DNA of 64,000 bases from Verrucomicrobiaceae bacterium (GTDB lineage: Bacteria; Verrucomicrobiota; Verrucomicrobiia; Verrucomicrobiales; Verrucomicrobiaceae), in NCBI GenBank assembly GCA_027490195.1, contig JAIXYN010000060.1:1-64000 (forward strand). Reading direction: 5' to 3'. Shown piece after piece: positions 1-64,000 of this stretch. The notes under the pieces were generated by a model. The model searched no databases. It was not told where the DNA came from and saw only the letters and a program-made list of their open reading frames with translations. Both the position numbers and the translations under genes were made by a program. Positions within the stretch are counted from its first letter, which is position 1, and each line of letters starts with the position of its first letter.

Positions 1-39
1 CGGCTTGTCAGAGTATTCAATGGGCAGGTTCACCATCAC
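1..39 (-). CDS. Possible start of a gene leaving the left edge (transposase-like)
   Basis: On the minus strand a frame open to the edge reads 'VMVNLPIEYSDKP' from GTG 39 or ATG 36. The 'IEYSDKP' piece recalls the beginning of IS1380-type transposases ('IEFTDKPVT'), but 12 residues are far too few to decide. The following 40-155 bases hold no other gene. Confidence 0.2.
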   Translation of the reverse strand, partial: MMVNLPIEYSDKP

Positions 40-155
40 GGTGATTGTGCCACATGCGTCAATGCCTCTTTCTAACAACGCTTTACACCTTCGTCTCCAC
101 TTCTATTGCATGTTCCGGGGTAAACGGAGGCAAGCGGGACGCTTGCTCTATACCT

Positions 156-497
156 CTACTTTACCACTTTGCCGCCCAGCGAAAGGATGCGGGCCTTGCC
201 TTTGGCATCCTCGGCTTCGGCGATCTGCTTGTTGGTCACATACATCTGTGAGAGCGCCGTCCAGGCCAGTAGGTCGTTGGGTTGGAGGGTCGTGGCCATC
301 ATGCCAGCACCAATGGCCTCCTTGACCTCACCATTGCGCAGCAGTGCCATGCCCAGAGCGTGCCAGCTTTCAAAGTGGTTCGGGTCCAGCGCGACGCAGC
401 GCCGGTACAGGGCGATGGCCTCTGGCAGTTCGCCGAGGGCGACGTGCCCGCTGGCTTCATCATACAGATCTTCGACGGTGGATGGCGTGGTGCTCAT
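156..497 (-). CDS. Small TPR-repeat protein
   Basis: Predicted 113-residue soluble protein built of tetratricopeptide repeats. Helical repeat signatures are visible, for example 'ALGELPEAIALYRRCVALDPNH' split across two helices and a second unit around 'AIGAGMMATTLQPNDLLAW'. TPRs mediate protein-protein contacts, and no catalytic motif is present. The open frame extends further upstream, but the ATG at 497 begins a natural N-terminus (MSTTPSTVEDLYDEAS), and the upstream extension would run into the chaperone gene. It lies 20 bases behind the PpiD-like gene on the same strand, so the two are probably co-transcribed. Partner unknown. Confidence 0.75.
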   Translation of the reverse strand: MSTTPSTVEDLYDEASGHVALGELPEAIALYRRCVALDPNHFESWHALGMALLRNGEVKEAIGAGMMATTLQPNDLLAWTALSQMYVTNKQIAEAEDAKGKARILSLGGKVVK

Positions 498-517
498 GCG
501 CGTCGATTGATGGTGCC

Positions 518-2029
518 TCAGCCCAGCTTGGATATGACTATGCGGGCGGCCTCGTGCTGCTTCTTGAACCAAGTCCTGAAAAGCCTGTCGCGCTCCTGAT
601 CTGAAAGAGATTCGACCTGGTTCTTGCGCAATTCGGCCGAATCAGGGCGCTTGCGGAGTTCCTTGGCACTGACGTAGATGAGGAGCGCGCCTTTGTCGAA
701 ATCCACGGCACGAGAGATGCTGCCGACGGCGGTTTTGGCGGCCTCCTGGCCGATCAGGAAGCTGTTGGGCACTTCCTGAGGTGGATTGGCGGTGTCGATG
801 TCTGGCAGCGGCTGAAGGGTGAGTTTCTGGGCTTTCACGAGATCATCGATCTTCTTGCCCGCCTTCAAGCCTTCGCTCAAAGCCTGACGTGCTTCATTCA
901 CGGCCTTGGTGCGGGCTTCATCCGCCTTCTGCCCAAGCAGTACCTCTTTGATCTTGCTGGTCACTTCAGCCAGTTCCTGCTGTTTGGGCTCCTCGAACTT
1001 GGTGATATCAAAAACATACCAGCCATTGATGCCTTCAACGGCTTCCGCCGGTGCGACTGAAGCCTTGGAGCGGGCGAAGATCTGTTCGAGGAGGTCGCTT
1101 TCGGCCTTGAGTGCGTCGGGAGGACTGCCTTGGGAGAAGGCGGGGACGGTCTCTATTTTTTCCTTCGTCGCTGCTGCTGCCTCGGCAAAGGTTTTGGGTT
1201 TATCCTTGGAATTGGTAAGTGCATTGAAAGCGTTCACGCGTTCCACGACGGCATTCTGTGCCTTCTGGCGCTCTTCCAGCGGCTTTTTATCGAGATCCTT
1301 GGCTTTCTCAAAGAAGACATAGCTCACGGCGCGCTTTTCAAGGGTCTTGTAGTTTTCCTTGTTTTCCTCGTAGTACTTCTTGATCTCGGCATCGGTGACA
1401 GAAGCGGCCTTTTTAAAGGTGTCGGTCTCAAAGACGATCTTGGAACCTTTGAAGGTCTGGTAGCTGCTGGCATACTGCTTCTCAGCGGCCAGCGGGGAGG
1501 CCGTGTAGCTCTTGGTCACAATGTCCTGCAGCTTTCGCAGGCCGACGATGTCCTTCATGATGTCCAGCAGGGCTTCGCTGTCGAAACCCATGGAGGCGGC
1601 GAGTTGCTCCAGCATCTGGCCACGGGACACGTCGAGCTTGCCGTTGTTTTGCAGGGCAGGGAGTTTATCCAGAGCGGCGCGTGCTTCCTCATTGCTGGGG
1701 CGGATGCCGAGTTTCTCCATGAGATGACGTGCCACGAAGAAATTGCCGAAAGCTTCCAGGCCGCCAGAGGAGGGAATGATGCTCAGGATTGAGGATAGCT
1801 CATCGGACTGAAGATAATACTGGGTGAACTGCGCGGCGCGCTGCACACGCTGGACATCCGCGACGCTGTAATCCTTGCCATACACCGTGAGAGCGACGTC
1901 GGTGGGGAGCAGCTTTTTCTCATGGTTCGCGGCGGTCTGCGAAACTCCATAGTAAAACATGGAGATGATGATGGCTACCGTCAGGGTGATAAGGAAGGCG
2001 CCACGGTGGCGGCGGAAAAATTCGAGCAT
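518..2029 (-). CDS. Membrane-anchored PpiD/SurA-like peptidyl-prolyl isomerase
   Basis: Protein of 503 residues with one N-terminal membrane segment (about residues 10-30, 'FLITLTVAIIISMFYYG') preceded by Arg/His-rich residues, predicting a periplasmic body anchored in the inner membrane. A SurA-N-like helical region follows (about 40-200), then a parvulin-type stretch (about 215-400, including 'INGWYVFDITKFEEP') and charged helices. This is the PpiD/SurA architecture used in folding of exported proteins. The ATG at 2029 is chosen because it puts the anchor right at the N-terminus; the longer frame upstream adds 47 unrelated residues. The parvulin domain is divergent, so it may act mainly as a chaperone. 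The TPR gene follows 20 bases downstream. Confidence 0.8.
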   Translation of the reverse strand: MLEFFRRHRGAFLITLTVAIIISMFYYGVSQTAANHEKKLLPTDVALTVYGKDYSVADVQRVQRAAQFTQYYLQSDELSSILSIIPSSGGLEAFGNFFVARHLMEKLGIRPSNEEARAALDKLPALQNNGKLDVSRGQMLEQLAASMGFDSEALLDIMKDIVGLRKLQDIVTKSYTASPLAAEKQYASSYQTFKGSKIVFETDTFKKAASVTDAEIKKYYEENKENYKTLEKRAVSYVFFEKAKDLDKKPLEERQKAQNAVVERVNAFNALTNSKDKPKTFAEAAAATKEKIETVPAFSQGSPPDALKAESDLLEQIFARSKASVAPAEAVEGINGWYVFDITKFEEPKQQELAEVTSKIKEVLLGQKADEARTKAVNEARQALSEGLKAGKKIDDLVKAQKLTLQPLPDIDTANPPQEVPNSFLIGQEAAKTAVGSISRAVDFDKGALLIYVSAKELRKRPDSAELRKNQVESLSDQERDRLFRTWFKKQHEAARIVISKLG

Positions 2030-2202
2030 GGGAAGTCGGGGCGGTTGAAGGGCGCGCAATAAGCCGCAGCGTACCCCGGCAGCAACCGGAAAGTGCTGTC
2101 CCTTGATCTGACACCCCAGGGAAACATTCGGCCTCATTCCTTGACATTGCAGGCACCCGGCACACTTCATGCGGTCCGATTTTCCGTTGATCGTCTGACC
2201 TC

Positions 2203-2829
2203 ATGCCCCAAGCCCCCACGAAACGCTACTGGACCGTTCGCTCCTCCTCCATCCACAATCGCGGCATTTTTGCCCGCTGTGACATCCCCTACGATGCGCC
2301 GATTATCGAATACATTGGTGAAAAAATCACCAAGGCAGAATCCTCCCGGCGCGGTGAGGCTCTTGTCGAGAAAGCCAAAAAGACCGGCGGGGCAGCGGTG
2401 TACGTTTTCACCCTGAACCAGCGCTACGACATTGATGGTGCCAAAGGGAAAAATCCTGCACGCTACATCAATCATTCCTGTGCCCCCAACTGCGAGGCCT
2501 ACATCATCCGCGGCCGCATCTGGATCTATTCTTTGCGTGAGATCAAGGCCGGCGAGGAACTGACCTACAACTACGGTTTTGATGTGGACACCTGGGACGA
2601 GCATCCCTGCCGCTGCGGCACAGACCGCTGTGTTGGCTTCATCGTGGAAGAAAAGCAGTGGCCGAAGCTGCTGAAGAGGATGGAGAAGGCTGAGCAAGAC
2701 ATCCAAAAGAAGAAGCTGAAGCTTACCGAGGCGAAGAGCGCCACCGCGCCTGCAAAGAAAACGTCAGCCAAAAAGACCGCAGCAAAGAAGACTTCGGCCA
2801 AAAAGCCGCTGACCAAGAAGAAAAAGTAG
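2203..2829 (+). CDS. SET-domain protein with lysine/alanine-rich tail
   Basis: Protein of 208 residues. A SET domain spans about 8-130: the N-flank 'NRGIFARCDI', the cofactor/active-site knot 'RYINHSCAPNC' (residues 87-97) and 'TYNYGF' (121-126). A post-SET zinc motif CxCx4CxG follows at residues 136-145. These are the hallmarks of protein-lysine methyltransferases that use S-adenosylmethionine. The last ~35 residues are a low-complexity Lys/Ala/Thr/Ser tail with repeated AKKT/AKK units, like the basic tails of histone H1-like bacterial proteins. It is divergent from the chaperone gene, with 173 bases between the starts. Substrate unknown; the tail could bind DNA or be an automethylation target (inference). 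Confidence 0.88.
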   Translation: MPQAPTKRYWTVRSSSIHNRGIFARCDIPYDAPIIEYIGEKITKAESSRRGEALVEKAKKTGGAAVYVFTLNQRYDIDGAKGKNPARYINHSCAPNCEAYIIRGRIWIYSLREIKAGEELTYNYGFDVDTWDEHPCRCGTDRCVGFIVEEKQWPKLLKRMEKAEQDIQKKKLKLTEAKSATAPAKKTSAKKTAAKKTSAKKPLTKKKK

Positions 2830-2845
2830 CGGGCGTCCCGTTCCC

Positions 2846-3400
2846 TCACACCCGTCTCGTCTCACGTTCCGTCGCGCGGGCGGCAGCGCTGTTTTGAAAA
2901 TGGGTGATGGCGGCGGCGAGGGCGTCTGCGGCATCGGCTTCCGGTGTTTCACGCAGGCGGAGTTGGGCGCGGATCATGAAGGCCACCTGGTCTTTCTGCG
3001 CAGCGCCGCGCCCTACGGCGGCCTGTTTGATCTCACGTGGGGCATACTCGTAGATTGGCAGGCCGTGCTCGGCGGCGGCTATCAAACAGGCACCGCGTGC
3101 GGTGCCCAGCACGATGGCGGTCTTGTAGCTTTGGACAAAAATGGTGGATTCGATGGCGCAAACAGTCGGTGCGTGCCTAGCGATCACTTCATTCAAACCG
3201 GTGCGGATGGCGACCAGACAGCCGGAGGGAAGCAGGGCGGGTTTGTTGTGAATGACGCCCCACTCAATGGCCCGTAATTGCCCGCCCGCGCTTTCCACCA
3301 CCGCCCAGCCGGTTTTCCGCAGCGCTGGGTCGATGGCCAGGACGCGTTCGACGGCGGGTGTCACGACTGCAGCGGGGGAACTGCTGACAATGCGGGCCAT
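2846..3400 (-). CDS. ruvC: Crossover junction endodeoxyribonuclease RuvC
   Basis: Protein of 184 residues, close to the usual RuvC size. RuvC cleaves Holliday junctions together with RuvAB. The acidic catalytic set is visible: Asp in 'AIDPALRKTGW', Glu in 'CAIEST', and the two C-terminal Asp of 'DAADALAAAITH'. The conserved 'LGTARGA' segment is also present. The start is the ATG at 3400, which overlaps the stop of the DoxX gene by one base (TGATG), suggesting translational coupling. The longer open frame upstream lies inside doxX and is not credible. ruvA and ruvB are not in the window. Confidence 0.9.
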   Translation of the reverse strand: MARIVSSSPAAVVTPAVERVLAIDPALRKTGWAVVESAGGQLRAIEWGVIHNKPALLPSGCLVAIRTGLNEVIARHAPTVCAIESTIFVQSYKTAIVLGTARGACLIAAAEHGLPIYEYAPREIKQAAVGRGAAQKDQVAFMIRAQLRLRETPEADAADALAAAITHFQNSAAARATERETRRV

Positions 3401-3876
3401 CAGCGGCGTTTTTTCGATTCGCCTTGGCCGAGGCGGAAGAGTTGGTCCACTGAAACGGTGCCCGAGCCAAACAGAAGCAGCGTCACGGTGATGATCAGGT
3501 AGAGCCAAGCCGCCTCCTCCCGTGGAGAGTCGACGTTGTGCAATACCACCAGAGTGGTGATGACCACCGGCAGAAAGACAAAGGCAAAGAGCCGGGTTAA
3601 AAAGCCGATGATCCAGCTCAAGGCCACGCCGACGATGAGCAGGGCGACGATGGGGGCCAGCAGATGGGCGTAGGGCATGCCCGCCTCATGAAACGCGGGC
3701 ACCCACGCCCAGGGCTTTTCCTGAAAGAAGAAATGGTAGGCGTTTTGCACGGCATCCAGGCCGTAGCGTGTCATGAGCAGCAGCCCTGTCCCGATGCGGA
3801 GGATGGCGGCGGTTTGAAAGAGAGAACTCAGGGGGCTTTGTGCAGTGGAGGGACCACTGCCGGTGTATTCAAGCAT
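3400..3876 (-). CDS. DoxX-family membrane protein
   Basis: About 158 residues with four predicted membrane helices, including 'LRIGTGLLLMTRYGLDAV', 'LLAPIVALLIVGVALSWIIG', 'LFAFVFLPVVITTLVVL' and 'AWLYLIITVTLLLFGSG'. This matches the DoxX/DoxD-like family of small inner-membrane proteins, whose biochemical role is mostly unsettled (redox or quinone-linked roles have been proposed for members). The ATG at 3876 falls 10 bases after the upstream lipoprotein gene; an alternative start at 3918 would overlap that gene by 32 bases. Its stop overlaps the ruvC start. Confidence 0.75.
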   Translation of the reverse strand: MLEYTGSGPSTAQSPLSSLFQTAAILRIGTGLLLMTRYGLDAVQNAYHFFFQEKPWAWVPAFHEAGMPYAHLLAPIVALLIVGVALSWIIGFLTRLFAFVFLPVVITTLVVLHNVDSPREEAAWLYLIITVTLLLFGSGTVSVDQLFRLGQGESKKRR

Positions 3877-3886
3877 GGTGCGTAAA

Positions 3887-4600
3887 TCAGATGTCGGGAG
3901 AAAGAGTGATGATGTCACCAGCCTGCGGCCTCCAATTTTTATCCGCTGCTTCCAGCGAAGTGAAGAAGTGCCGCTGACCTTGACGGGAGATGTATAAGCC
4001 GCGTGTGGTGGAGCCGGGCTTACGCCCGCCGGTGACGGTGACGGCCTGTCTGACGCTCATGTCCTTGAAAACCGGGATAAATTCAGGCTCCATCACATCT
4101 CCATTGAGAGAGACGACTGGGGTGTTTTCCACGGAGATGATTTGCACCGTGATCTCCCGGGTGTTGCGCCCGGCCAGCCGGAACACGGTGGCGATCGCCT
4201 CCGCCGCCTTGGGCAGGGTCAGGCCCCCGACACGCGCAGTGCCCACCTGGCCGAGAGGGAGCAGTCCTTCGGTGTTGATCATCTCAATGCCTCGGTAGAT
4301 GCGGTCCGGGCTGCGTGTGCCTTCATAAATTTCGAGGCGCACAGTGTGGCCGAAGCCCAGGGTGCCACGCGAATTGAAGGGCACATCCGGATCTTCAGAA
4401 TTCACCTTGTCTCTCTCCGACATGCCTGGCACGAGCTTGGCCACCGTGTTTCGGCTCGGCAGACTGGGCAGACTGGGCAGGCCAATCTTTGGCAGCTTGG
4501 GCAGCTTTGGCATCGGGGGAATGATGCTCTTGATCATGCCACAGGAGCAGAGCACGAAGCTGGTGAGAGCAAAAAGAAGGGCAGATGGGACACGCGACAT
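3887..4600 (-). CDS. Polysaccharide-export-like (Wza/SLBB-type) outer-membrane lipoprotein
   Basis: Lipoprotein of 237 residues. The N-terminal signal ends in a lipobox (V-L-C-S-C, Cys about residue 20), then a proline-rich linker of PKLP/PSLP repeats (about 25-50). The body resembles the polysaccharide export domain: 'TVRLEIYEG', then 'INTEGLLPLGQVGTARVGG' and 'TLPKAAEAI', followed by an SLBB-like segment ('VSLNGDVMEPEFIPVFKD'). Proteins of this family form export channels for capsule or exopolysaccharide, but are often longer (E. coli Wza is about 380 residues). No glycosyltransferases or Wzc homologue flank it, so the substrate is unknown. The start at 4600 is set by the signal peptide. 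Confidence 0.68.
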   Translation of the reverse strand: MSRVPSALLFALTSFVLCSCGMIKSIIPPMPKLPKLPKIGLPSLPSLPSRNTVAKLVPGMSERDKVNSEDPDVPFNSRGTLGFGHTVRLEIYEGTRSPDRIYRGIEMINTEGLLPLGQVGTARVGGLTLPKAAEAIATVFRLAGRNTREITVQIISVENTPVVSLNGDVMEPEFIPVFKDMSVRQAVTVTGGRKPGSTTRGLYISRQGQRHFFTSLEAADKNWRPQAGDIITLSPDI

Positions 4601-4715
4601 GGTGAGACAGCAACAGTTTCCGCCATGATGGCGGCACGTGGTGCGATGGCAAGAGGCTTTCGTCTTTGGCACGATTACTTCCTGGCTTGTTCGCCGACTT
4701 TGGTGGGGCAGGGGG

Positions 4716-5546
4716 TCATGCTCCCGCAACGGCGCCTTCCTCATACACCCTCAGTGCCTTGGTGGCGGAAGCTGGACGGTGGGTGGGTATGCGGTTGATG
4801 AGCCATTCGACCCACTTCACAGTGCGGGCGGGCAGGTCGGGCCGCAGCTTGCCCAGCGGCTGGGTGCGGGGATGCAAATGCGCCACCATCACCTGTGGCT
4901 TGGTCTCGCCATCGAAGGGATACTTTTGCGTCAGCGCGTAGTAAAAAAGACAGCCCAGCGCATAGATGTCCGTTCGCACATCGACAGCGGCGCGTTCAAA
5001 CTGCTCCGGGGCCATGAAATATACGGAACCTAGCAGCCCGCTGCAGGGGGGCGGGTCCTGCCCATTTCCCTGCGGAGTGCTTGTCGCTAGGCCAAAATCG
5101 AGGATCTTCACCTTTAGGCGGCCGTCCGGCAGCCGGTGGATCATGAGATTTCCCGGCTTCAGATCGAGGTGAAGGAGGCCCTTCGCGTGCACGGCGCTCA
5201 TCCCGGCCAGAGTCTGGCGCACCAGGTCGTCAAAATCATCGGCTGACAAAGCGCCACGCATGATGACATCCTCCAAAGTCTCGCCCTGGGCCAGTTCCAT
5301 CACGATAAACCCACCTTCGGTATCCACGCCATAATCGTAGACCGCCACGATATTCGGGTGCTGTAAAACCAACTGTTTTCGCGCCTCTCGGATCAGGTCG
5401 TCCACAGCCGTACCGCAGCCACCCACCTTGTCAGCTAAAATGCGTTTGATCGCCACCTCACGGCCCAGTTGGGTGTCCCGCGCTCTGAAAACAACCCCCA
5501 GGCCACCTTTCGCGATGGGAGCTAGCAATTCATAGCGTTTGTTCAT
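4716..5546 (-). CDS. Cytoplasmic Ser/Thr protein kinase with HLD catalytic loop
   Basis: Hanks-type protein kinase of 276 residues, essentially a lone catalytic domain with no membrane segment or sensor module. Visible motifs: Gly-rich loop 'AKGGLGVVF' (residues 12-20), ATP-anchoring Lys34 in 'VAIK', catalytic loop 'HLDLKPGN' (126-133), 'DFG' (150-152) and 'MAPEQF'. The usual HRD Arg is Leu here, a non-RD-type loop, implying activity that does not need activation-loop phosphorylation (inference from kinase biology). All residues needed for phosphotransfer are kept. It is divergent from the OppF-type ATPase gene across an 87-base gap holding an inverted repeat. Confidence 0.88.
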   Translation of the reverse strand: MNKRYELLAPIAKGGLGVVFRARDTQLGREVAIKRILADKVGGCGTAVDDLIREARKQLVLQHPNIVAVYDYGVDTEGGFIVMELAQGETLEDVIMRGALSADDFDDLVRQTLAGMSAVHAKGLLHLDLKPGNLMIHRLPDGRLKVKILDFGLATSTPQGNGQDPPPCSGLLGSVYFMAPEQFERAAVDVRTDIYALGCLFYYALTQKYPFDGETKPQVMVAHLHPRTQPLGKLRPDLPARTVKWVEWLINRIPTHRPASATKALRVYEEGAVAGA

Positions 5547-5590
5547 CTGGATAGAAATGCTGACACTTTCAAGCTTTCACGCAATGAAAC

Positions 5591-5618
5591 TTTAGCACGT
5601 TTTACCAGCTGTGCTAAA
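5591..5618. promoter_or_regulatory. Inverted repeat in divergent kinase/ABC promoter region
   Basis: Perfect 8-base arms TTTAGCAC (5591-5598) and GTGCTAAA (5611-5618) separated by 12 bases, in the 87-base gap between two divergent genes. A possible promoter for the ABC gene overlaps it: TTAGCA at 5592-5597 and TAAAAT at 5615-5620, spaced 17 bases. This arrangement fits an operator controlling one or both genes. No regulator gene is adjacent. A chance inverted repeat cannot be excluded. Confidence 0.4.
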
Positions 5619-5633
5619 ATCAGAACTTCCACC

Positions 5634-6422
5634 ATGCCGCTGCTCCGAGTTCAAGATCTCAAGATTCACTTTCCCGTGCGCGGGGGCTGGTTTGGCCGTA
5701 CCTCGGATGTCATTAAGGCCGTGGACAAGGTCAGCTTTGAGGTGGAGGAAGGCAGCACGGTCGGTCTGGTCGGTGAGAGCGGTAGTGGCAAGTCCACCGT
5801 GGCCCGCGCCTTGCTCAAGCTCATCTCGGTCACCTCCGGCAGCGTGAACTATCGCGGGATGGAAGTGCTGCCGATGCCGGAGAGCGAATTCCGCCCGCTG
5901 CGCAGGGAGATGCAGATGGTGTTTCAGGACCCCATTGGCTCGCTGAATCCGCGCATGACGGTCGAGTCCATTCTCGGCGAGCCATTGCAGATTCACTTCA
6001 AAGAACTCTCACGGGAGGAGCGCCGCGAGGTCTCCGCTGGACTGCTCAAAAAAGTAGGCCTGCCCGAAGATGCCCTGCAGCGTTACCCACATGAATTCAG
6101 TGGTGGCCAGCGCCAGCGCATCGGCATCGCACGCGCACTGGCTGTAAAGCCCCGCTTCCTCATCTGTGACGAGCCCGTCAGCGCCCTCGATGTCAGCGTA
6201 CAGGCGCAGATTCTGAACCTGCTCAAGGACATCCAGGCGGAGCTCGATCTCACGTTACTCTTCATCGCCCACGATCTCGCGGTCGTCCGTCACATGAGCG
6301 ATCACATCGTCGTCATGCATCACGGCAAAATCGTCGAGCAGGGGAATGCCGACGAGATCTGCGAGAACCCGCGTCACGACTACACCCAGAAGCTGCTCGA
6401 AGCCGTGCCTGTGCTCATCTAG
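5634..6422 (+). CDS. Oligopeptide/dipeptide ABC transporter ATPase (OppF/DppF type)
   Basis: Protein of 262 residues with all ABC motifs: Walker A 'GESGSGKST' (about residues 48-56), Q-loop 'VFQDP', signature 'FSGGQRQR', Walker B 'LICDEP' and the switch His in 'IAHD'. The 'SLNPRMTV' stretch and 'YPHEFSGGQRQRIGIARAL' are typical of OppF/DppF, which powers peptide import. The family's C-terminal oligo_HPY extension is shortened. No permease, binding protein or OppD lies next to it, so it must work with subunits encoded elsewhere, or it is an orphan. rodA starts 45 bases downstream on the same strand. Confidence 0.9.
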   Translation: MPLLRVQDLKIHFPVRGGWFGRTSDVIKAVDKVSFEVEEGSTVGLVGESGSGKSTVARALLKLISVTSGSVNYRGMEVLPMPESEFRPLRREMQMVFQDPIGSLNPRMTVESILGEPLQIHFKELSREERREVSAGLLKKVGLPEDALQRYPHEFSGGQRQRIGIARALAVKPRFLICDEPVSALDVSVQAQILNLLKDIQAELDLTLLFIAHDLAVVRHMSDHIVVMHHGKIVEQGNADEICENPRHDYTQKLLEAVPVLI

Positions 6423-6467
6423 CGCGAGTGGTGTTCACTCGCTCCAATCTTTTATTGTTCTGATTCA

Positions 6468-7667
6468 ATGACTCCTCTCTTTAAAAAATTCCTCGGCATG
6501 AACTGGCTGCTGGTGCTCAATGTCACCGCCCTCTGCATATTTGGAGTGTATGCAATTTACAACGCATCGGCCTACAAGGAGTCTGCTGAATTCTCCCTTA
6601 AATGGAAGGATCAGCTTCGTGCAATTCTGATAGGAGTGCCTGTGTTTTTTGGAGCCTCTTTGATTGACTATAAATGGGTGCGCTGGGCCTGCTGGCCGCT
6701 CTACTTGGCGGGCATCGGTGGACTGGTGGCCGTCCTCCTTTACGGTGTGGAACGCGGTGGTAACAAGGCATGGCTCATCATTGGCGGGCAGTCTGTACAG
6801 CCTTCGCAGTTTGCCATTATGTCAGGCATTTTAGTGTTGGGGGTGGTCTTTGGTGAGCTGCCTCGGCTGCTGCCGGTTTTCCGTCGCCCATGGCTGCGCA
6901 TCCTGGTTGCCGGCATGGTCGCCGGCGTTCCAGCCGTGATGGTCATCAAGGAGGATCTTGGCTCCGGTCTTGTCTGGGGCCCCGTGTTTCTTTCCATGAT
7001 GCTCGTGGGTAGCATTCCGTTTCGTTACATGATCACGATGCTCCTTGGTATCGTTAGCATTGTGCCGCTGGTCTATGTTTTTGCGCTCAAGCCCTACCAG
7101 CAGGCGCGCATCAGTTCCACCTGGTACATGATGACGAACCAGCTGGACAAGGTTGACCTGCAAAACGAGGCATGGGTGGCCAAGTATCTGTTGATCGGTG
7201 TGTCGACCGCCGGGCTAGAAGGCAAAGGACCAGAATCGAAGAAAGTAGAGGATCAGGCGTCCATCCATCGCACCTTTTTGCCGCATGAGACCATCAGTGA
7301 TTTCATCTTTTGCGTCGTCTCTGAGGAGTTTGGTTTTCGTGGCGCAGTGCTTCTGTTGTCTGGCATTGCTCTGCTGCTGCTGCAATCAGTTTTCGTGGCG
7401 TTCTTTGCGCGTGATCAGCTTGGGCGGCTAATTGTGGTTGGAGTGGTCGCGATGTTCTTTGTCCACACATTTCAAAACGCCGGGATGAATCTCGTCATGC
7501 TGCCCGTCATCGGGCTTCCCATGCCCTTAATCAGCCATGGTGGCACGTTTGTCATAGTCTGCCTCTTCCTCATGGGCATGATCCAGAGCGTCTGGGTCCA
7601 CCGCAATATCTCCGCCGTGAAGAAGAAACGCTCGGTGAACGGTCCCCGCGACGAAGACGACGAATAA
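6468..7667 (+). CDS. rodA: SEDS peptidoglycan glycosyltransferase RodA
   Basis: Polytopic membrane protein of 399 residues with about ten predicted helices, of the SEDS family (RodA/FtsW/SpoVE). Family hallmarks include 'GGNKAWLIIGGQSVQPSQFA', 'KEDLGSGLVWGPVF' (catalytic-loop Asp), 'PHETISDFIFCVVSEEFGF', and 'FQNAGMNLVMLPVIGLPMPLISHGG'. RodA polymerises lipid II into glycan strands during side-wall growth with a class B PBP. The final ~25 residues are charged and cytoplasmic. mreBCD and the partner PBP are not in this window, but in related genomes they often sit elsewhere. A hairpin terminator follows. Confidence 0.9.
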   Translation: MTPLFKKFLGMNWLLVLNVTALCIFGVYAIYNASAYKESAEFSLKWKDQLRAILIGVPVFFGASLIDYKWVRWACWPLYLAGIGGLVAVLLYGVERGGNKAWLIIGGQSVQPSQFAIMSGILVLGVVFGELPRLLPVFRRPWLRILVAGMVAGVPAVMVIKEDLGSGLVWGPVFLSMMLVGSIPFRYMITMLLGIVSIVPLVYVFALKPYQQARISSTWYMMTNQLDKVDLQNEAWVAKYLLIGVSTAGLEGKGPESKKVEDQASIHRTFLPHETISDFIFCVVSEEFGFRGAVLLLSGIALLLLQSVFVAFFARDQLGRLIVVGVVAMFFVHTFQNAGMNLVMLPVIGLPMPLISHGGTFVIVCLFLMGMIQSVWVHRNISAVKKKRSVNGPRDEDDE

Positions 7668-7674
7668 ACTCAAC

Positions 7675-7695
7675 CTGACGGCGACCTGCCGTCAG
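7675..7695. terminator. Hairpin terminator between convergent genes
   Basis: Perfect 8-base stem CTGACGGC / GCCGTCAG with loop GACCT, lying in the 51-base gap between the convergent rodA and oxidoreductase genes. There is no long T-run on either side, so it may end transcription in both directions weakly or simply protect the 3' ends. Confidence 0.5.
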
Positions 7696-7718
7696 TCCGG
7701 CCTCAAATCAGGCGCTCC

Positions 7719-9035
7719 TCACACAATCTCCCAGCCCTTGCGGTAGTCGCGGCGCACCATCTTGTCCGCAGCCGCATTGTTCGGAATCTTTAGCGCAGGC
7801 GCATCCCAAGTGAGGCTTTCATTCGGGAAGGCGCTGGCAAGGCATCCGAGCAGCACCGCTTCCGTCAGCGGCCCCGCGTAGTCAAAGTTGGCGGAGGGCT
7901 TTTTGTCGCCCTTCAGGCAGCAGTCGATGAAGTCGCCCCAGTGATCGCGCTTCTCGATCTTAGGATATTTATAGCCGGTGAACTTGTCGCGTGGGTAAAG
8001 CATCGGCGTGGAGCCATGCGGATGAAGCAGGACGCCCTCAGTGCCGAGGTAGATCGTGCCTTGGCCGGGGAATTTGGCAACGTCGCCGATCAACGCCATG
8101 ACTTCAGCAGGCGGGCGGGCATCACCATCTGTCCAGGTGACTTTGATGCTGTCACCAGCGGTGTACTTCGTGCCCTTGAAGGTGTATTCGACGACGGCGT
8201 TGATGTTCCAGTTGTCTTTGTTCGGCGCCGGACCGCGTGAGACGACAGAAGTCGGCGCTGCGAGATCGAGGGAGCGGAACCAGCCGCTGAACATGTGGCA
8301 GCCCATGTCTCCGAGCGTGCCGGTGCCGAAGTCACGGCGCTTGCGCCAGTTGCCGGGATGATCGTATCCCTGAATGTAGCTGCGCTCCGCTGCCACGCCC
8401 AGCCACTTGTTCCAGTCAAAGCCTTCTGGGATCGGATCGCTCTTCTCCGGCCGCACCTCCACGTCGCCCCACTTCTTGTTCGAAAACGTGTGCGCTTCCT
8501 TCACCTTGCCGATGGCCCCCAGCTGAATGAGTTCCACGGCGAGACGCTCGGACGAGTCGGAAGAAATCTGGATGCCCATCTGCGTCATCACGCCTTTCTC
8601 ACGCGCGCGCTCTACCATCTGGCGGCATTCCCAAAGATTGTGCGCCAGCGGCTTTTGGCCATAGACGTGCTTGCCCTTGGCGATAGCGGCCAGCCCGATG
8701 CTGCCGTGCATGTGGTCAGGCGTGGAAACATTCACGCTGTCGATGTTTGCCGATTCCTTTTCCAGCAGTTCACGCCAGTCCTGATACACCTTGATGTTCG
8801 GCCATTTTTGCTGCGCTGCCGGAAACTTGCGCGTGTCCACATCACAAACCGCCACCAACTCCCACATCGGGTGGTTCGACATCGCGCTCATGTCGCTCAT
8901 GCTCATGCCCGCAGCGCCAAACGCCGCATGGCGCAGCTTTCCATTCGGAGAAGCGGCACGCATTCCGGTGGTGACCCAGGGGGCGGCGAACAGCGTGGCG
9001 GCGGACTGACGGATGAAATGGCGGCGTGATTGCAT
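7719..9035 (-). CDS. Tat-exported Gfo/Idh/MocA-family oxidoreductase
   Basis: Protein of 438 residues. The N-terminus has a twin-arginine signal ('SRRHFIRQSAATLFAAPW'), so it is folded before export to the periplasm. The body has the Gfo/Idh/MocA layout: an NAD(P)-binding Rossmann fold ('FGAAGMSMSDM', 'VAVCDVDTRK'), 'VNVSTPDHMH' and the catalytic-region 'GKHVYGQKPLAHNL' (EKP replaced by QKP), then the C-terminal alpha/beta substrate domain. Such secreted members are expanded in Planctomycetes and Verrucomicrobia and act on sugars or sugar derivatives; the substrate cannot be predicted. The start at 9035 is chosen because it puts the Arg pair near the N-terminus. Confidence 0.85.
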   Translation of the reverse strand: MQSRRHFIRQSAATLFAAPWVTTGMRAASPNGKLRHAAFGAAGMSMSDMSAMSNHPMWELVAVCDVDTRKFPAAQQKWPNIKVYQDWRELLEKESANIDSVNVSTPDHMHGSIGLAAIAKGKHVYGQKPLAHNLWECRQMVERAREKGVMTQMGIQISSDSSERLAVELIQLGAIGKVKEAHTFSNKKWGDVEVRPEKSDPIPEGFDWNKWLGVAAERSYIQGYDHPGNWRKRRDFGTGTLGDMGCHMFSGWFRSLDLAAPTSVVSRGPAPNKDNWNINAVVEYTFKGTKYTAGDSIKVTWTDGDARPPAEVMALIGDVAKFPGQGTIYLGTEGVLLHPHGSTPMLYPRDKFTGYKYPKIEKRDHWGDFIDCCLKGDKKPSANFDYAGPLTEAVLLGCLASAFPNESLTWDAPALKIPNNAAADKMVRRDYRKGWEIV

Positions 9036-9106
9036 GTGGAATGAAGAGGTGGAACGCGAAAATACGTTGCGCGGCCTGCCCATCTTCCGTTTCTCTTTGC
9101 CAAGAT

Positions 9107-9805
9107 ATGAACGCCCTCTCCGACCGCCTGCAAGCCATTCGCGACCGCATCACCGCCGCCGCCCAGAGCTGCAGCCGTGATCCCGCTTCGGTCGAACTGC
9201 TCGCCGTTTCCAAAACCTTCCCAGTAGAAGCCATCCGCGAAGCCGTGGATGCCGGTCAGCTTCTCTTCGGCGAAAACAAAGTGCAGGAGATCCTCGCTAA
9301 AGCTCCGCAGCTTCCTGCAAACCTTCAATGGCATCTCATTGGCCATTTGCAGTCCAACAAGGTGCGCAAAGTCCTCCCGCACGCAAAGGCCATCCACAGC
9401 ATCGGCTCGCTTGATCTCGCAAGGGACGTGGACCGCATCGCCGGAGAACTCGGCCTCTTCCCCCAGGTTTACATTGAGGTCAATCTGGCTGCCGAAAGCA
9501 GCAAACACGGCTTCAGCGCCGAGCAGCTCCGCGCCAGCCTTGAAGCATTGTATGCGCTCAAGCGCCTCGAAATCCAGGGACTCATGTGCATTCCGCCCTT
9601 CGATGCCGACCCCACCAAAAGCCGCCCCTACTTCACGCACCTGCGCGAACTTCGCGACGAACTCGAACAACTCGGCGGCGCCCCCCTCCCGCGCCTCAGC
9701 ATGGGCATGAGCCATGACTTTGACATCGCTATCGAAGAAGGTGCCACCATCGTCCGCGTCGGCAGCGCCATCTTCGGCGAACGCACCTACCAGACCGCTG
9801 CATGA
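9107..9805 (+). CDS. yggS: YggS/PROSC-family PLP homeostasis protein
   Basis: Protein of 232 residues, typical for the family. It is a fold-type III PLP-binding barrel with the PLP lysine in 'LLAVSKTFP' (Lys36), then 'FGENKVQE', 'WHLIGHLQSNK', 'LMCIPPF' and the C-terminal phosphate-binding 'LSMGMSHDFDIAIEEGATIVRVGSAIFG'. The family carries PLP and buffers vitamin B6 levels in the cytoplasm, and no enzymatic activity is established. The start is the ATG at 9107, after which the family N-terminus (ALSDRLQAIRDRI) follows. Its last four bases (ATGA) overlap the start of the S4-domain gene, indicating coupled translation. Confidence 0.92.
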   Translation: MNALSDRLQAIRDRITAAAQSCSRDPASVELLAVSKTFPVEAIREAVDAGQLLFGENKVQEILAKAPQLPANLQWHLIGHLQSNKVRKVLPHAKAIHSIGSLDLARDVDRIAGELGLFPQVYIEVNLAAESSKHGFSAEQLRASLEALYALKRLEIQGLMCIPPFDADPTKSRPYFTHLRELRDELEQLGGAPLPRLSMGMSHDFDIAIEEGATIVRVGSAIFGERTYQTAA

Positions 9806-10191
9806 GCCAGCGTGCCGACAAATGGCTGCATCACGTGCGTGTCTTCAAAACACGCACCCTGGCCACCCAAGCCTGCGCCCGAGGGAATGTGACCATCGAC
9901 GGCCAACCCGTCAAAGCCTCCCGCGATCTCAAACCCGCCGACGTCCTCGAAGTGGTGCGCGGCGATCTCCGCCTGCGCCTCCGCGTTATCGCCTTCTCAC
10001 TCCAGCGCCTCAGCCCTCCCAAAGTCCCCGAGTTCTGCGAAAACCTCACCCCCATTGAATGGATCCAACGCGCCAGCGAACTCCGCCGTGAGCGCGAACT
10101 CATCCAGCCCCGCGCGCATGAAGTCGTCGCCAAGCCGGATAAGAAGCAATTGCGCGAACTGAGGAAGTTTTGGGAGGAGCAGGGGGAGTAG
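9802..10191 (+). CDS. S4-domain RNA-binding protein (Hsp15/HslR-like)
   Basis: Protein of 129 residues beginning with an S4 RNA-binding domain: 'RADKWLHHVRVFKTRTLA', 'CARGNVTIDGQPVKASRDL', 'GDVL'-type ending (here 'ADVLEV'). This is the arrangement of Hsp15/HslR, which binds 50S subunits carrying nascent chains. The C-terminal ~50 residues are highly charged helix (RRERELIQPRA, KKQLRELRKFWEEQ). Overlaps yggS by four bases, so it is in the same operon. A hairpin follows the stop. Confidence 0.85.
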   Translation: MSQRADKWLHHVRVFKTRTLATQACARGNVTIDGQPVKASRDLKPADVLEVVRGDLRLRLRVIAFSLQRLSPPKVPEFCENLTPIEWIQRASELRRERELIQPRAHEVVAKPDKKQLRELRKFWEEQGE

Positions 10192-10196
10192 CGGAG

Positions 10197-10215
10197 GTCA
10201 GGCATCTTGCCTGAC
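10197..10215. terminator. Hairpin terminator between convergent genes
   Basis: Perfect 8-base stem GTCAGGCA / TGCCTGAC with a TCT loop, immediately after the S4 gene stop and before the convergent Sel1-like gene. No T-run is seen, so the strength is uncertain. Confidence 0.45.
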
Positions 10216-10235
10216 GCCGGCCTGGGGCGTCTCGC

Positions 10236-10742
10236 CTATGTCTGCGACCCATTGAGCCTTGATTTGGCTGCTTTGTTCAGGGCTGCCAGCCAGCGCAATG
10301 CCCGAGTTGCATCTGGCACCTTCTTTTTTGCGGCGAGGTGGATCAGTCTCATCGCCTCAGAGCGGCTCTGAGTTGCCGTACATCCTTTCCAATGCAACTT
10401 CCCAATCCAGAAGAGTGATCTGTGGTGGCCTGCCTCTGCTGCTCTGCGAAGCCATGTCATTGCATCATCCCAATCTTTCTGCTCGTAGGCGATGAAACCG
10501 AGACTAAACATCGCCCTTGGCTCACCTCTTCTCGCTGATCGTCGATACCAAGTGATTGCATCTGTAATAGAGCGATCGACTCCGACTCCATTGACGTAGA
10601 ACCACCCCATGGCCAGGATGGCGTCGGCATGTCCCTCCGTAGCTGCAGTGCGGTTGACCTCAAAAGCTCGTTGTTCGTCCTTCCGGATGCCTCTCCCTTC
10701 AAGCAAAGCCAGAGATTCGTTGTAGAGCCGGTCGAGGTTCAT
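10236..10742 (-). CDS. Sel1-like repeat protein
   Basis: Protein of 168 residues with three or four Sel1-type (SLR) helical repeats. Diagnostic pieces are 'ATEGHADAILAMGWFYVNGVGVD', broken over two helices, 'AITWYRRSARRGEPRAMFSLGF' and 'AMTWLRRAAEAGHHRSLFWIGKLHWKG'. SLR proteins scaffold other proteins, and no enzyme motif is visible. The start is taken at the ATG at 10742 (MNLDRLYNESLALL); the open frame extends to 10835 and overlaps the next gene. It belongs to a small patch of minus-strand genes that is more AT-rich by eye than its surroundings. Confidence 0.72.
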   Translation of the reverse strand: MNLDRLYNESLALLEGRGIRKDEQRAFEVNRTAATEGHADAILAMGWFYVNGVGVDRSITDAITWYRRSARRGEPRAMFSLGFIAYEQKDWDDAMTWLRRAAEAGHHRSLFWIGKLHWKGCTATQSRSEAMRLIHLAAKKKVPDATRALRWLAALNKAAKSRLNGSQT

Positions 10743-10813
10743 GGCGAGTGGAGTTGGGCGAACATTTCGGATCAGGCGGCCAGCGAGCGGGAACATCGAT
10801 GGCAAGACAAATG

Positions 10814-11356
10814 TCATGCGAGCCATGTCCAGCATCCTTTCTTAGATGCAAAACGCCAAGCATTTTTTCGTTGGTAGCCTATTGGCGGACCTGGAAGATG
10901 ACCCTGAAGGTTGCTCCTGAATGAGTCAGGTATTAGGGAGCCATTTTCATCTGGACGCCTCCCTGGTAAAACGTCAAAGCGATCAGGGACCGGCAACTCA
11001 CCTGTTCGATTGAATCTGTATCCGTTCATTGTCAGGTGGGTAGCTTCCAAAACAATCGGCATATACTCGGCACCCTTGAAAAGGTATCTCGTCATCTCGC
11101 TCAACGGGTATCTCAATAGTCCATTTTCGTGGAGCCAATACTGAAACCACGAGATCATAAGGCCCATGTCGGTCTGCTGTTCGTAGACACAGGTGCTGTG
11201 ATCTAAAACGTGCCAGATGTCCTCCGGAGGTATGGCCGGAATGCTAGAGACCTTGGGAAGGCTAACCCATGTTCCGATCAGTGAAGGTGCCGTGGTCACT
11301 GGATTTTTGGCGAACAGTTTTGTATTCTGCCCACAAATGCAGAGGTGTGGCTTCAT
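10814..11356 (-). CDS. Hypothetical protein, no recognised family
   Basis: Open frame of 180 residues that I do not recognise. It is rich in aromatic and Pro residues ('ISWFQYWLHENGLLRYPLSEMTRYLF', seen as two pieces; 'LPVPDRFDVLPGRRPDE'), with no signal peptide and no membrane helix. It lies on the same strand as the Sel1-like gene (72 bases downstream if that gene starts at 10742) and 129 bases after the 112-residue hypothetical gene. The first ~30 residues look less protein-like, so the true start may be internal. The three genes may form an accessory operon; function cannot be inferred. Confidence 0.45.
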   Translation of the reverse strand: MKPHLCICGQNTKLFAKNPVTTAPSLIGTWVSLPKVSSIPAIPPEDIWHVLDHSTCVYEQQTDMGLMISWFQYWLHENGLLRYPLSEMTRYLFKGAEYMPIVLEATHLTMNGYRFNRTGELPVPDRFDVLPGRRPDENGSLIPDSFRSNLQGHLPGPPIGYQRKNAWRFASKKGCWTWLA

Positions 11357-11485
11357 ATGTTACGGGAGCCAAAGTTTTGGCAAGATCGAAGGCGTGGAGC
11401 GTGGGGAAAAGAGGTCACTCTTTTGTGTGCGCAAAAAGCCTGGAAAATATTTGGTGGTTCCCATCCGGGTTGGCTCAGGGCCTTG

Positions 11486-11824
11486 TTAGGCCTCAAAATC
11501 TGAAGTTTCCTCCCATTCGTTTGTTTTTTCAGAATCATCAATTTTTCGGCTCCACGACTTCCAACCATAGTTGTAAGCGCACTGGACATATGGGCCACGT
11601 AGTATGCGAGTGCCGACGGCTTCTGCGTGACGTGATGAATCGACACCAATCTCGTGAACAACGTCAGCCAAATGGTATCCCTCACCGCCATGATTGCTCG
11701 ATGATGCGTTGCACCAGACCGCTTCAACAGCTGACTTAAAATCGGGTGCTGACACGAGGTAAATCGTGTCAGCGTCGTCTGGTCTGCCATACGAACCATA
11801 GAAAATGACCTCGTAGAGATTCAT
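11486..11824 (-). CDS. Hypothetical 112-residue protein
   Basis: Short, acidic protein starting MNLYEVIFYGSYG. A beta-alpha-like beginning ('VIFYGSYGRPDDADTIYLVSA', viewed as strand-turn-strand, then helix 'DFKSAVEAVW') and a Trp/Asp/Glu-rich C-terminus are visible. I do not recognise a family with certainty. The size, acidity and isolated setting resemble immunity or accessory proteins, but that is speculation. The ATG at 11824 is preferred over the upstream frame, whose residues look random. It is probably first in the 11.8-10.2 kb minus-strand patch. Confidence 0.5.
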   Translation of the reverse strand: MNLYEVIFYGSYGRPDDADTIYLVSAPDFKSAVEAVWCNASSSNHGGEGYHLADVVHEIGVDSSRHAEAVGTRILRGPYVQCAYNYGWKSWSRKIDDSEKTNEWEETSDFEA

Positions 11825-11937
11825 GGCGCATTCTCCATCAAAAACGCCCGACTGCGAGGACGTCCGCACGCCTCGTTTCCACAAAAAGTTCTCTAGAGGG
11901 GAAATGGGAAACGATGAGAGCGGGCGTGTCGCACTGT

Positions 11938-13572
11938 TCACTCCGCCTTCGCCTTGCCTTTGCCCTTCTTGCCCTTGCCGGGTTTATCAGACTTGGTGTC
12001 CAAGGTAAATGGCGGGTTCTCAAACGGCACGGGATCCATCGTCACTCGCGGATCACCCACGGCCTTCAGCTTCTCCAGCAACTCCTCCGCCATCTTGGCT
12101 CTCACCTCCGCATAGGCAGATTCCTTCGCCACGTTGATCGTGGAGTCAGGATCTTTGTTGAGGTCATACAGCTCTTCTTCGGGGCGTTTGGCAAAGGCAT
12201 AGTCAAAGTACCACTTGTACTGCGAGTCGTTGCGATGCTCGATCAGCCAGGCCTTGGCGGGAGAGGAATCCATGTCAGGGAAAGCGGCATAGGTGTCATT
12301 CTCCAGTGCGTCTTGTGAAGGAGTGAAGCTGTCGGTCAGCGATTTGTAGTCGCCCATGGGCATGCGCTCAGGCTTGAAGTTATGGATGTAAAGGAAGCCA
12401 TCCTTGCGCAGTGCACGCTGCGGATAGGGCAGGTTGCCTTCCCGGGCGATGCTCACGTGGCGCTCACGACCGGTGATGACGTAGTCGCGTTCCTTTTCGA
12501 TCTGGCCGGACTTACCGGACTTCATCAAGCTCACGAGGCTCTTGCCATTCACCCCTTCAGGAATCTTGGCACCACCGATTTCCATGAAGGTGGGCGCGAG
12601 GTCCATGAGGTTTACGAAGTCTTCAATATACCGCCCGCCCGGCTGACCCGGCCAGCGGATTGTCAGCGTCACATTCACGCCAAAGTCATAGAGGTTGCAC
12701 TTGCCGCCGGGGAATCCGGGCGCGCCATGGTCGCCGCTGATGACAATCACGGTGTTGTCATACTCGCTTGCCTCTTCGAGCTGCTTGATGATCACGCCCA
12801 CCTGCGCATCGAAGGCCTGGATTTCACCCAGGTAGCTGCCGAAGTCCTCGCGGAATTCCGGCACATCGGGCAGGTGCTTGGGCAGCTTGCCCTTCAGGTC
12901 GTCCGGGTTGATGCCCCACAGGGCCTGCCCGCTGCCCTTGACCCACTTGCGATGCACATTCGTGGGGCCATGCCAGAAGGCAAACGGCGCTCCCTGGGGG
13001 CGGGCGGCCAGGAAACTGTCGAAATTGCCCCGCACCTCGTCGTAGATTTGCTGTTTCGCCGCATCCAGCGGCACACCGCTGGCGACCATCTTCGTGACCT
13101 CCTCAGAGAACTGATTGCAGCGCCCCCCCGACTTTTGATACGCAAACTGCTGGCCGCCATAAGGCGCGTCCGCAGGCTCGCCGGGGCTCCAGACTTTGAA
13201 GGACTTGCCGAGGTGATAGCCCTGGTCCTTGAGCTGCAGCGGGTAGCTCGGGATCGCCGGGTCCCACACCGCACCGTTCAGGATAGCGGCGCGTCCGCAG
13301 TTGAAGAAATAGCGGCCTGAAAGCAGCGCACTGCGGCAGGGCGTGCAGCTTGGCGCGTTCACATACGCCCGGCTGAAGAGCGCCCCCTCGCGGGCGATGC
13401 GATCAATATTCGGCGTCTTCACCACCTGGTTGGGCGAAGGAAATTTCTCGTGCTCTGCGTAGATGCTGGCATAGCGGCCCCAGTCATCGGCAAAAAGAAA
13501 GAGGATGTTCAGCGGCTTGTCAGCCGCAGTGGAAAGGGTTGTCAGGGCTAGGCAGCAAAGAAGAAAACGCAT
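11938..13572 (-). CDS. Secreted sulfatase (formylglycine type)
   Basis: Arylsulfatase-family enzyme of 544 residues with an N-terminal signal peptide ('MRFLLCCLALTTLSTAA'). The FGly site is C76-T-P-C-R80 followed by 'SALLSGR', fitting the CxPxR modification core but with Cys in place of the usual Ser/Ala at the fourth position. Metal ligands are in 'FLFADDWG' (about 26-33) and 'ISGDHGAPGFPGG'. Family ending 'EELYDLNKDPDSTINVA' is present. It should cleave sulfate esters of polysaccharides in the periplasm or outside; the substrate is unknown. The last ~15 residues are a Lys/Gly tail. No anaerobic or aerobic FGly-generating enzyme lies nearby. Confidence 0.9.
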   Translation of the reverse strand: MRFLLCCLALTTLSTAADKPLNILFLFADDWGRYASIYAEHEKFPSPNQVVKTPNIDRIAREGALFSRAYVNAPSCTPCRSALLSGRYFFNCGRAAILNGAVWDPAIPSYPLQLKDQGYHLGKSFKVWSPGEPADAPYGGQQFAYQKSGGRCNQFSEEVTKMVASGVPLDAAKQQIYDEVRGNFDSFLAARPQGAPFAFWHGPTNVHRKWVKGSGQALWGINPDDLKGKLPKHLPDVPEFREDFGSYLGEIQAFDAQVGVIIKQLEEASEYDNTVIVISGDHGAPGFPGGKCNLYDFGVNVTLTIRWPGQPGGRYIEDFVNLMDLAPTFMEIGGAKIPEGVNGKSLVSLMKSGKSGQIEKERDYVITGRERHVSIAREGNLPYPQRALRKDGFLYIHNFKPERMPMGDYKSLTDSFTPSQDALENDTYAAFPDMDSSPAKAWLIEHRNDSQYKWYFDYAFAKRPEEELYDLNKDPDSTINVAKESAYAEVRAKMAEELLEKLKAVGDPRVTMDPVPFENPPFTLDTKSDKPGKGKKGKGKAKAE

Positions 13573-13667
13573 GGAGCCCACTCAAACGCTGCCCCAACAA
13601 TGAACCTTCGGCAAAATTGGTCGCATTTCTCCCATCGCGACGCGGCGCAGCCAGCGGATGCTTGCCC

Positions 13668-13967
13668 ATGATCCACGCCCTGCTCGACACCACCAAAGTC
13701 CTCCACCTCCTCGAAATCGAAGGGGTGGTCCATGAACTCTGCGCCGAAGCCGTCGCCACCCATGACCGCCATAGCAATCAGCTCACCGTCAACCTCCGCG
13801 CCTTCCTTCGCGCCACCGAGCACACCCACATTGGAGAAACCGCCATGCCAGATTGGCTGCCGGCACCGCAGATCGTGACCGAACACGTCGATGCAGAGGA
13901 GGCACATGCCATGGCCAATGACATCTTTGCCAGTTGGTGTCATTCGGTCAGCACCGCTCATCCTTAA
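13668..13967 (+). CDS. Hypothetical 99-residue protein
   Basis: Small acidic open frame starting 'MIHALLDTTKVLHLLEIEG', with a regular globular-looking composition ('NQLTVNLRAFLRATEHTHIGETAMPDWLP') and no signal or membrane segment. I do not recognise the family. It fills the gap between the sulfatase gene (divergent) and the TetR gene, and ends 19 bases before the TetR operator. The antisense frame over the same bases is less protein-like. Start choice (ATG at 13668) is tentative because no clear ribosome-binding site is seen. Confidence 0.55.
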   Translation: MIHALLDTTKVLHLLEIEGVVHELCAEAVATHDRHSNQLTVNLRAFLRATEHTHIGETAMPDWLPAPQIVTEHVDAEEAHAMANDIFASWCHSVSTAHP

Positions 13968-13985
13968 TCGTTCGATTGGAAAATA

Positions 13986-14002
13986 TTTGACCAATGGTCA
14001 AA
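13986..14002. promoter_or_regulatory. TetR operator, copy 1
   Basis: Perfect 8-base inverted repeat TTTGACCA-A-TGGTCAAA, 23 bases ahead of the TetR-family gene start. A near copy in reverse orientation sits at the permease start (14800-14816), sharing 11 of 12 core bases (GACCATTGGTCA versus GACCATTGTTCA). Two matching palindromes, one before the regulator and one before its probable target, are strong evidence for a self-regulated repressor site. Confidence 0.75.
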
Positions 14003-14024
14003 ATGTGGCAGCGTGGCCGCATTC

Positions 14025-14762
14025 ATGAGCATGTCGGCCACCCCCACCCGCAAAGAGCGAGAGTTCCAGGCTCGCGAGGAGTTGATCCTCTCGCATGCGC
14101 GGCGGTTGCTGCTGGAAAAAGGATTCCAAGCTTGGAACATGGAGCAACTGGCCGATGCGGTCGAGTACTCCAAGGGGACCCTCTACCAGCATTTCACCTC
14201 CAAAGAAGACCTCGTGCTCGCCGTCTCCACCGATGCGCTTCGCATGCGCGCTGATCTTTTCGAGAAAGCCGCGCAGTTCAAAGGCAAGACGCGCGAGCGC
14301 TGCCGGGCCATCGGCTTCGCCTGCTGCGAGTTTGCCTACAACTACCCCGAGTACTTCCACATTGAGATGATGCTCAAATCCGCCTCCTTCTGGGAAAAAG
14401 CCAGCGAAGAGCGTCGCCAGGCGCACGCCTTTCAGGGCGCGCGTACCTGGCGTGCAGTCAATCACATCGTTGTGCAGGCCATGGCCTTGGGAGACCTCCC
14501 GAGCGGTCGGTTTACGCCTGAGCAGGCCACCTTTGCCTTGGTCTCAGTCACGGTTGGCAGTCACATCATGACGCAGGAGCCCATCCTGCGCGTGCAGGCC
14601 GGCATCACTGATCCAATGGCTTCCGTTCGAACCAATCAGGATCTCATCTGCGATGGCCTCGGCTGGCAGCCACTCCTGCATGACTACGACTACGCCAGCA
14701 CAGACAAAAACATTGTGAAGGAATTGTTCCCCAGTGCCTCGGCTTGGCTGCATCTCGAGTAG
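14025..14762 (+). CDS. TetR-family transcriptional repressor of the exporter operon
   Basis: Protein of 245 residues. The N-terminal helix-turn-helix is clear: 'ILSHARRLLLEKGFQAWNMEQLADAVEYSKGTLYQHFTSKEDLVLAV' reads as the standard TetR layout (about residues 22-68). The C-terminal ~170 residues are the ligand-binding helical domain, not assignable by eye. Starts at 14025 (ATG) or 14031 (ATG) are equally possible, and a GTG at 14013 is less likely. A palindrome just upstream and a copy at the start of the permease gene indicate that it represses itself and the tripartite exporter until a substrate binds. Confidence 0.9.
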   Translation: MSMSATPTRKEREFQAREELILSHARRLLLEKGFQAWNMEQLADAVEYSKGTLYQHFTSKEDLVLAVSTDALRMRADLFEKAAQFKGKTRERCRAIGFACCEFAYNYPEYFHIEMMLKSASFWEKASEERRQAHAFQGARTWRAVNHIVVQAMALGDLPSGRFTPEQATFALVSVTVGSHIMTQEPILRVQAGITDPMASVRTNQDLICDGLGWQPLLHDYDYASTDKNIVKELFPSASAWLHLE

Positions 14763-14799
14763 CCCTTTTTTTTGCCCAAATATCGACTCACAGTCAAAA

Positions 14800-14816
14800 A
14801 TAGACCATTGTTCATG
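14800..14816. promoter_or_regulatory. TetR operator, copy 2, overlapping the permease start
   Basis: Sequence ATAGACCATTGTTCATG matches the reverse strand of operator copy 1 at 11 of 12 central bases. The right half reaches into the ATG start codon (14814-14816) of the permease gene. Binding here would block transcription through, or initiation just before, the exporter operon. One mismatched arm suggests weaker binding than copy 1. Confidence 0.6.
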
Positions 14817-15953
14817 AACTTCGTCGCTTTCCGCATGCTGATCGGTGATCGGGCCAAATACATCGGCCTCATTTTCGCCGTCGCGTTCTCCACCTTCCTC
14901 CTGCAAAACCAGATTTCCATCTTCGCGGGCATCATGAAGAACACCGGCCACCGGGTCATCGATATCACCGACGCCGAAGTCTGGGTCATGGACCCGCAGA
15001 CACGTTACTTCGATGAGAACAAAGCGCTCAAAGACACCGATCTCACCCGAGTGCGCGGTGTCCCCGGCGTGGACTATGCGGTGCGCCTGTTCAAAGGGAA
15101 TCCGGTGGCACGCACCAACACCGGCCGCTTTGCCACATGCGTCGCACTAGGGCTGGATGACGCCACGCTCACCGGTGCCCCCCGCCACATGATCCTCGGC
15201 TCCTGGGAGGCACTGCGCCGCCCGCACCAGATCGTGATCGACAAAGCCGGCTACCTCATGCTGTTCCCCGGCGAGCCGCTGGAGCTTGGGCGCGAACTGG
15301 AGCTCAACGATCAGCGCGTGGAAATCGCTGGTATCTCCGATGCTCTCCCCGGGTTCGTCTCGCTGCCCATCATTCACGCCCGCTACAGCGAAGCCCTCAA
15401 CTTCCAAGGCAAGCAGCGCCTTCAGCTCTCGTTTGTTTTGGCTCGCGCTAAGGCCGGGCTATCACCTGAGGAACTGGCCTTGCGCATCCAGGAAGCCACC
15501 GGTCTCAAAGCGCGCACCACCTGGCAGTTCGCGTGGGATTGCGTGGCCTACTACCTGCAAAACACCGGCATCCCGGTCAACTTCGGCATCACCATCGCTG
15601 TGGCCACCCTCGTCGGCCTCGTCGTGACTGGACAAACGTTCTACCTTTTCACCGTCGAAAATTTAAAGCAGTTCGGAGCCTTGAAAGCCATTGGCGTCAC
15701 CAACCTGCGCCTGCTCGGCATGATCTTGCTGCAAGCCGTCACCGTCTGGTTTGTCGGCTATGGTCTTGGCAGCGCCCTAGCAGCGACCTTCTTCAATATC
15801 ACGCTCAACGTGATCGCCACCCGGCACATCACGCTGCTCTGGCAAAGCGCCACAGGTGTCGGCATTTTCATGCTCATCGTCGTGCTGCTGGCCAGCGTGG
15901 CTGGGCTGCAACGCGTCCTTAAACTGCAACCTGCGGAGGTTTTCCGTTCATGA
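14814..15953 (+). CDS. ABC exporter permease (FtsX/MacB/DevC type)
   Basis: Protein of 379 residues with an N-terminal helix ('IGLIFAVAFSTFLLQNQ'), a large periplasmic domain (about 40-265) and three C-terminal helices ('FGITIAVATLVGLVVTGQTF', 'MILLQAVTVWFVGYGLGSALA', 'IFMLIVVLLASVAGLQRVL'). The ending 'KLQPAEVFR' is typical of FtsX-domain exporters. The length and topology match DevC/MacB-like permeases that lack a fused ATPase. The ATG at 14814 overlaps operator copy 2; the open frame continues to a TTG at 14772. The ATPase gene overlaps its 3' end by four bases. Confidence 0.88.
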   Translation: MNFVAFRMLIGDRAKYIGLIFAVAFSTFLLQNQISIFAGIMKNTGHRVIDITDAEVWVMDPQTRYFDENKALKDTDLTRVRGVPGVDYAVRLFKGNPVARTNTGRFATCVALGLDDATLTGAPRHMILGSWEALRRPHQIVIDKAGYLMLFPGEPLELGRELELNDQRVEIAGISDALPGFVSLPIIHARYSEALNFQGKQRLQLSFVLARAKAGLSPEELALRIQEATGLKARTTWQFAWDCVAYYLQNTGIPVNFGITIAVATLVGLVVTGQTFYLFTVENLKQFGALKAIGVTNLRLLGMILLQAVTVWFVGYGLGSALAATFFNITLNVIATRHITLLWQSATGVGIFMLIVVLLASVAGLQRVLKLQPAEVFRS

Positions 15954-16648
15954 CATCCACCCCATCCATCGCCGTCCAATGTCAATCCGTCCGCCGCAGC
16001 TTCGGCAGTGGCGATGCCCGTATCGAAGTCCTGCGCGGCGTCGATTTTGAAGCCAGACAAGGCGAGATGACTTTCCTAGTAGGCCCCAGCGGCTGCGGCA
16101 AGACCACGCTCATTTCCATCATAGCGGGTTTGCTAGACGCCAGTGCAGGGGAAGTGGCGCTCTTTGGCAGCAAACCCGCCAGCATGACCTCGCGTGGCCA
16201 GATCCTCTTCCGCCGCAGCCATCTCGGCTTCGTCTTCCAGCAGTACAACCTCCTGCCAGCCCTGACCGCCGCAGAAAATGCCGCAGTACCTCTCCTTGCA
16301 GCAGGAATGAAGCACCGCGAAGCCGTTGATCGAGCCACCGCGATGCTTCAGCGCCTAGGCATCGGTGAAAAGGCCTCCGTGCTGCCACGCCTTCTATCCG
16401 GCGGGCAGCAGCAGCGCGTCGCTCTTGCCCGTGCCCTGGTGCATGAGCCGCGCCTGATCATTTGCGACGAACCCACCGCCGCGCTCGATCACAAATCTGG
16501 CGAATCCGTCATGGAACTGCTTGCCACCGCCGCCGTGCATCCCGAGCGCGCCGTCGTCGTCGTTACCCATGACAATCGAGTTTTTCACTTCGCTCACCGC
16601 ATCTCTCACATGAACGACGGCGTCATCACCCACACCACCACGCATTGA
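15950..16648 (+). CDS. ABC exporter ATPase (LolD/MacB/DevA type)
   Basis: Protein of 232 residues with Walker A 'GPSGCGKTT' (about 45-53), Q-loop 'FVFQQYNLLPALTAAENA' (the LolD/MacB pattern), signature 'LSGGQQQR', Walker B 'LIICDEPTAALD' and switch 'VVVTHD'. It energises export by the neighbouring FtsX-type permease. Start ATGA overlaps the permease stop. The HlyD-family gene begins four bases after its stop, so the operon is tightly packed. Confidence 0.92.
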   Translation: MTSTPSIAVQCQSVRRSFGSGDARIEVLRGVDFEARQGEMTFLVGPSGCGKTTLISIIAGLLDASAGEVALFGSKPASMTSRGQILFRRSHLGFVFQQYNLLPALTAAENAAVPLLAAGMKHREAVDRATAMLQRLGIGEKASVLPRLLSGGQQQRVALARALVHEPRLIICDEPTAALDHKSGESVMELLATAAVHPERAVVVVTHDNRVFHFAHRISHMNDGVITHTTTH

Positions 16649-16651
16649 CAT

Positions 16652-17608
16652 ATGAAAACCAAAGGACTCCTGCTCCCGCTCATCGCTGCTGGCGGCCTTG
16701 CCTACACGGGCATTTCCATCGCTCGCACTCAGCCACATCACGATTTGACGCAACCGCCATCACCGGCACCGCGTTCGGCCTATGCTTCCACGGTCGCCGC
16801 CGTCGGCCTTCTCGAACCCCAGTCGGAAAACATCGCCGTCGGCAGTCACCGTCCCGGAGTGGTAGAGCGCATCCTCGTGAAAGCAGGAGATGTCGTCAAA
16901 GCCGGTGCTACGCTGGCCACTCTCGATTTGCGGGAACTCAACGCTCAGCTTGCCTCCGCACGTGCCAAGGAGGCCGAGTCTCAGGCCCAAGTGACTGTCG
17001 CCACAGCCACGCTGGCTGAGGCCCGCGATCTGCTCGGGTTCCTTGAAAACATTCGCGATTCGCGCGCCATCAGTGAGGAACAGACCACCGGGCGGCGTCG
17101 CACGGTGGACATCGCCGCCGCTCGTGAGGTGTCGGCGCGTGCCAGCCTTGAGGCTGCCAGAGCTGCAGTGGAGATTATTCAAACCGAAATCGAACGGAGC
17201 ATTCTCCGGGCTCCGATCGATGCCACAGTCCTGCGCGTTAATCTGCGCCCGGGTGAAACGGTGACCACGCAGCCCATATCCGATCCCTATTTCATTCTTG
17301 GCGATGTTCGAGAACTGCATGTGCGAGTCGATGTGGATGAGCATGAAGCATGGCGTTTGAAATCTGGCACTCCCGCCGTGGCTCGTGTGCGTGGTAATGC
17401 CGAACAATCCTGCGATCTTGCTTTTGTTCGTATCGAGCCTTTGGTATTACCCAAACGTTCACTCACCGGTGCCGCCACTGAGCGCGTGGACACACGCGTT
17501 CTGCAAGTAATCTATCGTTTGCAGAACCATGCTGCTGTGACTTTATACCCCGGTCAGCAGATGGATGTTTTCATCAATGCTGAGGGCAGCGCACCTGGCC
17601 AGAATTGA
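16652..17608 (+). CDS. HlyD/MacA-type periplasmic adaptor (membrane fusion protein)
   Basis: Protein of 318 residues with an N-terminal anchor/signal ('LLLPLIAAGGLAYTGISIA'). The lipoyl/barrel-sandwich halves are visible: 'RPGVVERILVKAGDVVKAGATLATLD' (given as two blocks, about 68-93) and 'ILRAPIDATVLRVNLRPGETV'. Between them is an alpha-helical hairpin rich in Ala/Glu (about 95-175), then a beta-barrel domain. This is the adaptor linking the inner-membrane ABC complex to a TolC-type channel, and the channel gene follows directly. Confidence 0.9.
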   Translation: MKTKGLLLPLIAAGGLAYTGISIARTQPHHDLTQPPSPAPRSAYASTVAAVGLLEPQSENIAVGSHRPGVVERILVKAGDVVKAGATLATLDLRELNAQLASARAKEAESQAQVTVATATLAEARDLLGFLENIRDSRAISEEQTTGRRRTVDIAAAREVSARASLEAARAAVEIIQTEIERSILRAPIDATVLRVNLRPGETVTTQPISDPYFILGDVRELHVRVDVDEHEAWRLKSGTPAVARVRGNAEQSCDLAFVRIEPLVLPKRSLTGAATERVDTRVLQVIYRLQNHAAVTLYPGQQMDVFINAEGSAPGQN

Positions 17609-17631
17609 CAGCTTTATTCCAACCACTTTTT

Positions 17632-19035
17632 ATGACCATGCATTTTCGATCCTTACTTCCGGTTCTGATGTTGTCATCCTGCAGCGTCGGGCCCAATTTT
17701 AAGCTACCAGAGGTGCTGATGCCCTCCAAGTGGAAGAATGGCGGCGCGGCGAGCACGGCGGATATCCCTGTCCCCGGCGAATGGTGGAAGTTGTTCGGCT
17801 CCGCCGAATTGAACCGTCTGGAAGAACGCGCGATGGAGAATAATCAGGAACTGCGCGGTGCCCTGGCTCGCGTCGAAACCGCACGTGCGCTCGTCGGTAC
17901 GCAGCAGGCAGACTGGTTTCCCCAGCTCAACATGAAGGATAGCATGCAGTATGAGCGCCTGTCGCAAAGTTCCTTCGGCGCAAACCTTCCACCTGGAGTC
18001 GCATTGCCCAAGACGCAACGTCGTCGGTTTCAAAACATGCTGGAACTGGGGTGGGAAATTGACCTCTGGGGACGGGTGCGTCGCAATGTGGAAAGTTCCA
18101 AGGCTTCCCAGTTTGCCGCCATGGAGACTCTCTCCGCCAGGCGTCTGACCCTCGCGGCGGAAGTGGCGCGTCTGTACTTCCTAACTCACTCGCTTGACCG
18201 GCAGATGCAGGCCGTGCTTGGGACGCAGACTTGGCGTGAAGAAGCGCTGAAACTCCAGGAATCACGCTTCAAAGGCGGGCTGGCGAATGAAATGGACGTG
18301 GCACGGGCTCGTACCGAATTGGAATTTGCCCGCAATGATCTGGCCGCACTGGAACGCCAGCGCGGCAATGCCGAAAACGCTCTGGCGGTCATCTGCGGTG
18401 ATATCCCTTCGAACTTCCAAATATCTAAAGTGACCAGCCAGCCACGGCCGCCAAAAGTCCCCAGCGGGTTGCCTTCCACACTGCTGCAGCGCCGTCCTGA
18501 CATCCGTGCGGCGGAGCAGAAGATGCGCGAAGCAAACGCCCAGGTGGGCGTGTCCGTCGCTTCCTTCTATCCGGCGTTCAGCATCGTCGGCAGCGGCGGT
18601 CTGGAAAGCATCGGTGCCAAGCATTTCTATGATCAGCGCAGCCGCATCATGAGCATTGGCCCCAGCATGACACTGCCGATCTTTCAGGGTGGAAAGCTTC
18701 GGGCTAATTTGAGGGCGAGCAAAGCGACTTACGAGGAGACTCTGGCCAGCTACCGCCAAAGCATCCTAGTTGCGCTACAGGAAGTCGAGGACAGCCTGCT
18801 GGACGCGAGAGCCTATGCCAAACAGGGGCAGGCTCTGGATGCCGCCATCGCCTCCGCGCAGGAGACTCAGCGTCTGGCTGAGTTGCGCTACCAGAAAGGT
18901 CTCGCCAGCTACTTTGAAGTCGTGGACGCCAACCGCACCGTGCTCAGCGCCAAGCTGCTCTCCGCTCAGGTGGAAGGCCAGCGCCTGATGGCCAGCGTGG
19001 CGATGCTCAAGGCACTTGGCGGCGGCTGGCAGTGA
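17632..19035 (+). CDS. NodT/TolC-family outer-membrane efflux lipoprotein
   Basis: Outer-membrane factor of 467 residues. The signal peptide ends with a lipobox (L-S-S-C, Cys about residue 19), then 'SVGPNFKLPEV', the classical NodT-family start. Two OEP repeats follow with long coiled helices ('RARTELEFARNDLAALERQRGNAENALAVICG'-type segments), 'LPSTLLQRRPDIRAAEQKMREANAQVGV' and the C-terminal 'YQKGLASYFEVVDANRTVL'. It forms the exit duct of the exporter. The start is taken at ATG 17632, 24 bases after the adaptor stop; ATG 17638 is an alternative, and a TTG at 17605 would overlap the adaptor. Confidence 0.9.
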   Translation: MTMHFRSLLPVLMLSSCSVGPNFKLPEVLMPSKWKNGGAASTADIPVPGEWWKLFGSAELNRLEERAMENNQELRGALARVETARALVGTQQADWFPQLNMKDSMQYERLSQSSFGANLPPGVALPKTQRRRFQNMLELGWEIDLWGRVRRNVESSKASQFAAMETLSARRLTLAAEVARLYFLTHSLDRQMQAVLGTQTWREEALKLQESRFKGGLANEMDVARARTELEFARNDLAALERQRGNAENALAVICGDIPSNFQISKVTSQPRPPKVPSGLPSTLLQRRPDIRAAEQKMREANAQVGVSVASFYPAFSIVGSGGLESIGAKHFYDQRSRIMSIGPSMTLPIFQGGKLRANLRASKATYEETLASYRQSILVALQEVEDSLLDARAYAKQGQALDAAIASAQETQRLAELRYQKGLASYFEVVDANRTVLSAKLLSAQVEGQRLMASVAMLKALGGGWQ

Positions 19036-19144
19036 TCAGGGTTTGGTGAAAAATGGACTTAGGTGCGGGCCAAATATTCTGTTTGCCGATTCCTTTCATG
19101 CAGCGATGGAAATGGACCGGCTCAGCCAACCTCAACCTTAAGCC

Positions 19145-21056
<1,912 letters not shown>

Positions 21057-21058
<2 letters not shown>

Positions 21059-21224
21059 GAAGAGGAAGATCAACCTCAAATCGCCCAAAGCTGGCGAAGG
21101 AGTGTTCTGGATCGACCTCGGCGAGTACGAGTGCGGCAACGACACCGCGATCACCATCTCCAACGAAGGCGCGGACGGCTATGTGGTCGTTGATGGTGCG
21201 CGCTGGCTGCCAGTGGAGGAGTGA
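21057..21224 (+). pseudogene. Displaced C-terminus of the upstream FAD oxidoreductase
   Basis: Out-of-frame continuation of the preceding gene. Its frame reads 'KKRKINLKSPKAGEGVFWID', then 'LGEYECGNDTAITISNEGADGYVVVDGARWLPVEE', the normal ending of the golvesin-like beta-sandwich that closes this oxidoreductase family ('ISN-G-DGYVV-DA-R--P'). There is no independent start with a believable N-terminus. It lies directly after the premature stop at 21056-21058, needing a single-base change to rejoin. Confidence 0.8.
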
Positions 21225-21228
21225 TGCC

Positions 21229-21645
21229 ATGGAAAAGGATGCGCTGCTGCGACGCTACCAGTGGGTTCTGGGCCTGTTCATCACCGGCCTGGTCCTGAGC
21301 GGTCTCACCGCTTTCCCCTTGCTGCATGAGCTGCGGCTGATGGCTTCATGCCTCGGCATCCAGAATCATGCCTCCTACGCTCAGCACGCAGGACTCACCT
21401 TCTGGATCGGCTATGTTTGGCATGGGCTGGAGGTCACCCAGGCGCAGTTTCCTTTCGTCGCCTACGGCACAGATTGGCTGGCGTTTGGGCATCTCACGAT
21501 TGCGGTCTTTTTCATCGCGGGACCCTGGCGGCATCCGGTGGCCAATGCCTGGGTGCTGAAGGTGGGACTGCTGGCCTGCGCGGCGATTTTCCCCTGGCGC
21601 TTATCTGTGGCGAGCTTCGTGAAATCCCTCTATGCTGGCGGCTGA
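21229..21645 (+). CDS. Hypothetical small membrane protein
   Basis: Protein of 138 residues with three or four predicted membrane helices ('VLGLFITGLVLSGLTAFPLL', 'AGLTFWIGYVWHGL', 'FGHLTIAVFFIAGPW', 'VLKVGLLACAAIFPW'). It resembles the small uncharacterised membrane proteins with an HxxxTFW-type His and a cytochrome-b-like feel, but I cannot assign a family. It starts four bases after the (frameshifted) oxidoreductase reading frame ends, so the two probably share a transcript. Confidence 0.65.
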   Translation: MEKDALLRRYQWVLGLFITGLVLSGLTAFPLLHELRLMASCLGIQNHASYAQHAGLTFWIGYVWHGLEVTQAQFPFVAYGTDWLAFGHLTIAVFFIAGPWRHPVANAWVLKVGLLACAAIFPWRLSVASFVKSLYAGG

Positions 21646-21786
21646 TCGACTGTTCGTTTGGTCTTTTTGGGGCACTTCCCCTGCTTTACTGCCTGCGGCT
21701 GGTGCGCCAAATGTCCGCAGGAATTTCAAGCAATTCGTAATTTTCCGTTTTTAAGGGCGTATGCCTACCGACCCCATTTCCTTGTC

Positions 21787-24234
21787 ATGTCCACCATTCG
21801 TCTTCTGATCCTCATCACCGCAGCTTGTGCCACCAGTGCCTTTGCGGCGTACCCCACCTTTACCACCACGGTGCCGAACGGCGGTCAGCGTGGCACGGAG
21901 GTGAAGCTCACCGTCACCGGGACCCAGTTGGCCGACTTTGAGAGCTTGATTTTCTTCTCACCTGGTTTCACCCAAAAGAGCGTGGACAAGGTGGAGCCCA
22001 ACAAGGTGCAGCTCACCGTCGGCATCGCCCCGGATGTGCCACCGGGAAATCACCTCATGCGCATCCGTACCAAGACCGGCATGTCGCATGCCCGCCAGTT
22101 CTTTGTGGGCATCTTCCCGAACGTGGAGGAAAAGGAGCCCAACAGCGATTTCGACACACCCCAGGTCATCCAGTTGAATCAAACGATCGAAGGTGTCGTG
22201 CTCAATGAGGACGTGGACAACTACCGTGTCAGCCTGAAAAAAGGTCAGCGTCTGTCCGTGGAAGTGGACGGTCTGCGCCTCGGCTACACCGTATTTGATC
22301 CTTTCCTGGCCATCATTGACAAGAACCGCTTTGAAAAGGTGATCTCTGACGACACCATCCTGCACCGCCAGGACGGCTACTGTTCCTATGTGGCTGAAGA
22401 AGACGGCGACTACACCGTCATGATCCGCGAATCCTCCTATCGCGGCGATGGTAACTCCCACTATCGCCTGCACGTCGGTAGTTTCCGTCGTCCCGATGTG
22501 GTGTTCCCCGCTGGTGGCAAGATCGGCTCCAAGACCAAAGTGAATTTCATTGAGCGCGACAGCTCCTTTGAAGAGGAAGTGCAGCTTCCGGCGGAAATCG
22601 ATCCCGACTACATGCTGTTTTCAAAGTCTCAGGAGCCCGCACCCTCTGGAAATCCGTTCCGTCTCGTCAGCTACGACAACGTGCTCGAAGTCGAGCCGAA
22701 CGAAGAGCAGGCTAAGGCCACCGTCGCCCCTGGTTCACCGATTGCACTCAACGGCATCATCGAGAAACCCGGTGATGTGGACTACTTCAAAGTGCCGCTC
22801 AAGAAGGGCATGACCCTGGAAGTGCAGGCCTTTGCTCAGAGTCTCGGCTCCCCGCTCGACAGCGTGGTGAACATCTACAATGAAAAAGGTGGCTCCATCA
22901 GTGGCAACGACGACGGTGGTGGTCGCCGCCGTCTCGACAGCAAGTTCAAGATCGCCATTCCGGCCGACGGCGACTACTTCGTCCGCGTGGCCGACCACTT
23001 GGAACGTGGCGGTCCCAGCTACGTCTATCGCCTCGAACTCATCGCCGCCGAGCCGGAGGTCTTCTTTGCTTCGCCCCAGTATTCGGTGAACGACAACAAC
23101 TACCGTCAGTTCATCCCTGTTACAAAAGGCGGACGCTATGCCACCCTCGTCAATGTCACCCGCACCAACGTCGGGGGAGACTTCAAGTTTGAAGTGCAGA
23201 ACATGCCGCAGGGGGTCAAGCTGCTCACTGAGCTGGCGCCGAAAGACCTCGGTAGCGTGCCGCTGCTCTTTGAAGCAGCTCCAGACGCACCGCTTGGACA
23301 TCAGGTGGTGCCGATCTACCTCAATGCCGTCGATCCCAATACCAAGTCACGCGGCAAGCTGCGTCAGGAGTTTGACATCGTTCGCAATGGCAACGTTGTC
23401 TATTACACCCAGATCGAAGACCGCCTTCCCGTTGCCGTCGTGGAGGAGGCTCCCTACTCCCTCGAAATCGTCAAGCCCGCCGTGCCGCTGGTGAACAACG
23501 GCATTCTCGAACTCAAGGTCGTCTCCAAGCGCAAGGAAGGCTTCAAGGCCCCCATCCGCGTGCTCATGATCTGGAAGCCCAACGGTGTCAGCTCGCTTGG
23601 TGAGCAGACCATTGCGGAAGGCCAGAACGAGTGCATTTTCCAATTGGATGCGAATGGAGGCACTCCAGCCGGTTCCTGGAATTTCACCGTCATGGGCGAG
23701 GCCGATGCCGGCGGCGGCCGCATCTACAATGCCTCCCCATTCACGGCAGTCGTTACCGCCCCCGCTTACATCACTGCACCTGCCATCCCGCTCGTTGCCG
23801 TTGAGCAGGGCAAGGAAGGCATCATGGTCGCCAAGTTGGAGCAACTCCTGCCCTTTGATGGTGAGGCCACTGCCCAGGTGCTCGGCGTTCCTGATACCAT
23901 CCCGATCGAGCCTGCCAAGATCACCAAGGACACCAAAGAAGTGGCCTTCAAGGTGATCACAAATGATAAGTCGCCCATCGGCAAGCAGGCCAATCTGTTT
24001 GTGCGGGTCGATGTTCCAGTCAAAGGCACCAATGCCACCACGATTCACCGCATTGCACTCGGCTCAATCCTGCGCATCGACGCCCCTCGCAAAGTGGTGG
24101 CTCCGCCGCCAGCCGCACCCGTGCTCGCCGCCAACAAGCCAAAGGAGGCTCCCAAGCCCGCCGCTCCCGCAGCACCGAAAGTTCTCTCCCGTCTCGAACA
24201 GCTCCGCCAGGAAGCTGCAGGCGGTAAGAAGTAA
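21787..24234 (+). CDS. Secreted protein with pre-peptidase C-terminal (PPC) domains
   Basis: Exported protein of 815 residues (signal 'LLILITAACATSAFAAYP'). An IPT/Ig-like domain begins it ('TVPNGGQRGTEVKLTVTGTQL'). Two PPC-type beta-sandwich domains follow, each starting with the motif 'E-EPN' ('VEEKEPNSDFDTPQVI', about residue 115; 'LEVEPNEEQAKAT', about 300) and including 'DVDNYRVSLKKGQRL' and 'DVDYFKVPLKKGMTL'. Further beta-rich regions and a Pro/Ala-rich tail close it. No protease domain is present. Such proteins in this phylum are thought to be cell-surface or matrix proteins. The ATG at 21787 is set by the signal peptide. A strong hairpin follows. Confidence 0.82.
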   Translation: MSTIRLLILITAACATSAFAAYPTFTTTVPNGGQRGTEVKLTVTGTQLADFESLIFFSPGFTQKSVDKVEPNKVQLTVGIAPDVPPGNHLMRIRTKTGMSHARQFFVGIFPNVEEKEPNSDFDTPQVIQLNQTIEGVVLNEDVDNYRVSLKKGQRLSVEVDGLRLGYTVFDPFLAIIDKNRFEKVISDDTILHRQDGYCSYVAEEDGDYTVMIRESSYRGDGNSHYRLHVGSFRRPDVVFPAGGKIGSKTKVNFIERDSSFEEEVQLPAEIDPDYMLFSKSQEPAPSGNPFRLVSYDNVLEVEPNEEQAKATVAPGSPIALNGIIEKPGDVDYFKVPLKKGMTLEVQAFAQSLGSPLDSVVNIYNEKGGSISGNDDGGGRRRLDSKFKIAIPADGDYFVRVADHLERGGPSYVYRLELIAAEPEVFFASPQYSVNDNNYRQFIPVTKGGRYATLVNVTRTNVGGDFKFEVQNMPQGVKLLTELAPKDLGSVPLLFEAAPDAPLGHQVVPIYLNAVDPNTKSRGKLRQEFDIVRNGNVVYYTQIEDRLPVAVVEEAPYSLEIVKPAVPLVNNGILELKVVSKRKEGFKAPIRVLMIWKPNGVSSLGEQTIAEGQNECIFQLDANGGTPAGSWNFTVMGEADAGGGRIYNASPFTAVVTAPAYITAPAIPLVAVEQGKEGIMVAKLEQLLPFDGEATAQVLGVPDTIPIEPAKITKDTKEVAFKVITNDKSPIGKQANLFVRVDVPVKGTNATTIHRIALGSILRIDAPRKVVAPPPAAPVLAANKPKEAPKPAAPAAPKVLSRLEQLRQEAAGGKK

Positions 24235-24263
24235 CTGCATAGCTGCAGCTTTGAGTTTTTGTG

Positions 24264-24289
24264 ATGAGGAAGGCTTTGGCCTTCCTCAT
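24264..24289. terminator. Bidirectional rho-independent terminator
   Basis: Perfect 11-base stem ATGAGGAAGGC / GCCTTCCTCAT with a TTTG loop, between the convergent PPC gene and TraB/GumN-like gene. It is followed on the plus strand by TTCATTTT, and the minus strand reads CACAAAAAC after the stem. This is the clearest terminator in the window. Confidence 0.8.
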
Positions 24290-24290
24290 T

Positions 24291-25145
24291 TCATTTTGCG
24301 TGGGGCAGGTCCCAGGCCTTCAGCCATTCAACCTTCGCGCGCTTGAAGCCCTTCTTGAGCAGGCGTTCTTCCATGTCTCCCAGATGCGCGGCTCCATAAA
24401 AGATCGCGATACGCTTTTTACCGGCGGCGATTTCCTTGTCCATCACTTGCAGCGCGACCTTGTTGCGCTCGCCGACAAGGACGGTGCCGTCACCAGTTTC
24501 AATGCCGGCCATGATGTCTTCCACGCTGTCGAACTCCTGGGCGATCATGCGCTTCAGTTCCGTGCTGCTGTCCTTCATGGTCAGAATCTTTAGCAGCATC
24601 ACCATCCCGGCAGCATCTGAATTGACGCCGCGCTTTTCGTTAACCTGTTTCTGCGCCTGCGCGGCCTTGAGGTAGAGCGTGAGGAAGCTCTCCTGCTTCT
24701 GCGTCTGGGTCTGCGTAAACTGGGACATGTCCATGTCGGCATGCACGAAATTTTTCGCCGTGTAGTCGATGCCTTCAAGTTGCCCGTGCAGCTTCAGTGT
24801 ATCACGCATCATGGTCTGAAGCTGGCCGACCCACTGCAGCTTCTCCGCCTCCTTTTTGACCTCAGGCTTGCCCCTTTCCTCAAATGACGGGCCGACGAGT
24901 TCATACAGCACCGCATCATAGCCTTTAAACCGCACATTTAACGCATCAAAATACGCCTTATCGGCGATGTGGATGGCTCCCAAGAGATCCACTTTGACCT
25001 TCTGTGGCGACTCATAGCTCACCACCGCAGTTTGCAGACTGTCGCTTTCGTCCTCCTCCACAAATCGGATGAAGTTCGTGGGCTCATCCGCTGCCGTCAG
25101 CACGGCAAAGGCCAGAGTGGCTTGCAGCAGCAGAAATTGTTTCAT
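24291..25145 (-). CDS. TraB/GumN (TIKI)-family protein, exported
   Basis: Protein of 284 residues with a signal peptide ('LLLQATLAFAVLTAA'). It has the two GxxH motifs of the TraB/GumN/TIKI family, 'LLGAIHIADKAYF' (about 53-65) and 'FYGAAHLGDMEERL' (about 248-261), plus conserved acidic residues ('VLYELVGPSFEE'). Animal TIKI members are metalloproteases; the activity of bacterial members is mostly unproven. It lies 15 bases downstream of the dienelactone hydrolase gene on the same strand, so co-transcription is likely. Confidence 0.78.
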   Translation of the reverse strand: MKQFLLLQATLAFAVLTAADEPTNFIRFVEEDESDSLQTAVVSYESPQKVKVDLLGAIHIADKAYFDALNVRFKGYDAVLYELVGPSFEERGKPEVKKEAEKLQWVGQLQTMMRDTLKLHGQLEGIDYTAKNFVHADMDMSQFTQTQTQKQESFLTLYLKAAQAQKQVNEKRGVNSDAAGMVMLLKILTMKDSSTELKRMIAQEFDSVEDIMAGIETGDGTVLVGERNKVALQVMDKEIAAGKKRIAIFYGAAHLGDMEERLLKKGFKRAKVEWLKAWDLPHAK

Positions 25146-25160
25146 AGTTGGCTTCCTCGT

Positions 25161-25952
25161 TTAGCCTTCCGTCTTGAAAATGCGTGCGAAGAAGGCCTTC
25201 ATTTCTTCCCATGAGGCCTTGTCGGCGGCTTCATTGTACGCAGCCCCTTTGCTGTTGTCATTGCCCGCAGCTTTCTGCGTGAAGGCATGCACTGCGCCCG
25301 GGTAGCTCACCAGCTTGTAGTCCACCTTTGCGTCCTTCATTTCCTGCTCAAATGAAGCGATGTCCTTGGCTGGCACAAAAGGATCATCCGCGCCATGCAG
25401 CGCCAGTACCTTGCCCTTGATGTTTTTGCCGTCGGCAGGAGCCAGGGAATCGAGCCCGCCATGAAAACTCACCACGCCTTTGATCAACGCGCCGCTGCGG
25501 GCCAGTTCGACCACGCCCGTGCCGCCAAAGCAGTAGCCGATTGCGGCTACTTTGGACAGATCAGTCTTCTGATCCTTGTCCAGCACCTCCAGGGCGGAAA
25601 GCATGCGCTCGCGGTACAGCTTACGGTTGGCCTTGTACTTCCCGGCCTCCTTGCCTGCCTCCGGCGGCTGTGGGCGGATGCCTTTGCCATAAATGTCGGC
25701 AGCGAAGACATTGTAGCCGAGTTCCGCGAGCATACGCGCTCGCATCTTCTCGTTGTCACTCAGACCGGTCCACTGGTGGATGATCAAGATGGACGGGAGC
25801 TTGCCGGTCTTCGCGCTATCCACGACGTGCAGGCCTTCGCAGACGACATCTCCAGATTTGTATTCGACGGCGGTTTCTTTGATCTCGGCCTGCAGCAGGC
25901 TGGTGGAAAGGAGCAGGGAGGAGATGAAAAGCAGGGTTGGGTTGGTTTTCAT
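25161..25952 (-). CDS. Secreted dienelactone hydrolase-family protein
   Basis: Alpha/beta hydrolase of 263 residues with a signal peptide ('LLFISSLLLSTSLLQA'). The DLH catalytic triad is visible: nucleophile Cys in 'IGYCFGGTG' (about residues 140-148), Asp in 'GADDPFVPA' and His in 'PGAVHAFTQKAAG'. 'NVFAADIYGKGIRP' is also typical. The family hydrolyses dienelactones and related esters; the periplasmic location suggests another substrate. Upstream of the TraB/GumN-like gene, in an apparent operon with DUF1080 further upstream. Confidence 0.85.
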   Translation of the reverse strand: MKTNPTLLFISSLLLSTSLLQAEIKETAVEYKSGDVVCEGLHVVDSAKTGKLPSILIIHQWTGLSDNEKMRARMLAELGYNVFAADIYGKGIRPQPPEAGKEAGKYKANRKLYRERMLSALEVLDKDQKTDLSKVAAIGYCFGGTGVVELARSGALIKGVVSFHGGLDSLAPADGKNIKGKVLALHGADDPFVPAKDIASFEQEMKDAKVDYKLVSYPGAVHAFTQKAAGNDNSKGAAYNEAADKASWEEMKAFFARIFKTEG

Positions 25953-26024
25953 GGTTTGAAGGCAGTGTACACAGAAGGAAGCGAGTTTTCCAACTCGTTT
26001 CCCCGATGAACTCGAATGATGTTT

Positions 26025-26702
26025 CTACTTGAGTTCCTGAATGCGGATGTTTTTCCACATCACTTCCTTGCCCACCGCTTCAGTCTTTTTGCCAATCCCG
26101 TGAACTTGCAGGGCGATGACGCCCTCGGCGGTCATTTCATCGGCAAAATCCGCAGCCGGAACACCATTGAGGAAGGTCTTGATGCTGCTGCCACGGCACT
26201 CGATGCGCGCCTGGTTCCACTCACCCTGCTTGAAGGCCTTGCGGGCGGCTTCGTTGTTCTTCAGGTCAAAGAGCCAGCCACGGCGGCCTTCATCATACAC
26301 GCCGCCCGTGAAGGCACGTGCACTCGGATCAATCTCAAACTGGTAGCCATGCACCCGGTCAGCCGGGAATTTCTTCTTTTTCCCCGCGATCTCGACTTCC
26401 GTCTCCTGGGTGTAGTAGTTGCTGCGGAACTGAATCCCCGAGTTCATCGAGGGATCGACCTTGAACTCGAGTTCCAGGATGAAGTTCCCGTACTTCTTCG
26501 TCGTGCACAGAAAGGAGTTCCCCGTGTCCGGCACCGTCTTGCCCACCACCGCACCGTTCTCCACACGGTACTCCGCCTTGCCGCTGTGCTGCTCCCAGCC
26601 AGCGAGGGTTTTCCCGTCAAACAGCGGGACAAAAGCATCCTCGGCATGCAGGGTGGCAGTGAGGGAGAAAACAGCGGCGAATGAAAGCAGACGGTTGGTC
26701 AT
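26025..26702 (-). CDS. DUF1080 / 3-keto-disaccharide hydrolase-like secreted protein
   Basis: Protein of 225 residues with a signal peptide ('LLSFAAVFSLTATLHA'). The concanavalin-like DUF1080 fold is recognised by 'FVPLFDGKTLAGWEQH', 'YGNFILELEFKVDPSMNSGIQFRS' (two blocks), 'GYQFEIDPS', 'GGVYDEGRRGWL' and 'WNQARIECRGSSIKTFLNGV'. Some members hydrolyse 3-keto-glucosides, working with GMC/Gfo-type oxidoreductases, which fits the several sugar oxidoreductases in this window. The start at 26702 is set by the signal peptide. Divergent from araB. Confidence 0.85.
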   Translation of the reverse strand: MTNRLLSFAAVFSLTATLHAEDAFVPLFDGKTLAGWEQHSGKAEYRVENGAVVGKTVPDTGNSFLCTTKKYGNFILELEFKVDPSMNSGIQFRSNYYTQETEVEIAGKKKKFPADRVHGYQFEIDPSARAFTGGVYDEGRRGWLFDLKNNEAARKAFKQGEWNQARIECRGSSIKTFLNGVPAADFADEMTAEGVIALQVHGIGKKTEAVGKEVMWKNIRIQELK

Positions 26703-26850
26703 AGGGCGGTGATAAACGGCCTGCCGCGCATGGTCTTTCTTCTCTCCTGCATCAAGAACCGTCACACCCCGGTCACAAACCTTGTCCGGTTTTGGCTCGC
26801 ACTGCGGGATGAACCCGCTAAAACATCCGCAGACTGCTCCAACCCAACCC

Positions 26851-28530
26851 ATGAAGCGCTACTCCCTCGGCATCGACTACGGCACCAATTCCTGCCGCTC
26901 CCTTCTCATCGACCTCGACAACGGTGCCGAAGTCGGCTCCACCGTCTTCAATTACCCGAGCGGCGAGATGGGCATCCTGCTCGATCCCAAAGACCCCCAC
27001 GTCGCCCGGCAGAACCCTCAGGATTACCTCGACGGCCTCGAAGCCGTGGTGCGCGGTGCCCTCCAGCAGGCTCAGGCAAACGTCCCCGGCTTTGATCCCG
27101 CCCAGGTCATCGGCATCGGCATCGACACCACCGGCAGCACCCCTATCCCGGTGAACAAAGACGGCACGCCACTCGGCCTGCTGCCCGAGTTTAAGAACAA
27201 CCTCAACGCCATGGTCTGGCTCTGGAAAGACCACACCGGCTACGCCGAGGCAGCGGAGATCACGCAGCTCGCCCATGAAATGCGGCCCAACATCATCGCC
27301 AAATGCGGCGGCATCTACTCCAGCGAATGGTGGTGGAGCAAAATCCTGCGCCTCCGTCGTGTGGACGCCCAGGTCTTCGAGGCCGCATTCAGCTTCGTCG
27401 AGCACTGCGACTGGATTCCCGCCGTGCTTACTGGAAACACCGATCCTCTCACGCTCAAGCGCGGTGTGTGCAGCGCCGGGCACAAGGCCATGTTCAGCAC
27501 CGAGTGGGGCGGCCTGCCCGACAAAGAATTCCTCGCCAAGCTGGACCCCGCCCTCGCCGATCTGCGCGACCGCCTCTACTCCGAAGCCCACACCGCCGAT
27601 GTGAATGCCGGCTCCCTCTGCGCCGAATGGTCCCAGCGCCTCGGTCTCAAACAAGGCATCGCCATCAGCGTAGGCGCGTTTGATGCTCACATGGGCGCGG
27701 TCGGCGCAGGCATCAAAGAAGGCACGCTGGTCAAAATCCTCGGCACCAGCACCTGCGATCTCATGATCGCTCCTACCAGCAAACCTCTCGCCGACATCCC
27801 CGGCGTCTGCGGCATCGTGAACGGCTCAGTGCTCCCCGGTTACTACGGCATCGAAGCCGGACAGAGCGCCGTGGGCGACATCTTCCTCTGGTTCGTCAAT
27901 CACCTCGTGCCCGACAGCTACGGCACCACCGTGGGCGAAAAATTCGTGAACATGGAGAAAGCCATGATCGGCAAAAAGCCCGGCTCCACCGGCCTCCTCG
28001 CGTTGGATTGGAACAACGGTAACCGCACCGTCCTCGTCGATGTTCGTCTCACCGGCCTGCTCCTCGGCCAGACCCTCCATACCGAGGCGCATGAGATCTA
28101 TCGCGCCTACATCGAAGCCACCGCCTTCGGTGCCCTCACCATCATCAAACGCGTCGAAGAATACGGCGTCAAAATCGAGGAAGTCATCAACACCGGCGGC
28201 CTCTCCATCAAAAACGCTACCCTCATGCAGTGTTACGCCGACATCATCGGCAAGCCCATGAAAGTCAGCCAGAGCGAGCAAACCTGCGCCCTCGGCGCCG
28301 CCATCTTCGGTGCCGCCGCCGCCGGGGCAGGGGACATCCACACCCTCCAATCTCAAGTCACCGCCACCCGCGAGAAGGTTTACTATCCCATCCCCGAAAA
28401 CCAGGCCGTTTACGCCGAACTCTATTCCCTCTACCGCACCCTCCACGACGCCTTCGGCACCACCGAATGGAGCGGCAAGATCAACCACGTGATGAAGCAG
28501 TTGCTGGACATCCGCGCGCGGCAGAGCTGA
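26851..28530 (+). CDS. araB: L-ribulokinase
   Basis: FGGY-family kinase of 559 residues (E. coli AraB is 566). It phosphorylates L-ribulose in L-arabinose use. Seen: N-terminal ATPase-fold start 'LGIDYGTNSCRSLLIDLDNG', 'GIDTTGSTPIPV', the AraB-type 'LWKDHTGYAEA', 'KILGTSTCDLM', 'YGIEAGQSAVGDIFLWFV' and the C-terminal 'NTGGLSIKNATLMQCYADI'. The start at 26851 begins MKRYSLGIDYG; ATG 26809 is possible. No araA, araD or arabinose transporter is in the window, so the pathway must be completed elsewhere. Confidence 0.92.
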   Translation: MKRYSLGIDYGTNSCRSLLIDLDNGAEVGSTVFNYPSGEMGILLDPKDPHVARQNPQDYLDGLEAVVRGALQQAQANVPGFDPAQVIGIGIDTTGSTPIPVNKDGTPLGLLPEFKNNLNAMVWLWKDHTGYAEAAEITQLAHEMRPNIIAKCGGIYSSEWWWSKILRLRRVDAQVFEAAFSFVEHCDWIPAVLTGNTDPLTLKRGVCSAGHKAMFSTEWGGLPDKEFLAKLDPALADLRDRLYSEAHTADVNAGSLCAEWSQRLGLKQGIAISVGAFDAHMGAVGAGIKEGTLVKILGTSTCDLMIAPTSKPLADIPGVCGIVNGSVLPGYYGIEAGQSAVGDIFLWFVNHLVPDSYGTTVGEKFVNMEKAMIGKKPGSTGLLALDWNNGNRTVLVDVRLTGLLLGQTLHTEAHEIYRAYIEATAFGALTIIKRVEEYGVKIEEVINTGGLSIKNATLMQCYADIIGKPMKVSQSEQTCALGAAIFGAAAAGAGDIHTLQSQVTATREKVYYPIPENQAVYAELYSLYRTLHDAFGTTEWSGKINHVMKQLLDIRARQS

Positions 28531-28608
28531 GCAATAAGCATGGGCGAGAGTCTGAGGTGTTTTATCCGCGCAAGCTCCCCCCACTTCCCGCCGTTTGCCT
28601 TACCCTGC

Positions 28609-29913
28609 ATGATCTCCCTTCGCACGCTCTCCCTGCTCCTCGCTCTCATTCCTTCGCTCCTTCTTGCCGAAGACTGGCCGCAGTGGCGTGGGCCGCGTCT
28701 GGATGGCACCTCCAAAGACACCGGTTTTCCCATCTCCGCAGATGGGAATGTCGCATGGAAGGTGGAGCTTCCCGGCAGTGGGCACGCCTCGCCCATCGTC
28801 TGGCAGGATCGCGTGTTCATCGTCGCCGCAGTGCCTGAAAACGAATCGCGCGTGCTGCTTTGTCTTGAACGCGCATCGGGGAAACAGCTTTGGCAATCCA
28901 CGGTGGTGAAAGCGCCCATCGAAAGCATCCACAAACTCAACAGCCAGGCCTCCAGCACCCCTGCCACGGATGGTGAGCGCGTCTTCACCGCCTTCCTCGA
29001 CAACACCGAGACCGACTCCACACGCGCTGCCAATGCTGGCAAGGTCATCGGTAAAGGCGAAGTGCCCAAAGGCACCGTCGTCATCTCCGCGCATGATTTC
29101 AGCGGCAAACAGATCTGGCAGGTGCGCCCTGGCCTCTTCTCCAGCAAGCACGGCTTCTGCTCCAGCCCCATCGTTTTCGAAGACAAAGTCATCGTCAACT
29201 GCGACCACGATGGCGACGGCTACATCGTCGCCTTGGCCAGAACCGATGGCAAGGAACTGTGGCGTATCGCCCGCCCCAACAACACCCGCAGCTACTGCGT
29301 CCCTCTCATTCGCGACATAGGCGGCCGTACCCAGATGGTTCTCTCCGGCACCCTGTGCGTCACCAGCTACGATCCACGCACCGGCAAACTGCTCTGGATC
29401 ATCGATGGCCCCACCGAGCAGTTCGTCGCTTCAATCGTATATAGCGAACAATCCGGCTTGCTCTACATGACCGGCGGCTTCCCCGAGCACCACCTCCTCG
29501 CTATCAAGCCCGACGGCAGCGGCAACGTCACCAACACCCACATCGTCTGGCGCACCAACAAAGGCGTCTCCTACGTGCCTTCGCCCCTCATCGAAGGCAG
29601 CCACCTCCTCAATGTCTCCGACTCCGGCGTTGCCCACTGCTTCGATGCGAAGTCCGGCGAGATCCAATGGGAGGAGCGCATGCGCGAGCACCACGCCTCC
29701 CTCACCAGCGCCGAAGGTCACGTCTTTTTCATCAACGACTTCGGCATCCTCCGCACCGTCCAGCCCGACAAAACCTACAAGCTTCTCGCCGAAAGCGAAC
29801 TCAAGGAAAAAGTCTTCGCCTCCCCCGCCCTCAGCGAAGGCCAGATATTCATCCGCACCGATAAAAGCCTCATCTGCCTCGGCAAACGCACCTCGAAGAC
29901 GGCAGCGCGTTGA
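28609..29913 (+). CDS. PQQ-binding-like beta-propeller protein, secreted
   Basis: Protein of 434 residues: signal peptide ('LSLLLALIPSLLLA'), then 'DWPQWRGPRLDGTSKDTGFP', the standard opening of the planctomycete/verrucomicrobial PQQ-like propeller proteins. Blades contain repeated 'G-LW' strands ('ERASGKQLWQST', 'RTDGKELWRIA', 'PRTGKLLWIIDG', 'DAKSGEIQWEERM'). The fold resembles BamB and quinoprotein dehydrogenases, but no quinone ligands can be assigned and it may be only a scaffold. Next gene, SMP-30-like, starts 44 bases downstream. Confidence 0.85.
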   Translation: MISLRTLSLLLALIPSLLLAEDWPQWRGPRLDGTSKDTGFPISADGNVAWKVELPGSGHASPIVWQDRVFIVAAVPENESRVLLCLERASGKQLWQSTVVKAPIESIHKLNSQASSTPATDGERVFTAFLDNTETDSTRAANAGKVIGKGEVPKGTVVISAHDFSGKQIWQVRPGLFSSKHGFCSSPIVFEDKVIVNCDHDGDGYIVALARTDGKELWRIARPNNTRSYCVPLIRDIGGRTQMVLSGTLCVTSYDPRTGKLLWIIDGPTEQFVASIVYSEQSGLLYMTGGFPEHHLLAIKPDGSGNVTNTHIVWRTNKGVSYVPSPLIEGSHLLNVSDSGVAHCFDAKSGEIQWEERMREHHASLTSAEGHVFFINDFGILRTVQPDKTYKLLAESELKEKVFASPALSEGQIFIRTDKSLICLGKRTSKTAAR

Positions 29914-29957
29914 GGATTCCTTTCCCTGCTGGCTCGACTTTCCACCCAACTACCCTC

Positions 29958-30935
29958 ATGCTTTTTCGCCCACTCTCCCTTCTCCTTGCCACGTCCCTCG
30001 CTGCCTTCTCGGCCGAGCCTCTCCCCACATTCCACGGCTCCATCGAAAAACTCGATCCCGCGCTCGACGCCTTGATCGCAACCGATGCAAAAATCGAAGT
30101 GCTTGCTTCCGGCTTCAACTGGTCCGAAGGCCCCGTCTGGCGTGACGGTGGCATCGTCTTCTCAGACGTTCCCGAGAACACCGTGTTCGGCTGGAGGGAG
30201 GGCGACACCGCAGCCAAGGTCGTACTGAAACCCAGCGGCAGCCTCAGCGGAGACGGGCAGGGCTCGAACGGCCTTCAAGTCGATGCCCATGGAAATCTCA
30301 TCCTCTGCCAGCATGGCGAGCGCCGCATCGCACGTCTGGAAAAAGACGGCAGCTTCACCTCGCTCGCAGACAAGTTTGAAGGCAAGCGCTTCAACAGTCC
30401 CAACGATCTCGTCATCACAAAGAGCGGCACCATCTTTTTCACCGATCCTGCTTACGGCCTGAAAAAAGGCGAAGCCCCAGAGCTCCCACACCATGGCGTC
30501 TACTCGGTAACTCCTGCCGGCAAAGTCTCACTCGTGATCGCGGATCTGCGTTTCCCAAACGGCATTGCGCTCAGCCCCGATCAAAAGACCCTCTACATCG
30601 CAGTGTCAGATCCCAAGAACACCCGAGTGATGGCCTATGATCTCCAAGACGATGGCACCGTAAAGAACGGACGTGTCTTCTTCAATGCCCAGCCTCTCAA
30701 AAGTGCCGAGCGCAAAGGCGGCTGCGATGGCATGAAGGTGGACACCAGTGGCAACATCTGGACCACCGGCCCAGGCGGTGTCCTGATCATCAGCAAAGAC
30801 GGCAAACACCTCGGCAGCATCCTCACCGGCCAGGCCACGGCAAACTGCGCCTTCGGCGGCGCAGACCATAGCACCCTCTACATCACCGCAGACATGTTCC
30901 TGCTGCGCGTGAAGACGCAGGCGAAGGGACTTTAG
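29958..30935 (+). CDS. SMP-30/gluconolactonase-like protein, secreted
   Basis: Six-bladed propeller hydrolase of 325 residues with a signal peptide ('LSLLLATSLAAFSA'). Metal-site pieces are visible: Glu in 'NWSEGPVWRDGGIVFSDV', Asn/Asp in 'FNSPNDLVITKSGTIFFTDPAYG' (two blocks), and 'RFPNGIALSPDQKTLYI' followed by 'KGGCDGMKVDTSGNIW'. The family opens sugar lactones (gluconolactonase) using a divalent metal. Probably co-transcribed with the PQQ-like protein. Confidence 0.87.
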   Translation: MLFRPLSLLLATSLAAFSAEPLPTFHGSIEKLDPALDALIATDAKIEVLASGFNWSEGPVWRDGGIVFSDVPENTVFGWREGDTAAKVVLKPSGSLSGDGQGSNGLQVDAHGNLILCQHGERRIARLEKDGSFTSLADKFEGKRFNSPNDLVITKSGTIFFTDPAYGLKKGEAPELPHHGVYSVTPAGKVSLVIADLRFPNGIALSPDQKTLYIAVSDPKNTRVMAYDLQDDGTVKNGRVFFNAQPLKSAERKGGCDGMKVDTSGNIWTTGPGGVLIISKDGKHLGSILTGQATANCAFGGADHSTLYITADMFLLRVKTQAKGL

Positions 30936-30944
30936 CAAGGTGCC

Positions 30945-31004
30945 GGGGTCTCCTGACCCCGTACAGTATGGGGGCAAAGCCACCATCTTGGCGGAGCAAG
31001 ATGG
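30945..31004. terminator. Two tandem hairpins between convergent genes
   Basis: First hairpin: GGGGTC / GACCCC with loop TCCT (30945-30960). Second: CCATCTTG / CAAGATGG with a six-base loop (30983-31004). Both are perfect, and the second ends one base before the stop of the convergent M20 peptidase. Likely a bidirectional terminator, or a small intergenic repeat; neither has a T-run. Confidence 0.5.
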
Positions 31005-31005
31005 G

Positions 31006-32244
31006 TCAGGGTGCGAAGCCGCGAAGCGAAACCCCACCGCCTTGCACGAGCTTCATCAGCGCCAGCGCATTCATCACCGCCTTCGGCACAAACGACCCCG
31101 GCTCCACATACTCCGGCAGCTTGCTCCCGTCAGCGCTGCGTTCAGAACAGTGGGCATTGGCACCATAGGGGCCCAGACCATCGAGCGTGGGCGCAAGGTG
31201 CCACAGGTGGTTCGCATCGCTCAAACCACCGCGAGGTACAGAGACCACCGTGAGATTGATCAGGGCCGCAGCCTCCTGCCAAAGGTGAAACAAAGATTCA
31301 GACTCGATTCCACCGGGCCACGCAGAGGTGAGGCCGGTGCGTTCCGCCGTGAGTTTCGCACCATTGGCAGCCGAGCCGCTGAGGTTCGCAAAAAAATCAT
31401 CGGCATGCTGCAGCGCCGCAGGCTCCGTGGCCCTGCATTCCCATTCGGCCACAGCTTCATGCGGGACGCGATTCACGACCGTGCCGCCTTGAACCATGCC
31501 GATGTTCACTGTGCGTTCTGCCTCCGCGTTCGTCAGCGCAGCAATGTCCGGTAGCACACGCGCCAGCGCATCAATGGCGTTGATTCCTTCGTGGTGCTTG
31601 CTGCCCGCATGCGCGGCCTTGCCTTCGGCTCTGAGTGTCCAGGTGCTGCGCCCTTTGCGTGAGGTCACAATGTGCCAGCCACTTTCATCCACCGGCCCAC
31701 CTTCAAACACGAGCACCGCACGAGCTTTCCCTCCGCAAAGCGCGGTGGTGGCGCGGCCAAAATCATCACCAATGATTTCTTCAGCGGCATTCGCGGCTAC
31801 GAGCCAGTGAGTGCTCTCAAACACATCAGGGGCGGCATCTCGCAGGCTTTGCAGGATGAGCCAGATCAAAGCCGTGCCGCCTTTGTTATCGACGGTTCCC
31901 GGCCCATAGATGCGGCCTTCATCCGGGCGCTCATCCCATTTAAAATCATTCAGCCTTTCCTCTTCGGGCGGAAACACCGTGTCAGAATGCGTGACGAGCA
32001 CGATGGGTTCTCCACCCTGGCCGCGATGCGTGAGAAAGAGGTGATGCCCCGTGCCGGGAGTGGCGCACGACGCAAGTTCAGTCTTAAACCCCAGCGGTTC
32101 AAAAGCCGCCGCCGTTAGCCGGGCGACTTCATCCACACCATCAGGATTGGCGGTGAAACTATTGATCGCGACGAGGCGGCGCAATAAATCCAGCGCTGCT
32201 GGGAGATGACGTTCTGCGGCCGATTGAAGAAGAGAAACGTTCAT
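31006..32244 (-). CDS. M20-family metallopeptidase (carboxypeptidase G2-like)
   Basis: Zinc exopeptidase of 412 residues. Metal and catalytic residues are in place: 'THSDTVF' (His86, Asp88), 'GPGTVDNKGG' (Asp119), catalytic and ligand Glu in 'NAAEEIIG' (155-156), and the dimerisation domain 'GKAAHAGSKHHEGINAI'. The family removes C-terminal acidic residues or splits dipeptides. Its start overlaps the dipeptide epimerase stop by four bases, which suggests a murein-peptide salvage role: epimerase converts L-Ala-D-Glu to L-Ala-L-Glu and the peptidase hydrolyses it (inference from context). Confidence 0.87.
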   Translation of the reverse strand: MNVSLLQSAAERHLPAALDLLRRLVAINSFTANPDGVDEVARLTAAAFEPLGFKTELASCATPGTGHHLFLTHRGQGGEPIVLVTHSDTVFPPEEERLNDFKWDERPDEGRIYGPGTVDNKGGTALIWLILQSLRDAAPDVFESTHWLVAANAAEEIIGDDFGRATTALCGGKARAVLVFEGGPVDESGWHIVTSRKGRSTWTLRAEGKAAHAGSKHHEGINAIDALARVLPDIAALTNAEAERTVNIGMVQGGTVVNRVPHEAVAEWECRATEPAALQHADDFFANLSGSAANGAKLTAERTGLTSAWPGGIESESLFHLWQEAAALINLTVVSVPRGGLSDANHLWHLAPTLDGLGPYGANAHCSERSADGSKLPEYVEPGSFVPKAVMNALALMKLVQGGGVSLRGFAP

Positions 32245-33224
32245 CGTGGTAAAGCGCCAATGCCGGGACGGTTGGGCATGATGAGGTTGCCAGTTTCATC
32301 ATACGTGATGCCTGCGAAGTCGTCATTCGCGACGTAGAAATGTCCATCGAGGTCGATCCAGTCGGCCCATGGGGCCAGATGCGCCGCCGCAGTCGTACCC
32401 AGGCTGGTTTCAATCATGCAGCCGAGGAGGATTTGCAGAGTGTGCTCCTTTGCCGCCGCCATCATGGCCACGGCAGCGTCAAAGCTGCCGCTTTTGAGCA
32501 GCTTGATGTTCACGCCATCCACGAAGTCGGCGAGTGCGATGACATCCTCCACCGTTTGCACGCTTTCATCGGCAAATATGGGCGGGGGATTGCCCGGAAG
32601 CAGCGCCCTCAGTTCTACCCACCCTTCGACACCGAGACGGTGATGAATGGGCTGCTCGATCAGCGTCGGACTGTATTCCGCGACCTTCTCGATCATGAGC
32701 GGAGCTTCTGCCATGTCCCAGCCGCCGTTCACATCCAGCAGCAGTTTCGCATGCGGCGCGGCGCAGCGCGCGACGGAGACGATGGCAATGTCCAGCCCCA
32801 GATCACCTGAGCCGAGCTTGAGTTTGAGCACGGGAAATTGGGCGGAGATTTCGCGAACCTTGTCCGCAAAGACGTCGAGATCCTCGGGAATACTGAAGGA
32901 TCGGCAGCCGGGTGGCGTGTGATGCACGGGCACGCCCAGTTTTGACTCAGCATACGCTGCCAGCGTCCGGCCCGTCTGGTGGCCAATAATGTCGTGACGC
33001 AGGAGATTGAGCGCGAGCCCAGCGGTGCGCGGCAGCACTTCAGGCAGCACCGCCTGATTGAGCACGGCCAGCGTCTGCGCTGGATCTTCTCCATAGTAGG
33101 GGACAAACGGGGCCTCAGTGACGAGTTCTCCATTCGAGACACGGAGCACCTGGCGCGTAGCCGAAGTGCCATGGGCGATGCGAAAAGGCTCGGTGAGATG
33201 AAGGGTTTTGATCTCGAAGTGCAA
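32241..33224 (-). CDS. Dipeptide (L-Ala-D/L-Glu) epimerase, enolase superfamily
   Basis: Protein of 327 residues. The enolase-superfamily barrel is shown by the K-x-K motif 'LKLKLG' (Lys134/136), metal ligands Asp164 ('DVNGGW'), Glu190 ('IEQP') and Asp219 ('ADES'), the opposing Lys in 'NIKLLKSG', and 'GCMIETSLG'. The closing 'DLDGHFYVANDDFAG' contains the D-x-D that binds the dipeptide ammonium group in L-Ala-D/L-Glu epimerases. Specificity among dipeptides is not certain. Coupled by ATGA to the M20 peptidase. It lies 76 bases after gspD but is probably a separate unit. Confidence 0.85.
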   Translation of the reverse strand: MHFEIKTLHLTEPFRIAHGTSATRQVLRVSNGELVTEAPFVPYYGEDPAQTLAVLNQAVLPEVLPRTAGLALNLLRHDIIGHQTGRTLAAYAESKLGVPVHHTPPGCRSFSIPEDLDVFADKVREISAQFPVLKLKLGSGDLGLDIAIVSVARCAAPHAKLLLDVNGGWDMAEAPLMIEKVAEYSPTLIEQPIHHRLGVEGWVELRALLPGNPPPIFADESVQTVEDVIALADFVDGVNIKLLKSGSFDAAVAMMAAAKEHTLQILLGCMIETSLGTTAAAHLAPWADWIDLDGHFYVANDDFAGITYDETGNLIMPNRPGIGALPR

Positions 33225-33300
33225 GGCATCCAGTCAAAGGTCAAGAGCCCCGCTGGTCAAGGAGTCCTGTCTCGATCTTGGCTTGTTTTGCCACTCCGAA

Positions 33301-36027
33301 TCATTGCGGCTTCGGATCGCGGCTGAACATGCGCTGGAAGAGGTTCTTCTTCCTCGCAGGAACCTCCACCGGCTCAGGTGCTGGTGGTGGCGGGACTTGC
33401 GGAAAGCGCTGGGCCGCCTGCGTGCCCGCAGTGGTGCGGATGTCTTCGCTGAGCGAGGTCTCACGCACGCTCTCGGTGTCTGTCACCACCTGCGGCTGAA
33501 TGAATACGATGAGTTCCTTGCGGGTGACGCTGTTGTTGTCCGTGCGGAAGAGTTTGCCCAGACCGGGGATTTTGCCAAGAAGGGGGATGCCGTTCTGGGC
33601 GAGGTTTTTTTCCTCGGAGATGAGTCCGCCGAGCACGATTGTGTTGCGGTCCGGGATGGTGACGGAGGTAACGAGCTGCTCAGTGCCAATGATGGGCACT
33701 AGATTTGGCGTGATGAGCTGGGTGCCGATGAGCGTGTCGTTGATTTGAGAAATGGTCAGCGTGACCTCACCATCGGTGTTGATTAGCGGCACGACCTCAA
33801 GCTTCAGAACCACATCAAGGTATTCGGTGGTGGACGTGACCGTGCCGTTGAGGTTGGCGGCATTGGTGACGGTGCTCGCAGGATAAGGAACTTTGCGACC
33901 GGAAGAAATGACGGCCTTCTTGTTGTTCAGGGCAAAAATGGAAGGCCTGGAGAGGACTTTGAAATTGCTGTTGGTCTGGAGTGCGTTCAGGAAAATGCCC
34001 AGGCCGCTGCCGGCTGCGCCATACAGGTTTAGGCCGGAGGCGGGGCCGAAGGGTGCGGTGACGGCATTGTTGCGCAGATCATTGATGGCGCGTCCCGCGC
34101 CATTCGTCCCGCCGAGGATGTCCGTGCGGTTGGTGATGCTGCTAGCGCTGAGGTTCTGGTTGGTCAGGGAGGAGATGTAATCAACCCCGGTTTTCATCGT
34201 GTCGGTGAGGGTGAGTTCGCCGATGACAGTTGCTAGGTAAACCTGGGAAGGCTTGCGGTCGAGTTTGTCGATGAGAGCATCGACTTTCTCGATCTCCTCC
34301 TCACGGCCAATGACAATGATGGTATTTGACATCGGATCCGCCACGATACGGGACTTGCCGACAAGCACGGAAACTGGGGCGTTGTTTTCCGTCGGTCCTG
34401 AAACGACGTCAGCACGTGATCCTCCGGTGCTTGCTGTCGATGTTGTGCCTGTGGTTCCTGAGGCCGCGCTGGCCGTATCAGATCCAGATGCGGCGGCAGC
34501 GGTATTGCCCACCACGCCGCCACGTGTGCCCTGCGTCGTTCGGCCGCCGAGGAGCTGGCTGCTGTTTGTGGCCAGCACCTGCTGGCGCTGCTGCTGAATG
34601 CTTCCGCCCCCGGGCAGTTGGGTGCTGCCGGTGTTCACTTCCTGCAGCCGGTCCACCAGCGCACTCAAGACATCGAGTGCGGCGGCATACTTGAGCTTGC
34701 GCTCATACGGCTCAGTAACTTCCAGCGGCTTGTCAAATTCAGCAATCAGGCTGGCGACGTAGGTGTAGTCGAGCGGTGAGGCGACGACGAGAATCTGGTT
34801 CAAGCGCGTGTCTGCGACGACCTGCGTGCTGGGCTGCGGACTGGCCGAATTTTGATTCGATGCATTGCTTTGCGCAGAAGAGGGCGGCCTGGAGGCGTCT
34901 TTGTTGTCGCCACCTTTTTCCTTGCCGTCACTGGCGGCAGTTCCTCGGATGGTGTTCACGCCCTTCGTCTCTTTTTCCTGCGCCTGCGCATTCAAGGTGG
35001 CCTGAATGATTTGGGCGATCACGGCAGCATCCGCGAATTTGATGGGAATGAATTTCGTGACCAAAGAGGAGCCTGTGTCTCCAAGATCAATCGCTTCTCG
35101 AATGCCGATGAGCTGCTTGACGACCGTGGCGCTTTCCGTGATCAGCAGTCCCGGCGGGGAAGTCACCGGGGTGATGCGGCCATACGCGCCCAGGCCCACG
35201 TGGCCGGAGAGCATGGTGGCGGCATCCTCTGGGGCGAGGAAGTCCAGCTTCATGAAGTAGGACACGATGCTTTCACCTTCTGGGATGTCCTTGGCGCTGG
35301 TGTAAAATCTCACCCCATGGGAAAACTGGACCGCATTGGCGCTTTGATTGCGCGCCGGCAGGATCTTGGCGCTGTTGCTGCCTGGTTCGGTGACGATGGC
35401 GTAGCCGTTGGCGAGGAGTGAAGCCTCAATGAGCTTGATGGCTTCGGCCTTCGGCACCTGCTTAGGCGTCACGAGGCTGATGGTGGCCCCTTCAAAAATG
35501 TTGGTGTCCTTGATCAGCGTGTAGCCCGTGAGCTTTTCATAGATCGCCAGCAGGTCAGCCACGGGATTGTTGGCAAACTGCATCATGACGTTGTCACCGG
35601 TGATCATGAAGGCCTCGGCCTCTCCCGGGGCACCACCAGCACCGTCAGAGCCCATGCCTCCAGGACCGCCAAAACCACCACCCGGTGCACCGAAGCCACC
35701 GCCACGGCGACCAAAACCACCACGTCCACCACTAGGGAAGCCTCCTCCAGGAGCGCCACCAGGACCGTCACCGTCAGGAGGGCGTGCGCCGTCGGGTGGC
35801 GTTGTGGGTGCTGTGCCGTCTGCTGCGGGAATCGCGGGAGCAGGCGTTGTCGCTGCTGCTGGAAGGGGGGGAGGTGTGGTTGTTGTCGTGGCCGCAGGCT
35901 TTTCCGTCTTGGCGGCTGCAGGGACTGCGGGCACCGGAGGTGGGGCAGGTGGGACGATGCTCTGCCCGCGTACGACGGCGGAGATGGCAAACAGAAGCGT
36001 GGTGAGGAAAGGAAGACAACGATGCAT
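33301..36027 (-). CDS. gspD: Type II secretion secretin GspD with Pro/Gly-rich insert
   Basis: Outer-membrane secretin of 908 residues, larger than most (about 650-750). Signal peptide about 1-21. Residues ~24-135 are low complexity: Pro/Ala/Thr-rich, then Gly/Phe/Arg-rich. The N0 domain follows ('QFANNPVADLLAIYEKLTG', about 150-170), then N1-N3 with Gln/Ser/Gly/Thr-rich linkers (about 370-410 and 470-540). The secretin core ends with 'TIPDRNTIVLGGLISEE' and 'GKIPGLGKLFRTD', the gate and lip hallmarks. It is the last gene of the operon. The extra linkers are unusual; see findings. Confidence 0.92.
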   Translation of the reverse strand: MHRCLPFLTTLLFAISAVVRGQSIVPPAPPPVPAVPAAAKTEKPAATTTTTPPPLPAAATTPAPAIPAADGTAPTTPPDGARPPDGDGPGGAPGGGFPSGGRGGFGRRGGGFGAPGGGFGGPGGMGSDGAGGAPGEAEAFMITGDNVMMQFANNPVADLLAIYEKLTGYTLIKDTNIFEGATISLVTPKQVPKAEAIKLIEASLLANGYAIVTEPGSNSAKILPARNQSANAVQFSHGVRFYTSAKDIPEGESIVSYFMKLDFLAPEDAATMLSGHVGLGAYGRITPVTSPPGLLITESATVVKQLIGIREAIDLGDTGSSLVTKFIPIKFADAAVIAQIIQATLNAQAQEKETKGVNTIRGTAASDGKEKGGDNKDASRPPSSAQSNASNQNSASPQPSTQVVADTRLNQILVVASPLDYTYVASLIAEFDKPLEVTEPYERKLKYAAALDVLSALVDRLQEVNTGSTQLPGGGSIQQQRQQVLATNSSQLLGGRTTQGTRGGVVGNTAAAASGSDTASAASGTTGTTSTASTGGSRADVVSGPTENNAPVSVLVGKSRIVADPMSNTIIVIGREEEIEKVDALIDKLDRKPSQVYLATVIGELTLTDTMKTGVDYISSLTNQNLSASSITNRTDILGGTNGAGRAINDLRNNAVTAPFGPASGLNLYGAAGSGLGIFLNALQTNSNFKVLSRPSIFALNNKKAVISSGRKVPYPASTVTNAANLNGTVTSTTEYLDVVLKLEVVPLINTDGEVTLTISQINDTLIGTQLITPNLVPIIGTEQLVTSVTIPDRNTIVLGGLISEEKNLAQNGIPLLGKIPGLGKLFRTDNNSVTRKELIVFIQPQVVTDTESVRETSLSEDIRTTAGTQAAQRFPQVPPPPAPEPVEVPARKKNLFQRMFSRDPKPQ

Positions 36028-36075
36028 GCGAAAGGGATGGGCGTGAGTGGCGGGTGTGAACGTCAGCGGGGCGTG

Positions 36076-36840
36076 TTATTTGCCCCCGCTGTCTTCTTTT
36101 TGGATTTTTTCAAACATGGTGCGAATGGCATTGCGGCGCTCCTCCTCAGGGGCGTTGCGGAACTTTTCATCGCTGAACTTATCTCGCATGGCATTGCGGA
36201 ACTTGTCCTTGGCTTTGTCGGAGAGACTTTCGTATTTTTTCCGGTCTTCCTCACTCGGGCCTCGGCTGCCTCGGCTGAGTCGGTCTCCGCCAGAGGAATC
36301 ATTGCGCGGGCCTTTGTCGCCCTTGTCACTTTTGCCTTTCGTTAGGTCGTTCTTGTCGAGCGTGCTGTGCCGGATGCTGAAGGTCTCCCCGCCGATGGCG
36401 ATTTTTGCCTGCGCGCGTTCAATGTTGGTGGTGGGCAGCGCTTCCATGAGCTTCCACCCCTTGAGGTTGGGCTCTTCGGTCACGACCAGCGACTGCTTCT
36501 CGTTCTTGTCAAAAATAGTCACGACGGGTTTCCCATTCACGTAGGCCATCCCCGTGAGCACGAGGGAATCAGAGATGCTGACGATGCGGGTAAACGGGGA
36601 GTTTTGAATGACCGCACTCAACGAGGTCGCATCAAACGGCTGCGGTAGGTCAGGATCCACCGGGCCAGCGGAAGCAACTGGCGCAGACACTGGCAGTTGT
36701 TCCTGCGGGGCCAGGAGTTCGTCACCGGGCAGTGGCAGTAGATCAGAATTCGAGAGCGGTGCGTTAGCGGGCACGATGGACTGGGCGCGCAGGCCGAGTG
36801 CCACGCTCAGAATGAGCAGAGCGGTGAAAAGAGTTTTCAT
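36076..36840 (-). CDS. GspC/PilP-like T2SS component (divergent)
   Basis: Exported protein of 254 residues (signal 'LFTALLILSVALGLRA'). A central beta-rich segment (about 75-155, 'NSPFTRIVSISDSLVLTGMA', 'KPVVTIFDKNEKQSLVV', 'KIAIGGETFSIRH') resembles the homology region of GspC/PilP, which binds the secretin N0 domain. It sits exactly between gspM and gspD where such a clamp is expected. The C-terminal ~90 residues are highly charged helix (KGKSDKGDKG, then repeated DK/RN/EE stretches). No PDZ domain. The assignment is by position and weak pattern. ATGA overlap with gspM. Confidence 0.55.
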   Translation of the reverse strand: MKTLFTALLILSVALGLRAQSIVPANAPLSNSDLLPLPGDELLAPQEQLPVSAPVASAGPVDPDLPQPFDATSLSAVIQNSPFTRIVSISDSLVLTGMAYVNGKPVVTIFDKNEKQSLVVTEEPNLKGWKLMEALPTTNIERAQAKIAIGGETFSIRHSTLDKNDLTKGKSDKGDKGPRNDSSGGDRLSRGSRGPSEEDRKKYESLSDKAKDKFRNAMRDKFSDEKFRNAPEEERRNAIRTMFEKIQKEDSGGK

Positions 36841-37406
36841 GGCCGGAATCCGTTTTCAGGTTTGAACCAGCGCGCCAGCACGAGGTTGCACAATGCCTGG
36901 GGTGTCTTTTCCTTGGCCTTGGCGTCAATCTCCAACTCAAGCTGCTTGATGGCTTGAAACTTTTCCGGCGACTGCAAACTGGCCAGCCAGCCCAGCAGCG
37001 TGGTTTGGTCGCCGCGCAGCCTTACTTCGACGGCCACCTCCCGATACACGGAGGCGTTCGTCTTGCTGTCAGCGGCATCCGGCAGCAGTTGCTGCTTTTG
37101 CACCTGCAGTTCGTAGTCCAGTGCCACATTCTGAATCTCCTCCAGCAGTTTGGCCTGCGCCGTGCCCAGGCTCTCGGTGGTCGGCATGTTCTGCTCCATC
37201 CAGGCTGAGCGCTTGTCCCAGAACTCACGGTCGTCCATCCAGTGGCTGTTCTCCTTCTTCTCATTCTCCAGCGAGGTGATGCGTGCCAGCACCGCCGTAC
37301 GGCGGTCCAGAAACTGCTTTAGCATGATGAACGTCGCCATCAGCACCAGGGCGCCGATGCAGGCTCCGAGCAGTTTCTTTTCACGTTGTGTAAGGGCGAG
37401 TGCCAT
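36837..37406 (-). CDS. gspM: Type II secretion protein GspM-like
   Basis: Protein of 189 residues with a short cytoplasmic N-terminus, one membrane helix ('LLGACIGALVLMATFIML', about 12-29), a coiled-coil stretch ('RTAVLARITSLENEKKENSHW') and a small periplasmic alpha/beta domain. This bitopic layout is that of GspM, which pairs with GspL in the inner-membrane platform. Identification relies on layout and position between gspL and the GspC-like gene; the sequence itself is divergent, as usual for this family. Confidence 0.7.
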   Translation of the reverse strand: MALALTQREKKLLGACIGALVLMATFIMLKQFLDRRTAVLARITSLENEKKENSHWMDDREFWDKRSAWMEQNMPTTESLGTAQAKLLEEIQNVALDYELQVQKQQLLPDAADSKTNASVYREVAVEVRLRGDQTTLLGWLASLQSPEKFQAIKQLELEIDAKAKEKTPQALCNLVLARWFKPENGFRP

Positions 37407-37427
37407 AAGATTCGAAAAAAGGGTGCG

Positions 37428-38645
37428 TTACGGCAGCTTGCCCTGGGCGCGGAAGGAGGCCGTGGTGCCTTTGACTTCAGGCCGGGGATTCGTCCATTCG
37501 TAGCGGCTCAGGATGCGGTTCTTTTTGAAGTCTTCGATGAACTGAAACGCCAGTTGCGCATCCCGTGCTTCACCACGGATGTCGATCTCCTTGCCCTTCA
37601 CTTCAAACTTGCGAATGACGATGCCGCTGCCCGGCATGATGCGGTTGATCTCACCCAGCAGAAACAGCGGATACCGTTGCAGCTCGATAGCGGGTGCCAG
37701 AACCTTCCAGCGTTCATTCGCCTTGCGCACCGCTGCCGCAGGCTCGCTCGTAAGCTCCACTTCTTCGGCCAGTTTCTCCGCACGCTTTTCTTGAAAATGC
37801 AAGTAAGCAAAGCCAAGGAATGCCAGCGACGCATACAGCATACCACCCAGCACAAGTGCACGAATGAGTTTGGAGCGCTGGGTGCTGGTGCTGATCGCCG
37901 TCCGCACACCTGAGGGCAGCATCTTGGTCCAGGTGCGGGTTTCCAGAGCCCCATTGGGCGGCAGGTCCGCGAGCACACGCACCGGCAGGTCCAAAATAGA
38001 GCTGAGACGCGTGGTGAGCCCCTTGTCAAAATTCGCACCCACCAGCGCCACCCCGTTAATCGAATCGGGCCCGAGTTCGGATTCCAAGGTCAGCCGTGCC
38101 AGAGTGATCTCCAGTGTCAGCGCCTCTTCAGCGCCCGGTGCCTTGGCGAAAATGTGGCTGTGGTACAGCTTGCCCTGATGACTGGCCGCCAGCACCAGAT
38201 CTCCCTGTTCTTCAATAATGACGATATGGCCGGCAGGCAGCTGCGCCAGCCTCAGCGCGGCGGTGTAGTCACTGGCGTGGGAGGCGGCGAGCGCTTCAGG
38301 GAAGGGCTCCGCCAGGATGTCCACACTCACGATGGCCAGCCCGCCGTTCTGGCCCAGCAGATGCCAGCGGTAGTTTCTGCCTACGGCGTCCTGCTCCAGC
38401 TTGAAGCCGCGGCGTTCCAGTTGGGTGGAAATGATCTGCTCCAGCAGGTCGGCATCCGTCTGCGGCAGGATCAGCCCGATCGTCCGGCACGCGGAGGCAG
38501 GCAGTCCTATCAGCAAAGGTTTGCTCACATGCCGTGCCTCGGCCGGGCTTTCAACCGTCTCAGCACTTGAGGTCGCGCGCGGTTTCCACACACGCCAGGA
38601 GGCATCAGGGGCGGGGAGGAGCAGGGTAGTGGCGGCGAGTGACAT
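37428..38645 (-). CDS. gspL: Type II secretion protein GspL-like (PilM/PilN-like fusion)
   Basis: Protein of 405 residues. A cytoplasmic actin-like part (about 1-255; 'LIGLPASACRTIGLILPQ', 'GHIVIIEEQGDLVLAA', 'NGVALVGANFDKGL') is followed by one membrane helix ('LVLGGMLYASLAFLGFAYLHF', about 272-292), a coiled coil and a ferredoxin-like periplasmic domain ('IVIRKFEVKGKEIDIRGEA'). GspL recruits the GspE ATPase to the membrane. Spacing to gspM is 22 bases; a 97-base gap separates it from gspK upstream. Confidence 0.78.
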   Translation of the reverse strand: MSLAATTLLLPAPDASWRVWKPRATSSAETVESPAEARHVSKPLLIGLPASACRTIGLILPQTDADLLEQIISTQLERRGFKLEQDAVGRNYRWHLLGQNGGLAIVSVDILAEPFPEALAASHASDYTAALRLAQLPAGHIVIIEEQGDLVLAASHQGKLYHSHIFAKAPGAEEALTLEITLARLTLESELGPDSINGVALVGANFDKGLTTRLSSILDLPVRVLADLPPNGALETRTWTKMLPSGVRTAISTSTQRSKLIRALVLGGMLYASLAFLGFAYLHFQEKRAEKLAEEVELTSEPAAAVRKANERWKVLAPAIELQRYPLFLLGEINRIMPGSGIVIRKFEVKGKEIDIRGEARDAQLAFQFIEDFKKNRILSRYEWTNPRPEVKGTTASFRAQGKLP

Positions 38646-38742
38646 TCGTGAAGGGCTTGGTAGAACGCGCTATTGCGTGGGAAGTTGCGTGATTGAATGA
38701 CGAATATCGAATGTCCGGTGATGCTCGGGGTGTCGAGTCGTT

Positions 38743-39693
38743 TTACTCCTCAATCCGTCCGAGATAGGTCACGGCTCCCGTTGTCTGATCACGCCGGGTG
38801 ACGAGGATGATTTTCGAGCGCTTCTCTCCGACCCAACCAATGCTGGTGATCCGTCGCAGCGTCGTGTCGCTGTCATTCACGATGCCGGAGATGGCATTCA
38901 GGCGGTCCCCGTTGAGGCCAAGAATCTGGTAGGCTTCCGGCGCACGGATGCGCCGGTCATCTTCCGTTCCTGGAATGCCATCACCACCATCGCGCTCGGT
39001 GATGAAGCGCTGAACGTCGTTTTCTGATGCACCGGTAATGGCCAGCAGCACATCCTTGAAAACCGTTCGCAGGTCGATCTGGCCTTCGCCGTAGATGCTA
39101 AAGAAATTGCGCCAGTCCGGCTTTTTTCGGTCCACGGCATCCATGCCACGCACCAGGATCATTTCCTCCACTCGGATGAAGCCCTGATTGCGCGGCGCAT
39201 CATAGATGCCCAGGCTCTTGTAATACTCGGCCTCCGCACCGTTGGCGCGCTGGGTGCTGTCATTGTCCACCCAGTCCGCCAGTGAATCCGCCGCTACACC
39301 GGCGTCTTCCGCATTGAGCTGCCAGTAGATGAAGAGATTGTAGATTGCCTCACGCAGGCGCTCATCCGTGATGTAGTTGATCGGAAGCCGCGCTCCTTCG
39401 TAGTTGATGACCACGTCGAAGCCGCTGTCAGGCCCTACCTTCTGCTTCATCACAATGTCCCCCCGCCGCGTACTAGGGTGCAACCCCACGGCGATCCCGC
39501 TCTCCGCAAGATGCAGGGCGCGGAAATCATACGCCGCCTTTTTGGATTCCTCCGCGCTGTAGGTGATGTATTCCACCACCCCCATGACCGTGACGGACAT
39601 GAGCAGGATGGCCCAGATCATCAGCATGAGCGCGGAACCCCGCGCTGAAGTCAAATGTCTGCTGCAAAAGCTTGCTTGAACAGGTATCCTCAT
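38743..39693 (-). CDS. gspK: Minor pseudopilin GspK
   Basis: Protein of 316 residues with a prepilin-like N-terminus ('RGSALMLMIWAILLMSVTVMGVVEY'-type helix, viewed as Gly then hydrophobic helix, about 19-43) that lacks Glu at +5, as expected for GspK. The large globular domain carries the typical 'ADWVDNDSTQRANGAEAEYY' and a helix-hairpin-helix-like region ('ILGLNGDRLNAISGI'). GspK caps the pseudopilus tip with GspI and GspJ. ATGA overlap with gspJ. Confidence 0.85.
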   Translation of the reverse strand: MRIPVQASFCSRHLTSARGSALMLMIWAILLMSVTVMGVVEYITYSAEESKKAAYDFRALHLAESGIAVGLHPSTRRGDIVMKQKVGPDSGFDVVINYEGARLPINYITDERLREAIYNLFIYWQLNAEDAGVAADSLADWVDNDSTQRANGAEAEYYKSLGIYDAPRNQGFIRVEEMILVRGMDAVDRKKPDWRNFFSIYGEGQIDLRTVFKDVLLAITGASENDVQRFITERDGGDGIPGTEDDRRIRAPEAYQILGLNGDRLNAISGIVNDSDTTLRRITSIGWVGEKRSKIILVTRRDQTTGAVTYLGRIEE

Positions 39694-40640
39694 GGCCCAG
39701 CACCTCCTCCTCCGCCGCCAAGGGGCGCACCGCCACCGCCGGGTGGTCCGCCTCCAGGAGGCCCACCGCTTGGCCCACCAGGACCTCCACGACCACCACC
39801 ACCGCCTGGGCCGCCTCCAGGACCGCCGCCGCCTGGGCCACCACGTCCGCCGCCCTGACCGCCTTGGCCATTATTACCACCTGCGCCACCTTGCTGATTG
39901 TTGTTATTGTCGTTGTTGTTGTTCCCAGTGTTCGTCAGGGCTCTGCCTGCGACCAAGTTTAGCACTGGCAGGCTGAAAACCATGCGCACCGGCAGCGTCC
40001 GGTTCTTCATCACCAACTGGCCTTCGATGAGGTCCGGCCATTTCGACTTGCTCCACTCCTCATACCACGTCTCCTCTTTCTCCACATAGAAGCGCCATTT
40101 GAACGACACCACATCTGGCAGCAGCGGCATCCAGTACCGCCCCTCCGTGTCCGGGGCATAGATTCCCGTCGTGGACTGTTGAATACCCGACTTCATGTCC
40201 CCTGTCTGCGGGATCAAATCCTCACGTGAGAGGCTCAGGTAATTCAGCGGTTTTTGGTTGTCGTCCACCACCGCATCCGGGTAGGGCCGCAGGCTCAGGA
40301 TGGTGTCCTTGGAGGTGATGGGATTGTTGCCAAAAGGAAAGCAATCTGGCGAACCGGTGATCGTCAGCTCCTGAATCACCGGATCGGTGCCTTGCACCAG
40401 CTTAAGCGTCAGAGTGGCCGTGCTCGGCAGCGTGGCAAACGTGCGCCGGCACAGTTCAATGTACCGGTTCATGGAATCGCTCTCACGCTGAATGTGCTCG
40501 ATCTCCGACGCCCCACGCACCGAGCCGCGGATGATCGCAAACAGCGTGGCCGTAATCATCGAGAGGATCGTGATACCGATCACCACCTCGATCAACGTGA
40601 AGGCGGAACGCCGTCTAGGGCTGGGCGGGCTTGTAAACAT
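39690..40640 (-). CDS. gspJ: Minor pseudopilin GspJ with Gly/Pro-rich tail
   Basis: Protein of 316 residues. Prepilin signal 'RRRSA/FTLIEVVIGITIL' with Ala at -1 and Glu at +5. The middle is a pseudopilin globular domain with a 'FKWRFYVEKEETWYEEW' strand region. From about residue 230 it changes to an Asn-rich linker and then ~75 residues of Gly/Pro repeats (GGPGG, GGGP), an extension I do not know from canonical GspJ. The start at 40640 overlaps gspI by 26 bases; a longer start is possible but would place extra residues before the basic leader. Confidence 0.82.
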   Translation of the reverse strand: MFTSPPSPRRRSAFTLIEVVIGITILSMITATLFAIIRGSVRGASEIEHIQRESDSMNRYIELCRRTFATLPSTATLTLKLVQGTDPVIQELTITGSPDCFPFGNNPITSKDTILSLRPYPDAVVDDNQKPLNYLSLSREDLIPQTGDMKSGIQQSTTGIYAPDTEGRYWMPLLPDVVSFKWRFYVEKEETWYEEWSKSKWPDLIEGQLVMKNRTLPVRMVFSLPVLNLVAGRALTNTGNNNNDNNNNQQGGAGGNNGQGGQGGGRGGPGGGGPGGGPGGGGGRGGPGGPSGGPPGGGPPGGGGAPLGGGGGGAGP

Positions 40641-41019
40641 AGACGTCGAGGGTGTCCTCCTGCGGCACTCCGTCAAAAGACGAAGTCGCGTGGATGGTGA
40701 GTTTGTACATGTCGCTCAAGATGCCGCCGCTGGTGGTTTTCAGCGACAGCGCTTCCGTGCTGGTCGTGTAGGTGATGCCGTAGGTCGTGTCCGCGATGGT
40801 GGTGCTCATCTTGGCCAGCGGCTTGTTCCGCAGCTCTTCGAAAACATTGCGCATCCCGATCCGGATGAGTTGGTCACGTTTCAGCAGGTTCGCCGTCTCC
40901 AGCGCCTGGTTCAGCGACTTCGCCAGCCCCAGCACCGCGATGGCAAAAATCGTTAGCGCCAGCACCAGCTCGAAAAGGATGTAGCCGCGCGAAACCCGAC
41001 CATGGAATTTCGCTTTCAT
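40615..41019 (-). CDS. gspI: Minor pseudopilin GspI
   Basis: Protein of 134 residues with prepilin leader 'GRVSRG/YILFELVLALTIFAIAVLG': Gly at -1 and Glu at +5, then a hydrophobic helix and a short globular domain. Size fits GspI, the core of the pseudopilus tip. The start overlaps the gspH stop by four bases (ATGA), and gspJ starts within its 3' end. Confidence 0.85.
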   Translation of the reverse strand: MKAKFHGRVSRGYILFELVLALTIFAIAVLGLAKSLNQALETANLLKRDQLIRIGMRNVFEELRNKPLAKMSTTIADTTYGITYTTSTEALSLKTTSGGILSDMYKLTIHATSSFDGVPQEDTLDVYVYKPAQP

Positions 41020-41735
41020 CGCAGGTCCACGGTCTCCTTCACAATGTCTGCCGTCAGCGCCGCAAACTCCACGTCAAACGTCGAGGATGGGCTTTCCACA
41101 TGGATCTTCAGTGGCTGGCAGACACCGCTCGGCTGGAACACCCACAGCTTCACCATATCACCCTCGAGCGGCGTCGGCTCGGCATCGTACCAATGCTGGA
41201 TTTGGTACTTTACCTCCTTCGGTAGTTCGTATTTTTCGGACCAGTATTCGTCATACTTAGGCGCGGGCGGTGCCAGTGGCAGTTCCGTGGTATTGTTGGA
41301 TTTGCCGCCACTGTCGACATCCGTTTTATCACCTTCCTCGATCGTGCTCTCCACGGCGGGTTCCGCCTCGCCAGCCGCAAGAAATTCGTTCAGTCCCGTG
41401 AGCTGCAGGTACGGATTGAAATAGCGGGATGCCGTGAACCCCGTGGCATGGAAAGCCACTTGGTAGGGCCTCTTCTCCTGCATCGCACGCATCCTCGCCT
41501 CACGCGCCAGCTTGAGCAGCGCCGTGACCGGCTCTCGTGCCAGTCGCTCATCCTGGAATCCTTTCAGCATCGGCACCGTCGCTGCCGCCAGCACAGCCAC
41601 GATGGTCAAAGCGATGACGATCTCGATTAATGTAAACGCCCGGGCGGATTCATGCCGAACGAAGGAGCGATGACGGGTGGTGAGGGCATCACTCGCGTCA
41701 TGGCTGGTCTTCGTGCTTCGGCATGCAGCTTTCAT
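41016..41735 (-). CDS. gspH: Minor pseudopilin GspH
   Basis: Protein of 239 residues. Long basic leader (33 residues) ending 'SARA/FTLIEIVIALTIVAVLAAATVPML', with Ala at -1 and Glu at +5. A GspH-type globular domain follows ('ALLKLAREARMRAMQEKRPYQVAFHATGF'-like start), interrupted by an acidic Ser/Asn/Gly-rich loop (about 130-150) and a long C-terminal half. Larger than the usual ~170 residues. It starts three bases after the gspG stop. Confidence 0.83.
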   Translation of the reverse strand: MKAACRSTKTSHDASDALTTRHRSFVRHESARAFTLIEIVIALTIVAVLAAATVPMLKGFQDERLAREPVTALLKLAREARMRAMQEKRPYQVAFHATGFTASRYFNPYLQLTGLNEFLAAGEAEPAVESTIEEGDKTDVDSGGKSNNTTELPLAPPAPKYDEYWSEKYELPKEVKYQIQHWYDAEPTPLEGDMVKLWVFQPSGVCQPLKIHVESPSSTFDVEFAALTADIVKETVDLR

Positions 41736-41738
41736 GGG

Positions 41739-42191
41739 TCATTTGGCCGCCGACTTCTTCCAATTGCCGAGGTCATCTTCATCGCCATCGATCCCATTTG
41801 GTCCTGCCGTCCAGACATCGTAAGGCTTCTTCGATTTCTGAGCAGGGAAACGGTACTTGTAAGGCAGGCCCCAGGGGTCTTTGGGCAGCTCTTCCATGAA
41901 GGCGCGGTAGTTCTCAGGGATTGGCTCCATTGTCGGCTTTTCCACCAGCGCCATCAGCCCCTGCTCGGTTGTTGGCATGCGTAGCGCGCGGGATTCATAG
42001 GACTGCAGCGCCAGCCCGATGGCCTGCAAATCGCTGTCCACTCGCGTGTCCTTGGCGGAGTCGATCTGACCCTTGAGCAGGTAAATCGAGCCGGAGGCCA
42101 GGATGGCGATGATGGTCAGCGTGATCACGATCTCGATCAGGGTGAAGGCGGCGGCGGTGTGTGTTTTGGGGTTCGATGTGCGGATTTTCAT
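41739..42191 (-). CDS. gspG: Major pseudopilin GspG
   Basis: Protein of 150 residues. Leader 'THTAAA/FTLIEIVITLTIIAILA' with Ala at -1 and Glu at +5; then the GspG signature 'DSDLQAIGLALQSYE' helix, 'MPTTEQGLMALVEKP', 'LPKDPWGLPYKYRFPAQ' and the calcium-loop type ending 'WTAGPNGIDGDEDDLGNW'. It polymerises into the pseudopilus that pushes cargo through the secretin. Confidence 0.93.
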   Translation of the reverse strand: MKIRTSNPKTHTAAAFTLIEIVITLTIIAILASGSIYLLKGQIDSAKDTRVDSDLQAIGLALQSYESRALRMPTTEQGLMALVEKPTMEPIPENYRAFMEELPKDPWGLPYKYRFPAQKSKKPYDVWTAGPNGIDGDEDDLGNWKKSAAK

Positions 42192-42257
42192 GACGGGACG
42201 ATTGAACAGGATTTATGGAGAGATGAACAGTAGGAAATGAAGTTGGTTTCGCCAGCT

Positions 42258-43490
42258 TTAGCCGCCACCACGGATGCCCGTGACGCTTTGGGCGATGGCC
42301 GCAACGATGGAATAGGCCACCGTGCCGACCATCACGGCCATGAAGATGAGAATCACGGGCGTAATCATCGAGGTCATGCGTTTGATACGCTTGTCGAGCT
42401 CCTTGTCGTAACGAGTGGCGCATTTTTCCATCGATTTGCCCAGCTGGCCGGTTTGCTCCCCCACAGCGATCATGTCCGCTAACAGCAGCGGAAAGCTGCC
42501 GACCTTGCGCAGAGTGTTGGAAAGGGGAGCTCCTTCAGAGACCTGGGCGGTGACCTTGGCCAGCAGCGCCTGGATGAAGACGTTTGAGGAAATCTTGGAA
42601 ACGAGGCGGATGCTGTTCAGCAGCGGCACTCCATTGGTGATCAAGTTGCCCAGTGAATGCGCAAATTGCGCGTAGAAGCGCATGCTCATGATGGGACCGA
42701 ACAGCGGGAGTTTGAGCTTGGTTTCATCCCACCACATCCGGCCCGCTGGGCTGGAGATGTAGCCGCGAAAAGTAAGGACACCCGCCGTGATGGCGGCACC
42801 GATGGCCCACCACCACTGGCCCATGAAATGATTAAAACTGATGAGCAACTGTGTGGCCGCCGGGAGTTTCTGGCCGTTCTTGCCCATCAAGTCCATGATC
42901 TGCGGCACCATGAAGGTCATGAACACCACCATGAGCACAATACACGCACCGATCAGAAACGCCGGGTAGATCATCGCCTGCGTCACCTTGGCCTGCAGGT
43001 CCGCCATCACCGCCAGATTGTTGGCCAGACGCCTCAGAATGCTCGGCAGCGAGCCGCTCACCTCACCGGCAGCGGCCAGATTGCAGTAAAGATCATCAAA
43101 GCTTGGCGAAGCCTTCCGCAGCGCTTTGGCCACGGATGAACCTTCGCGCAGTTCGTTGCGCATTGTGGTCGCAATAATCCGCAGCGCTCCCGATTCCTGG
43201 CGCTCCTGCATCACCCGAAACGCCTGGTCGATCTGCAAGCCGCCATCCAGGAGATCAGCGACTTCTTCCGTGAACAAAATGAGCTGGGCACGTTTCAGCT
43301 TCACCGGTACACCGTCTGCCGCTGCGATTTTAGCTTTTGCTGCATCAGACTTTTCCTCCTGCGTGACCTTCACCGGTGTCAGCGCCTGTGACTCGATCTT
43401 CCGAAACGCTTCCGCACGCGAACCGACCGTGATGGATCCTGTGACGGTCTGGCCGGTGGTGGTGAGGGCGGTGTAGGTGAAGGCAGGCAT
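42258..43490 (-). CDS. gspF: Type II secretion inner-membrane platform protein GspF
   Basis: Protein of 410 residues. Two T2SSF domains, each with a helical bundle: 'LFTEEVADLLDGGLQIDQAF' (about 91-110) and 'FAHSLGNLITNGVPLLNSIRL' (about 280-300), joined by membrane helices ('MIYPAFLIGACIVLMVVFMTF', 'WWWAIGAAITAGVLTF') and ending with 'MITPVILIFMAVMVGTVAYSIVAAI'. GspF is the platform rotated or gated by GspE. It lies 35 bases after gspE. Confidence 0.92.
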   Translation of the reverse strand: MPAFTYTALTTTGQTVTGSITVGSRAEAFRKIESQALTPVKVTQEEKSDAAKAKIAAADGVPVKLKRAQLILFTEEVADLLDGGLQIDQAFRVMQERQESGALRIIATTMRNELREGSSVAKALRKASPSFDDLYCNLAAAGEVSGSLPSILRRLANNLAVMADLQAKVTQAMIYPAFLIGACIVLMVVFMTFMVPQIMDLMGKNGQKLPAATQLLISFNHFMGQWWWAIGAAITAGVLTFRGYISSPAGRMWWDETKLKLPLFGPIMSMRFYAQFAHSLGNLITNGVPLLNSIRLVSKISSNVFIQALLAKVTAQVSEGAPLSNTLRKVGSFPLLLADMIAVGEQTGQLGKSMEKCATRYDKELDKRIKRMTSMITPVILIFMAVMVGTVAYSIVAAIAQSVTGIRGGG

Positions 43491-43525
43491 GAGCTAGTTA
43501 TATCGAGCGCACGGTGATTGTAATT

Positions 43526-45223
43526 TTACTCGGTCGCTGCGGTCACCGTCATGACTTCTTCCAGCGTCGTCACCCCTTGGGATGCCTTGCGGAAGCCATA
43601 CTGGCGCATGGGCACCATGCCGTCCTTCAGCGCCTGCGCCTTGAGTTCCATGGTGTTGGCGCGTTTATTGATCTTGTCCTGCAGGGCTTCCGTCATGAGG
43701 CAGATTTCCATGATGGCCAGACGTCCGGTGAAACCGGTGTTGCGGCAGGCACGGCAGCCCACAGGATTGAACAGCTTGTCTTTCCACTCCAGCGGGAAGC
43801 CAATGCTGCGCAGATGGCTCTCCTCGTGATGCGCGGGCTGCTTGCACAATCCGCATAGCGTACGCACCAGGCGCTGCGCCTGGAAGGCCCGCACCGAGGA
43901 CGAAATCATGAAGGGCTCGATTCCCATGTCGAGCAGACGCGAGATTCCGCCCACGGCATCATTGGTGTGCAGCGTCGAGAAAACAAGGTGGCCCGTCAAA
44001 GCGCCACGGATGGCGATCTCGACCGTCTCCTGGTCGCGCATTTCCCCGACCATGATCACATTCGGGTCGCCCCTCAGAATGCTGCGCAGCCCTGCTGCGA
44101 AGGTGAGATCAATCTCCGGCTTCACCGCGATCTGGATGATGCCATCCAGCTTGTTTTCCACCGGGTCTTCGATGGTGACGATGCGCCGCTCCTTCGTGTT
44201 CAGTTCCTTGAGGAAAGTGTACAGAGTGGATGATTTCCCGGAACCCGTGGGACCGGTCACGAGGATGATGCCGTTCGGTGCAGCCAGCAGCTTTCGAATT
44301 GTCGCTTCCGTGGCCGGGTCGAGCCCCAGCGCCATCAGGTCAAATTTTTTGCGGGTGAGCAGGCGGAGCGCGACGGATTCGCCGTTCACACTCGGAATCG
44401 TTGCCACACGCACGTCGATAGGTTCACCGTCGAGTTCTAGGTTGATACGGCCATCCTGCGGCATGCGGCGTTCGGCGATGTCGAGATGCGCCATGATCTT
44501 GAGGCGCGAAATGAGCGAGGCCTGTAGCAGTCGCATGTTGGGCGGCACGGGTACTTCCAGCAGCTTGCCGTCCACGCGGTAGCGGATACGCAGATCGCGC
44601 TCCAGCGGCTCCATGTGAATGTCCGTGGCGCGTTCCTTGAGAGCTTCACGGAAGATTTGATTCACGAAGTTGAGCACCGTGGCTTCTTCATCCGCCTCAT
44701 CGAGCACGGTTGTCTCCTGCTTCATGTCATCGTGTTCGTCGCCGGCTTCACGGCCTTCGAGCAGTTCTTCAAAATTTTCCGCTCCTACACCGTAGCCTTG
44801 ATGTAGGGCTTCAAGAATGCGGTGGCGAGGGGCGATCTGCCAGTGGACACGCTTGCGCAGTTCCTGGCCCACCGCCTGTCGTGCACTCAGATCGAACGGA
44901 TTGTAGGTGAGGATCGTTGCTTCACCGCTGGCCACATGCAGCGGGCAGATGCGGTGGCGTAGCGCCAGCTTGGCAGGGAAGTTGTTGCGCAGGCCTTCAG
45001 CGGCTTCGCCGGCACCTTCCTCGGCATAGGGCATGCCCAGACCGGTCGCGAGTTGGGCAAAAAACCGGTCTTCATCCACCATCGTGCTGTCCACCACGGC
45101 ATCCATGAGCGGCTGGCGGTTGTCTGAGGCCACTTCGAGGGCGTGGCGCAGCCGGGTGGGTTCCTCGCATCCGGCGCTGGCGGCGGTGCGAACAAGAACG
45201 TCAATCAAAGAAGGGGTGGGCAT
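43526..45223 (-). CDS. gspE: Type II secretion ATPase GspE
   Basis: Hexameric secretion ATPase of 565 residues. N1/N2 domains about 1-190, then the ATPase with 'ATDIHMEPLERDLRIRYRVDG', Walker A 'VTGPTGSGKSSTLYTFL', Asp box 'RRIVTIEDPVE', Walker B 'VGEMRDQETVEIAIRGALTGH', His box 'STLHTNDA', and a CxxC zinc element ('CGLCKQ', 'CRACRN'). It drives pseudopilus assembly. The start at 45223 (MPTPSLIDVLV) is chosen; in-frame Met codons further upstream approach the divergent L,D-transpeptidase gene. It is first in the operon. Confidence 0.92.
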   Translation of the reverse strand: MPTPSLIDVLVRTAASAGCEEPTRLRHALEVASDNRQPLMDAVVDSTMVDEDRFFAQLATGLGMPYAEEGAGEAAEGLRNNFPAKLALRHRICPLHVASGEATILTYNPFDLSARQAVGQELRKRVHWQIAPRHRILEALHQGYGVGAENFEELLEGREAGDEHDDMKQETTVLDEADEEATVLNFVNQIFREALKERATDIHMEPLERDLRIRYRVDGKLLEVPVPPNMRLLQASLISRLKIMAHLDIAERRMPQDGRINLELDGEPIDVRVATIPSVNGESVALRLLTRKKFDLMALGLDPATEATIRKLLAAPNGIILVTGPTGSGKSSTLYTFLKELNTKERRIVTIEDPVENKLDGIIQIAVKPEIDLTFAAGLRSILRGDPNVIMVGEMRDQETVEIAIRGALTGHLVFSTLHTNDAVGGISRLLDMGIEPFMISSSVRAFQAQRLVRTLCGLCKQPAHHEESHLRSIGFPLEWKDKLFNPVGCRACRNTGFTGRLAIMEICLMTEALQDKINKRANTMELKAQALKDGMVPMRQYGFRKASQGVTTLEEVMTVTAATE

Positions 45224-45336
45224 GTGGGGCGATACAACGCGGCAACGAGGGCAAAGTTTCGTACTCTCTGCAAGCGGATCATCCATAAAGAAAAACGGTG
45301 GAGCGCGGGCAATCATGTGCTACATGCCCAGCCTCT

Positions 45337-45963
45337 ATGAATTCGCACCTCTCCATCCTCCGCGGTTCGCTGAAGGCGCTTGCCTTTGCCGGACTCGCCC
45401 TCGCTCTCAGCAACTGCGCCGCCGTGAAAAAGTCCGGCAATTATTCTCTCAATTTCGATCCGCCAGCCAAAGCGGTAAAAAATCCTGCGAATGTTCGGCT
45501 GAAGCTCAGCACTGGAGCTCAGCGTGTTTATGTGATGGAAGGCAATGAGGTCCTGCTTGCGACTCCATGCTCCGTCGGCACCGCCAGCACCCCGACGCCC
45601 AAGGGCAACTTCACCATTTACAGCAAAGTGGCCAATCGTCGCCGCGCCAGTAGCCCCGGCGCAGGCTATCCAATGACCTTCTGGATGGAGTTCCAGTCCG
45701 CCTATGGCATGCACTGGGGCTGGGTAAAGCCTTATCCCTGCACCCACGGTTGCGTCCGTCTGCCGATCAAGTCCGCGCAGAAGATTTTCAGCATGATCAA
45801 GACCGGCACCCCGCTCAACATCGCCGTTTCACAGCCTGAAGACGCCACCATTGGCAAGACCCTACCAGTGCTTGATGACAGCAGTCTCGCCGACCCGCCT
45901 GATTCCTACATGAACAGCAACAAGGTCTTTGAAGACGCTGCCAAGGGTAAAATGTACTACTGA
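45337..45963 (+). CDS. L,D-transpeptidase (YkuD) lipoprotein
   Basis: Protein of 208 residues. The signal ends in a lipobox (A-L-S-N-C, Cys about residue 27). A YkuD catalytic domain follows: strands 'QRVYVMEGNEVLLATPCSVG', 'PTPKGNFTIYSK' and the active-site motif 'YPCTHGCVRLP' with the catalytic Cys after the HG. Such enzymes make 3-3 peptidoglycan crosslinks or attach proteins to murein. The ATG at 45337 gives a proper lipoprotein signal. ispH follows 20 bases downstream. Confidence 0.87.
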   Translation: MNSHLSILRGSLKALAFAGLALALSNCAAVKKSGNYSLNFDPPAKAVKNPANVRLKLSTGAQRVYVMEGNEVLLATPCSVGTASTPTPKGNFTIYSKVANRRRASSPGAGYPMTFWMEFQSAYGMHWGWVKPYPCTHGCVRLPIKSAQKIFSMIKTGTPLNIAVSQPEDATIGKTLPVLDDSSLADPPDSYMNSNKVFEDAAKGKMYY

Positions 45964-45983
45964 GTCTTCTGATTTCGCCTCCC

Positions 45984-47222
45984 ATGTCTGCACCTGCTCC
46001 AGCCGCCCGTCGTGTGAATGTTCGCACCCCGGAGGTGATGGAGCGTGTGCAGGCCGAGGTGGAGACTCATTACCGTAGCCGCATCGTTGAACAAATCCGC
46101 GCCAAGGGCAGCGTGATTCAGATCGGTGCCACCACGGTGCGCCTAGCCCGGGATTTTGGTTTCTGCTATGGCGTTGAGCGCGCCATCGACCTTGCCTACG
46201 CCGCCCGCAAAGTTTTTGCCGACCGTCGCGTTTTTCTGCTGGGTGAGATCATCCACAATCAGGAAGTGAATCGCCAGCTCACAGAGATGGGGGTGGTCAG
46301 CATTCCCAATGTCGATCATGAGAGGATGGTTGCCACCATGACACCGGAGGACGTGGTGATTGTGCCCGCCTTCGGCGCGGAAACACGGCTTATGAAATTG
46401 ATCGCCGCTCGTGGCTGTATGGTGGTCGATACCACCTGTGGAGATGTCATGAGCGTCTGGAAGCGCGTCCGGCAGTATGCCAAAACCGGCTTCACTTCCA
46501 TCATTCACGGCAAAGCCAGCCATGAAGAAACCCGCGCTACATCTTCCCGTGCCATGGGCGACGACGGCATGGGCAACTACCTCGTGGTGCTCACCCTGGC
46601 TGATGTCGATTACGTCTGTGACTACGTTCGCAACGGCGGTGACAAGGAAGCCTTCATGAAACGCTTCCCAGCCACCGCGCACTCGGATGGCTTTGATCCC
46701 GATTTGCACCTCACCCGCATCGGTGTGGCCAATCAGACCACCATGCTCAAATCCGAGACCGAGGAAGTTCAGCGTCGCCTGCGTCAGGCCGTTCTGGATC
46801 GCCACGGCCCCGAGGCCGGTGTCACCAACTTCCAGGTCTTCGATACCATCTGCGGTGCCACCCAGGAGCGGCAGGACTCCCTCTTTGGCCTGCTGCAGCA
46901 GCCGCTCGATGTCCTTCTCGTTGTCGGCGGTTACAACAGCTCCAACACGACCCACCTTGTTGAAATCGGCGAGCAGCAGCTCCCCACCTTCTTCATTCGC
47001 ACCGCCGACTGTCTCAAGTCTCTGGAGCAGATTGTCCACTTCGACCTTCACCTCAAAGCCGAAAAGGAAAGCTACTCCACCAAGCTAGCCGGAGATGGCC
47101 CTGTCACCGTCGGCATCACCGCCGGTGCCTCATGCCCCAATAACCTCATCGAAGACACGGTGCTGCGCGTTTTTGGCCTCCGTGGTGTCGATGAAGCCGC
47201 TGTGCGTGCCGCCTTAAGCTGA
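45984..47222 (+). CDS. ispH: 4-hydroxy-3-methylbut-2-enyl diphosphate reductase (long form)
   Basis: Last enzyme of the MEP isoprenoid pathway, reducing HMBPP to IPP and DMAPP with a [4Fe-4S] cluster. Three cluster cysteines are seen: Cys61 ('FGFCYGVERA'), Cys152 ('VVDTTCGDV') and Cys290 ('FDTICGATQERQ'). At 412 residues it is the longer type known from cyanobacteria and plastids, not the ~310-residue E. coli type. Conserved His and Glu in 'GEIIHNQEVN' and 'IIHGKASHEET' are present. The thioesterase gene begins one base after its stop. Confidence 0.93.
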   Translation: MSAPAPAARRVNVRTPEVMERVQAEVETHYRSRIVEQIRAKGSVIQIGATTVRLARDFGFCYGVERAIDLAYAARKVFADRRVFLLGEIIHNQEVNRQLTEMGVVSIPNVDHERMVATMTPEDVVIVPAFGAETRLMKLIAARGCMVVDTTCGDVMSVWKRVRQYAKTGFTSIIHGKASHEETRATSSRAMGDDGMGNYLVVLTLADVDYVCDYVRNGGDKEAFMKRFPATAHSDGFDPDLHLTRIGVANQTTMLKSETEEVQRRLRQAVLDRHGPEAGVTNFQVFDTICGATQERQDSLFGLLQQPLDVLLVVGGYNSSNTTHLVEIGEQQLPTFFIRTADCLKSLEQIVHFDLHLKAEKESYSTKLAGDGPVTVGITAGASCPNNLIEDTVLRVFGLRGVDEAAVRAALS

Positions 47223-47223
47223 C

Positions 47224-47649
47224 ATGCAACTCACACCGACCATCGAAACCCGGGAAGAGGTCATGTTCTTTGACACCGACTGTGGTGGCGTCGTCCACAA
47301 CATCGCCTACCTCCGCATGATCGAGACCGCGCGCACGCGCCTCGCAGGCCTCATGGGCATGAAGCTGCGCGAGATGGCGCAGACCCAGCTCTACCCCGTC
47401 GTCGTGCGCACCGAGATCGACTATAAAAAACCCGCCCGGCTAGGGGACGAACTCATCATCCACGGCAGGCTCGAAACCGTCGAGCGCGTCCGTTTCTGGT
47501 GCGCCTTTGAAATGCGCCGCGCTGAAGACAACGCTCTCCTCATCACCTGCCGCCAGTCCCTGGCGCTGGTTCAGATGCCCGAGGGCAGACCCGCACGCCT
47601 TCCAGAAGACTGGAAGACAAAATACGCGCATCTGGCGAAAACAAAGTAG
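47224..47649 (+). CDS. ybgC: YbgC-type acyl-CoA thioesterase
   Basis: Hotdog-fold thioesterase of 141 residues. The 4-hydroxybenzoyl-CoA/YbgC motif is clear: 'MFFDTDCGGVVHNIAYLRMIE' region with the catalytic Asp, then 'IDYKKPARLGDELIIHGRL' and 'FEMRRAEDNALLITCRQSLALV'. The family hydrolyses short acyl-CoAs and in proteobacteria sits with tol-pal genes, which are not here. One-base gap to ispH indicates the same operon. Confidence 0.88.
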   Translation: MQLTPTIETREEVMFFDTDCGGVVHNIAYLRMIETARTRLAGLMGMKLREMAQTQLYPVVVRTEIDYKKPARLGDELIIHGRLETVERVRFWCAFEMRRAEDNALLITCRQSLALVQMPEGRPARLPEDWKTKYAHLAKTK

Positions 47650-47687
47650 ATCAGTTGCGCCGTAAATGGCCTGAGAGGAGAGGAATT

Positions 47688-47743
47688 ATCTTGATCCCTC
47701 CACGCTCTGTCTCATCCACCGTTTCCAAATGAGGGATCAAGAT
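47688..47743. terminator. 13-base inverted repeat between convergent genes
   Basis: Arms ATCTTGATCCCTC (47688-47700) and GAGGGATCAAGAT (47731-47743) pair perfectly around a 30-base loop, in the gap between the thioesterase and topoisomerase genes. The right arm can instead form a local hairpin GGGATC-aagat-GATCCC (47733-47749). Position suggests transcription termination; the two competing structures are unusual. Confidence 0.45.
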
Positions 47744-47771
47744 GATCCCCCTCGTTCTTGCGAGCTATGCT

Positions 47772-50363
47772 TCAGCGCCCGCTGACTCCCGCAGGTTTCT
47801 TCGCCTTCTTCTCAGCTTTCGGTTTCGCTTCGCGGGGAGGGAACTCCCAGCCCATGATGCGCTTCTCACCGGGCGTGCAAACCAGGAAGGTGCTGAAAGG
47901 ACGGCCACGTTTGGAAATCATGCCTGTGATCAGCGAGGTCTTGCCATCAGCAAAAAACTCGCGCGCATTTTCCGGCGTGATGTCCTTCTGGCACAGCTTC
48001 TTGGGCAGCCGTGCGTTGCACTTGGTTGTCTCGACAGCGTTGATTTTGCACTGATAGGCGTCCCCCGTTTCGTAGATCTTCTCGCCCTTGCGGCCTTTCT
48101 TGGCGCACACCGGGCAGTCCGTGATCACCGGGCACTCCTCCCAGTTGATGCTGTCGGGATCTGAGCCGTCGCCAAAGACGAAAGCGATCTTCATGTCGTC
48201 CTTGATCTGTAGGGCGGCGCTGAAGTCCTTGCCCTTCTTGCTGCGGAAGCCTTCGAGCGGTCCGAGGAAGCGTGTCTCGATCAGCGTACGAATTTCATCT
48301 TCATTCAGCGCGCGGCTGGCCACGGTCTTGAAAACGCGGACCTTGCATTTCGGATTTTTGCAGCCGTAAAACTCTTCAGTCTGCTTGTAGCCTTCCTTGC
48401 TGCCACACACGCCACAGGTGGCATGGAAGTCAGGGAAAACCTTGTCCTTGGCGGCTTTGGAATAGGCCTTCGTTTTTTCTACGACCTGCTTGGTCAGGTT
48501 GCGGATGTCTCGCATGAAACTGGCTCGGTCCAGCTCGCGATGCTCCATCTGGCGCAGCTTGTACTCCCACTGGCCGGTCATTTCCGGTGAGCTTAGCGCA
48601 TCGATGCCGATGGCGCTGATCTGCTCAATGAGGGCCAGACCCTTGGCGGTGACGTGGAAGTCACGCTGCACACGCTCGATGTACCGGTCCATGATCAGAC
48701 CTTCGATGATCGCAGCGCGCGTCGCAGGCGTACCGAGACCACGTTCGCTCATGGCTTCAGCTATTTCTTCGTCCTCCACGAGTTTGCCGGCACCTTCCAT
48801 CATGGAAAGAATGGTGGCTTCCGTGTAGCGCGGCGGCGGCTTGGTCTGGTGCTCGTTCACTTCGACATCCAAAGTATCGGCCTTGTCGCCGGTATTGGCG
48901 GCCACCAGCAGTTTGGCGGCGTCTTCGCCTCCTTCCGCCGCTTCTTCCGCCGCCTTTTTACCATAGACACCCAGCCAGCCCGGCTCCTTGAGAACCTTGC
49001 CGTTGCTCTGGAACGCATCCTGGCCCACTCGCGTGATGCGCGTGGTCACCTCAAACTCAGCCGCTGGGAAAAACACTGCAACGAACCGTCGCGCCACCAT
49101 GTCGAACAGCTTCTGCTCGGCCTCAGGCAGTTCCTTCGGCGGAATCTGTCCGGTAGGGATGATGGCAAAGTGATCGCTAACCTTGCTGCTGTCGAAAATG
49201 CGCTTGTTGAGCTTCACCCACTTCTTGTCCAGCGCCGTGGCGGCATGCGTGCCCAGTTCATGCGGCAGTGCGTCCTGCTTGCGGCTGTCATGGCTGGCAA
49301 AAGTCTTCAGCGTATCCGTTACTGTGCCGAGATAATCTTCTGGCAGGTGGCGTGAATCCGTTCGTGGATAGGTCAGCACCTTGAACTTTTCATACAGCGC
49401 CTGCGCAATTTGCAGGGTGCGCCGTGCCGAGAAGCCAAAGCGGTTGCTCGCTTCGCGCTGCAGGCTGGTCAAATCGTAGAGCAGGGGAGGGGCCTGCCGC
49501 GTCGGCTTGGTGATCTGCTCGATGACCCCTGGCTTGCCCTTGCAACGGTCGGCGATCGCCTGCGCGGTGCCCTCGTCCCAGAGACGCTCGGCCTTCTTGT
49601 GCTCGTCGTTTTCGTCCTTCTTGAAGCGTTCATCAATCCACCGGCCTGAATACTGGCCTGCCTTCACTTCAAACAGCGCGATCGCTTCAAAATACGTGCG
49701 CGGCACGAAGGCGGCGATGTCACGCTCACGATGAGCCAGCACGGACAGCGTCGGCGTCTGCACCCGGCCCACAGGCGTGAGGCGGAAGCCGCCATGGCGT
49801 GAATTCAGCGCGGTCAGCGCGCGCGTTCCATTGATGCCCACCAGCCAGTCGCTTTCGCTGCGGCACTTCGCAGCGTCCGCCAGCGGCAGCATCTGCTCAT
49901 TGGTGCGCAGGTGCTTGTAGGCATCCAGAATGGATCCTTGGGTCATCGACTGCATCCACAGGCGCTGCACCGGCTTCTTGCAGCCGCTGGCGTCCATGAT
50001 GTAGCGGAAAATCAGCTCCCCCTCGCGCCCGGCATCGCAAGCATTGATCACACTGTCCACGTCCTTGCGCTTCAGCAGCTTCGTCAGCAACTTGTAGCGG
50101 TCCGCGCTTTGTTCGATGGGATTAAGCTCAAACTGCTCTGGCATGATGGGCAGGCTCGTGAAGCCCCAGCCGATTTTCTTCCCATCCACCATCGGCATGC
50201 CGAGTTCCAGCAAATGGCCCACGGCGGAGGAGATCACATGCGTTTCATTCTCGTACCAGTCCTTTTCTTTGGCGAAGGACTTCATGCCAGGGGCTTTGGC
50301 TAGTGCGCGAGCAAGATCGGCGGCGACACTGGGCTTTTCGGCAATGATCAGGACTTTGGGCAT
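47772..50363 (-). CDS. topB: DNA topoisomerase III (type IA)
   Basis: Protein of 863 residues. TOPRIM domain 'VLIIAEKPSVAADLARAL' (1-20 region) and 'NACDAGREGELIFRYI' (Asp/Glu metal set, about 107-122), the catalytic tyrosine Tyr332 in 'LTYPRTDSRHL', and 'TPVGRVQTPTLSVLA', 'ERGLGTPATRAAIIEGLI'. The C-terminal ~200 residues carry Cys-rich zinc-finger-like units ('CGVCGSKEG', 'CKNPKCK', 'CPVCAKKGRKG') and a Lys/Ala tail. It relaxes and decatenates DNA by single-strand passage. It is longer than E. coli TopB (653) because of these extensions. Confidence 0.93.
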   Translation of the reverse strand: MPKVLIIAEKPSVAADLARALAKAPGMKSFAKEKDWYENETHVISSAVGHLLELGMPMVDGKKIGWGFTSLPIMPEQFELNPIEQSADRYKLLTKLLKRKDVDSVINACDAGREGELIFRYIMDASGCKKPVQRLWMQSMTQGSILDAYKHLRTNEQMLPLADAAKCRSESDWLVGINGTRALTALNSRHGGFRLTPVGRVQTPTLSVLAHRERDIAAFVPRTYFEAIALFEVKAGQYSGRWIDERFKKDENDEHKKAERLWDEGTAQAIADRCKGKPGVIEQITKPTRQAPPLLYDLTSLQREASNRFGFSARRTLQIAQALYEKFKVLTYPRTDSRHLPEDYLGTVTDTLKTFASHDSRKQDALPHELGTHAATALDKKWVKLNKRIFDSSKVSDHFAIIPTGQIPPKELPEAEQKLFDMVARRFVAVFFPAAEFEVTTRITRVGQDAFQSNGKVLKEPGWLGVYGKKAAEEAAEGGEDAAKLLVAANTGDKADTLDVEVNEHQTKPPPRYTEATILSMMEGAGKLVEDEEIAEAMSERGLGTPATRAAIIEGLIMDRYIERVQRDFHVTAKGLALIEQISAIGIDALSSPEMTGQWEYKLRQMEHRELDRASFMRDIRNLTKQVVEKTKAYSKAAKDKVFPDFHATCGVCGSKEGYKQTEEFYGCKNPKCKVRVFKTVASRALNEDEIRTLIETRFLGPLEGFRSKKGKDFSAALQIKDDMKIAFVFGDGSDPDSINWEECPVITDCPVCAKKGRKGEKIYETGDAYQCKINAVETTKCNARLPKKLCQKDITPENAREFFADGKTSLITGMISKRGRPFSTFLVCTPGEKRIMGWEFPPREAKPKAEKKAKKPAGVSGR

Positions 50364-50524
50364 GTGCGTATGAACAGGTTATATCGGAAAAAGGGCCTAC
50401 TTAGGGGATGCTTTCGACCCAGATGTCAAGGTTCGCGCACTTTAGACCGCAAATGGGCTACGCTGTTCAGCAGGCTTCAGACTGCCATTCTTAAACGATC
50501 AAAACAACGTTGACGCAGTTTCCA

Positions 50525-50694
50525 GGCCCCAAGCCTTCCATCTCGGAAAGGACTTGGTTCATTGACTCAAAGTCTCAAAGTTGCTTCCCAGGCAGGCTGA
50601 TTTTGTCCTGCCTGGGCGTTTGCAACGTTCTGTGCTTGGCTTCCAAATAGGGAAGCTGCTGCTACCGGCCCTGTGCGGGCCGGCTCACTTTTTA
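50525..50694 (+). ncRNA. Candidate structured small RNA with terminator
   Basis: The 328-base gap 50364-50691 has no open frame but holds four consecutive hairpins: 50529-50557 (CCAAG/CTTGG plus an inner stem), 50580-50626 (GTTGC/GCAAC enclosing a perfect ten-base stem CCCAGGCAGG/CCTGCCTGGG), 50639-50656 (GCTTCC/GGAAGC) and 50665-50683 (CCGGCCC/GGGCCGG). The last is followed by CTCACTTTTTATT on the plus strand, like a terminator for plus-strand transcription. Both flanking genes are on the minus strand, so this would be an independent RNA. No known RNA family is recognised; the 5' end is a guess. Confidence 0.45.
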
Positions 50695-52071
50695 TTCTGT
50701 CACCTCTTGAGGCAGCGGCTTGCCGATGCTGTACACCTTGAATCCGATTTGACGGAGCTTCGCGTGGTCCAGAAGGCTACGGCCGTCGAAAATCCAGGCG
50801 GGTTTCACCATGGACTGATAGATGGCTTCGAAGTCGAGCTGGCGGAATTCATCCCACTCCGTGAGAACCAGAAGAGCGTGCGCGCCAGCGGCTGCCTGCG
50901 CGGCATTGGTGGCGAACTCGACATTCGGATGATCTTCTTCGATGGCGAGATCTTTGCAAATCTGGGCTGAGCCAACCTTTGGATCGTAGATGGAGAGCTT
51001 GGCGCGCTCCTCGATGAGATCCTTGCAGACGTAGATAGCGGCGGATTCGCGGGTGTCGTTGGTGTCTTTTTTGAAGGCGAAACCCAGCACGCCGATGCGC
51101 TTGCCAGTGACTGTGTTGAAGAGGGTGCGCAGCACACGCTCGGCGAAGCGGTGTTTCTGCCAGTCGTTCATGATGATGACCTGGTCCCAGTAGGCGGCGA
51201 CTTCAGGAAGACCGAAATGGCCGCAGAGATAGACGAGATTGAGCACGTCTTTCTGGAAGCACGAACCACCGAAGCCGACGGAAGCCTTGAGGAACTTGGG
51301 TCCGATGCGGGAGTCGGTGCCAATGGCGCGGGCGACTTCATCCACATCTGCACCGGTCTTTTCGCAAAGGGCGGAGATGCTGTTGATGGAGGAGATGCGC
51401 TGAGCGAGGAAGGCGTTGGCGACGAGCTTGGACAGCTCGGAGGACCACAGATTTGTTGTGAGGATGCGCTCCCGTGGAACCCAGTTGGCGTAGACGCTGA
51501 CGAGTGCCTCTATGGCAGCCAGCCCACCTTCGGTCTGCTCTCCGCCGATAAGGATGCGGTCAGGACTGGTGAGGTCAACGACTGCGGTGCCTTCAGCGAG
51601 GAACTCCGGATTGGACAGCACCTGATGTTTCAAACCTTTCTCACTCGAAGCCAGAATGGTCTTAATGGCCTCTGCAGTGCGCACTGGGATGGTGCTTTTT
51701 TCGACGATGATTTTTGGTGTCTCAGCCACTTCGGCGATGGTGCGGGCCACGGCCTCAATGAAGCGCAGATCCGCTGCCTTGTGAGCTCCGACGCCGAAAG
51801 TCTTGGTAGGCGTGTTCACGCTCACAAAAATGATGTCTGCGGCGTGGATGCTGGCTTTGACCTCGGTGGAGAAAAAAAGGTTTTTCCCACGTGATCCGCT
51901 CACGAGTTCATCGAGACCCGGCTCATACACTGGCAGATCGCTGGAATTCCAAGCGGCGATACGCTCGGCATTGAGGTCCACCACATCGACGCGGATGTGA
52001 GGGCATTTGGCGGCGATCATCGCCATGGTGGGGCCACCGACATAGCCGGCGCCGATGCAACAAATTCTCAT
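50692..52071 (-). CDS. ugd: UDP-glucose 6-dehydrogenase (eukaryote-like type)
   Basis: Protein of 459 residues that oxidises UDP-glucose to UDP-glucuronate with two NAD+. N-terminal '[17 protein letters not shown]' Rossmann loop, '[13 protein letters not shown]', '[11 protein letters not shown]', '[13 protein letters not shown]', catalytic Cys271 in '[10 protein letters not shown]', and C-terminal '[17 protein letters not shown]'. The 'GYVGGPT' start and the length are like animal and plant UGDH rather than the shorter E. coli type. It lies 21 bases downstream of the decarboxylase gene, same operon. Confidence 0.92.
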
Positions 52072-52092
52072 AGGGTATTTAAATCAGATAAA

Positions 52093-53088
52093 TCAGTTAA
52101 GGGTCAGTTTTTTCAGCGGTGCCTTCATCGGCCGCGGCTGTTTTGCCGCCGGGCCTGCGAGCAGTTGGGCGAAATAAGCAATGGTGCGGTCGAGTCCTTC
52201 AGACAACGGAATTTTGGGCTCCCAGCCGAGGCGTGTTTTAGCGAGAGTGATGTCTGGCTGGCGCTGCTTGGGATCATCTGCTGGCAATGGGTGGAAGACG
52301 ATCTTGGATTTGCCGCCGACTTTTTGGAGCACTTGCTCGGCGAGGGCGAGCATGGTGAATTCGCCGGGATTGCCAATATTGACGGGACCGGTGAAGTCGT
52401 CGGTTTCCATGAACTTGATGAAGCCGCTGATCAAATCATCGACATAGCAGAAGCTGCGGGTTTGCTGGCCGTCGCCGTAGATGGTGATGTCGTTGCCTTT
52501 GAGGGCCTGGACAATGAAATTGGAGACGACGCGGCCGTCATCCGGGAGCATGCGGGGGCCGTAGGTGTTGAAGATGCGGACCACGCGGATGTCCACGCCG
52601 TTCTGGCGGTGGTAGTCGAAGAAGAGGGTTTCAGCCACGCGCTTGCCTTCATCATAGCAGGAACGTGGGCCGATGGTGTTGACGTGGCCCCAGTAGCTTT
52701 CCGGCTGGGGATGAACTTCGGGATCACCGTAAATTTCCGAGGTGGAGGCCTGAAAGACTCGGGCCTGGAGGCGGCGAGCTAGTCCGAGGACATTGATGGC
52801 ACCAATGACCGAGGTCTTGATGGTCTTGATAGCGTTGTACTGATAGTGGGGAGGGGAGGCGGGGCAGGCGAGGTTGTAGATTTGATCCACCTCAACGTTG
52901 ATCGGCTGCGTGATGTCATGCCGCATGAACTCAAAGTTCGGATTGCTCATCAGGTGGGCGATGTTCTGCTTGCGCCCGGTGAAAAGGTTGTCCGCGCAGA
53001 TGATTTCGTTTTCCTGCTCCAGCAGGCGTTCGCAGAGGTGGGATCCGAGGAACCCGGCTCCGCCAGTGATAAGAATACGTTTTTTCAT
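52093..53088 (-). CDS. UDP-glucuronate decarboxylase (UDP-xylose synthase)
   Basis: Extended SDR enzyme of 331 residues. NAD-binding '[17 protein letters not shown]' (about 7-23), '[14 protein letters not shown]', '[12 protein letters not shown]' (a UXS hallmark), '[25 protein letters not shown]' (two blocks) and catalytic Tyr145/Lys149 in '[11 protein letters not shown]'. It turns UDP-glucuronate into UDP-xylose. With ugd directly downstream, the pair makes UDP-xylose from UDP-glucose for cell-surface glycans. About 250 bases of non-coding sequence precede it. Confidence 0.92.
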
Positions 53089-53398
53089 GGATGAATGCGC
53101 GTGTTTAGATTTTGAGGGGCAGAAATTGAGTGGGAGGCGGTTTTAGAGGGAGTGCGCATGATCGGCTCTAGAGATGCCAGAGTCAAAAGACAGCTTCATA
53201 ATCAACGCGGTCATGCGGAAATGAATAGTGACTAAATGTGAACAAGCTACCGCCATTGGTTGAGTCATTGCTCCCCTTAACGTGTTTCTGAATATTCATA
53301 AAAATATAATTATATTAGAATGACTCCACTCGCTGACGGTTTAGATGTCAGTAAGGCATGTCTCATTTGAGTTAAGCTATCTGAATCTTGACCTGGAA
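53089..53398. other. Non-coding stretch upstream of the UDP-xylose operon
   Basis: About 310 bases without a credible gene. It probably contains the promoter of the minus-strand UDP-xylose operon, though no convincing -35/-10 pair is seen. It includes the most AT-rich stretch of the area (53294-53320), with the perfect ten-base palindrome TATAATTATA at 53305-53314, and ends at the tandem-repeat block. Confidence 0.5.
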
Positions 53399-53404
53399 GG
53401 CTGG

Positions 53405-53480
53405 ATGGAGGCTCAGTGGAGGCTCAGTGGAGGCTCAGTGGAGGCTCAGTGGAGGCTCAGTGGAGGCTCAGTGGAGGATC
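53405..53480 (+). repeat. 11-base tandem repeat, about 7 units
   Basis: First unit ATGGAGGCTCA at 53405, then five perfect copies of GTGGAGGCTCA (53416, 53427, 53438, 53449, 53460) and a partial seventh (GTGGAGGATC at 53471). Because 11 is not a multiple of three, every unit changes the reading frame, so changes in copy number would switch any frame running through it. Confidence 0.95.
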
Positions 53481-54029
53481 GCCGCGCTTCCAACCATTCT
53501 TCGCAGTCTTGCTCTCGCCGCCGTGGCGCTTTGGCGCTGTGCATCTGTGTTCTGCCCTGGGACAATGTGAAACTGCCTGGGGCAACGCCCCCTCTGATTC
53601 CATGGCTGGCGTCCATCGCTTTCGTTTGCTGGACGTTTTCGAGGATCATGGAGTGGCAATCCCCACGCATGCATGCATGCGCTGTCTGGTGGATGGTATT
53701 TCTGATCAGTGCATACGGCTGGCTAGTCAGTTGCTTTGCCAGTGCGATTCTTAACCTAAACAGAAGCCTGTGGCTTGCGATAGGGACACTGGAGGGCTGC
53801 TGGTGCTCGGCTAAGCGGTACCGGAGCCATGCTCGGGCGATGGGACAACTTTTCGCAACGTCAGTATGATGATCCTGCCAGACGGCATGCCGCGCTGATG
53901 GCATTGCAGAGTGGAGCCGATTATGGCTGGACCGGGGCGGGGCCAGGGCCCTTTGCGTTCTACCTAGATCTGGCGATCATCGCCCGGACCTTCCTGCCTG
54001 TGTTTTCATTCCATGCCAAGTCCTGCTAA
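53471..54029 (+). pseudogene. Decayed O-antigen ligase-like membrane protein gene
   Basis: Pieces in different frames look like an O-antigen ligase/Wzy-type protein. Frame beginning near 53480 gives hydrophobic segments 'LPWDNVKLPGATPPLIPWL', 'SIAFVCWTFSRIMEW' and 'WWMVFLISAYGWLVS', typical of the family's first helices. After a break, the frame at 53829-54029 gives 'GRWDNFSQRQYDDPARRHAA' and 'GWTGAGPGPFAFYLD', resembling the conserved periplasmic-loop region (R-W--F near 'G-GPG-F'). The central part is missing and both frames stop early. The assignment is by pattern only. Confidence 0.4.
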
Positions 54030-54070
54030 GGAGGACGCAAGGTTGATGGGAGAGGCCGCGTTCGATTCCC

Positions 54071-54278
54071 ATGCCTTCAGCCTCTGACTTTTTTGGTTCC
54101 CTGATCTTCGGAGCCATTGGGCTGGGGGCTTTGCTGTATGGCAAATCGGTGGGATCCGTGGTAAAGATGAGTCTGGGGGGCTGCGATACTCGGCTGCTCC
54201 TACCTTGTTACTGAAAGCTGGCTGCTGTGGACCAGTGGCGCGGTGCTGACACTTTTGCTGATTCGGTGGAAGGAGTAG
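54071..54278 (+). pseudogene. Small membrane protein gene with frameshift in G6 run
   Basis: The frame from ATG 54071 reads 'MPSASDFFGSLIFGAIGLGA', 'LLYGKSVGSVVKMSLG', then goes off. Removing one G from the six-G run at 54175-54180 continues it as 'AAILGCSYLVTESWLLWTSG', 'AVLTLLLIRWKE', stop at 54276. The restored 68-residue protein has two or three membrane helices and looks like known small uncharacterised membrane proteins. It lies 62 bases before the cold-shock/DUF1294 gene. Mutation, phase variation or sequencing error are all possible. Confidence 0.65.
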
Positions 54279-54340
54279 GCGGGTGAAATGGAGAGGCTTG
54301 CCCTTTGGCGAATGCAGCGGCAGATAGCCGCCAACCCTCC

Positions 54341-54994
54341 ATGATTTCCGCCCAAACGCGCAAGCCTGAATACACCGCCCGAGTCATCGAATGGCATGCC
54401 GACAAGGGCTTTGGCTGGCTGCAATTTGGCGACAAGCGGTTGTTTCTGCATCGCCGTGATTTTTCCAGGTTTCACCATCTGCCCAGGGTGGGTGAGGAAA
54501 TACGCTTTAACTGGGGGCTGGATGCGCAGCGCCGTCCGTGTGCCCAAAATGCCGTGCAAGTGCGCGAAGTCTCCGATGTCAGTTTGGTGGGACTGTGCTT
54601 TCTGGGCGTATTGCTGGTGTTGCCCGCCTACGCCTGGCGGCAGATGGGCTGGGAGATCTGGAAACTGGCGGCCTATGTGGGTGCTTTGTCACTGATCACC
54701 TATGCCGCATATGCAAGCGACAAGCGCAAGGCGCGCAAGGAGGCGTGGCGCACTCCTGAGGTGCTTCTGCATCTGTTGGAACTTGCCGGCGGCTGGCCTG
54801 GCGCGTGGGTGGCTCAGCGCAGGCTGCGGCATAAGTGCTCCAAAACGAGCTATCAGTTCGAGTTTTGGTTGATCATCTGCATCCACCAGTTCGTGGCGTT
54901 CGACTCGCTTCAACACTGGAACTATTCCCAGATGTTGAAGCAGGCGCTTTTCGAGGATCACCGAGAAGCAGGCGGTCGATATAAGCAGCGATAA
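54341..54994 (+). CDS. Cold-shock-like domain fused to DUF1294 membrane domain
   Basis: Protein of 217 residues. N-terminal cold-shock (OB) domain: 'ARVIEWHADKGFGWLQFGDK' with the RNP1-like KGFGWL, and 'LFLHRRDFSRF' with an RNP2-like motif (about 13-75). Two helices follow ('VGLCFLGVLLVLPAYAW', 'LAAYVGALSLITYAAYA') and then the DUF1294 signature 'DKRKARKEAWRTPEVLLHLL', 'ELAGGWPGAWVAQRRLRHKC', 'KTSYQFEFWLIICIHQ'. The fusion is a recurring but uncharacterised architecture. The ATG at 54341 is chosen; an upstream TTG (54305) adds an unlikely leader. Confidence 0.88.
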   Translation: MISAQTRKPEYTARVIEWHADKGFGWLQFGDKRLFLHRRDFSRFHHLPRVGEEIRFNWGLDAQRRPCAQNAVQVREVSDVSLVGLCFLGVLLVLPAYAWRQMGWEIWKLAAYVGALSLITYAAYASDKRKARKEAWRTPEVLLHLLELAGGWPGAWVAQRRLRHKCSKTSYQFEFWLIICIHQFVAFDSLQHWNYSQMLKQALFEDHREAGGRYKQR

Positions 54995-55000
54995 AGTCTA

Positions 55001-56407
55001 TCAAGACACCTTCAGCCCCAAATACGCTTTGGCATTGGGATAACAGATGTTCTTCACCATGGTGCCGACGAGGGCGTCGTCATTGGGAATGAGGCCGGAC
55101 TCGATGTCAGTGCCGAGGAGATTGCAGAGGGTGCGGCGGAAGTATTCGTGGCGGGGGAAGCTCATGAAGCTGCGGCTGTCGGTTAGCATGCCGATGAAGC
55201 GGCTGAGGAGGCCGAGGTTGCTCAGGGCATTGATCTGCCATTCCATGCCTTCCTTTTGATCGACGAACCACCAGCCGGAGCCGAACTGGACTTTGCCGGG
55301 GGTGGTGCCGTCAGCGAAATTGCCGGCCATGGTGCCGAAGACGTAGTTGGCATTGGGGTTGACGTTGTAGAGCACGGTCTTGGGCAGGGCGTTCTCGGTG
55401 TCGAGGCGGTCAAGAAAGCGGGAGAGTGTCTCCGCCTGCGGCCAGTCGCCGATGCTGTCGCAGCCGACGTCTGCGCCGATCTCACGGGCGAGGCGGCTGT
55501 TGTTGTTGCGCACCGGGCCGAGGTGGAGCTGCATGGTCCAGCCGCGTGAGGCATTGAGGCGGCCGACGTGGAGCATGATGTTGCTGGCAAACTGATCCTG
55601 CTCCTGCGCGCTGGCGGCGGTGCCGCTGCGGGCTTTCTGAAAGATGCGCTCGGCTTCGGCTTCGCTGACGAAATTGGCGTGGCAGTAGTTGAGACCGTGG
55701 TCGCTCAAGCGGCCTCCGATGCTGTGGAAGAAGTCATGGCGCTGTTTGAGGGCATCAAGCAAAGAGGCGTAGCTCTTCACTTCGATGCCGCTGGCGGCAC
55801 TGAGTTTGTCGCACCAGGCATTCCAGGATTCCGGCAGATGAACGGCTAGCGACTTGTCTGGGCGAAAGGTGGGATAGACGCCGACTTCAAAGCCATCGGC
55901 AGCGCATTTTTGGTGATGGGCGAGATCGTCGATGGGATCGTCCGTGGTGCAGAGTGCTTTGACTTTTTGCGTGCGCAGGATGCCACGGGTGCTCATCTCA
56001 GGCTTTGCCAAGGCGGCTTCGGTTTGCTCCCAGATGGCGGGGGCGGTCTTCTCGTCCAGCAGGGTGTCGATGCCGAAGTAGCGCTTCAGTTCGAGGTGGG
56101 TCCAGTGGTAGAGAGGATTGCGCAGGGTGTGAGGGACGGTTTTGGCCCAGGCGAGGAATTTGTCGCGGGGGCTGGCCTTGCCGGTGATGAATTCCTCGGG
56201 CACGCCATTGCAGCGCATCGCACGCCATTTGTAGTGGTCGCCTTCGAGCCATATTTCGAAGATATTTTTAAACTGGCGGTTCTCCGCGATGTCCTTCGGC
56301 GGCAGGTGATTGTGGTAGTCCAGGATCGGCTCGTCCTTGGCAAAGGTGTGGTACAGGCGGCTGGCGGCCTTGGAGGCGAGAAGAAAATCGTCGTGGATGA
56401 AAGACAT
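55001..56407 (-). CDS. uxaC: Glucuronate isomerase
   Basis: Amidohydrolase-superfamily isomerase of 468 residues, the usual UxaC size. It converts D-glucuronate to D-fructuronate (or galacturonate to tagaturonate). Seen: 'ILDYHNHLPPKDIAENRQF' (metal-site His pair), 'WKDW/RAMRCNGVPEEFITG'-type 'KWRAMRCNGVPEEFITGKA', 'YHWTHLELKRYFGI', 'CTTDDPIDDL', 'MQLHLGPVRNNNSR', 'LLSRFIGMLTDSRSFMSFPRH' in two blocks. The start at 56407 (MSFIHDDFLL) fits the family; the open frame runs to a GTG at 56485. No uxaA/uxaB or transporter nearby. Confidence 0.93.
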   Translation of the reverse strand: MSFIHDDFLLASKAASRLYHTFAKDEPILDYHNHLPPKDIAENRQFKNIFEIWLEGDHYKWRAMRCNGVPEEFITGKASPRDKFLAWAKTVPHTLRNPLYHWTHLELKRYFGIDTLLDEKTAPAIWEQTEAALAKPEMSTRGILRTQKVKALCTTDDPIDDLAHHQKCAADGFEVGVYPTFRPDKSLAVHLPESWNAWCDKLSAASGIEVKSYASLLDALKQRHDFFHSIGGRLSDHGLNYCHANFVSEAEAERIFQKARSGTAASAQEQDQFASNIMLHVGRLNASRGWTMQLHLGPVRNNNSRLAREIGADVGCDSIGDWPQAETLSRFLDRLDTENALPKTVLYNVNPNANYVFGTMAGNFADGTTPGKVQFGSGWWFVDQKEGMEWQINALSNLGLLSRFIGMLTDSRSFMSFPRHEYFRRTLCNLLGTDIESGLIPNDDALVGTMVKNICYPNAKAYLGLKVS

Positions 56408-56448
56408 TGCTGTTTGTCGGTTGGTGGTGACCTGCCTACACTGGCAGG

Positions 56449-57492
56449 ATGACGAAAACACGCAACTGGTTCGCGTTCCTGCCACTTCTCATATTGAGCG
56501 CGTGCAGTACGGTTCAGTTCTACACCCAGGCGATCAGCGGGCAGACGGAGATCTGGCGCAAATCACGGCCCAACGCCGAGGCGCTGGCGGATCCCAGCGT
56601 GGCCGAAAAGGTCAAGCAGCGCCTGAAGTTGATCGAAGAACTGCGTGCCTTTGCCGCCAGCCATCTGCATTTGCCGACGAAGAGTTTCGGTAAGTACTGC
56701 GACCTCAAGCGGCCCTACGTGGTGTGGGTGGTGTATGCCGCACCGGAGTTTTCCATTGAAAGCAAAAAGTGGTGGTACCCGCTGGTGGGCAGCCTGAAGT
56801 ATCGCGGTTTTTTTAACGAGAAGGATGCGGCTGTGGAAGCGGCACATCTCAAGAAAAAAGGGTATGATGTTTTCGTGGGCGGCGTGGAGGCCTATTCGAC
56901 GCTAGGCTATCTTGCGGACCCGGTGCTAAACACCTTTCTGCACCGCAGTGATGGCGAACTGGCCGAACTCATCTTTCATGAGCTGACGCATGCCAAGGTC
57001 TTTATTCCCGGCGATACTGATTTCAATGAAGCCTTTGCGACTGCGAACGGGCAGGAAGGGGTGCGGCGCTGGATGCGTTCGAAAAACAATCTGAGTGGGC
57101 TGCGCGAGTATGAAGCAAACCTGGAGAAGAGCCGTGATGCTGTCCACCTGATGCTACGCACGCGCGAGAAACTGAAGGCTGTCTATGCCTGCACCTATCG
57201 CAGCGTGGAAACGGAGAGGCTAGCCAAGCAGCGTGTCTTTGACGACATGCTGAAGGAGGCTGGTGCCGTAAGCCCCCATGCGCGGATCAACATCAACCAT
57301 GCGCCGAAGGTATGGAATAATGCGCGCCTCAACACCGTGGCCACCTACTATACGATGGTGCCCGGGTTCGAGCGGCTGCTGAAGGAAAAAAGTGGCGATC
57401 TGGAAGCGTTTCATCACGAAGTTGCCTCGATGCGTAAGCTGAACAACGAGCAGCGCATGAAGATTCTAGGAACCCCGGCCAGCCATGATTGA
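56449..57492 (+). CDS. HExxH lipoprotein, putative aminopeptidase
   Basis: Protein of 347 residues: lipobox L-S-A-C (Cys about residue 19), helix-rich start 'SRPNAEALADPSVAEKVKQRLKLI' in two parts, and a zinc-protease motif 'LIFHELTHAKVF' (HExxH at about 177-181) with a downstream Glu in 'FNEAFATANGQEGVRRW'. This matches the family annotated as predicted aminopeptidases. Location would be the periplasmic side of a membrane. Its 3' end overlaps the metallo-beta-lactamase gene by eight bases. Confidence 0.82.
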   Translation: MTKTRNWFAFLPLLILSACSTVQFYTQAISGQTEIWRKSRPNAEALADPSVAEKVKQRLKLIEELRAFAASHLHLPTKSFGKYCDLKRPYVVWVVYAAPEFSIESKKWWYPLVGSLKYRGFFNEKDAAVEAAHLKKKGYDVFVGGVEAYSTLGYLADPVLNTFLHRSDGELAELIFHELTHAKVFIPGDTDFNEAFATANGQEGVRRWMRSKNNLSGLREYEANLEKSRDAVHLMLRTREKLKAVYACTYRSVETERLAKQRVFDDMLKEAGAVSPHARININHAPKVWNNARLNTVATYYTMVPGFERLLKEKSGDLEAFHHEVASMRKLNNEQRMKILGTPASHD

Positions 57493-58354
57493 ACACCTCC
57501 GCTCTCGCATCCTTTTCTCGATCCTGCTGCTTGGCTGCAGCCTTGTTTCCGCGCAGGACAGGTCAAGCTGGACGGAACCGTTTCCTCCGCACCGGATCGC
57601 AGGGAATCTTTACTATGTCGGCTCGCGTGATCTGGCCTCCTATCTGATCACGACTCCGCAGGGGCATGTGCTCATCAACAGCAGCCTGGAGGAATCGGTG
57701 CCGCTGATCCGTGTCAGCGTGGAGAAACTGGGCTTCAAATTCGCGGATATTCGCATCCTGCTCATCAGCCATGCTCATTCGGACCATTGTGCGGGCAGCG
57801 CGGAGATCGTGAAGCAGACTGGTGCGAAGTATTGGGTGATGGATCAGGATGCCGACGCGGTGGAAAATGGCGGCGCGAAGAAAGCGCGGGTCGGGAAGGG
57901 GGACTACACGCAGTTTCCATCTGCCAAGGTGGATCGTCGGCTCAAGGACGGCGAGGAGGTCAAACTTGGAGACTCTGTGCTGGTGGCACACCTCACGCCC
58001 GGGCATACGCCCGGCTGTACGACTTGGACGCTGCATGTGGCAGACAATGGCAAGCCGCTGAATGCAGTCATCATCGGCAGTCCGAACGTGAATCCCGGCT
58101 ACGTGCTGGTGGGCAACAAGAACTACCCTGCCATAGCGACGGATTATGAGAAGACCTTTCGTGTGCTGAAGGGGCTGCCTGTGGACCTGTTCTTGGGCGC
58201 GCATGGCGGCTACTACGGGATGGAAGCCAAGCATGCGCGGCTGGGCACGGGTGACGAAAATCCCTTTATCGATCCTGCAGGCTATCTCCGCTACGTGATG
58301 GACAGGGAGGGTGCTTTCCTTGCGGAATGGGAAAAACAGAAGAAGGCGAGGTGA
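57485..58354 (+). CDS. Subclass B3-like metallo-beta-lactamase, exported
   Basis: Protein of 289 residues with a signal peptide ('LFSILLLGCSLVSA'). The di-zinc site is complete: His96-x-His98-x-Asp100-His101 in 'ISHAHSDHCAG', His174 in 'LTPGHTPGCTTW', and His240 in 'GAHGGYYGM'. The order, spacing and 'GHTPGCTTWTL' resemble subclass B3 enzymes (L1/FEZ/THIN-B group), which lack the B1 Cys ligand. It may hydrolyse beta-lactams or another periplasmic substrate. The overlap with the upstream HExxH lipoprotein gene suggests a physiological pairing rather than a mobile resistance gene. Confidence 0.85.
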   Translation: MIEHLRSRILFSILLLGCSLVSAQDRSSWTEPFPPHRIAGNLYYVGSRDLASYLITTPQGHVLINSSLEESVPLIRVSVEKLGFKFADIRILLISHAHSDHCAGSAEIVKQTGAKYWVMDQDADAVENGGAKKARVGKGDYTQFPSAKVDRRLKDGEEVKLGDSVLVAHLTPGHTPGCTTWTLHVADNGKPLNAVIIGSPNVNPGYVLVGNKNYPAIATDYEKTFRVLKGLPVDLFLGAHGGYYGMEAKHARLGTGDENPFIDPAGYLRYVMDREGAFLAEWEKQKKAR

Positions 58355-58448
58355 TCGGCACCTGCGGGAGGAGCGGATGAAACAAAGCGGAAAGCTTGCG
58401 TATCCGAGGCGAATCCGTCAATAATCAGTGCTTTCTTTAGTTTCAGCC

Positions 58449-60893
58449 ATGACACGCTTCTTCGTCTTGTTCATTCTCGCCCGTACGGCTTGCGCCGCAA
58501 CGCTGCCGCCTGTCGCTTCTTTTTTCGAGAAGAATTGTGTGGAGTGCCATGATGGTGATGTCAAGAAAGGCGGGCTGGATCTCACGGCCCTGTCGTTCAA
58601 GCCCGAGGACCGGAAGAACTTCGACCAGTGGGTGAAGGTCTATGATCGTGTGAGCAAGGGCGAGATGCCGCCTGCGAAGAAACCTCGGCCGGAGGCTGCG
58701 GAAGTGAAGACTTTTCAGGCAGCGCTCAAGACGCCGCTGCTTGGGTATGAACTGGCACAGCAGGCGAAGAACGGACGCACGGTGCTGCGCCGACTGAACC
58801 GCACCGAGTATGAGAACACCATGCATGACCTGCTGGGCATCTCACTGCCGCTGAAGCACATCCTGCCGGAAGACACGCCGCTGCATGGTTTTGACACCGT
58901 GGCGGAAGGGCTGCGTTTTTCACAGCTGCAAATCGAGAAGTATCTCGAAGCAGCCGATGCTGCGCTGGACGCGGCCATCGTGCTGAGCAAACGGCCGGTG
59001 GGGATCAATCAGCGTTACAGCTATAAAAACGAGCAGGGAATTCGCAAAAACCTCGACACACCGCCAGGCACGTTGTCGGATAAGAGCAATCCGAAGAGCG
59101 GGCACCGGGTGATGTTTCGTGAGAACGACAAAGAAGTCGTCATGTTCACCACGGGTGACTATCTGGTGGGGCTCAGGCAGTGCCGCCCGCCTAGTCCGGG
59201 CAACTACCGCATCAAGGTCTCCGCCAACGCTTTCCAGAGCGAGGGCGAGCCTATGACACTCATGATCTACAGCACCAACAAGCGGAAGCGCCTGCTGAGC
59301 TATTGCGAACTGCCGGCGGACAAGCCGCGCGAGTTTGAATTTACCACGCGCCTAGATGCCAACGATACCATCGTGATCAACTGTGATGGAGTGGGACGCG
59401 ACAAAAAGGGGCAGAACATTTACAATGTGGGTGCTGCTGAATTTCTGGGCACGGGACTCGCCGTACAATGGATCGAAGTAGAGGGTCCGCTTTCTGCTGA
59501 GTGGCCGCCTGCGAGCTTGAAGAAGGCGCTGGGGGATGTGCCGCTGACCGAGTTAGGAGAGAAGCAGAAGAAATATCGCGATGGCAAGCTGCTTGGTTAC
59601 GAACTCGCACCCGCAGATGTGAAGCAGGCGATTGCGAGTGGGCTCAGCGCCTTTGCGGCACGTGCTTTTCGGCGGCCATTGGACGCGGACGAGGCGGCTC
59701 CTTACATCGCACTTGCCACGCAGTCGCTGGAGGCGGGCAGCAATTTTGAAGACGCGATGCGCGTGGGGTTGCGCGCCATTCTGACGTCACCGGCTTTCCT
59801 GCTGCTGGAAGAGCATCCCGGCAAGCTCAGTGACCGCGCCCTGGCCACGCGGCTGGCGTATTTCCTCACGAGTTCGATGCCCGATGACGAACTGATGAAG
59901 GTGGCCGACGCGGGGCAGTTGAGCCAACCGGCGGAGCTGAAGGCTCAGACCGAGCGTCTGCTCAAAGGACCGAAAGCGGCGACGTTCGTGACCAACTTTG
60001 TTGGGCAGTGGCTGGAACTGCGCAATATCGAAGCGACCACGCCTGACACGAAGCTGTATCCCGAATACGACATGCTGCTCAAGCTGGGTATGGTGTCGGA
60101 GACGGAGGCTTTTTTCAGCGAGATGCTGAATCAAAATCTGCCGGTGGCCAATCTCATCCACAGTGACTTTGCCATGCTGAACAACCGCCTTGCGGAGCAT
60201 TACGAACTGCCGGGCATCTCGGGTGAGCAGTTCCGCCGTGTGTCATTGCCGAAGGACAGCCCGCGTGGCGGTGTTCTCACGCAGGCCAGTGTGCTCAAGG
60301 TCACGGCGAACGGCACGGTGACCTCGCCTGTGATTCGCGGTGCCTGGGTCATGAAGCGCCTGCTTGGCCAGCCGCCTCCGCCACCTCCGGGCAATGTGGC
60401 GGGCATCGAGCCAGACACGCGCGGCACCACCACCATTCGCGAGCAATTGGCGAAGCACCGTGACAATGAGAGCTGCGCTTCCTGCCACCGACAGATTGAC
60501 CCGCCAGGGTTTGCGCTGGAGAGCTTTGATGTCATTGGCGGCTTTCGTGAGAACTACCGCTCCAATGAAAAAGGGGCCAATGTGAAGCGCAAACTCAAGG
60601 GACAGAACATCTGGCAGTACAAGGAGGGCCTGCCGGTGGATGCCAGCGGCGAGCTGGCTGATGGCCGCAAGTTTCAAGGCATCACTGATTTTAAGAAGCT
60701 CCTGCTCGATCAGCAGGATCAAGTCATGTGCGCTCTTGCGGGCTATCTGGTGACCTATGGCACAGGCGCGGGCATCCAGTTTGCAGATCGCGACGCGATT
60801 GATGCCATCGCCAAACAGGCCAAAGTAGAGGGCTCTGGGCTACGTTCACTGGTCCATGCGGTGGTGCAATCTCCGCTGTTTTTGAGCAAGTAA
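58449..60893 (+). CDS. DUF1592/DUF1588 family heme-binding protein
   Basis: Exported protein of 814 residues (signal 'FFVLFILARTACA'). An N-terminal cytochrome-c-like module 'FFEKNCVECHDGDVKKGGLDL' carries CxxCH (about residues 29-33). Then DUF1587 ('LRRLNRTEYENTMHDLLGI'), a carbohydrate-binding-like beta region, DUF1595 ('FAARAFRRPLDADEAAPYI'), DUF1592 ('ATRLAYFLTSSMPDDELM'), DUF1588 with a second CxxCH ('ESCASCHRQIDPPGFALESFD') and DUF1585. Large families of these occur in Planctomycetes and Verrucomicrobia; roles in redox or polysaccharide breakdown are suspected. The DUF1552 gene follows 29 bases later, the standard partner. Confidence 0.92.
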   Translation: MTRFFVLFILARTACAATLPPVASFFEKNCVECHDGDVKKGGLDLTALSFKPEDRKNFDQWVKVYDRVSKGEMPPAKKPRPEAAEVKTFQAALKTPLLGYELAQQAKNGRTVLRRLNRTEYENTMHDLLGISLPLKHILPEDTPLHGFDTVAEGLRFSQLQIEKYLEAADAALDAAIVLSKRPVGINQRYSYKNEQGIRKNLDTPPGTLSDKSNPKSGHRVMFRENDKEVVMFTTGDYLVGLRQCRPPSPGNYRIKVSANAFQSEGEPMTLMIYSTNKRKRLLSYCELPADKPREFEFTTRLDANDTIVINCDGVGRDKKGQNIYNVGAAEFLGTGLAVQWIEVEGPLSAEWPPASLKKALGDVPLTELGEKQKKYRDGKLLGYELAPADVKQAIASGLSAFAARAFRRPLDADEAAPYIALATQSLEAGSNFEDAMRVGLRAILTSPAFLLLEEHPGKLSDRALATRLAYFLTSSMPDDELMKVADAGQLSQPAELKAQTERLLKGPKAATFVTNFVGQWLELRNIEATTPDTKLYPEYDMLLKLGMVSETEAFFSEMLNQNLPVANLIHSDFAMLNNRLAEHYELPGISGEQFRRVSLPKDSPRGGVLTQASVLKVTANGTVTSPVIRGAWVMKRLLGQPPPPPPGNVAGIEPDTRGTTTIREQLAKHRDNESCASCHRQIDPPGFALESFDVIGGFRENYRSNEKGANVKRKLKGQNIWQYKEGLPVDASGELADGRKFQGITDFKKLLLDQQDQVMCALAGYLVTYGTGAGIQFADRDAIDAIAKQAKVEGSGLRSLVHAVVQSPLFLSK

Positions 60894-60922
60894 GCTTCCA
60901 TTTCATTCGATACCTGCACACC

Positions 60923-62203
60923 ATGATCACACGCCCTGTCCTTTCCCGCCGCGCCTTCTTGCATGGTTCCGGTGTCTCGCTGGCCCTGCCGTTTCTGGAG
61001 GCCATGATGCCGCGCCTATCCAGTGCGGCGGCTGCCACACCACCGAAGCGGATGGTGTTTGCCTGTGCTTCGCTGGGTATTTACGGGCCTTCGTTGTTTC
61101 CCAAGGAGACGGGGCGTGGTTACACTCTCACGCCGTATCTTGAGGCACTCAAAGATCATCGGGATGATTTCACGGTGCTTTCGGGTGTGAGCCATCCGGA
61201 TCAGGCCGGGGCGGACGGGCATACGTCTGAAATGACGTGGCTGACATCAGCACGCGGGCCGGGTCTTGGTGGGTTCCGCAACACGGTCTCCATTGATCAA
61301 TTCGTCGCGGAGAAGATCGGCTATGAGACGCGGTATCCTTCGCTGGTGCTGAGTTCGGCAGGGCAGAGCAGCCAGAGCTACACGCGCAGCGGCGTCATGG
61401 TGCAGGCGCAGTCGAAGCCCTCGCAGGTCTTCGCCAAGCTCTTTCTCGATGGCACTCCGGCAGAGATCAGCAACCAGATGCGCAAGCTCAAGGAAGGCCG
61501 CAGCATCATGGACACCGTGCAGGCCGAGGCGAAACGCTTCGAACGCCGTGTGGGCGCGGCGGACAAGGAGAAGCTGGATGAATACTATACCTCTGTGCGT
61601 GAGATGGAGGAGCGCATGCTCAAGTCTGAGGAGTGGGTACAGAAGCCCAAGCCGAAGGTGGATGCTAAGCCGCCGATGGACATTGATAACGAGGCCGACC
61701 TCATTGCGCGCATGAAGCTGCTGTTTGATCTGATCCCGCTGGCGCTGCAAACGGACAGCACGCGGGCGATTACCGTGCTGGTGCAGGGCAGGGGAGATGT
61801 GCCCTTGATCAATGGCGTGACGATGGCGCATCACAATCTGTCGCACCACGGACAAGATCCGATGAAGATCGAGCAGCTGCAGCGCATTGAGCGTGCTGAG
61901 TTTGAAGCCTTCAACGGTTTGCTGACTTCACTCAAGGCCAAGAAGGAGGCCAATGGCAGCTTACTGGACAACACGATGGTGCTCTTCGGCAGCAACCTCG
62001 GCAACGCCAACAACCATGACTGGCACAACCTGCCGCTGGTGTTTGCGGGTGGTGGGTTCAAGCATGGTCAGCACCTGGCGTTTGATGCCAAGAACAATCA
62101 GCCGATGTGCAATCTCTTCGTGCAGATGCTGCAGCGCATGGGAATCGAGGCGGATGAGTTTGGATCGAGCACGGGGACGAGTTTGCCGGGGCTGGTGGTG
62201 TGA
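60923..62203 (+). CDS. DUF1552 Tat-exported protein
   Basis: Protein of 426 residues. Twin-arginine signal 'LSRRAFLHGSGVSLALPFLE' (about 7-26), then the DUF1552 pattern 'RMVFACASLGIYGPSLFP', 'FTVLSGVSHPDQAGADGH', 'SIDQFVAEKIGYETRYPSL', 'LDEYYTSVREMEERM', and 'MVLFGSNLGNANNHDWHNLP' with 'VFAGGGF'. The His/Asn-rich end recalls alkaline-phosphatase-like DUF1501 proteins. Function is not established. It is always found with DUF1592-type genes, as here. Confidence 0.92.
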   Translation: MITRPVLSRRAFLHGSGVSLALPFLEAMMPRLSSAAAATPPKRMVFACASLGIYGPSLFPKETGRGYTLTPYLEALKDHRDDFTVLSGVSHPDQAGADGHTSEMTWLTSARGPGLGGFRNTVSIDQFVAEKIGYETRYPSLVLSSAGQSSQSYTRSGVMVQAQSKPSQVFAKLFLDGTPAEISNQMRKLKEGRSIMDTVQAEAKRFERRVGAADKEKLDEYYTSVREMEERMLKSEEWVQKPKPKVDAKPPMDIDNEADLIARMKLLFDLIPLALQTDSTRAITVLVQGRGDVPLINGVTMAHHNLSHHGQDPMKIEQLQRIERAEFEAFNGLLTSLKAKKEANGSLLDNTMVLFGSNLGNANNHDWHNLPLVFAGGGFKHGQHLAFDAKNNQPMCNLFVQMLQRMGIEADEFGSSTGTSLPGLVV

Positions 62204-62208
62204 AAGTT

Positions 62209-62263
62209 GACCCGTTGCGCTGCAACGGGTCGGAGAGGAGACTCCAGTTGCGGCGCAACTGGA
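62209..62263. terminator. Two GTTGC/GCAAC hairpins between convergent genes
   Basis: Hairpin 1: GACCCGTTGC / GCAACGGGTC with a GCT loop (62209-62231). Hairpin 2: TCCAGTTGC / GCAACTGGA with a GGC loop (62243-62263). Both stems are perfect and share the same loop-proximal core. They separate the DUF1552 gene from the convergent nucleotidyltransferase; likely bidirectional termination, or members of a small palindromic repeat family. Confidence 0.55.
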
Positions 62264-62285
62264 CTACTTTGCTTCGCCCAACCGC

Positions 62286-63638
62286 CTACTCCTCCACCGC
62301 ATCAAAGACATCCGGCACCGGCGCATGCGTGGCCACCCAGGCGAGGGCTTCTTCTTTGGTCTTGAGGGTGCCTTCGAGCTGAAGGGTTTGAAGGGTGGTG
62401 AGGAGTTTGCCGAGGGCTTTGCCGGCGTGCCAGCCTTGGGCGATGAGATCGGCTCCGGTGATGATGCGCGGCGGGAGCATGGGCTCGCTGGCGAGTTCTT
62501 CGCGCTTGGCGAGGAGGAACTCGTAGTTGTCCAGCCAGCCGTTGGAGCCGAGGCAATCGACGCGGTGCAGGGCGAGTTCGTCATCGAATGAGGGACGGGC
62601 CATGAAGCGGCGCAGCTTGGCTGTGCGCATCTTTTTGACGTCTTTGAAGACCATGTGGTTTTCCACGGCGACGACGGTGGGCTCGATCACATCGTTGGAG
62701 AATTTCATGCGGCGCATGATCTCGCCGGTTTTTTCGGCACCGAGTTTGTCGTGACCGTTGAAGCGGATGCGGCCGGTGTCGGCGTCGCGGGTCTGCGTGG
62801 CGGGCTTGGAGATGTCGTGGAGAAGCACGCTCATGACCAGTGGCAACGAGACCTCGGAGGGCAGCAGGCTGAGCATGAGGCGGGTGTGGATGAAGACATC
62901 GCCCTCGGGATGGAACTGCGGCGGCTGCTCGCAGCCTTGCAGAACGAGGATCTCGGGGAGGAACTGCTCCATGAGGCCGCTGTTGACGAGGAGATCGAAA
63001 CCGCGCACGCGGTTGGGATGCAGCATTGTTTTCACGAACTCTTCGCGAATGCGCTCGATGCTGACGCTTTTGATCTTGGGGGCGAGGCCGCAGATGGATT
63101 CCCAAGTTGCGTGCTCAATGTCGAAGCCGAGTACGGTGGCGAAGCGGACGGCGCGGAGCATGCGGAGGTGGTCTTCTTCAAAGCGATCTTTCGCCACGCC
63201 GATGGCACGCAGCAGGCCCATGCGCAGGTCCACCTGGCCGTCCACGTAATCGATGACCTGCTCGGTGAGCGGATCAAAGAAGAGGCCGTTGATGGTGAAG
63301 TCGCGGCGCTGAGCGTCGAGTTCCGGGGTGGAGTAGGTGACGCTGTCTGGGCGGCGGCCGTCGCTGTAGCTGCCGTCGCTGCGGAAGGTGGCGACTTCGA
63401 CGTGAACATGATTCAGCCGCACGATGACGACACCGAAGTGGGCACCCACGGTTTGGGCACCGGGGAAGAGCTTCACCACTTGCTCGGGCGTGGCGCTGGT
63501 GGCCACGTCAAAGTCCTTGGCCTCGCGGCCCAGCAGCATGTCGCGCACGCAGCCGCCCGCCAGCAGGGCTTTGTGACCGGCCTGGGTGAGTTTTTCGATG
63601 ATCTGGATGGCAGTGGCGCGCATGCCCGGATGTTCCAT
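62286..63638 (-). CDS. CCA-adding / poly(A) polymerase family nucleotidyltransferase
   Basis: Class II nucleotidyltransferase of 450 residues. 'ALLAGGCVRDMLLGREAKDFDVATSA' contains the G-G and D-x-D metal site (about 25-50), then 'RRDFTINGLFFDP', the RNA-binding 'EEDHLRMLRAVRFATVLGF', 'SIERIREEFVKTML', and an HD domain ('LLHDISKPAT') with 'HDKLGAEKTGEIMRRMKFSN'. The HD makes it like bacterial CCA-adding enzymes, but sequence alone does not separate CCA-adding from poly(A) activity. Start at 63638 (MEHPGMRATAI); Met6 is also possible. Confidence 0.88.
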   Translation of the reverse strand: MEHPGMRATAIQIIEKLTQAGHKALLAGGCVRDMLLGREAKDFDVATSATPEQVVKLFPGAQTVGAHFGVVIVRLNHVHVEVATFRSDGSYSDGRRPDSVTYSTPELDAQRRDFTINGLFFDPLTEQVIDYVDGQVDLRMGLLRAIGVAKDRFEEDHLRMLRAVRFATVLGFDIEHATWESICGLAPKIKSVSIERIREEFVKTMLHPNRVRGFDLLVNSGLMEQFLPEILVLQGCEQPPQFHPEGDVFIHTRLMLSLLPSEVSLPLVMSVLLHDISKPATQTRDADTGRIRFNGHDKLGAEKTGEIMRRMKFSNDVIEPTVVAVENHMVFKDVKKMRTAKLRRFMARPSFDDELALHRVDCLGSNGWLDNYEFLLAKREELASEPMLPPRIITGADLIAQGWHAGKALGKLLTTLQTLQLEGTLKTKEEALAWVATHAPVPDVFDAVEE

Positions 63639-63717
63639 GGCCGGGTTGAATGTTCAATGTTGATTCTGCTTTCCGCTGTTCAAATCGGGGACTGGCATTA
63701 CACTCGCGGCCCCTTAT

Positions 63718-64000
63718 ATGGACCCGCTCATCGAACTGCTCCGCAATAACTCCAACCGCAGCCCCAAAGAGATCGCTCTTGCATTGGGCGTTGCCGAATC
63801 CGAAATCGCCGCCCGCATTGCTGCGGCGGAGGCGGATGGCACGATCCTGGGGTACAGCGCGGTGGTGGACCGTCTCAAGGCGGGGGATCGCCGTGTGACG
63901 GCGCTGATCGAGGTGCGCATCTCGCCAGAGCGTGATGGCGGCTTTGACCGTCTGGCACGCCGGATCTCGAAATTTGACCAGGTGCGCGACTGCTTTCTCA
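63718..64000 (+). CDS. Lrp/AsnC-family regulator, cut by the window end
   Basis: First 94 residues of a small regulator. A winged helix begins it ('MDPLIELLRNNSNRSPKEIA', 'LALGVAESEIAARIAAAEAD'), then 'GTILGYSAVVD', the connector of Lrp/AsnC proteins, and the start of the RAM effector domain ('RRVTALIEVRISPERDGGFD', 'RLARRISKFDQVRDCFL'). Related Verrucomicrobia proteins of this type regulate amino-acid genes; target unknown. It is divergent from the nucleotidyltransferase gene by 79 bases. The 3' part lies beyond the window. Confidence 0.8.
   Translation, partial: MDPLIELLRNNSNRSPKEIALALGVAESEIAARIAAAEADGTILGYSAVVDRLKAGDRRVTALIEVRISPERDGGFDRLARRISKFDQVRDCFL

Follow-up and report, generated by a model that had tools for sequence, protein, structure and literature searches.

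A hairpin-rich spacer between topB and ugd in a Verrucomicrobiaceae bacterium as a probable fossil of an operon junction in the 3′ flank of ugd

The window, the whole stretch of 64,000 nucleotides, carries topB, encoding DNA topoisomerase III (47772–50363; NCBIfam NF006032, score above the cut-off), and ugd (50692–52071; Pfam UDP-glucose/GDP-mannose dehydrogenase family). Both genes lie on the minus strand, in agreement with a preliminary description of this DNA, and are separated by a spacer of 328 bp. The four tandem hairpins described in this spacer are all present, by sequence inspection and by folding. H1 (50529–50557) is an interrupted stem; H2 (50580–50626) consists of a perfect 10-bp stem (50587–50596 paired with 50607–50616) nested, as had been reported, in a second stem of GTTGC (50580–50584) and GCAAC (50622–50626); H3 (50639–50656) is a GCTTCC/GGAAGC stem; and H4 (50664–50684) is a GC-rich stem just past the ugd stop codon, with a CCGGCCC/GGGCCGG core at 50665–50683. 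H4 is placed on the minus strand, and the other three hairpins are given no strand. A T tract of the plus strand (50689–50693), which on the minus strand is an A tract after the ugd stop, covers part of the complement of the stop codon (50692–50694), so the end of the hairpin block does overlap the 3′ end of ugd.

The hairpin block has a fold z-score of −3.89, and none of 200 shuffled sequences was as stable; in a scan of the window with 40 shuffles per segment, the values were −5.14 for the plus strand and −4.58 for the minus strand. The lowest z-score among 400 background segments of 208 bases each (−5.17) belongs to a segment overlapping the hairpin block, and the runner-up reached −3.65. 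The place is unusually structured, as had been claimed, and since both strands fold well, folding cannot choose between them. A scan of the window against Rfam gave no match at the gathering score. The best permissive match, to Bp1_684 (RF02421) on the minus strand at 50578–50694, shares mainly a GTGA-GCCGGCCC stem; its 19.3 bits (E 0.064) fall short of the gathering score of 44, and it was treated as chance. The GC-rich hairpin followed by TTTTT, read earlier as the end of a plus-strand transcript, is likewise present, with G-C pairs at 7 of 7 positions of H4; however, the T tract starts 5 bases after the stem, and a terminator scan of 50200–50900 (701 bases) found one site where shuffles average 0.9, so that the terminator-like part alone does not rise above chance. 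The T tract is found in G000 (the window's own genome), G020 and G029 and is missing from G011, G003 and G010, that is, from three of the six homologues; it is nearer the canonical arrangement in G020 and G029, both of which pass a stricter terminator rule.

The spacer was searched against 56 genomes; the relatives share one GTDB genus, and G000 is a draft assembly (95% complete, 101 contigs). Strong matches are of two kinds, one lying before topB and the other after ugd. The first, module A (50364–50539, minus strand; spacer bases 1 to about 176), is the topB upstream region, matched with E below 1e-10 in 12 other genomes and adjoining topB starts in the loci that were read; it is unrelated to the origin of the hairpin block. 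This region is itself unusually conserved (84–90% in the closest genomes) and has a TTGACA box on the minus strand. Module B (spacer bases 177–328) matches the region directly after ugd. The match in G020 is 91% identical and 154 bases long, those in G011 and G029 are split into two pieces, and G027 has a 54-base piece. Alignment to the topB upstream region of G011 stops near 50539/50540, where alignment to the ugd 3′ flanks of G020 and G011 begins. In G011 the two modules share a contig and are separated by about 36 kb; in G020 and G029 they are on separate contigs; in G027 and G030 a further gene stands between them and the distance is about 1.2 kb. As judged by these alignments, the spacer is a chimera whose joint, a deletion scar, lies near 50539/50540. 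The hairpin block is not conserved as a unit apart from its flanking genes, its close matches (G020, G011, G029 and G027) being at the ugd 3′ end. A 5′ leader or attenuator of topB would fit the position of the block upstream of topB on the minus strand, but the block lies away from topB in G011, G020 and G029 and module A alone is conserved with topB, which makes such a leader very improbable. H1 has one arm on each side of the joint and is therefore younger than it, which speaks against an independent RNA comprising all four hairpins.

A truncated gene remains at the joint. A minus-strand frame at 50494–50562 begins with about seven codons matching MNQVLSKI, the broken start of an uncharacterised gene X, after which an unrelated frame contributed by the topB side takes over. 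In G020, G011 and G029 an intact copy of gene X comes after the ugd 3′ flank. Gene X was not found in draft G000; its protein matches no family in Pfam or NCBIfam, and the provisional name "FkbM-like" was dropped for this reason. The surviving start of gene X favours loss here over gain elsewhere. In the same three genomes the ugd 3′ flank runs on into genes not found in G000; in G011 the intervening 36 kb hold a polysaccharide-type cluster with glycosyltransferases, an O-antigen-ligase-type protein and a chain-length-determinant kinase, and the latter has matches of only 23–29% in G000. As G000 is a draft, gene absences in it are not proof of loss. The locus resembles the gene remnants found at the borders of polysaccharide clusters in having a decayed 5′ end and a truncated gene X beside ugd, with the cluster missing, but differs in that the remnant folds into a strong hairpin whose stems are unchanged relative to G020. 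A different, unrelated hairpin-rich stretch lies between ugd and gene X at one other locus (L039, G058).

The decayed 5′ end belongs to a flippase-like gene, so labelled from a Pfam Polysacc_synt match (E 0.0022, below the cut-off) together with its gene context; no relative of the protein was found in the PDB. The gene lies directly after ugd in G003, G010 and G022, and on the G003 contig, where ugd residues 262–457 match at 92%, the flippase start follows 51 bases on. In local alignment to this G003 junction, none of 1000 shuffles was as good for the window, G020, G011, G029 or G027. The block in the window aligns along its length, sharing CCGGCCC..GGGCCGG, then AGCTTCCC..ATGGAAGCC across the start codon and CGCC.AGGCAGG..GCCTGCCTG in the first flippase codons. 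The relic (50575–50646, minus strand) is open for 23 codons from a TTG and keeps the old frame, reading LEAKHRTLQTPRQDKISLPGKQL in the window versus MEASPKTMNAPRQGLRLPALEGV in G003; it then meets a stop, and the rest of the gene is missing here. The start codon, which lies under H3, is ATG in G003, G010 and G029 and TTG in the window. With the G010 flippase start as the target, 3 of 500 shuffles scored as well as the window, a marginal result, and neither G027 (155 of 500) nor G030 (282 of 500) reached significance. A covariance model of H2 (R1), built from G011, G029 and G027 and searched in 28 genomes, found G011 and the window (E 2.2e-4), along with seven weaker matches. One of the seven falls on the opening codons of the flippase gene of G003 (G003:C61:656–715, E 0.022); the remainder are in G004, G008, G017, G005, G015 and a second place of G011. 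Flippase homologues at E 1e-20 occur in 9 of 48 genomes of the genus, G000 not being among them (best match 26% identity). Intact flippase genes are carried further on in G020, G011 and G029, which makes the relic a surplus gene start that stayed next to ugd. By these alignments, H2 and H3 represent the decayed 5′ end of the flippase-like gene, and H4 is identified as the ugd–flippase intercistronic stem. The palindromic and extragenic character of the sequence could also suggest a copy of a repetitive extragenic palindrome (REP) that landed between the genes, and the GTAG type of these elements is reported from the PVC group (PMC3733652). Such an element would require many copies per genome, yet no multi-copy spread was seen in G000: the 8+8 bp core pattern occurs at 2 places in 7.0 Mb among the candidates scored (at most 150 per genome), and the H2 model has one match in G000. 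Homology to a gene start explains the block, and the REP reading was rejected as having practically no chance of being correct.

The reading that joins these observations, to which a probability of about 0.75 is given, is that the hairpin block is the minus-strand 3′ flank of ugd and a fossil of an operon junction preserved at a deletion scar. In the ancestor, ugd would have been followed directly by the flippase-like gene, with H4 between them, H3 over the start codon and H2 in the first codons. In this lineage, the 5′ end of the flippase gene would have stayed beside ugd and decayed, while gene X and others came to lie between the relic and the intact flippase; the window's genome would then have lost the whole stretch starting at codon eight of gene X and reaching the topB upstream region, which fused the block to topB and by chance created H1. 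The origin and the joint are shown by the alignments; the functional role proposed further below is an inference. The independent plus-strand transcript of the preliminary description finds no support, the block being ugd 3′ flank derived from a minus-strand junction; that account was right about the structure and probably wrong about strand and independence.

Whether the stems have been under selection was considered in six homologues of H4. The compensatory changes looked for in relatives are present to a limited extent, with double-sided changes in 2 of 8 pairs, but both come from a single genome, G010; the covariation score was reached by 2 of 500 shuffles and the count of double-changed pairs by 34 of 500. 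In 7 of 7 ugd–flippase or relic junctions a stem keeps one position, beginning at base 9–11 past ugd, a count that leaves out loci L045, L047, L061 and L062; the stem of G022 has the same offset and a different sequence, and that of G010, taken alone, was matched by 15 of 200 shuffles. Between the window and G020, none of 57 stem positions has changed as against 12 of 95 elsewhere (Fisher p 0.004, with the outermost pair of H4 placed among the non-stem positions). The block as a whole is 92% identical to G020, compared with 69% at four-fold sites of ugd; however, among seven other spacers of at least 60 bp, four align with G020 at 81–95% and three do not align, so that an RNA cannot be deduced from high identity alone. 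As far as the sequence comparison goes, the hairpin block is under constraint, or was so in the recent past, to a degree that is not exceptional, and the unchanged stems make a minus-strand role as a 3′ element of ugd plausible.

The same data bear on a small RNA transcribed independently from the plus strand, with an intrinsic terminator overlapping the ugd 3′ end and antisense pairing with the ugd mRNA. The strong fold, the conservation of the stems in G020 and the T tract past H4 in G000, G020 and G029 are what such an RNA would show, and in a survey of 68 gene ends, a terminator-like site facing the gene was found at two only, namely the ugd genes of G020 and G029. However, the block comes from a minus-strand operon junction, H1 is a product of the joint, no Rfam family is matched, and the T tract is wanting in G011, G003 and G010. 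The outermost pair of H4 in the window is kept on the minus strand only, as G-U, and becomes an A-C mismatch on the plus strand (one case). No sigma-70-like site was found in 50200–50900 (shuffle mean 0.3), a weak test, as sigma-70 rules may not be those of the genus. A plus-strand small RNA is thus judged quite improbable. A bidirectional or plus-facing terminator that shields ugd from antisense transcription from the topB side would draw on the GC-rich stem, flanked towards ugd by an A tract that the other strand reads as a T tract, and on the forms of G029 and G020, which come closest to canonical; it is faced with the five-base spacer in the window, the chance-level scan, the loss of the T tract in G011 and a minus direction that has no U tract, and it is regarded as unlikely, though somewhat less so than the small RNA.

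In the survey of 68 gene ends, many of which are orthologous to each other, a strong stem was present at 24, versus 2 of 68 positions inside genes. The impression that a strong stem after genes is a habit of the genus was weakened by a larger sample from G000 (the window and L156–L175; 436,764 bases, 168 gene ends), in which 23 of 168 ends had a strong stem, whereas shuffles predict 5.6 and 9 of 168 positions inside genes had one. The excess is found mainly at convergent ends, where a strong stem without a T tract occurs at 13 of 62 against 1.7 in shuffles; codirectional ends gave 10 of 106 (shuffles 3.9, in-gene 6), and T-tract terminators on the sense side were found at 4 of 168 ends. From this larger sample, a strong stem after ugd is neither unique nor the rule.

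Returning to the fossil junction in the ugd 3′ flank, the stems today probably lie in the 3′ untranslated part of a uxs–ugd mRNA, where they would slow 3′ decay by hindering 3′ exonucleases and perhaps curb read-through into topB. Intercistronic and 3′ untranslated stem-loops that stabilise mRNA form a general class, and the GC-rich stem right after the stop codon, in the same place in all seven homologous junctions, resembles its members; unlike in that class, the stems next to H4 derive from a gene start. A further reading, considered unlikely, is that the fossil gene start was co-opted as a structured 3′ element of the ugd mRNA: weakly palindromic Pro-Arg-Gln-Gly-Leu-Arg-Leu-Pro codons would have been sharpened to the perfect 10-bp stem after the death of the gene and kept by selection, possibly as a stable 3′-derived RNA. 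If the stems are kept by selection, the locus would illustrate on a small scale how the start of a dead gene can become a 3′ element. No RNA gene is needed to produce a conspicuous row of hairpins: palindromes within the codons of a gene start, the spacer of an operon and the joint of a deletion can together do so, which calls for caution in RNA discovery from folding alone. A literature search on termination and hairpins in Verrucomicrobia and on small RNAs in Prosthecobacter, at the level of titles, returned none on this locus.

Two further features of the window were recorded. A 339-bp spacer between two minus-strand genes (40677–41015) is 92% identical to G020 over its full length and lies beside two segments whose fold z-scores are among the lowest in the window; it matches no Rfam family at a permissive threshold, and it is possibly a leader RNA. 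At 53406–53477 there is a perfect 11-base tandem repeat of 6.5 copies, the period of which is no multiple of three.
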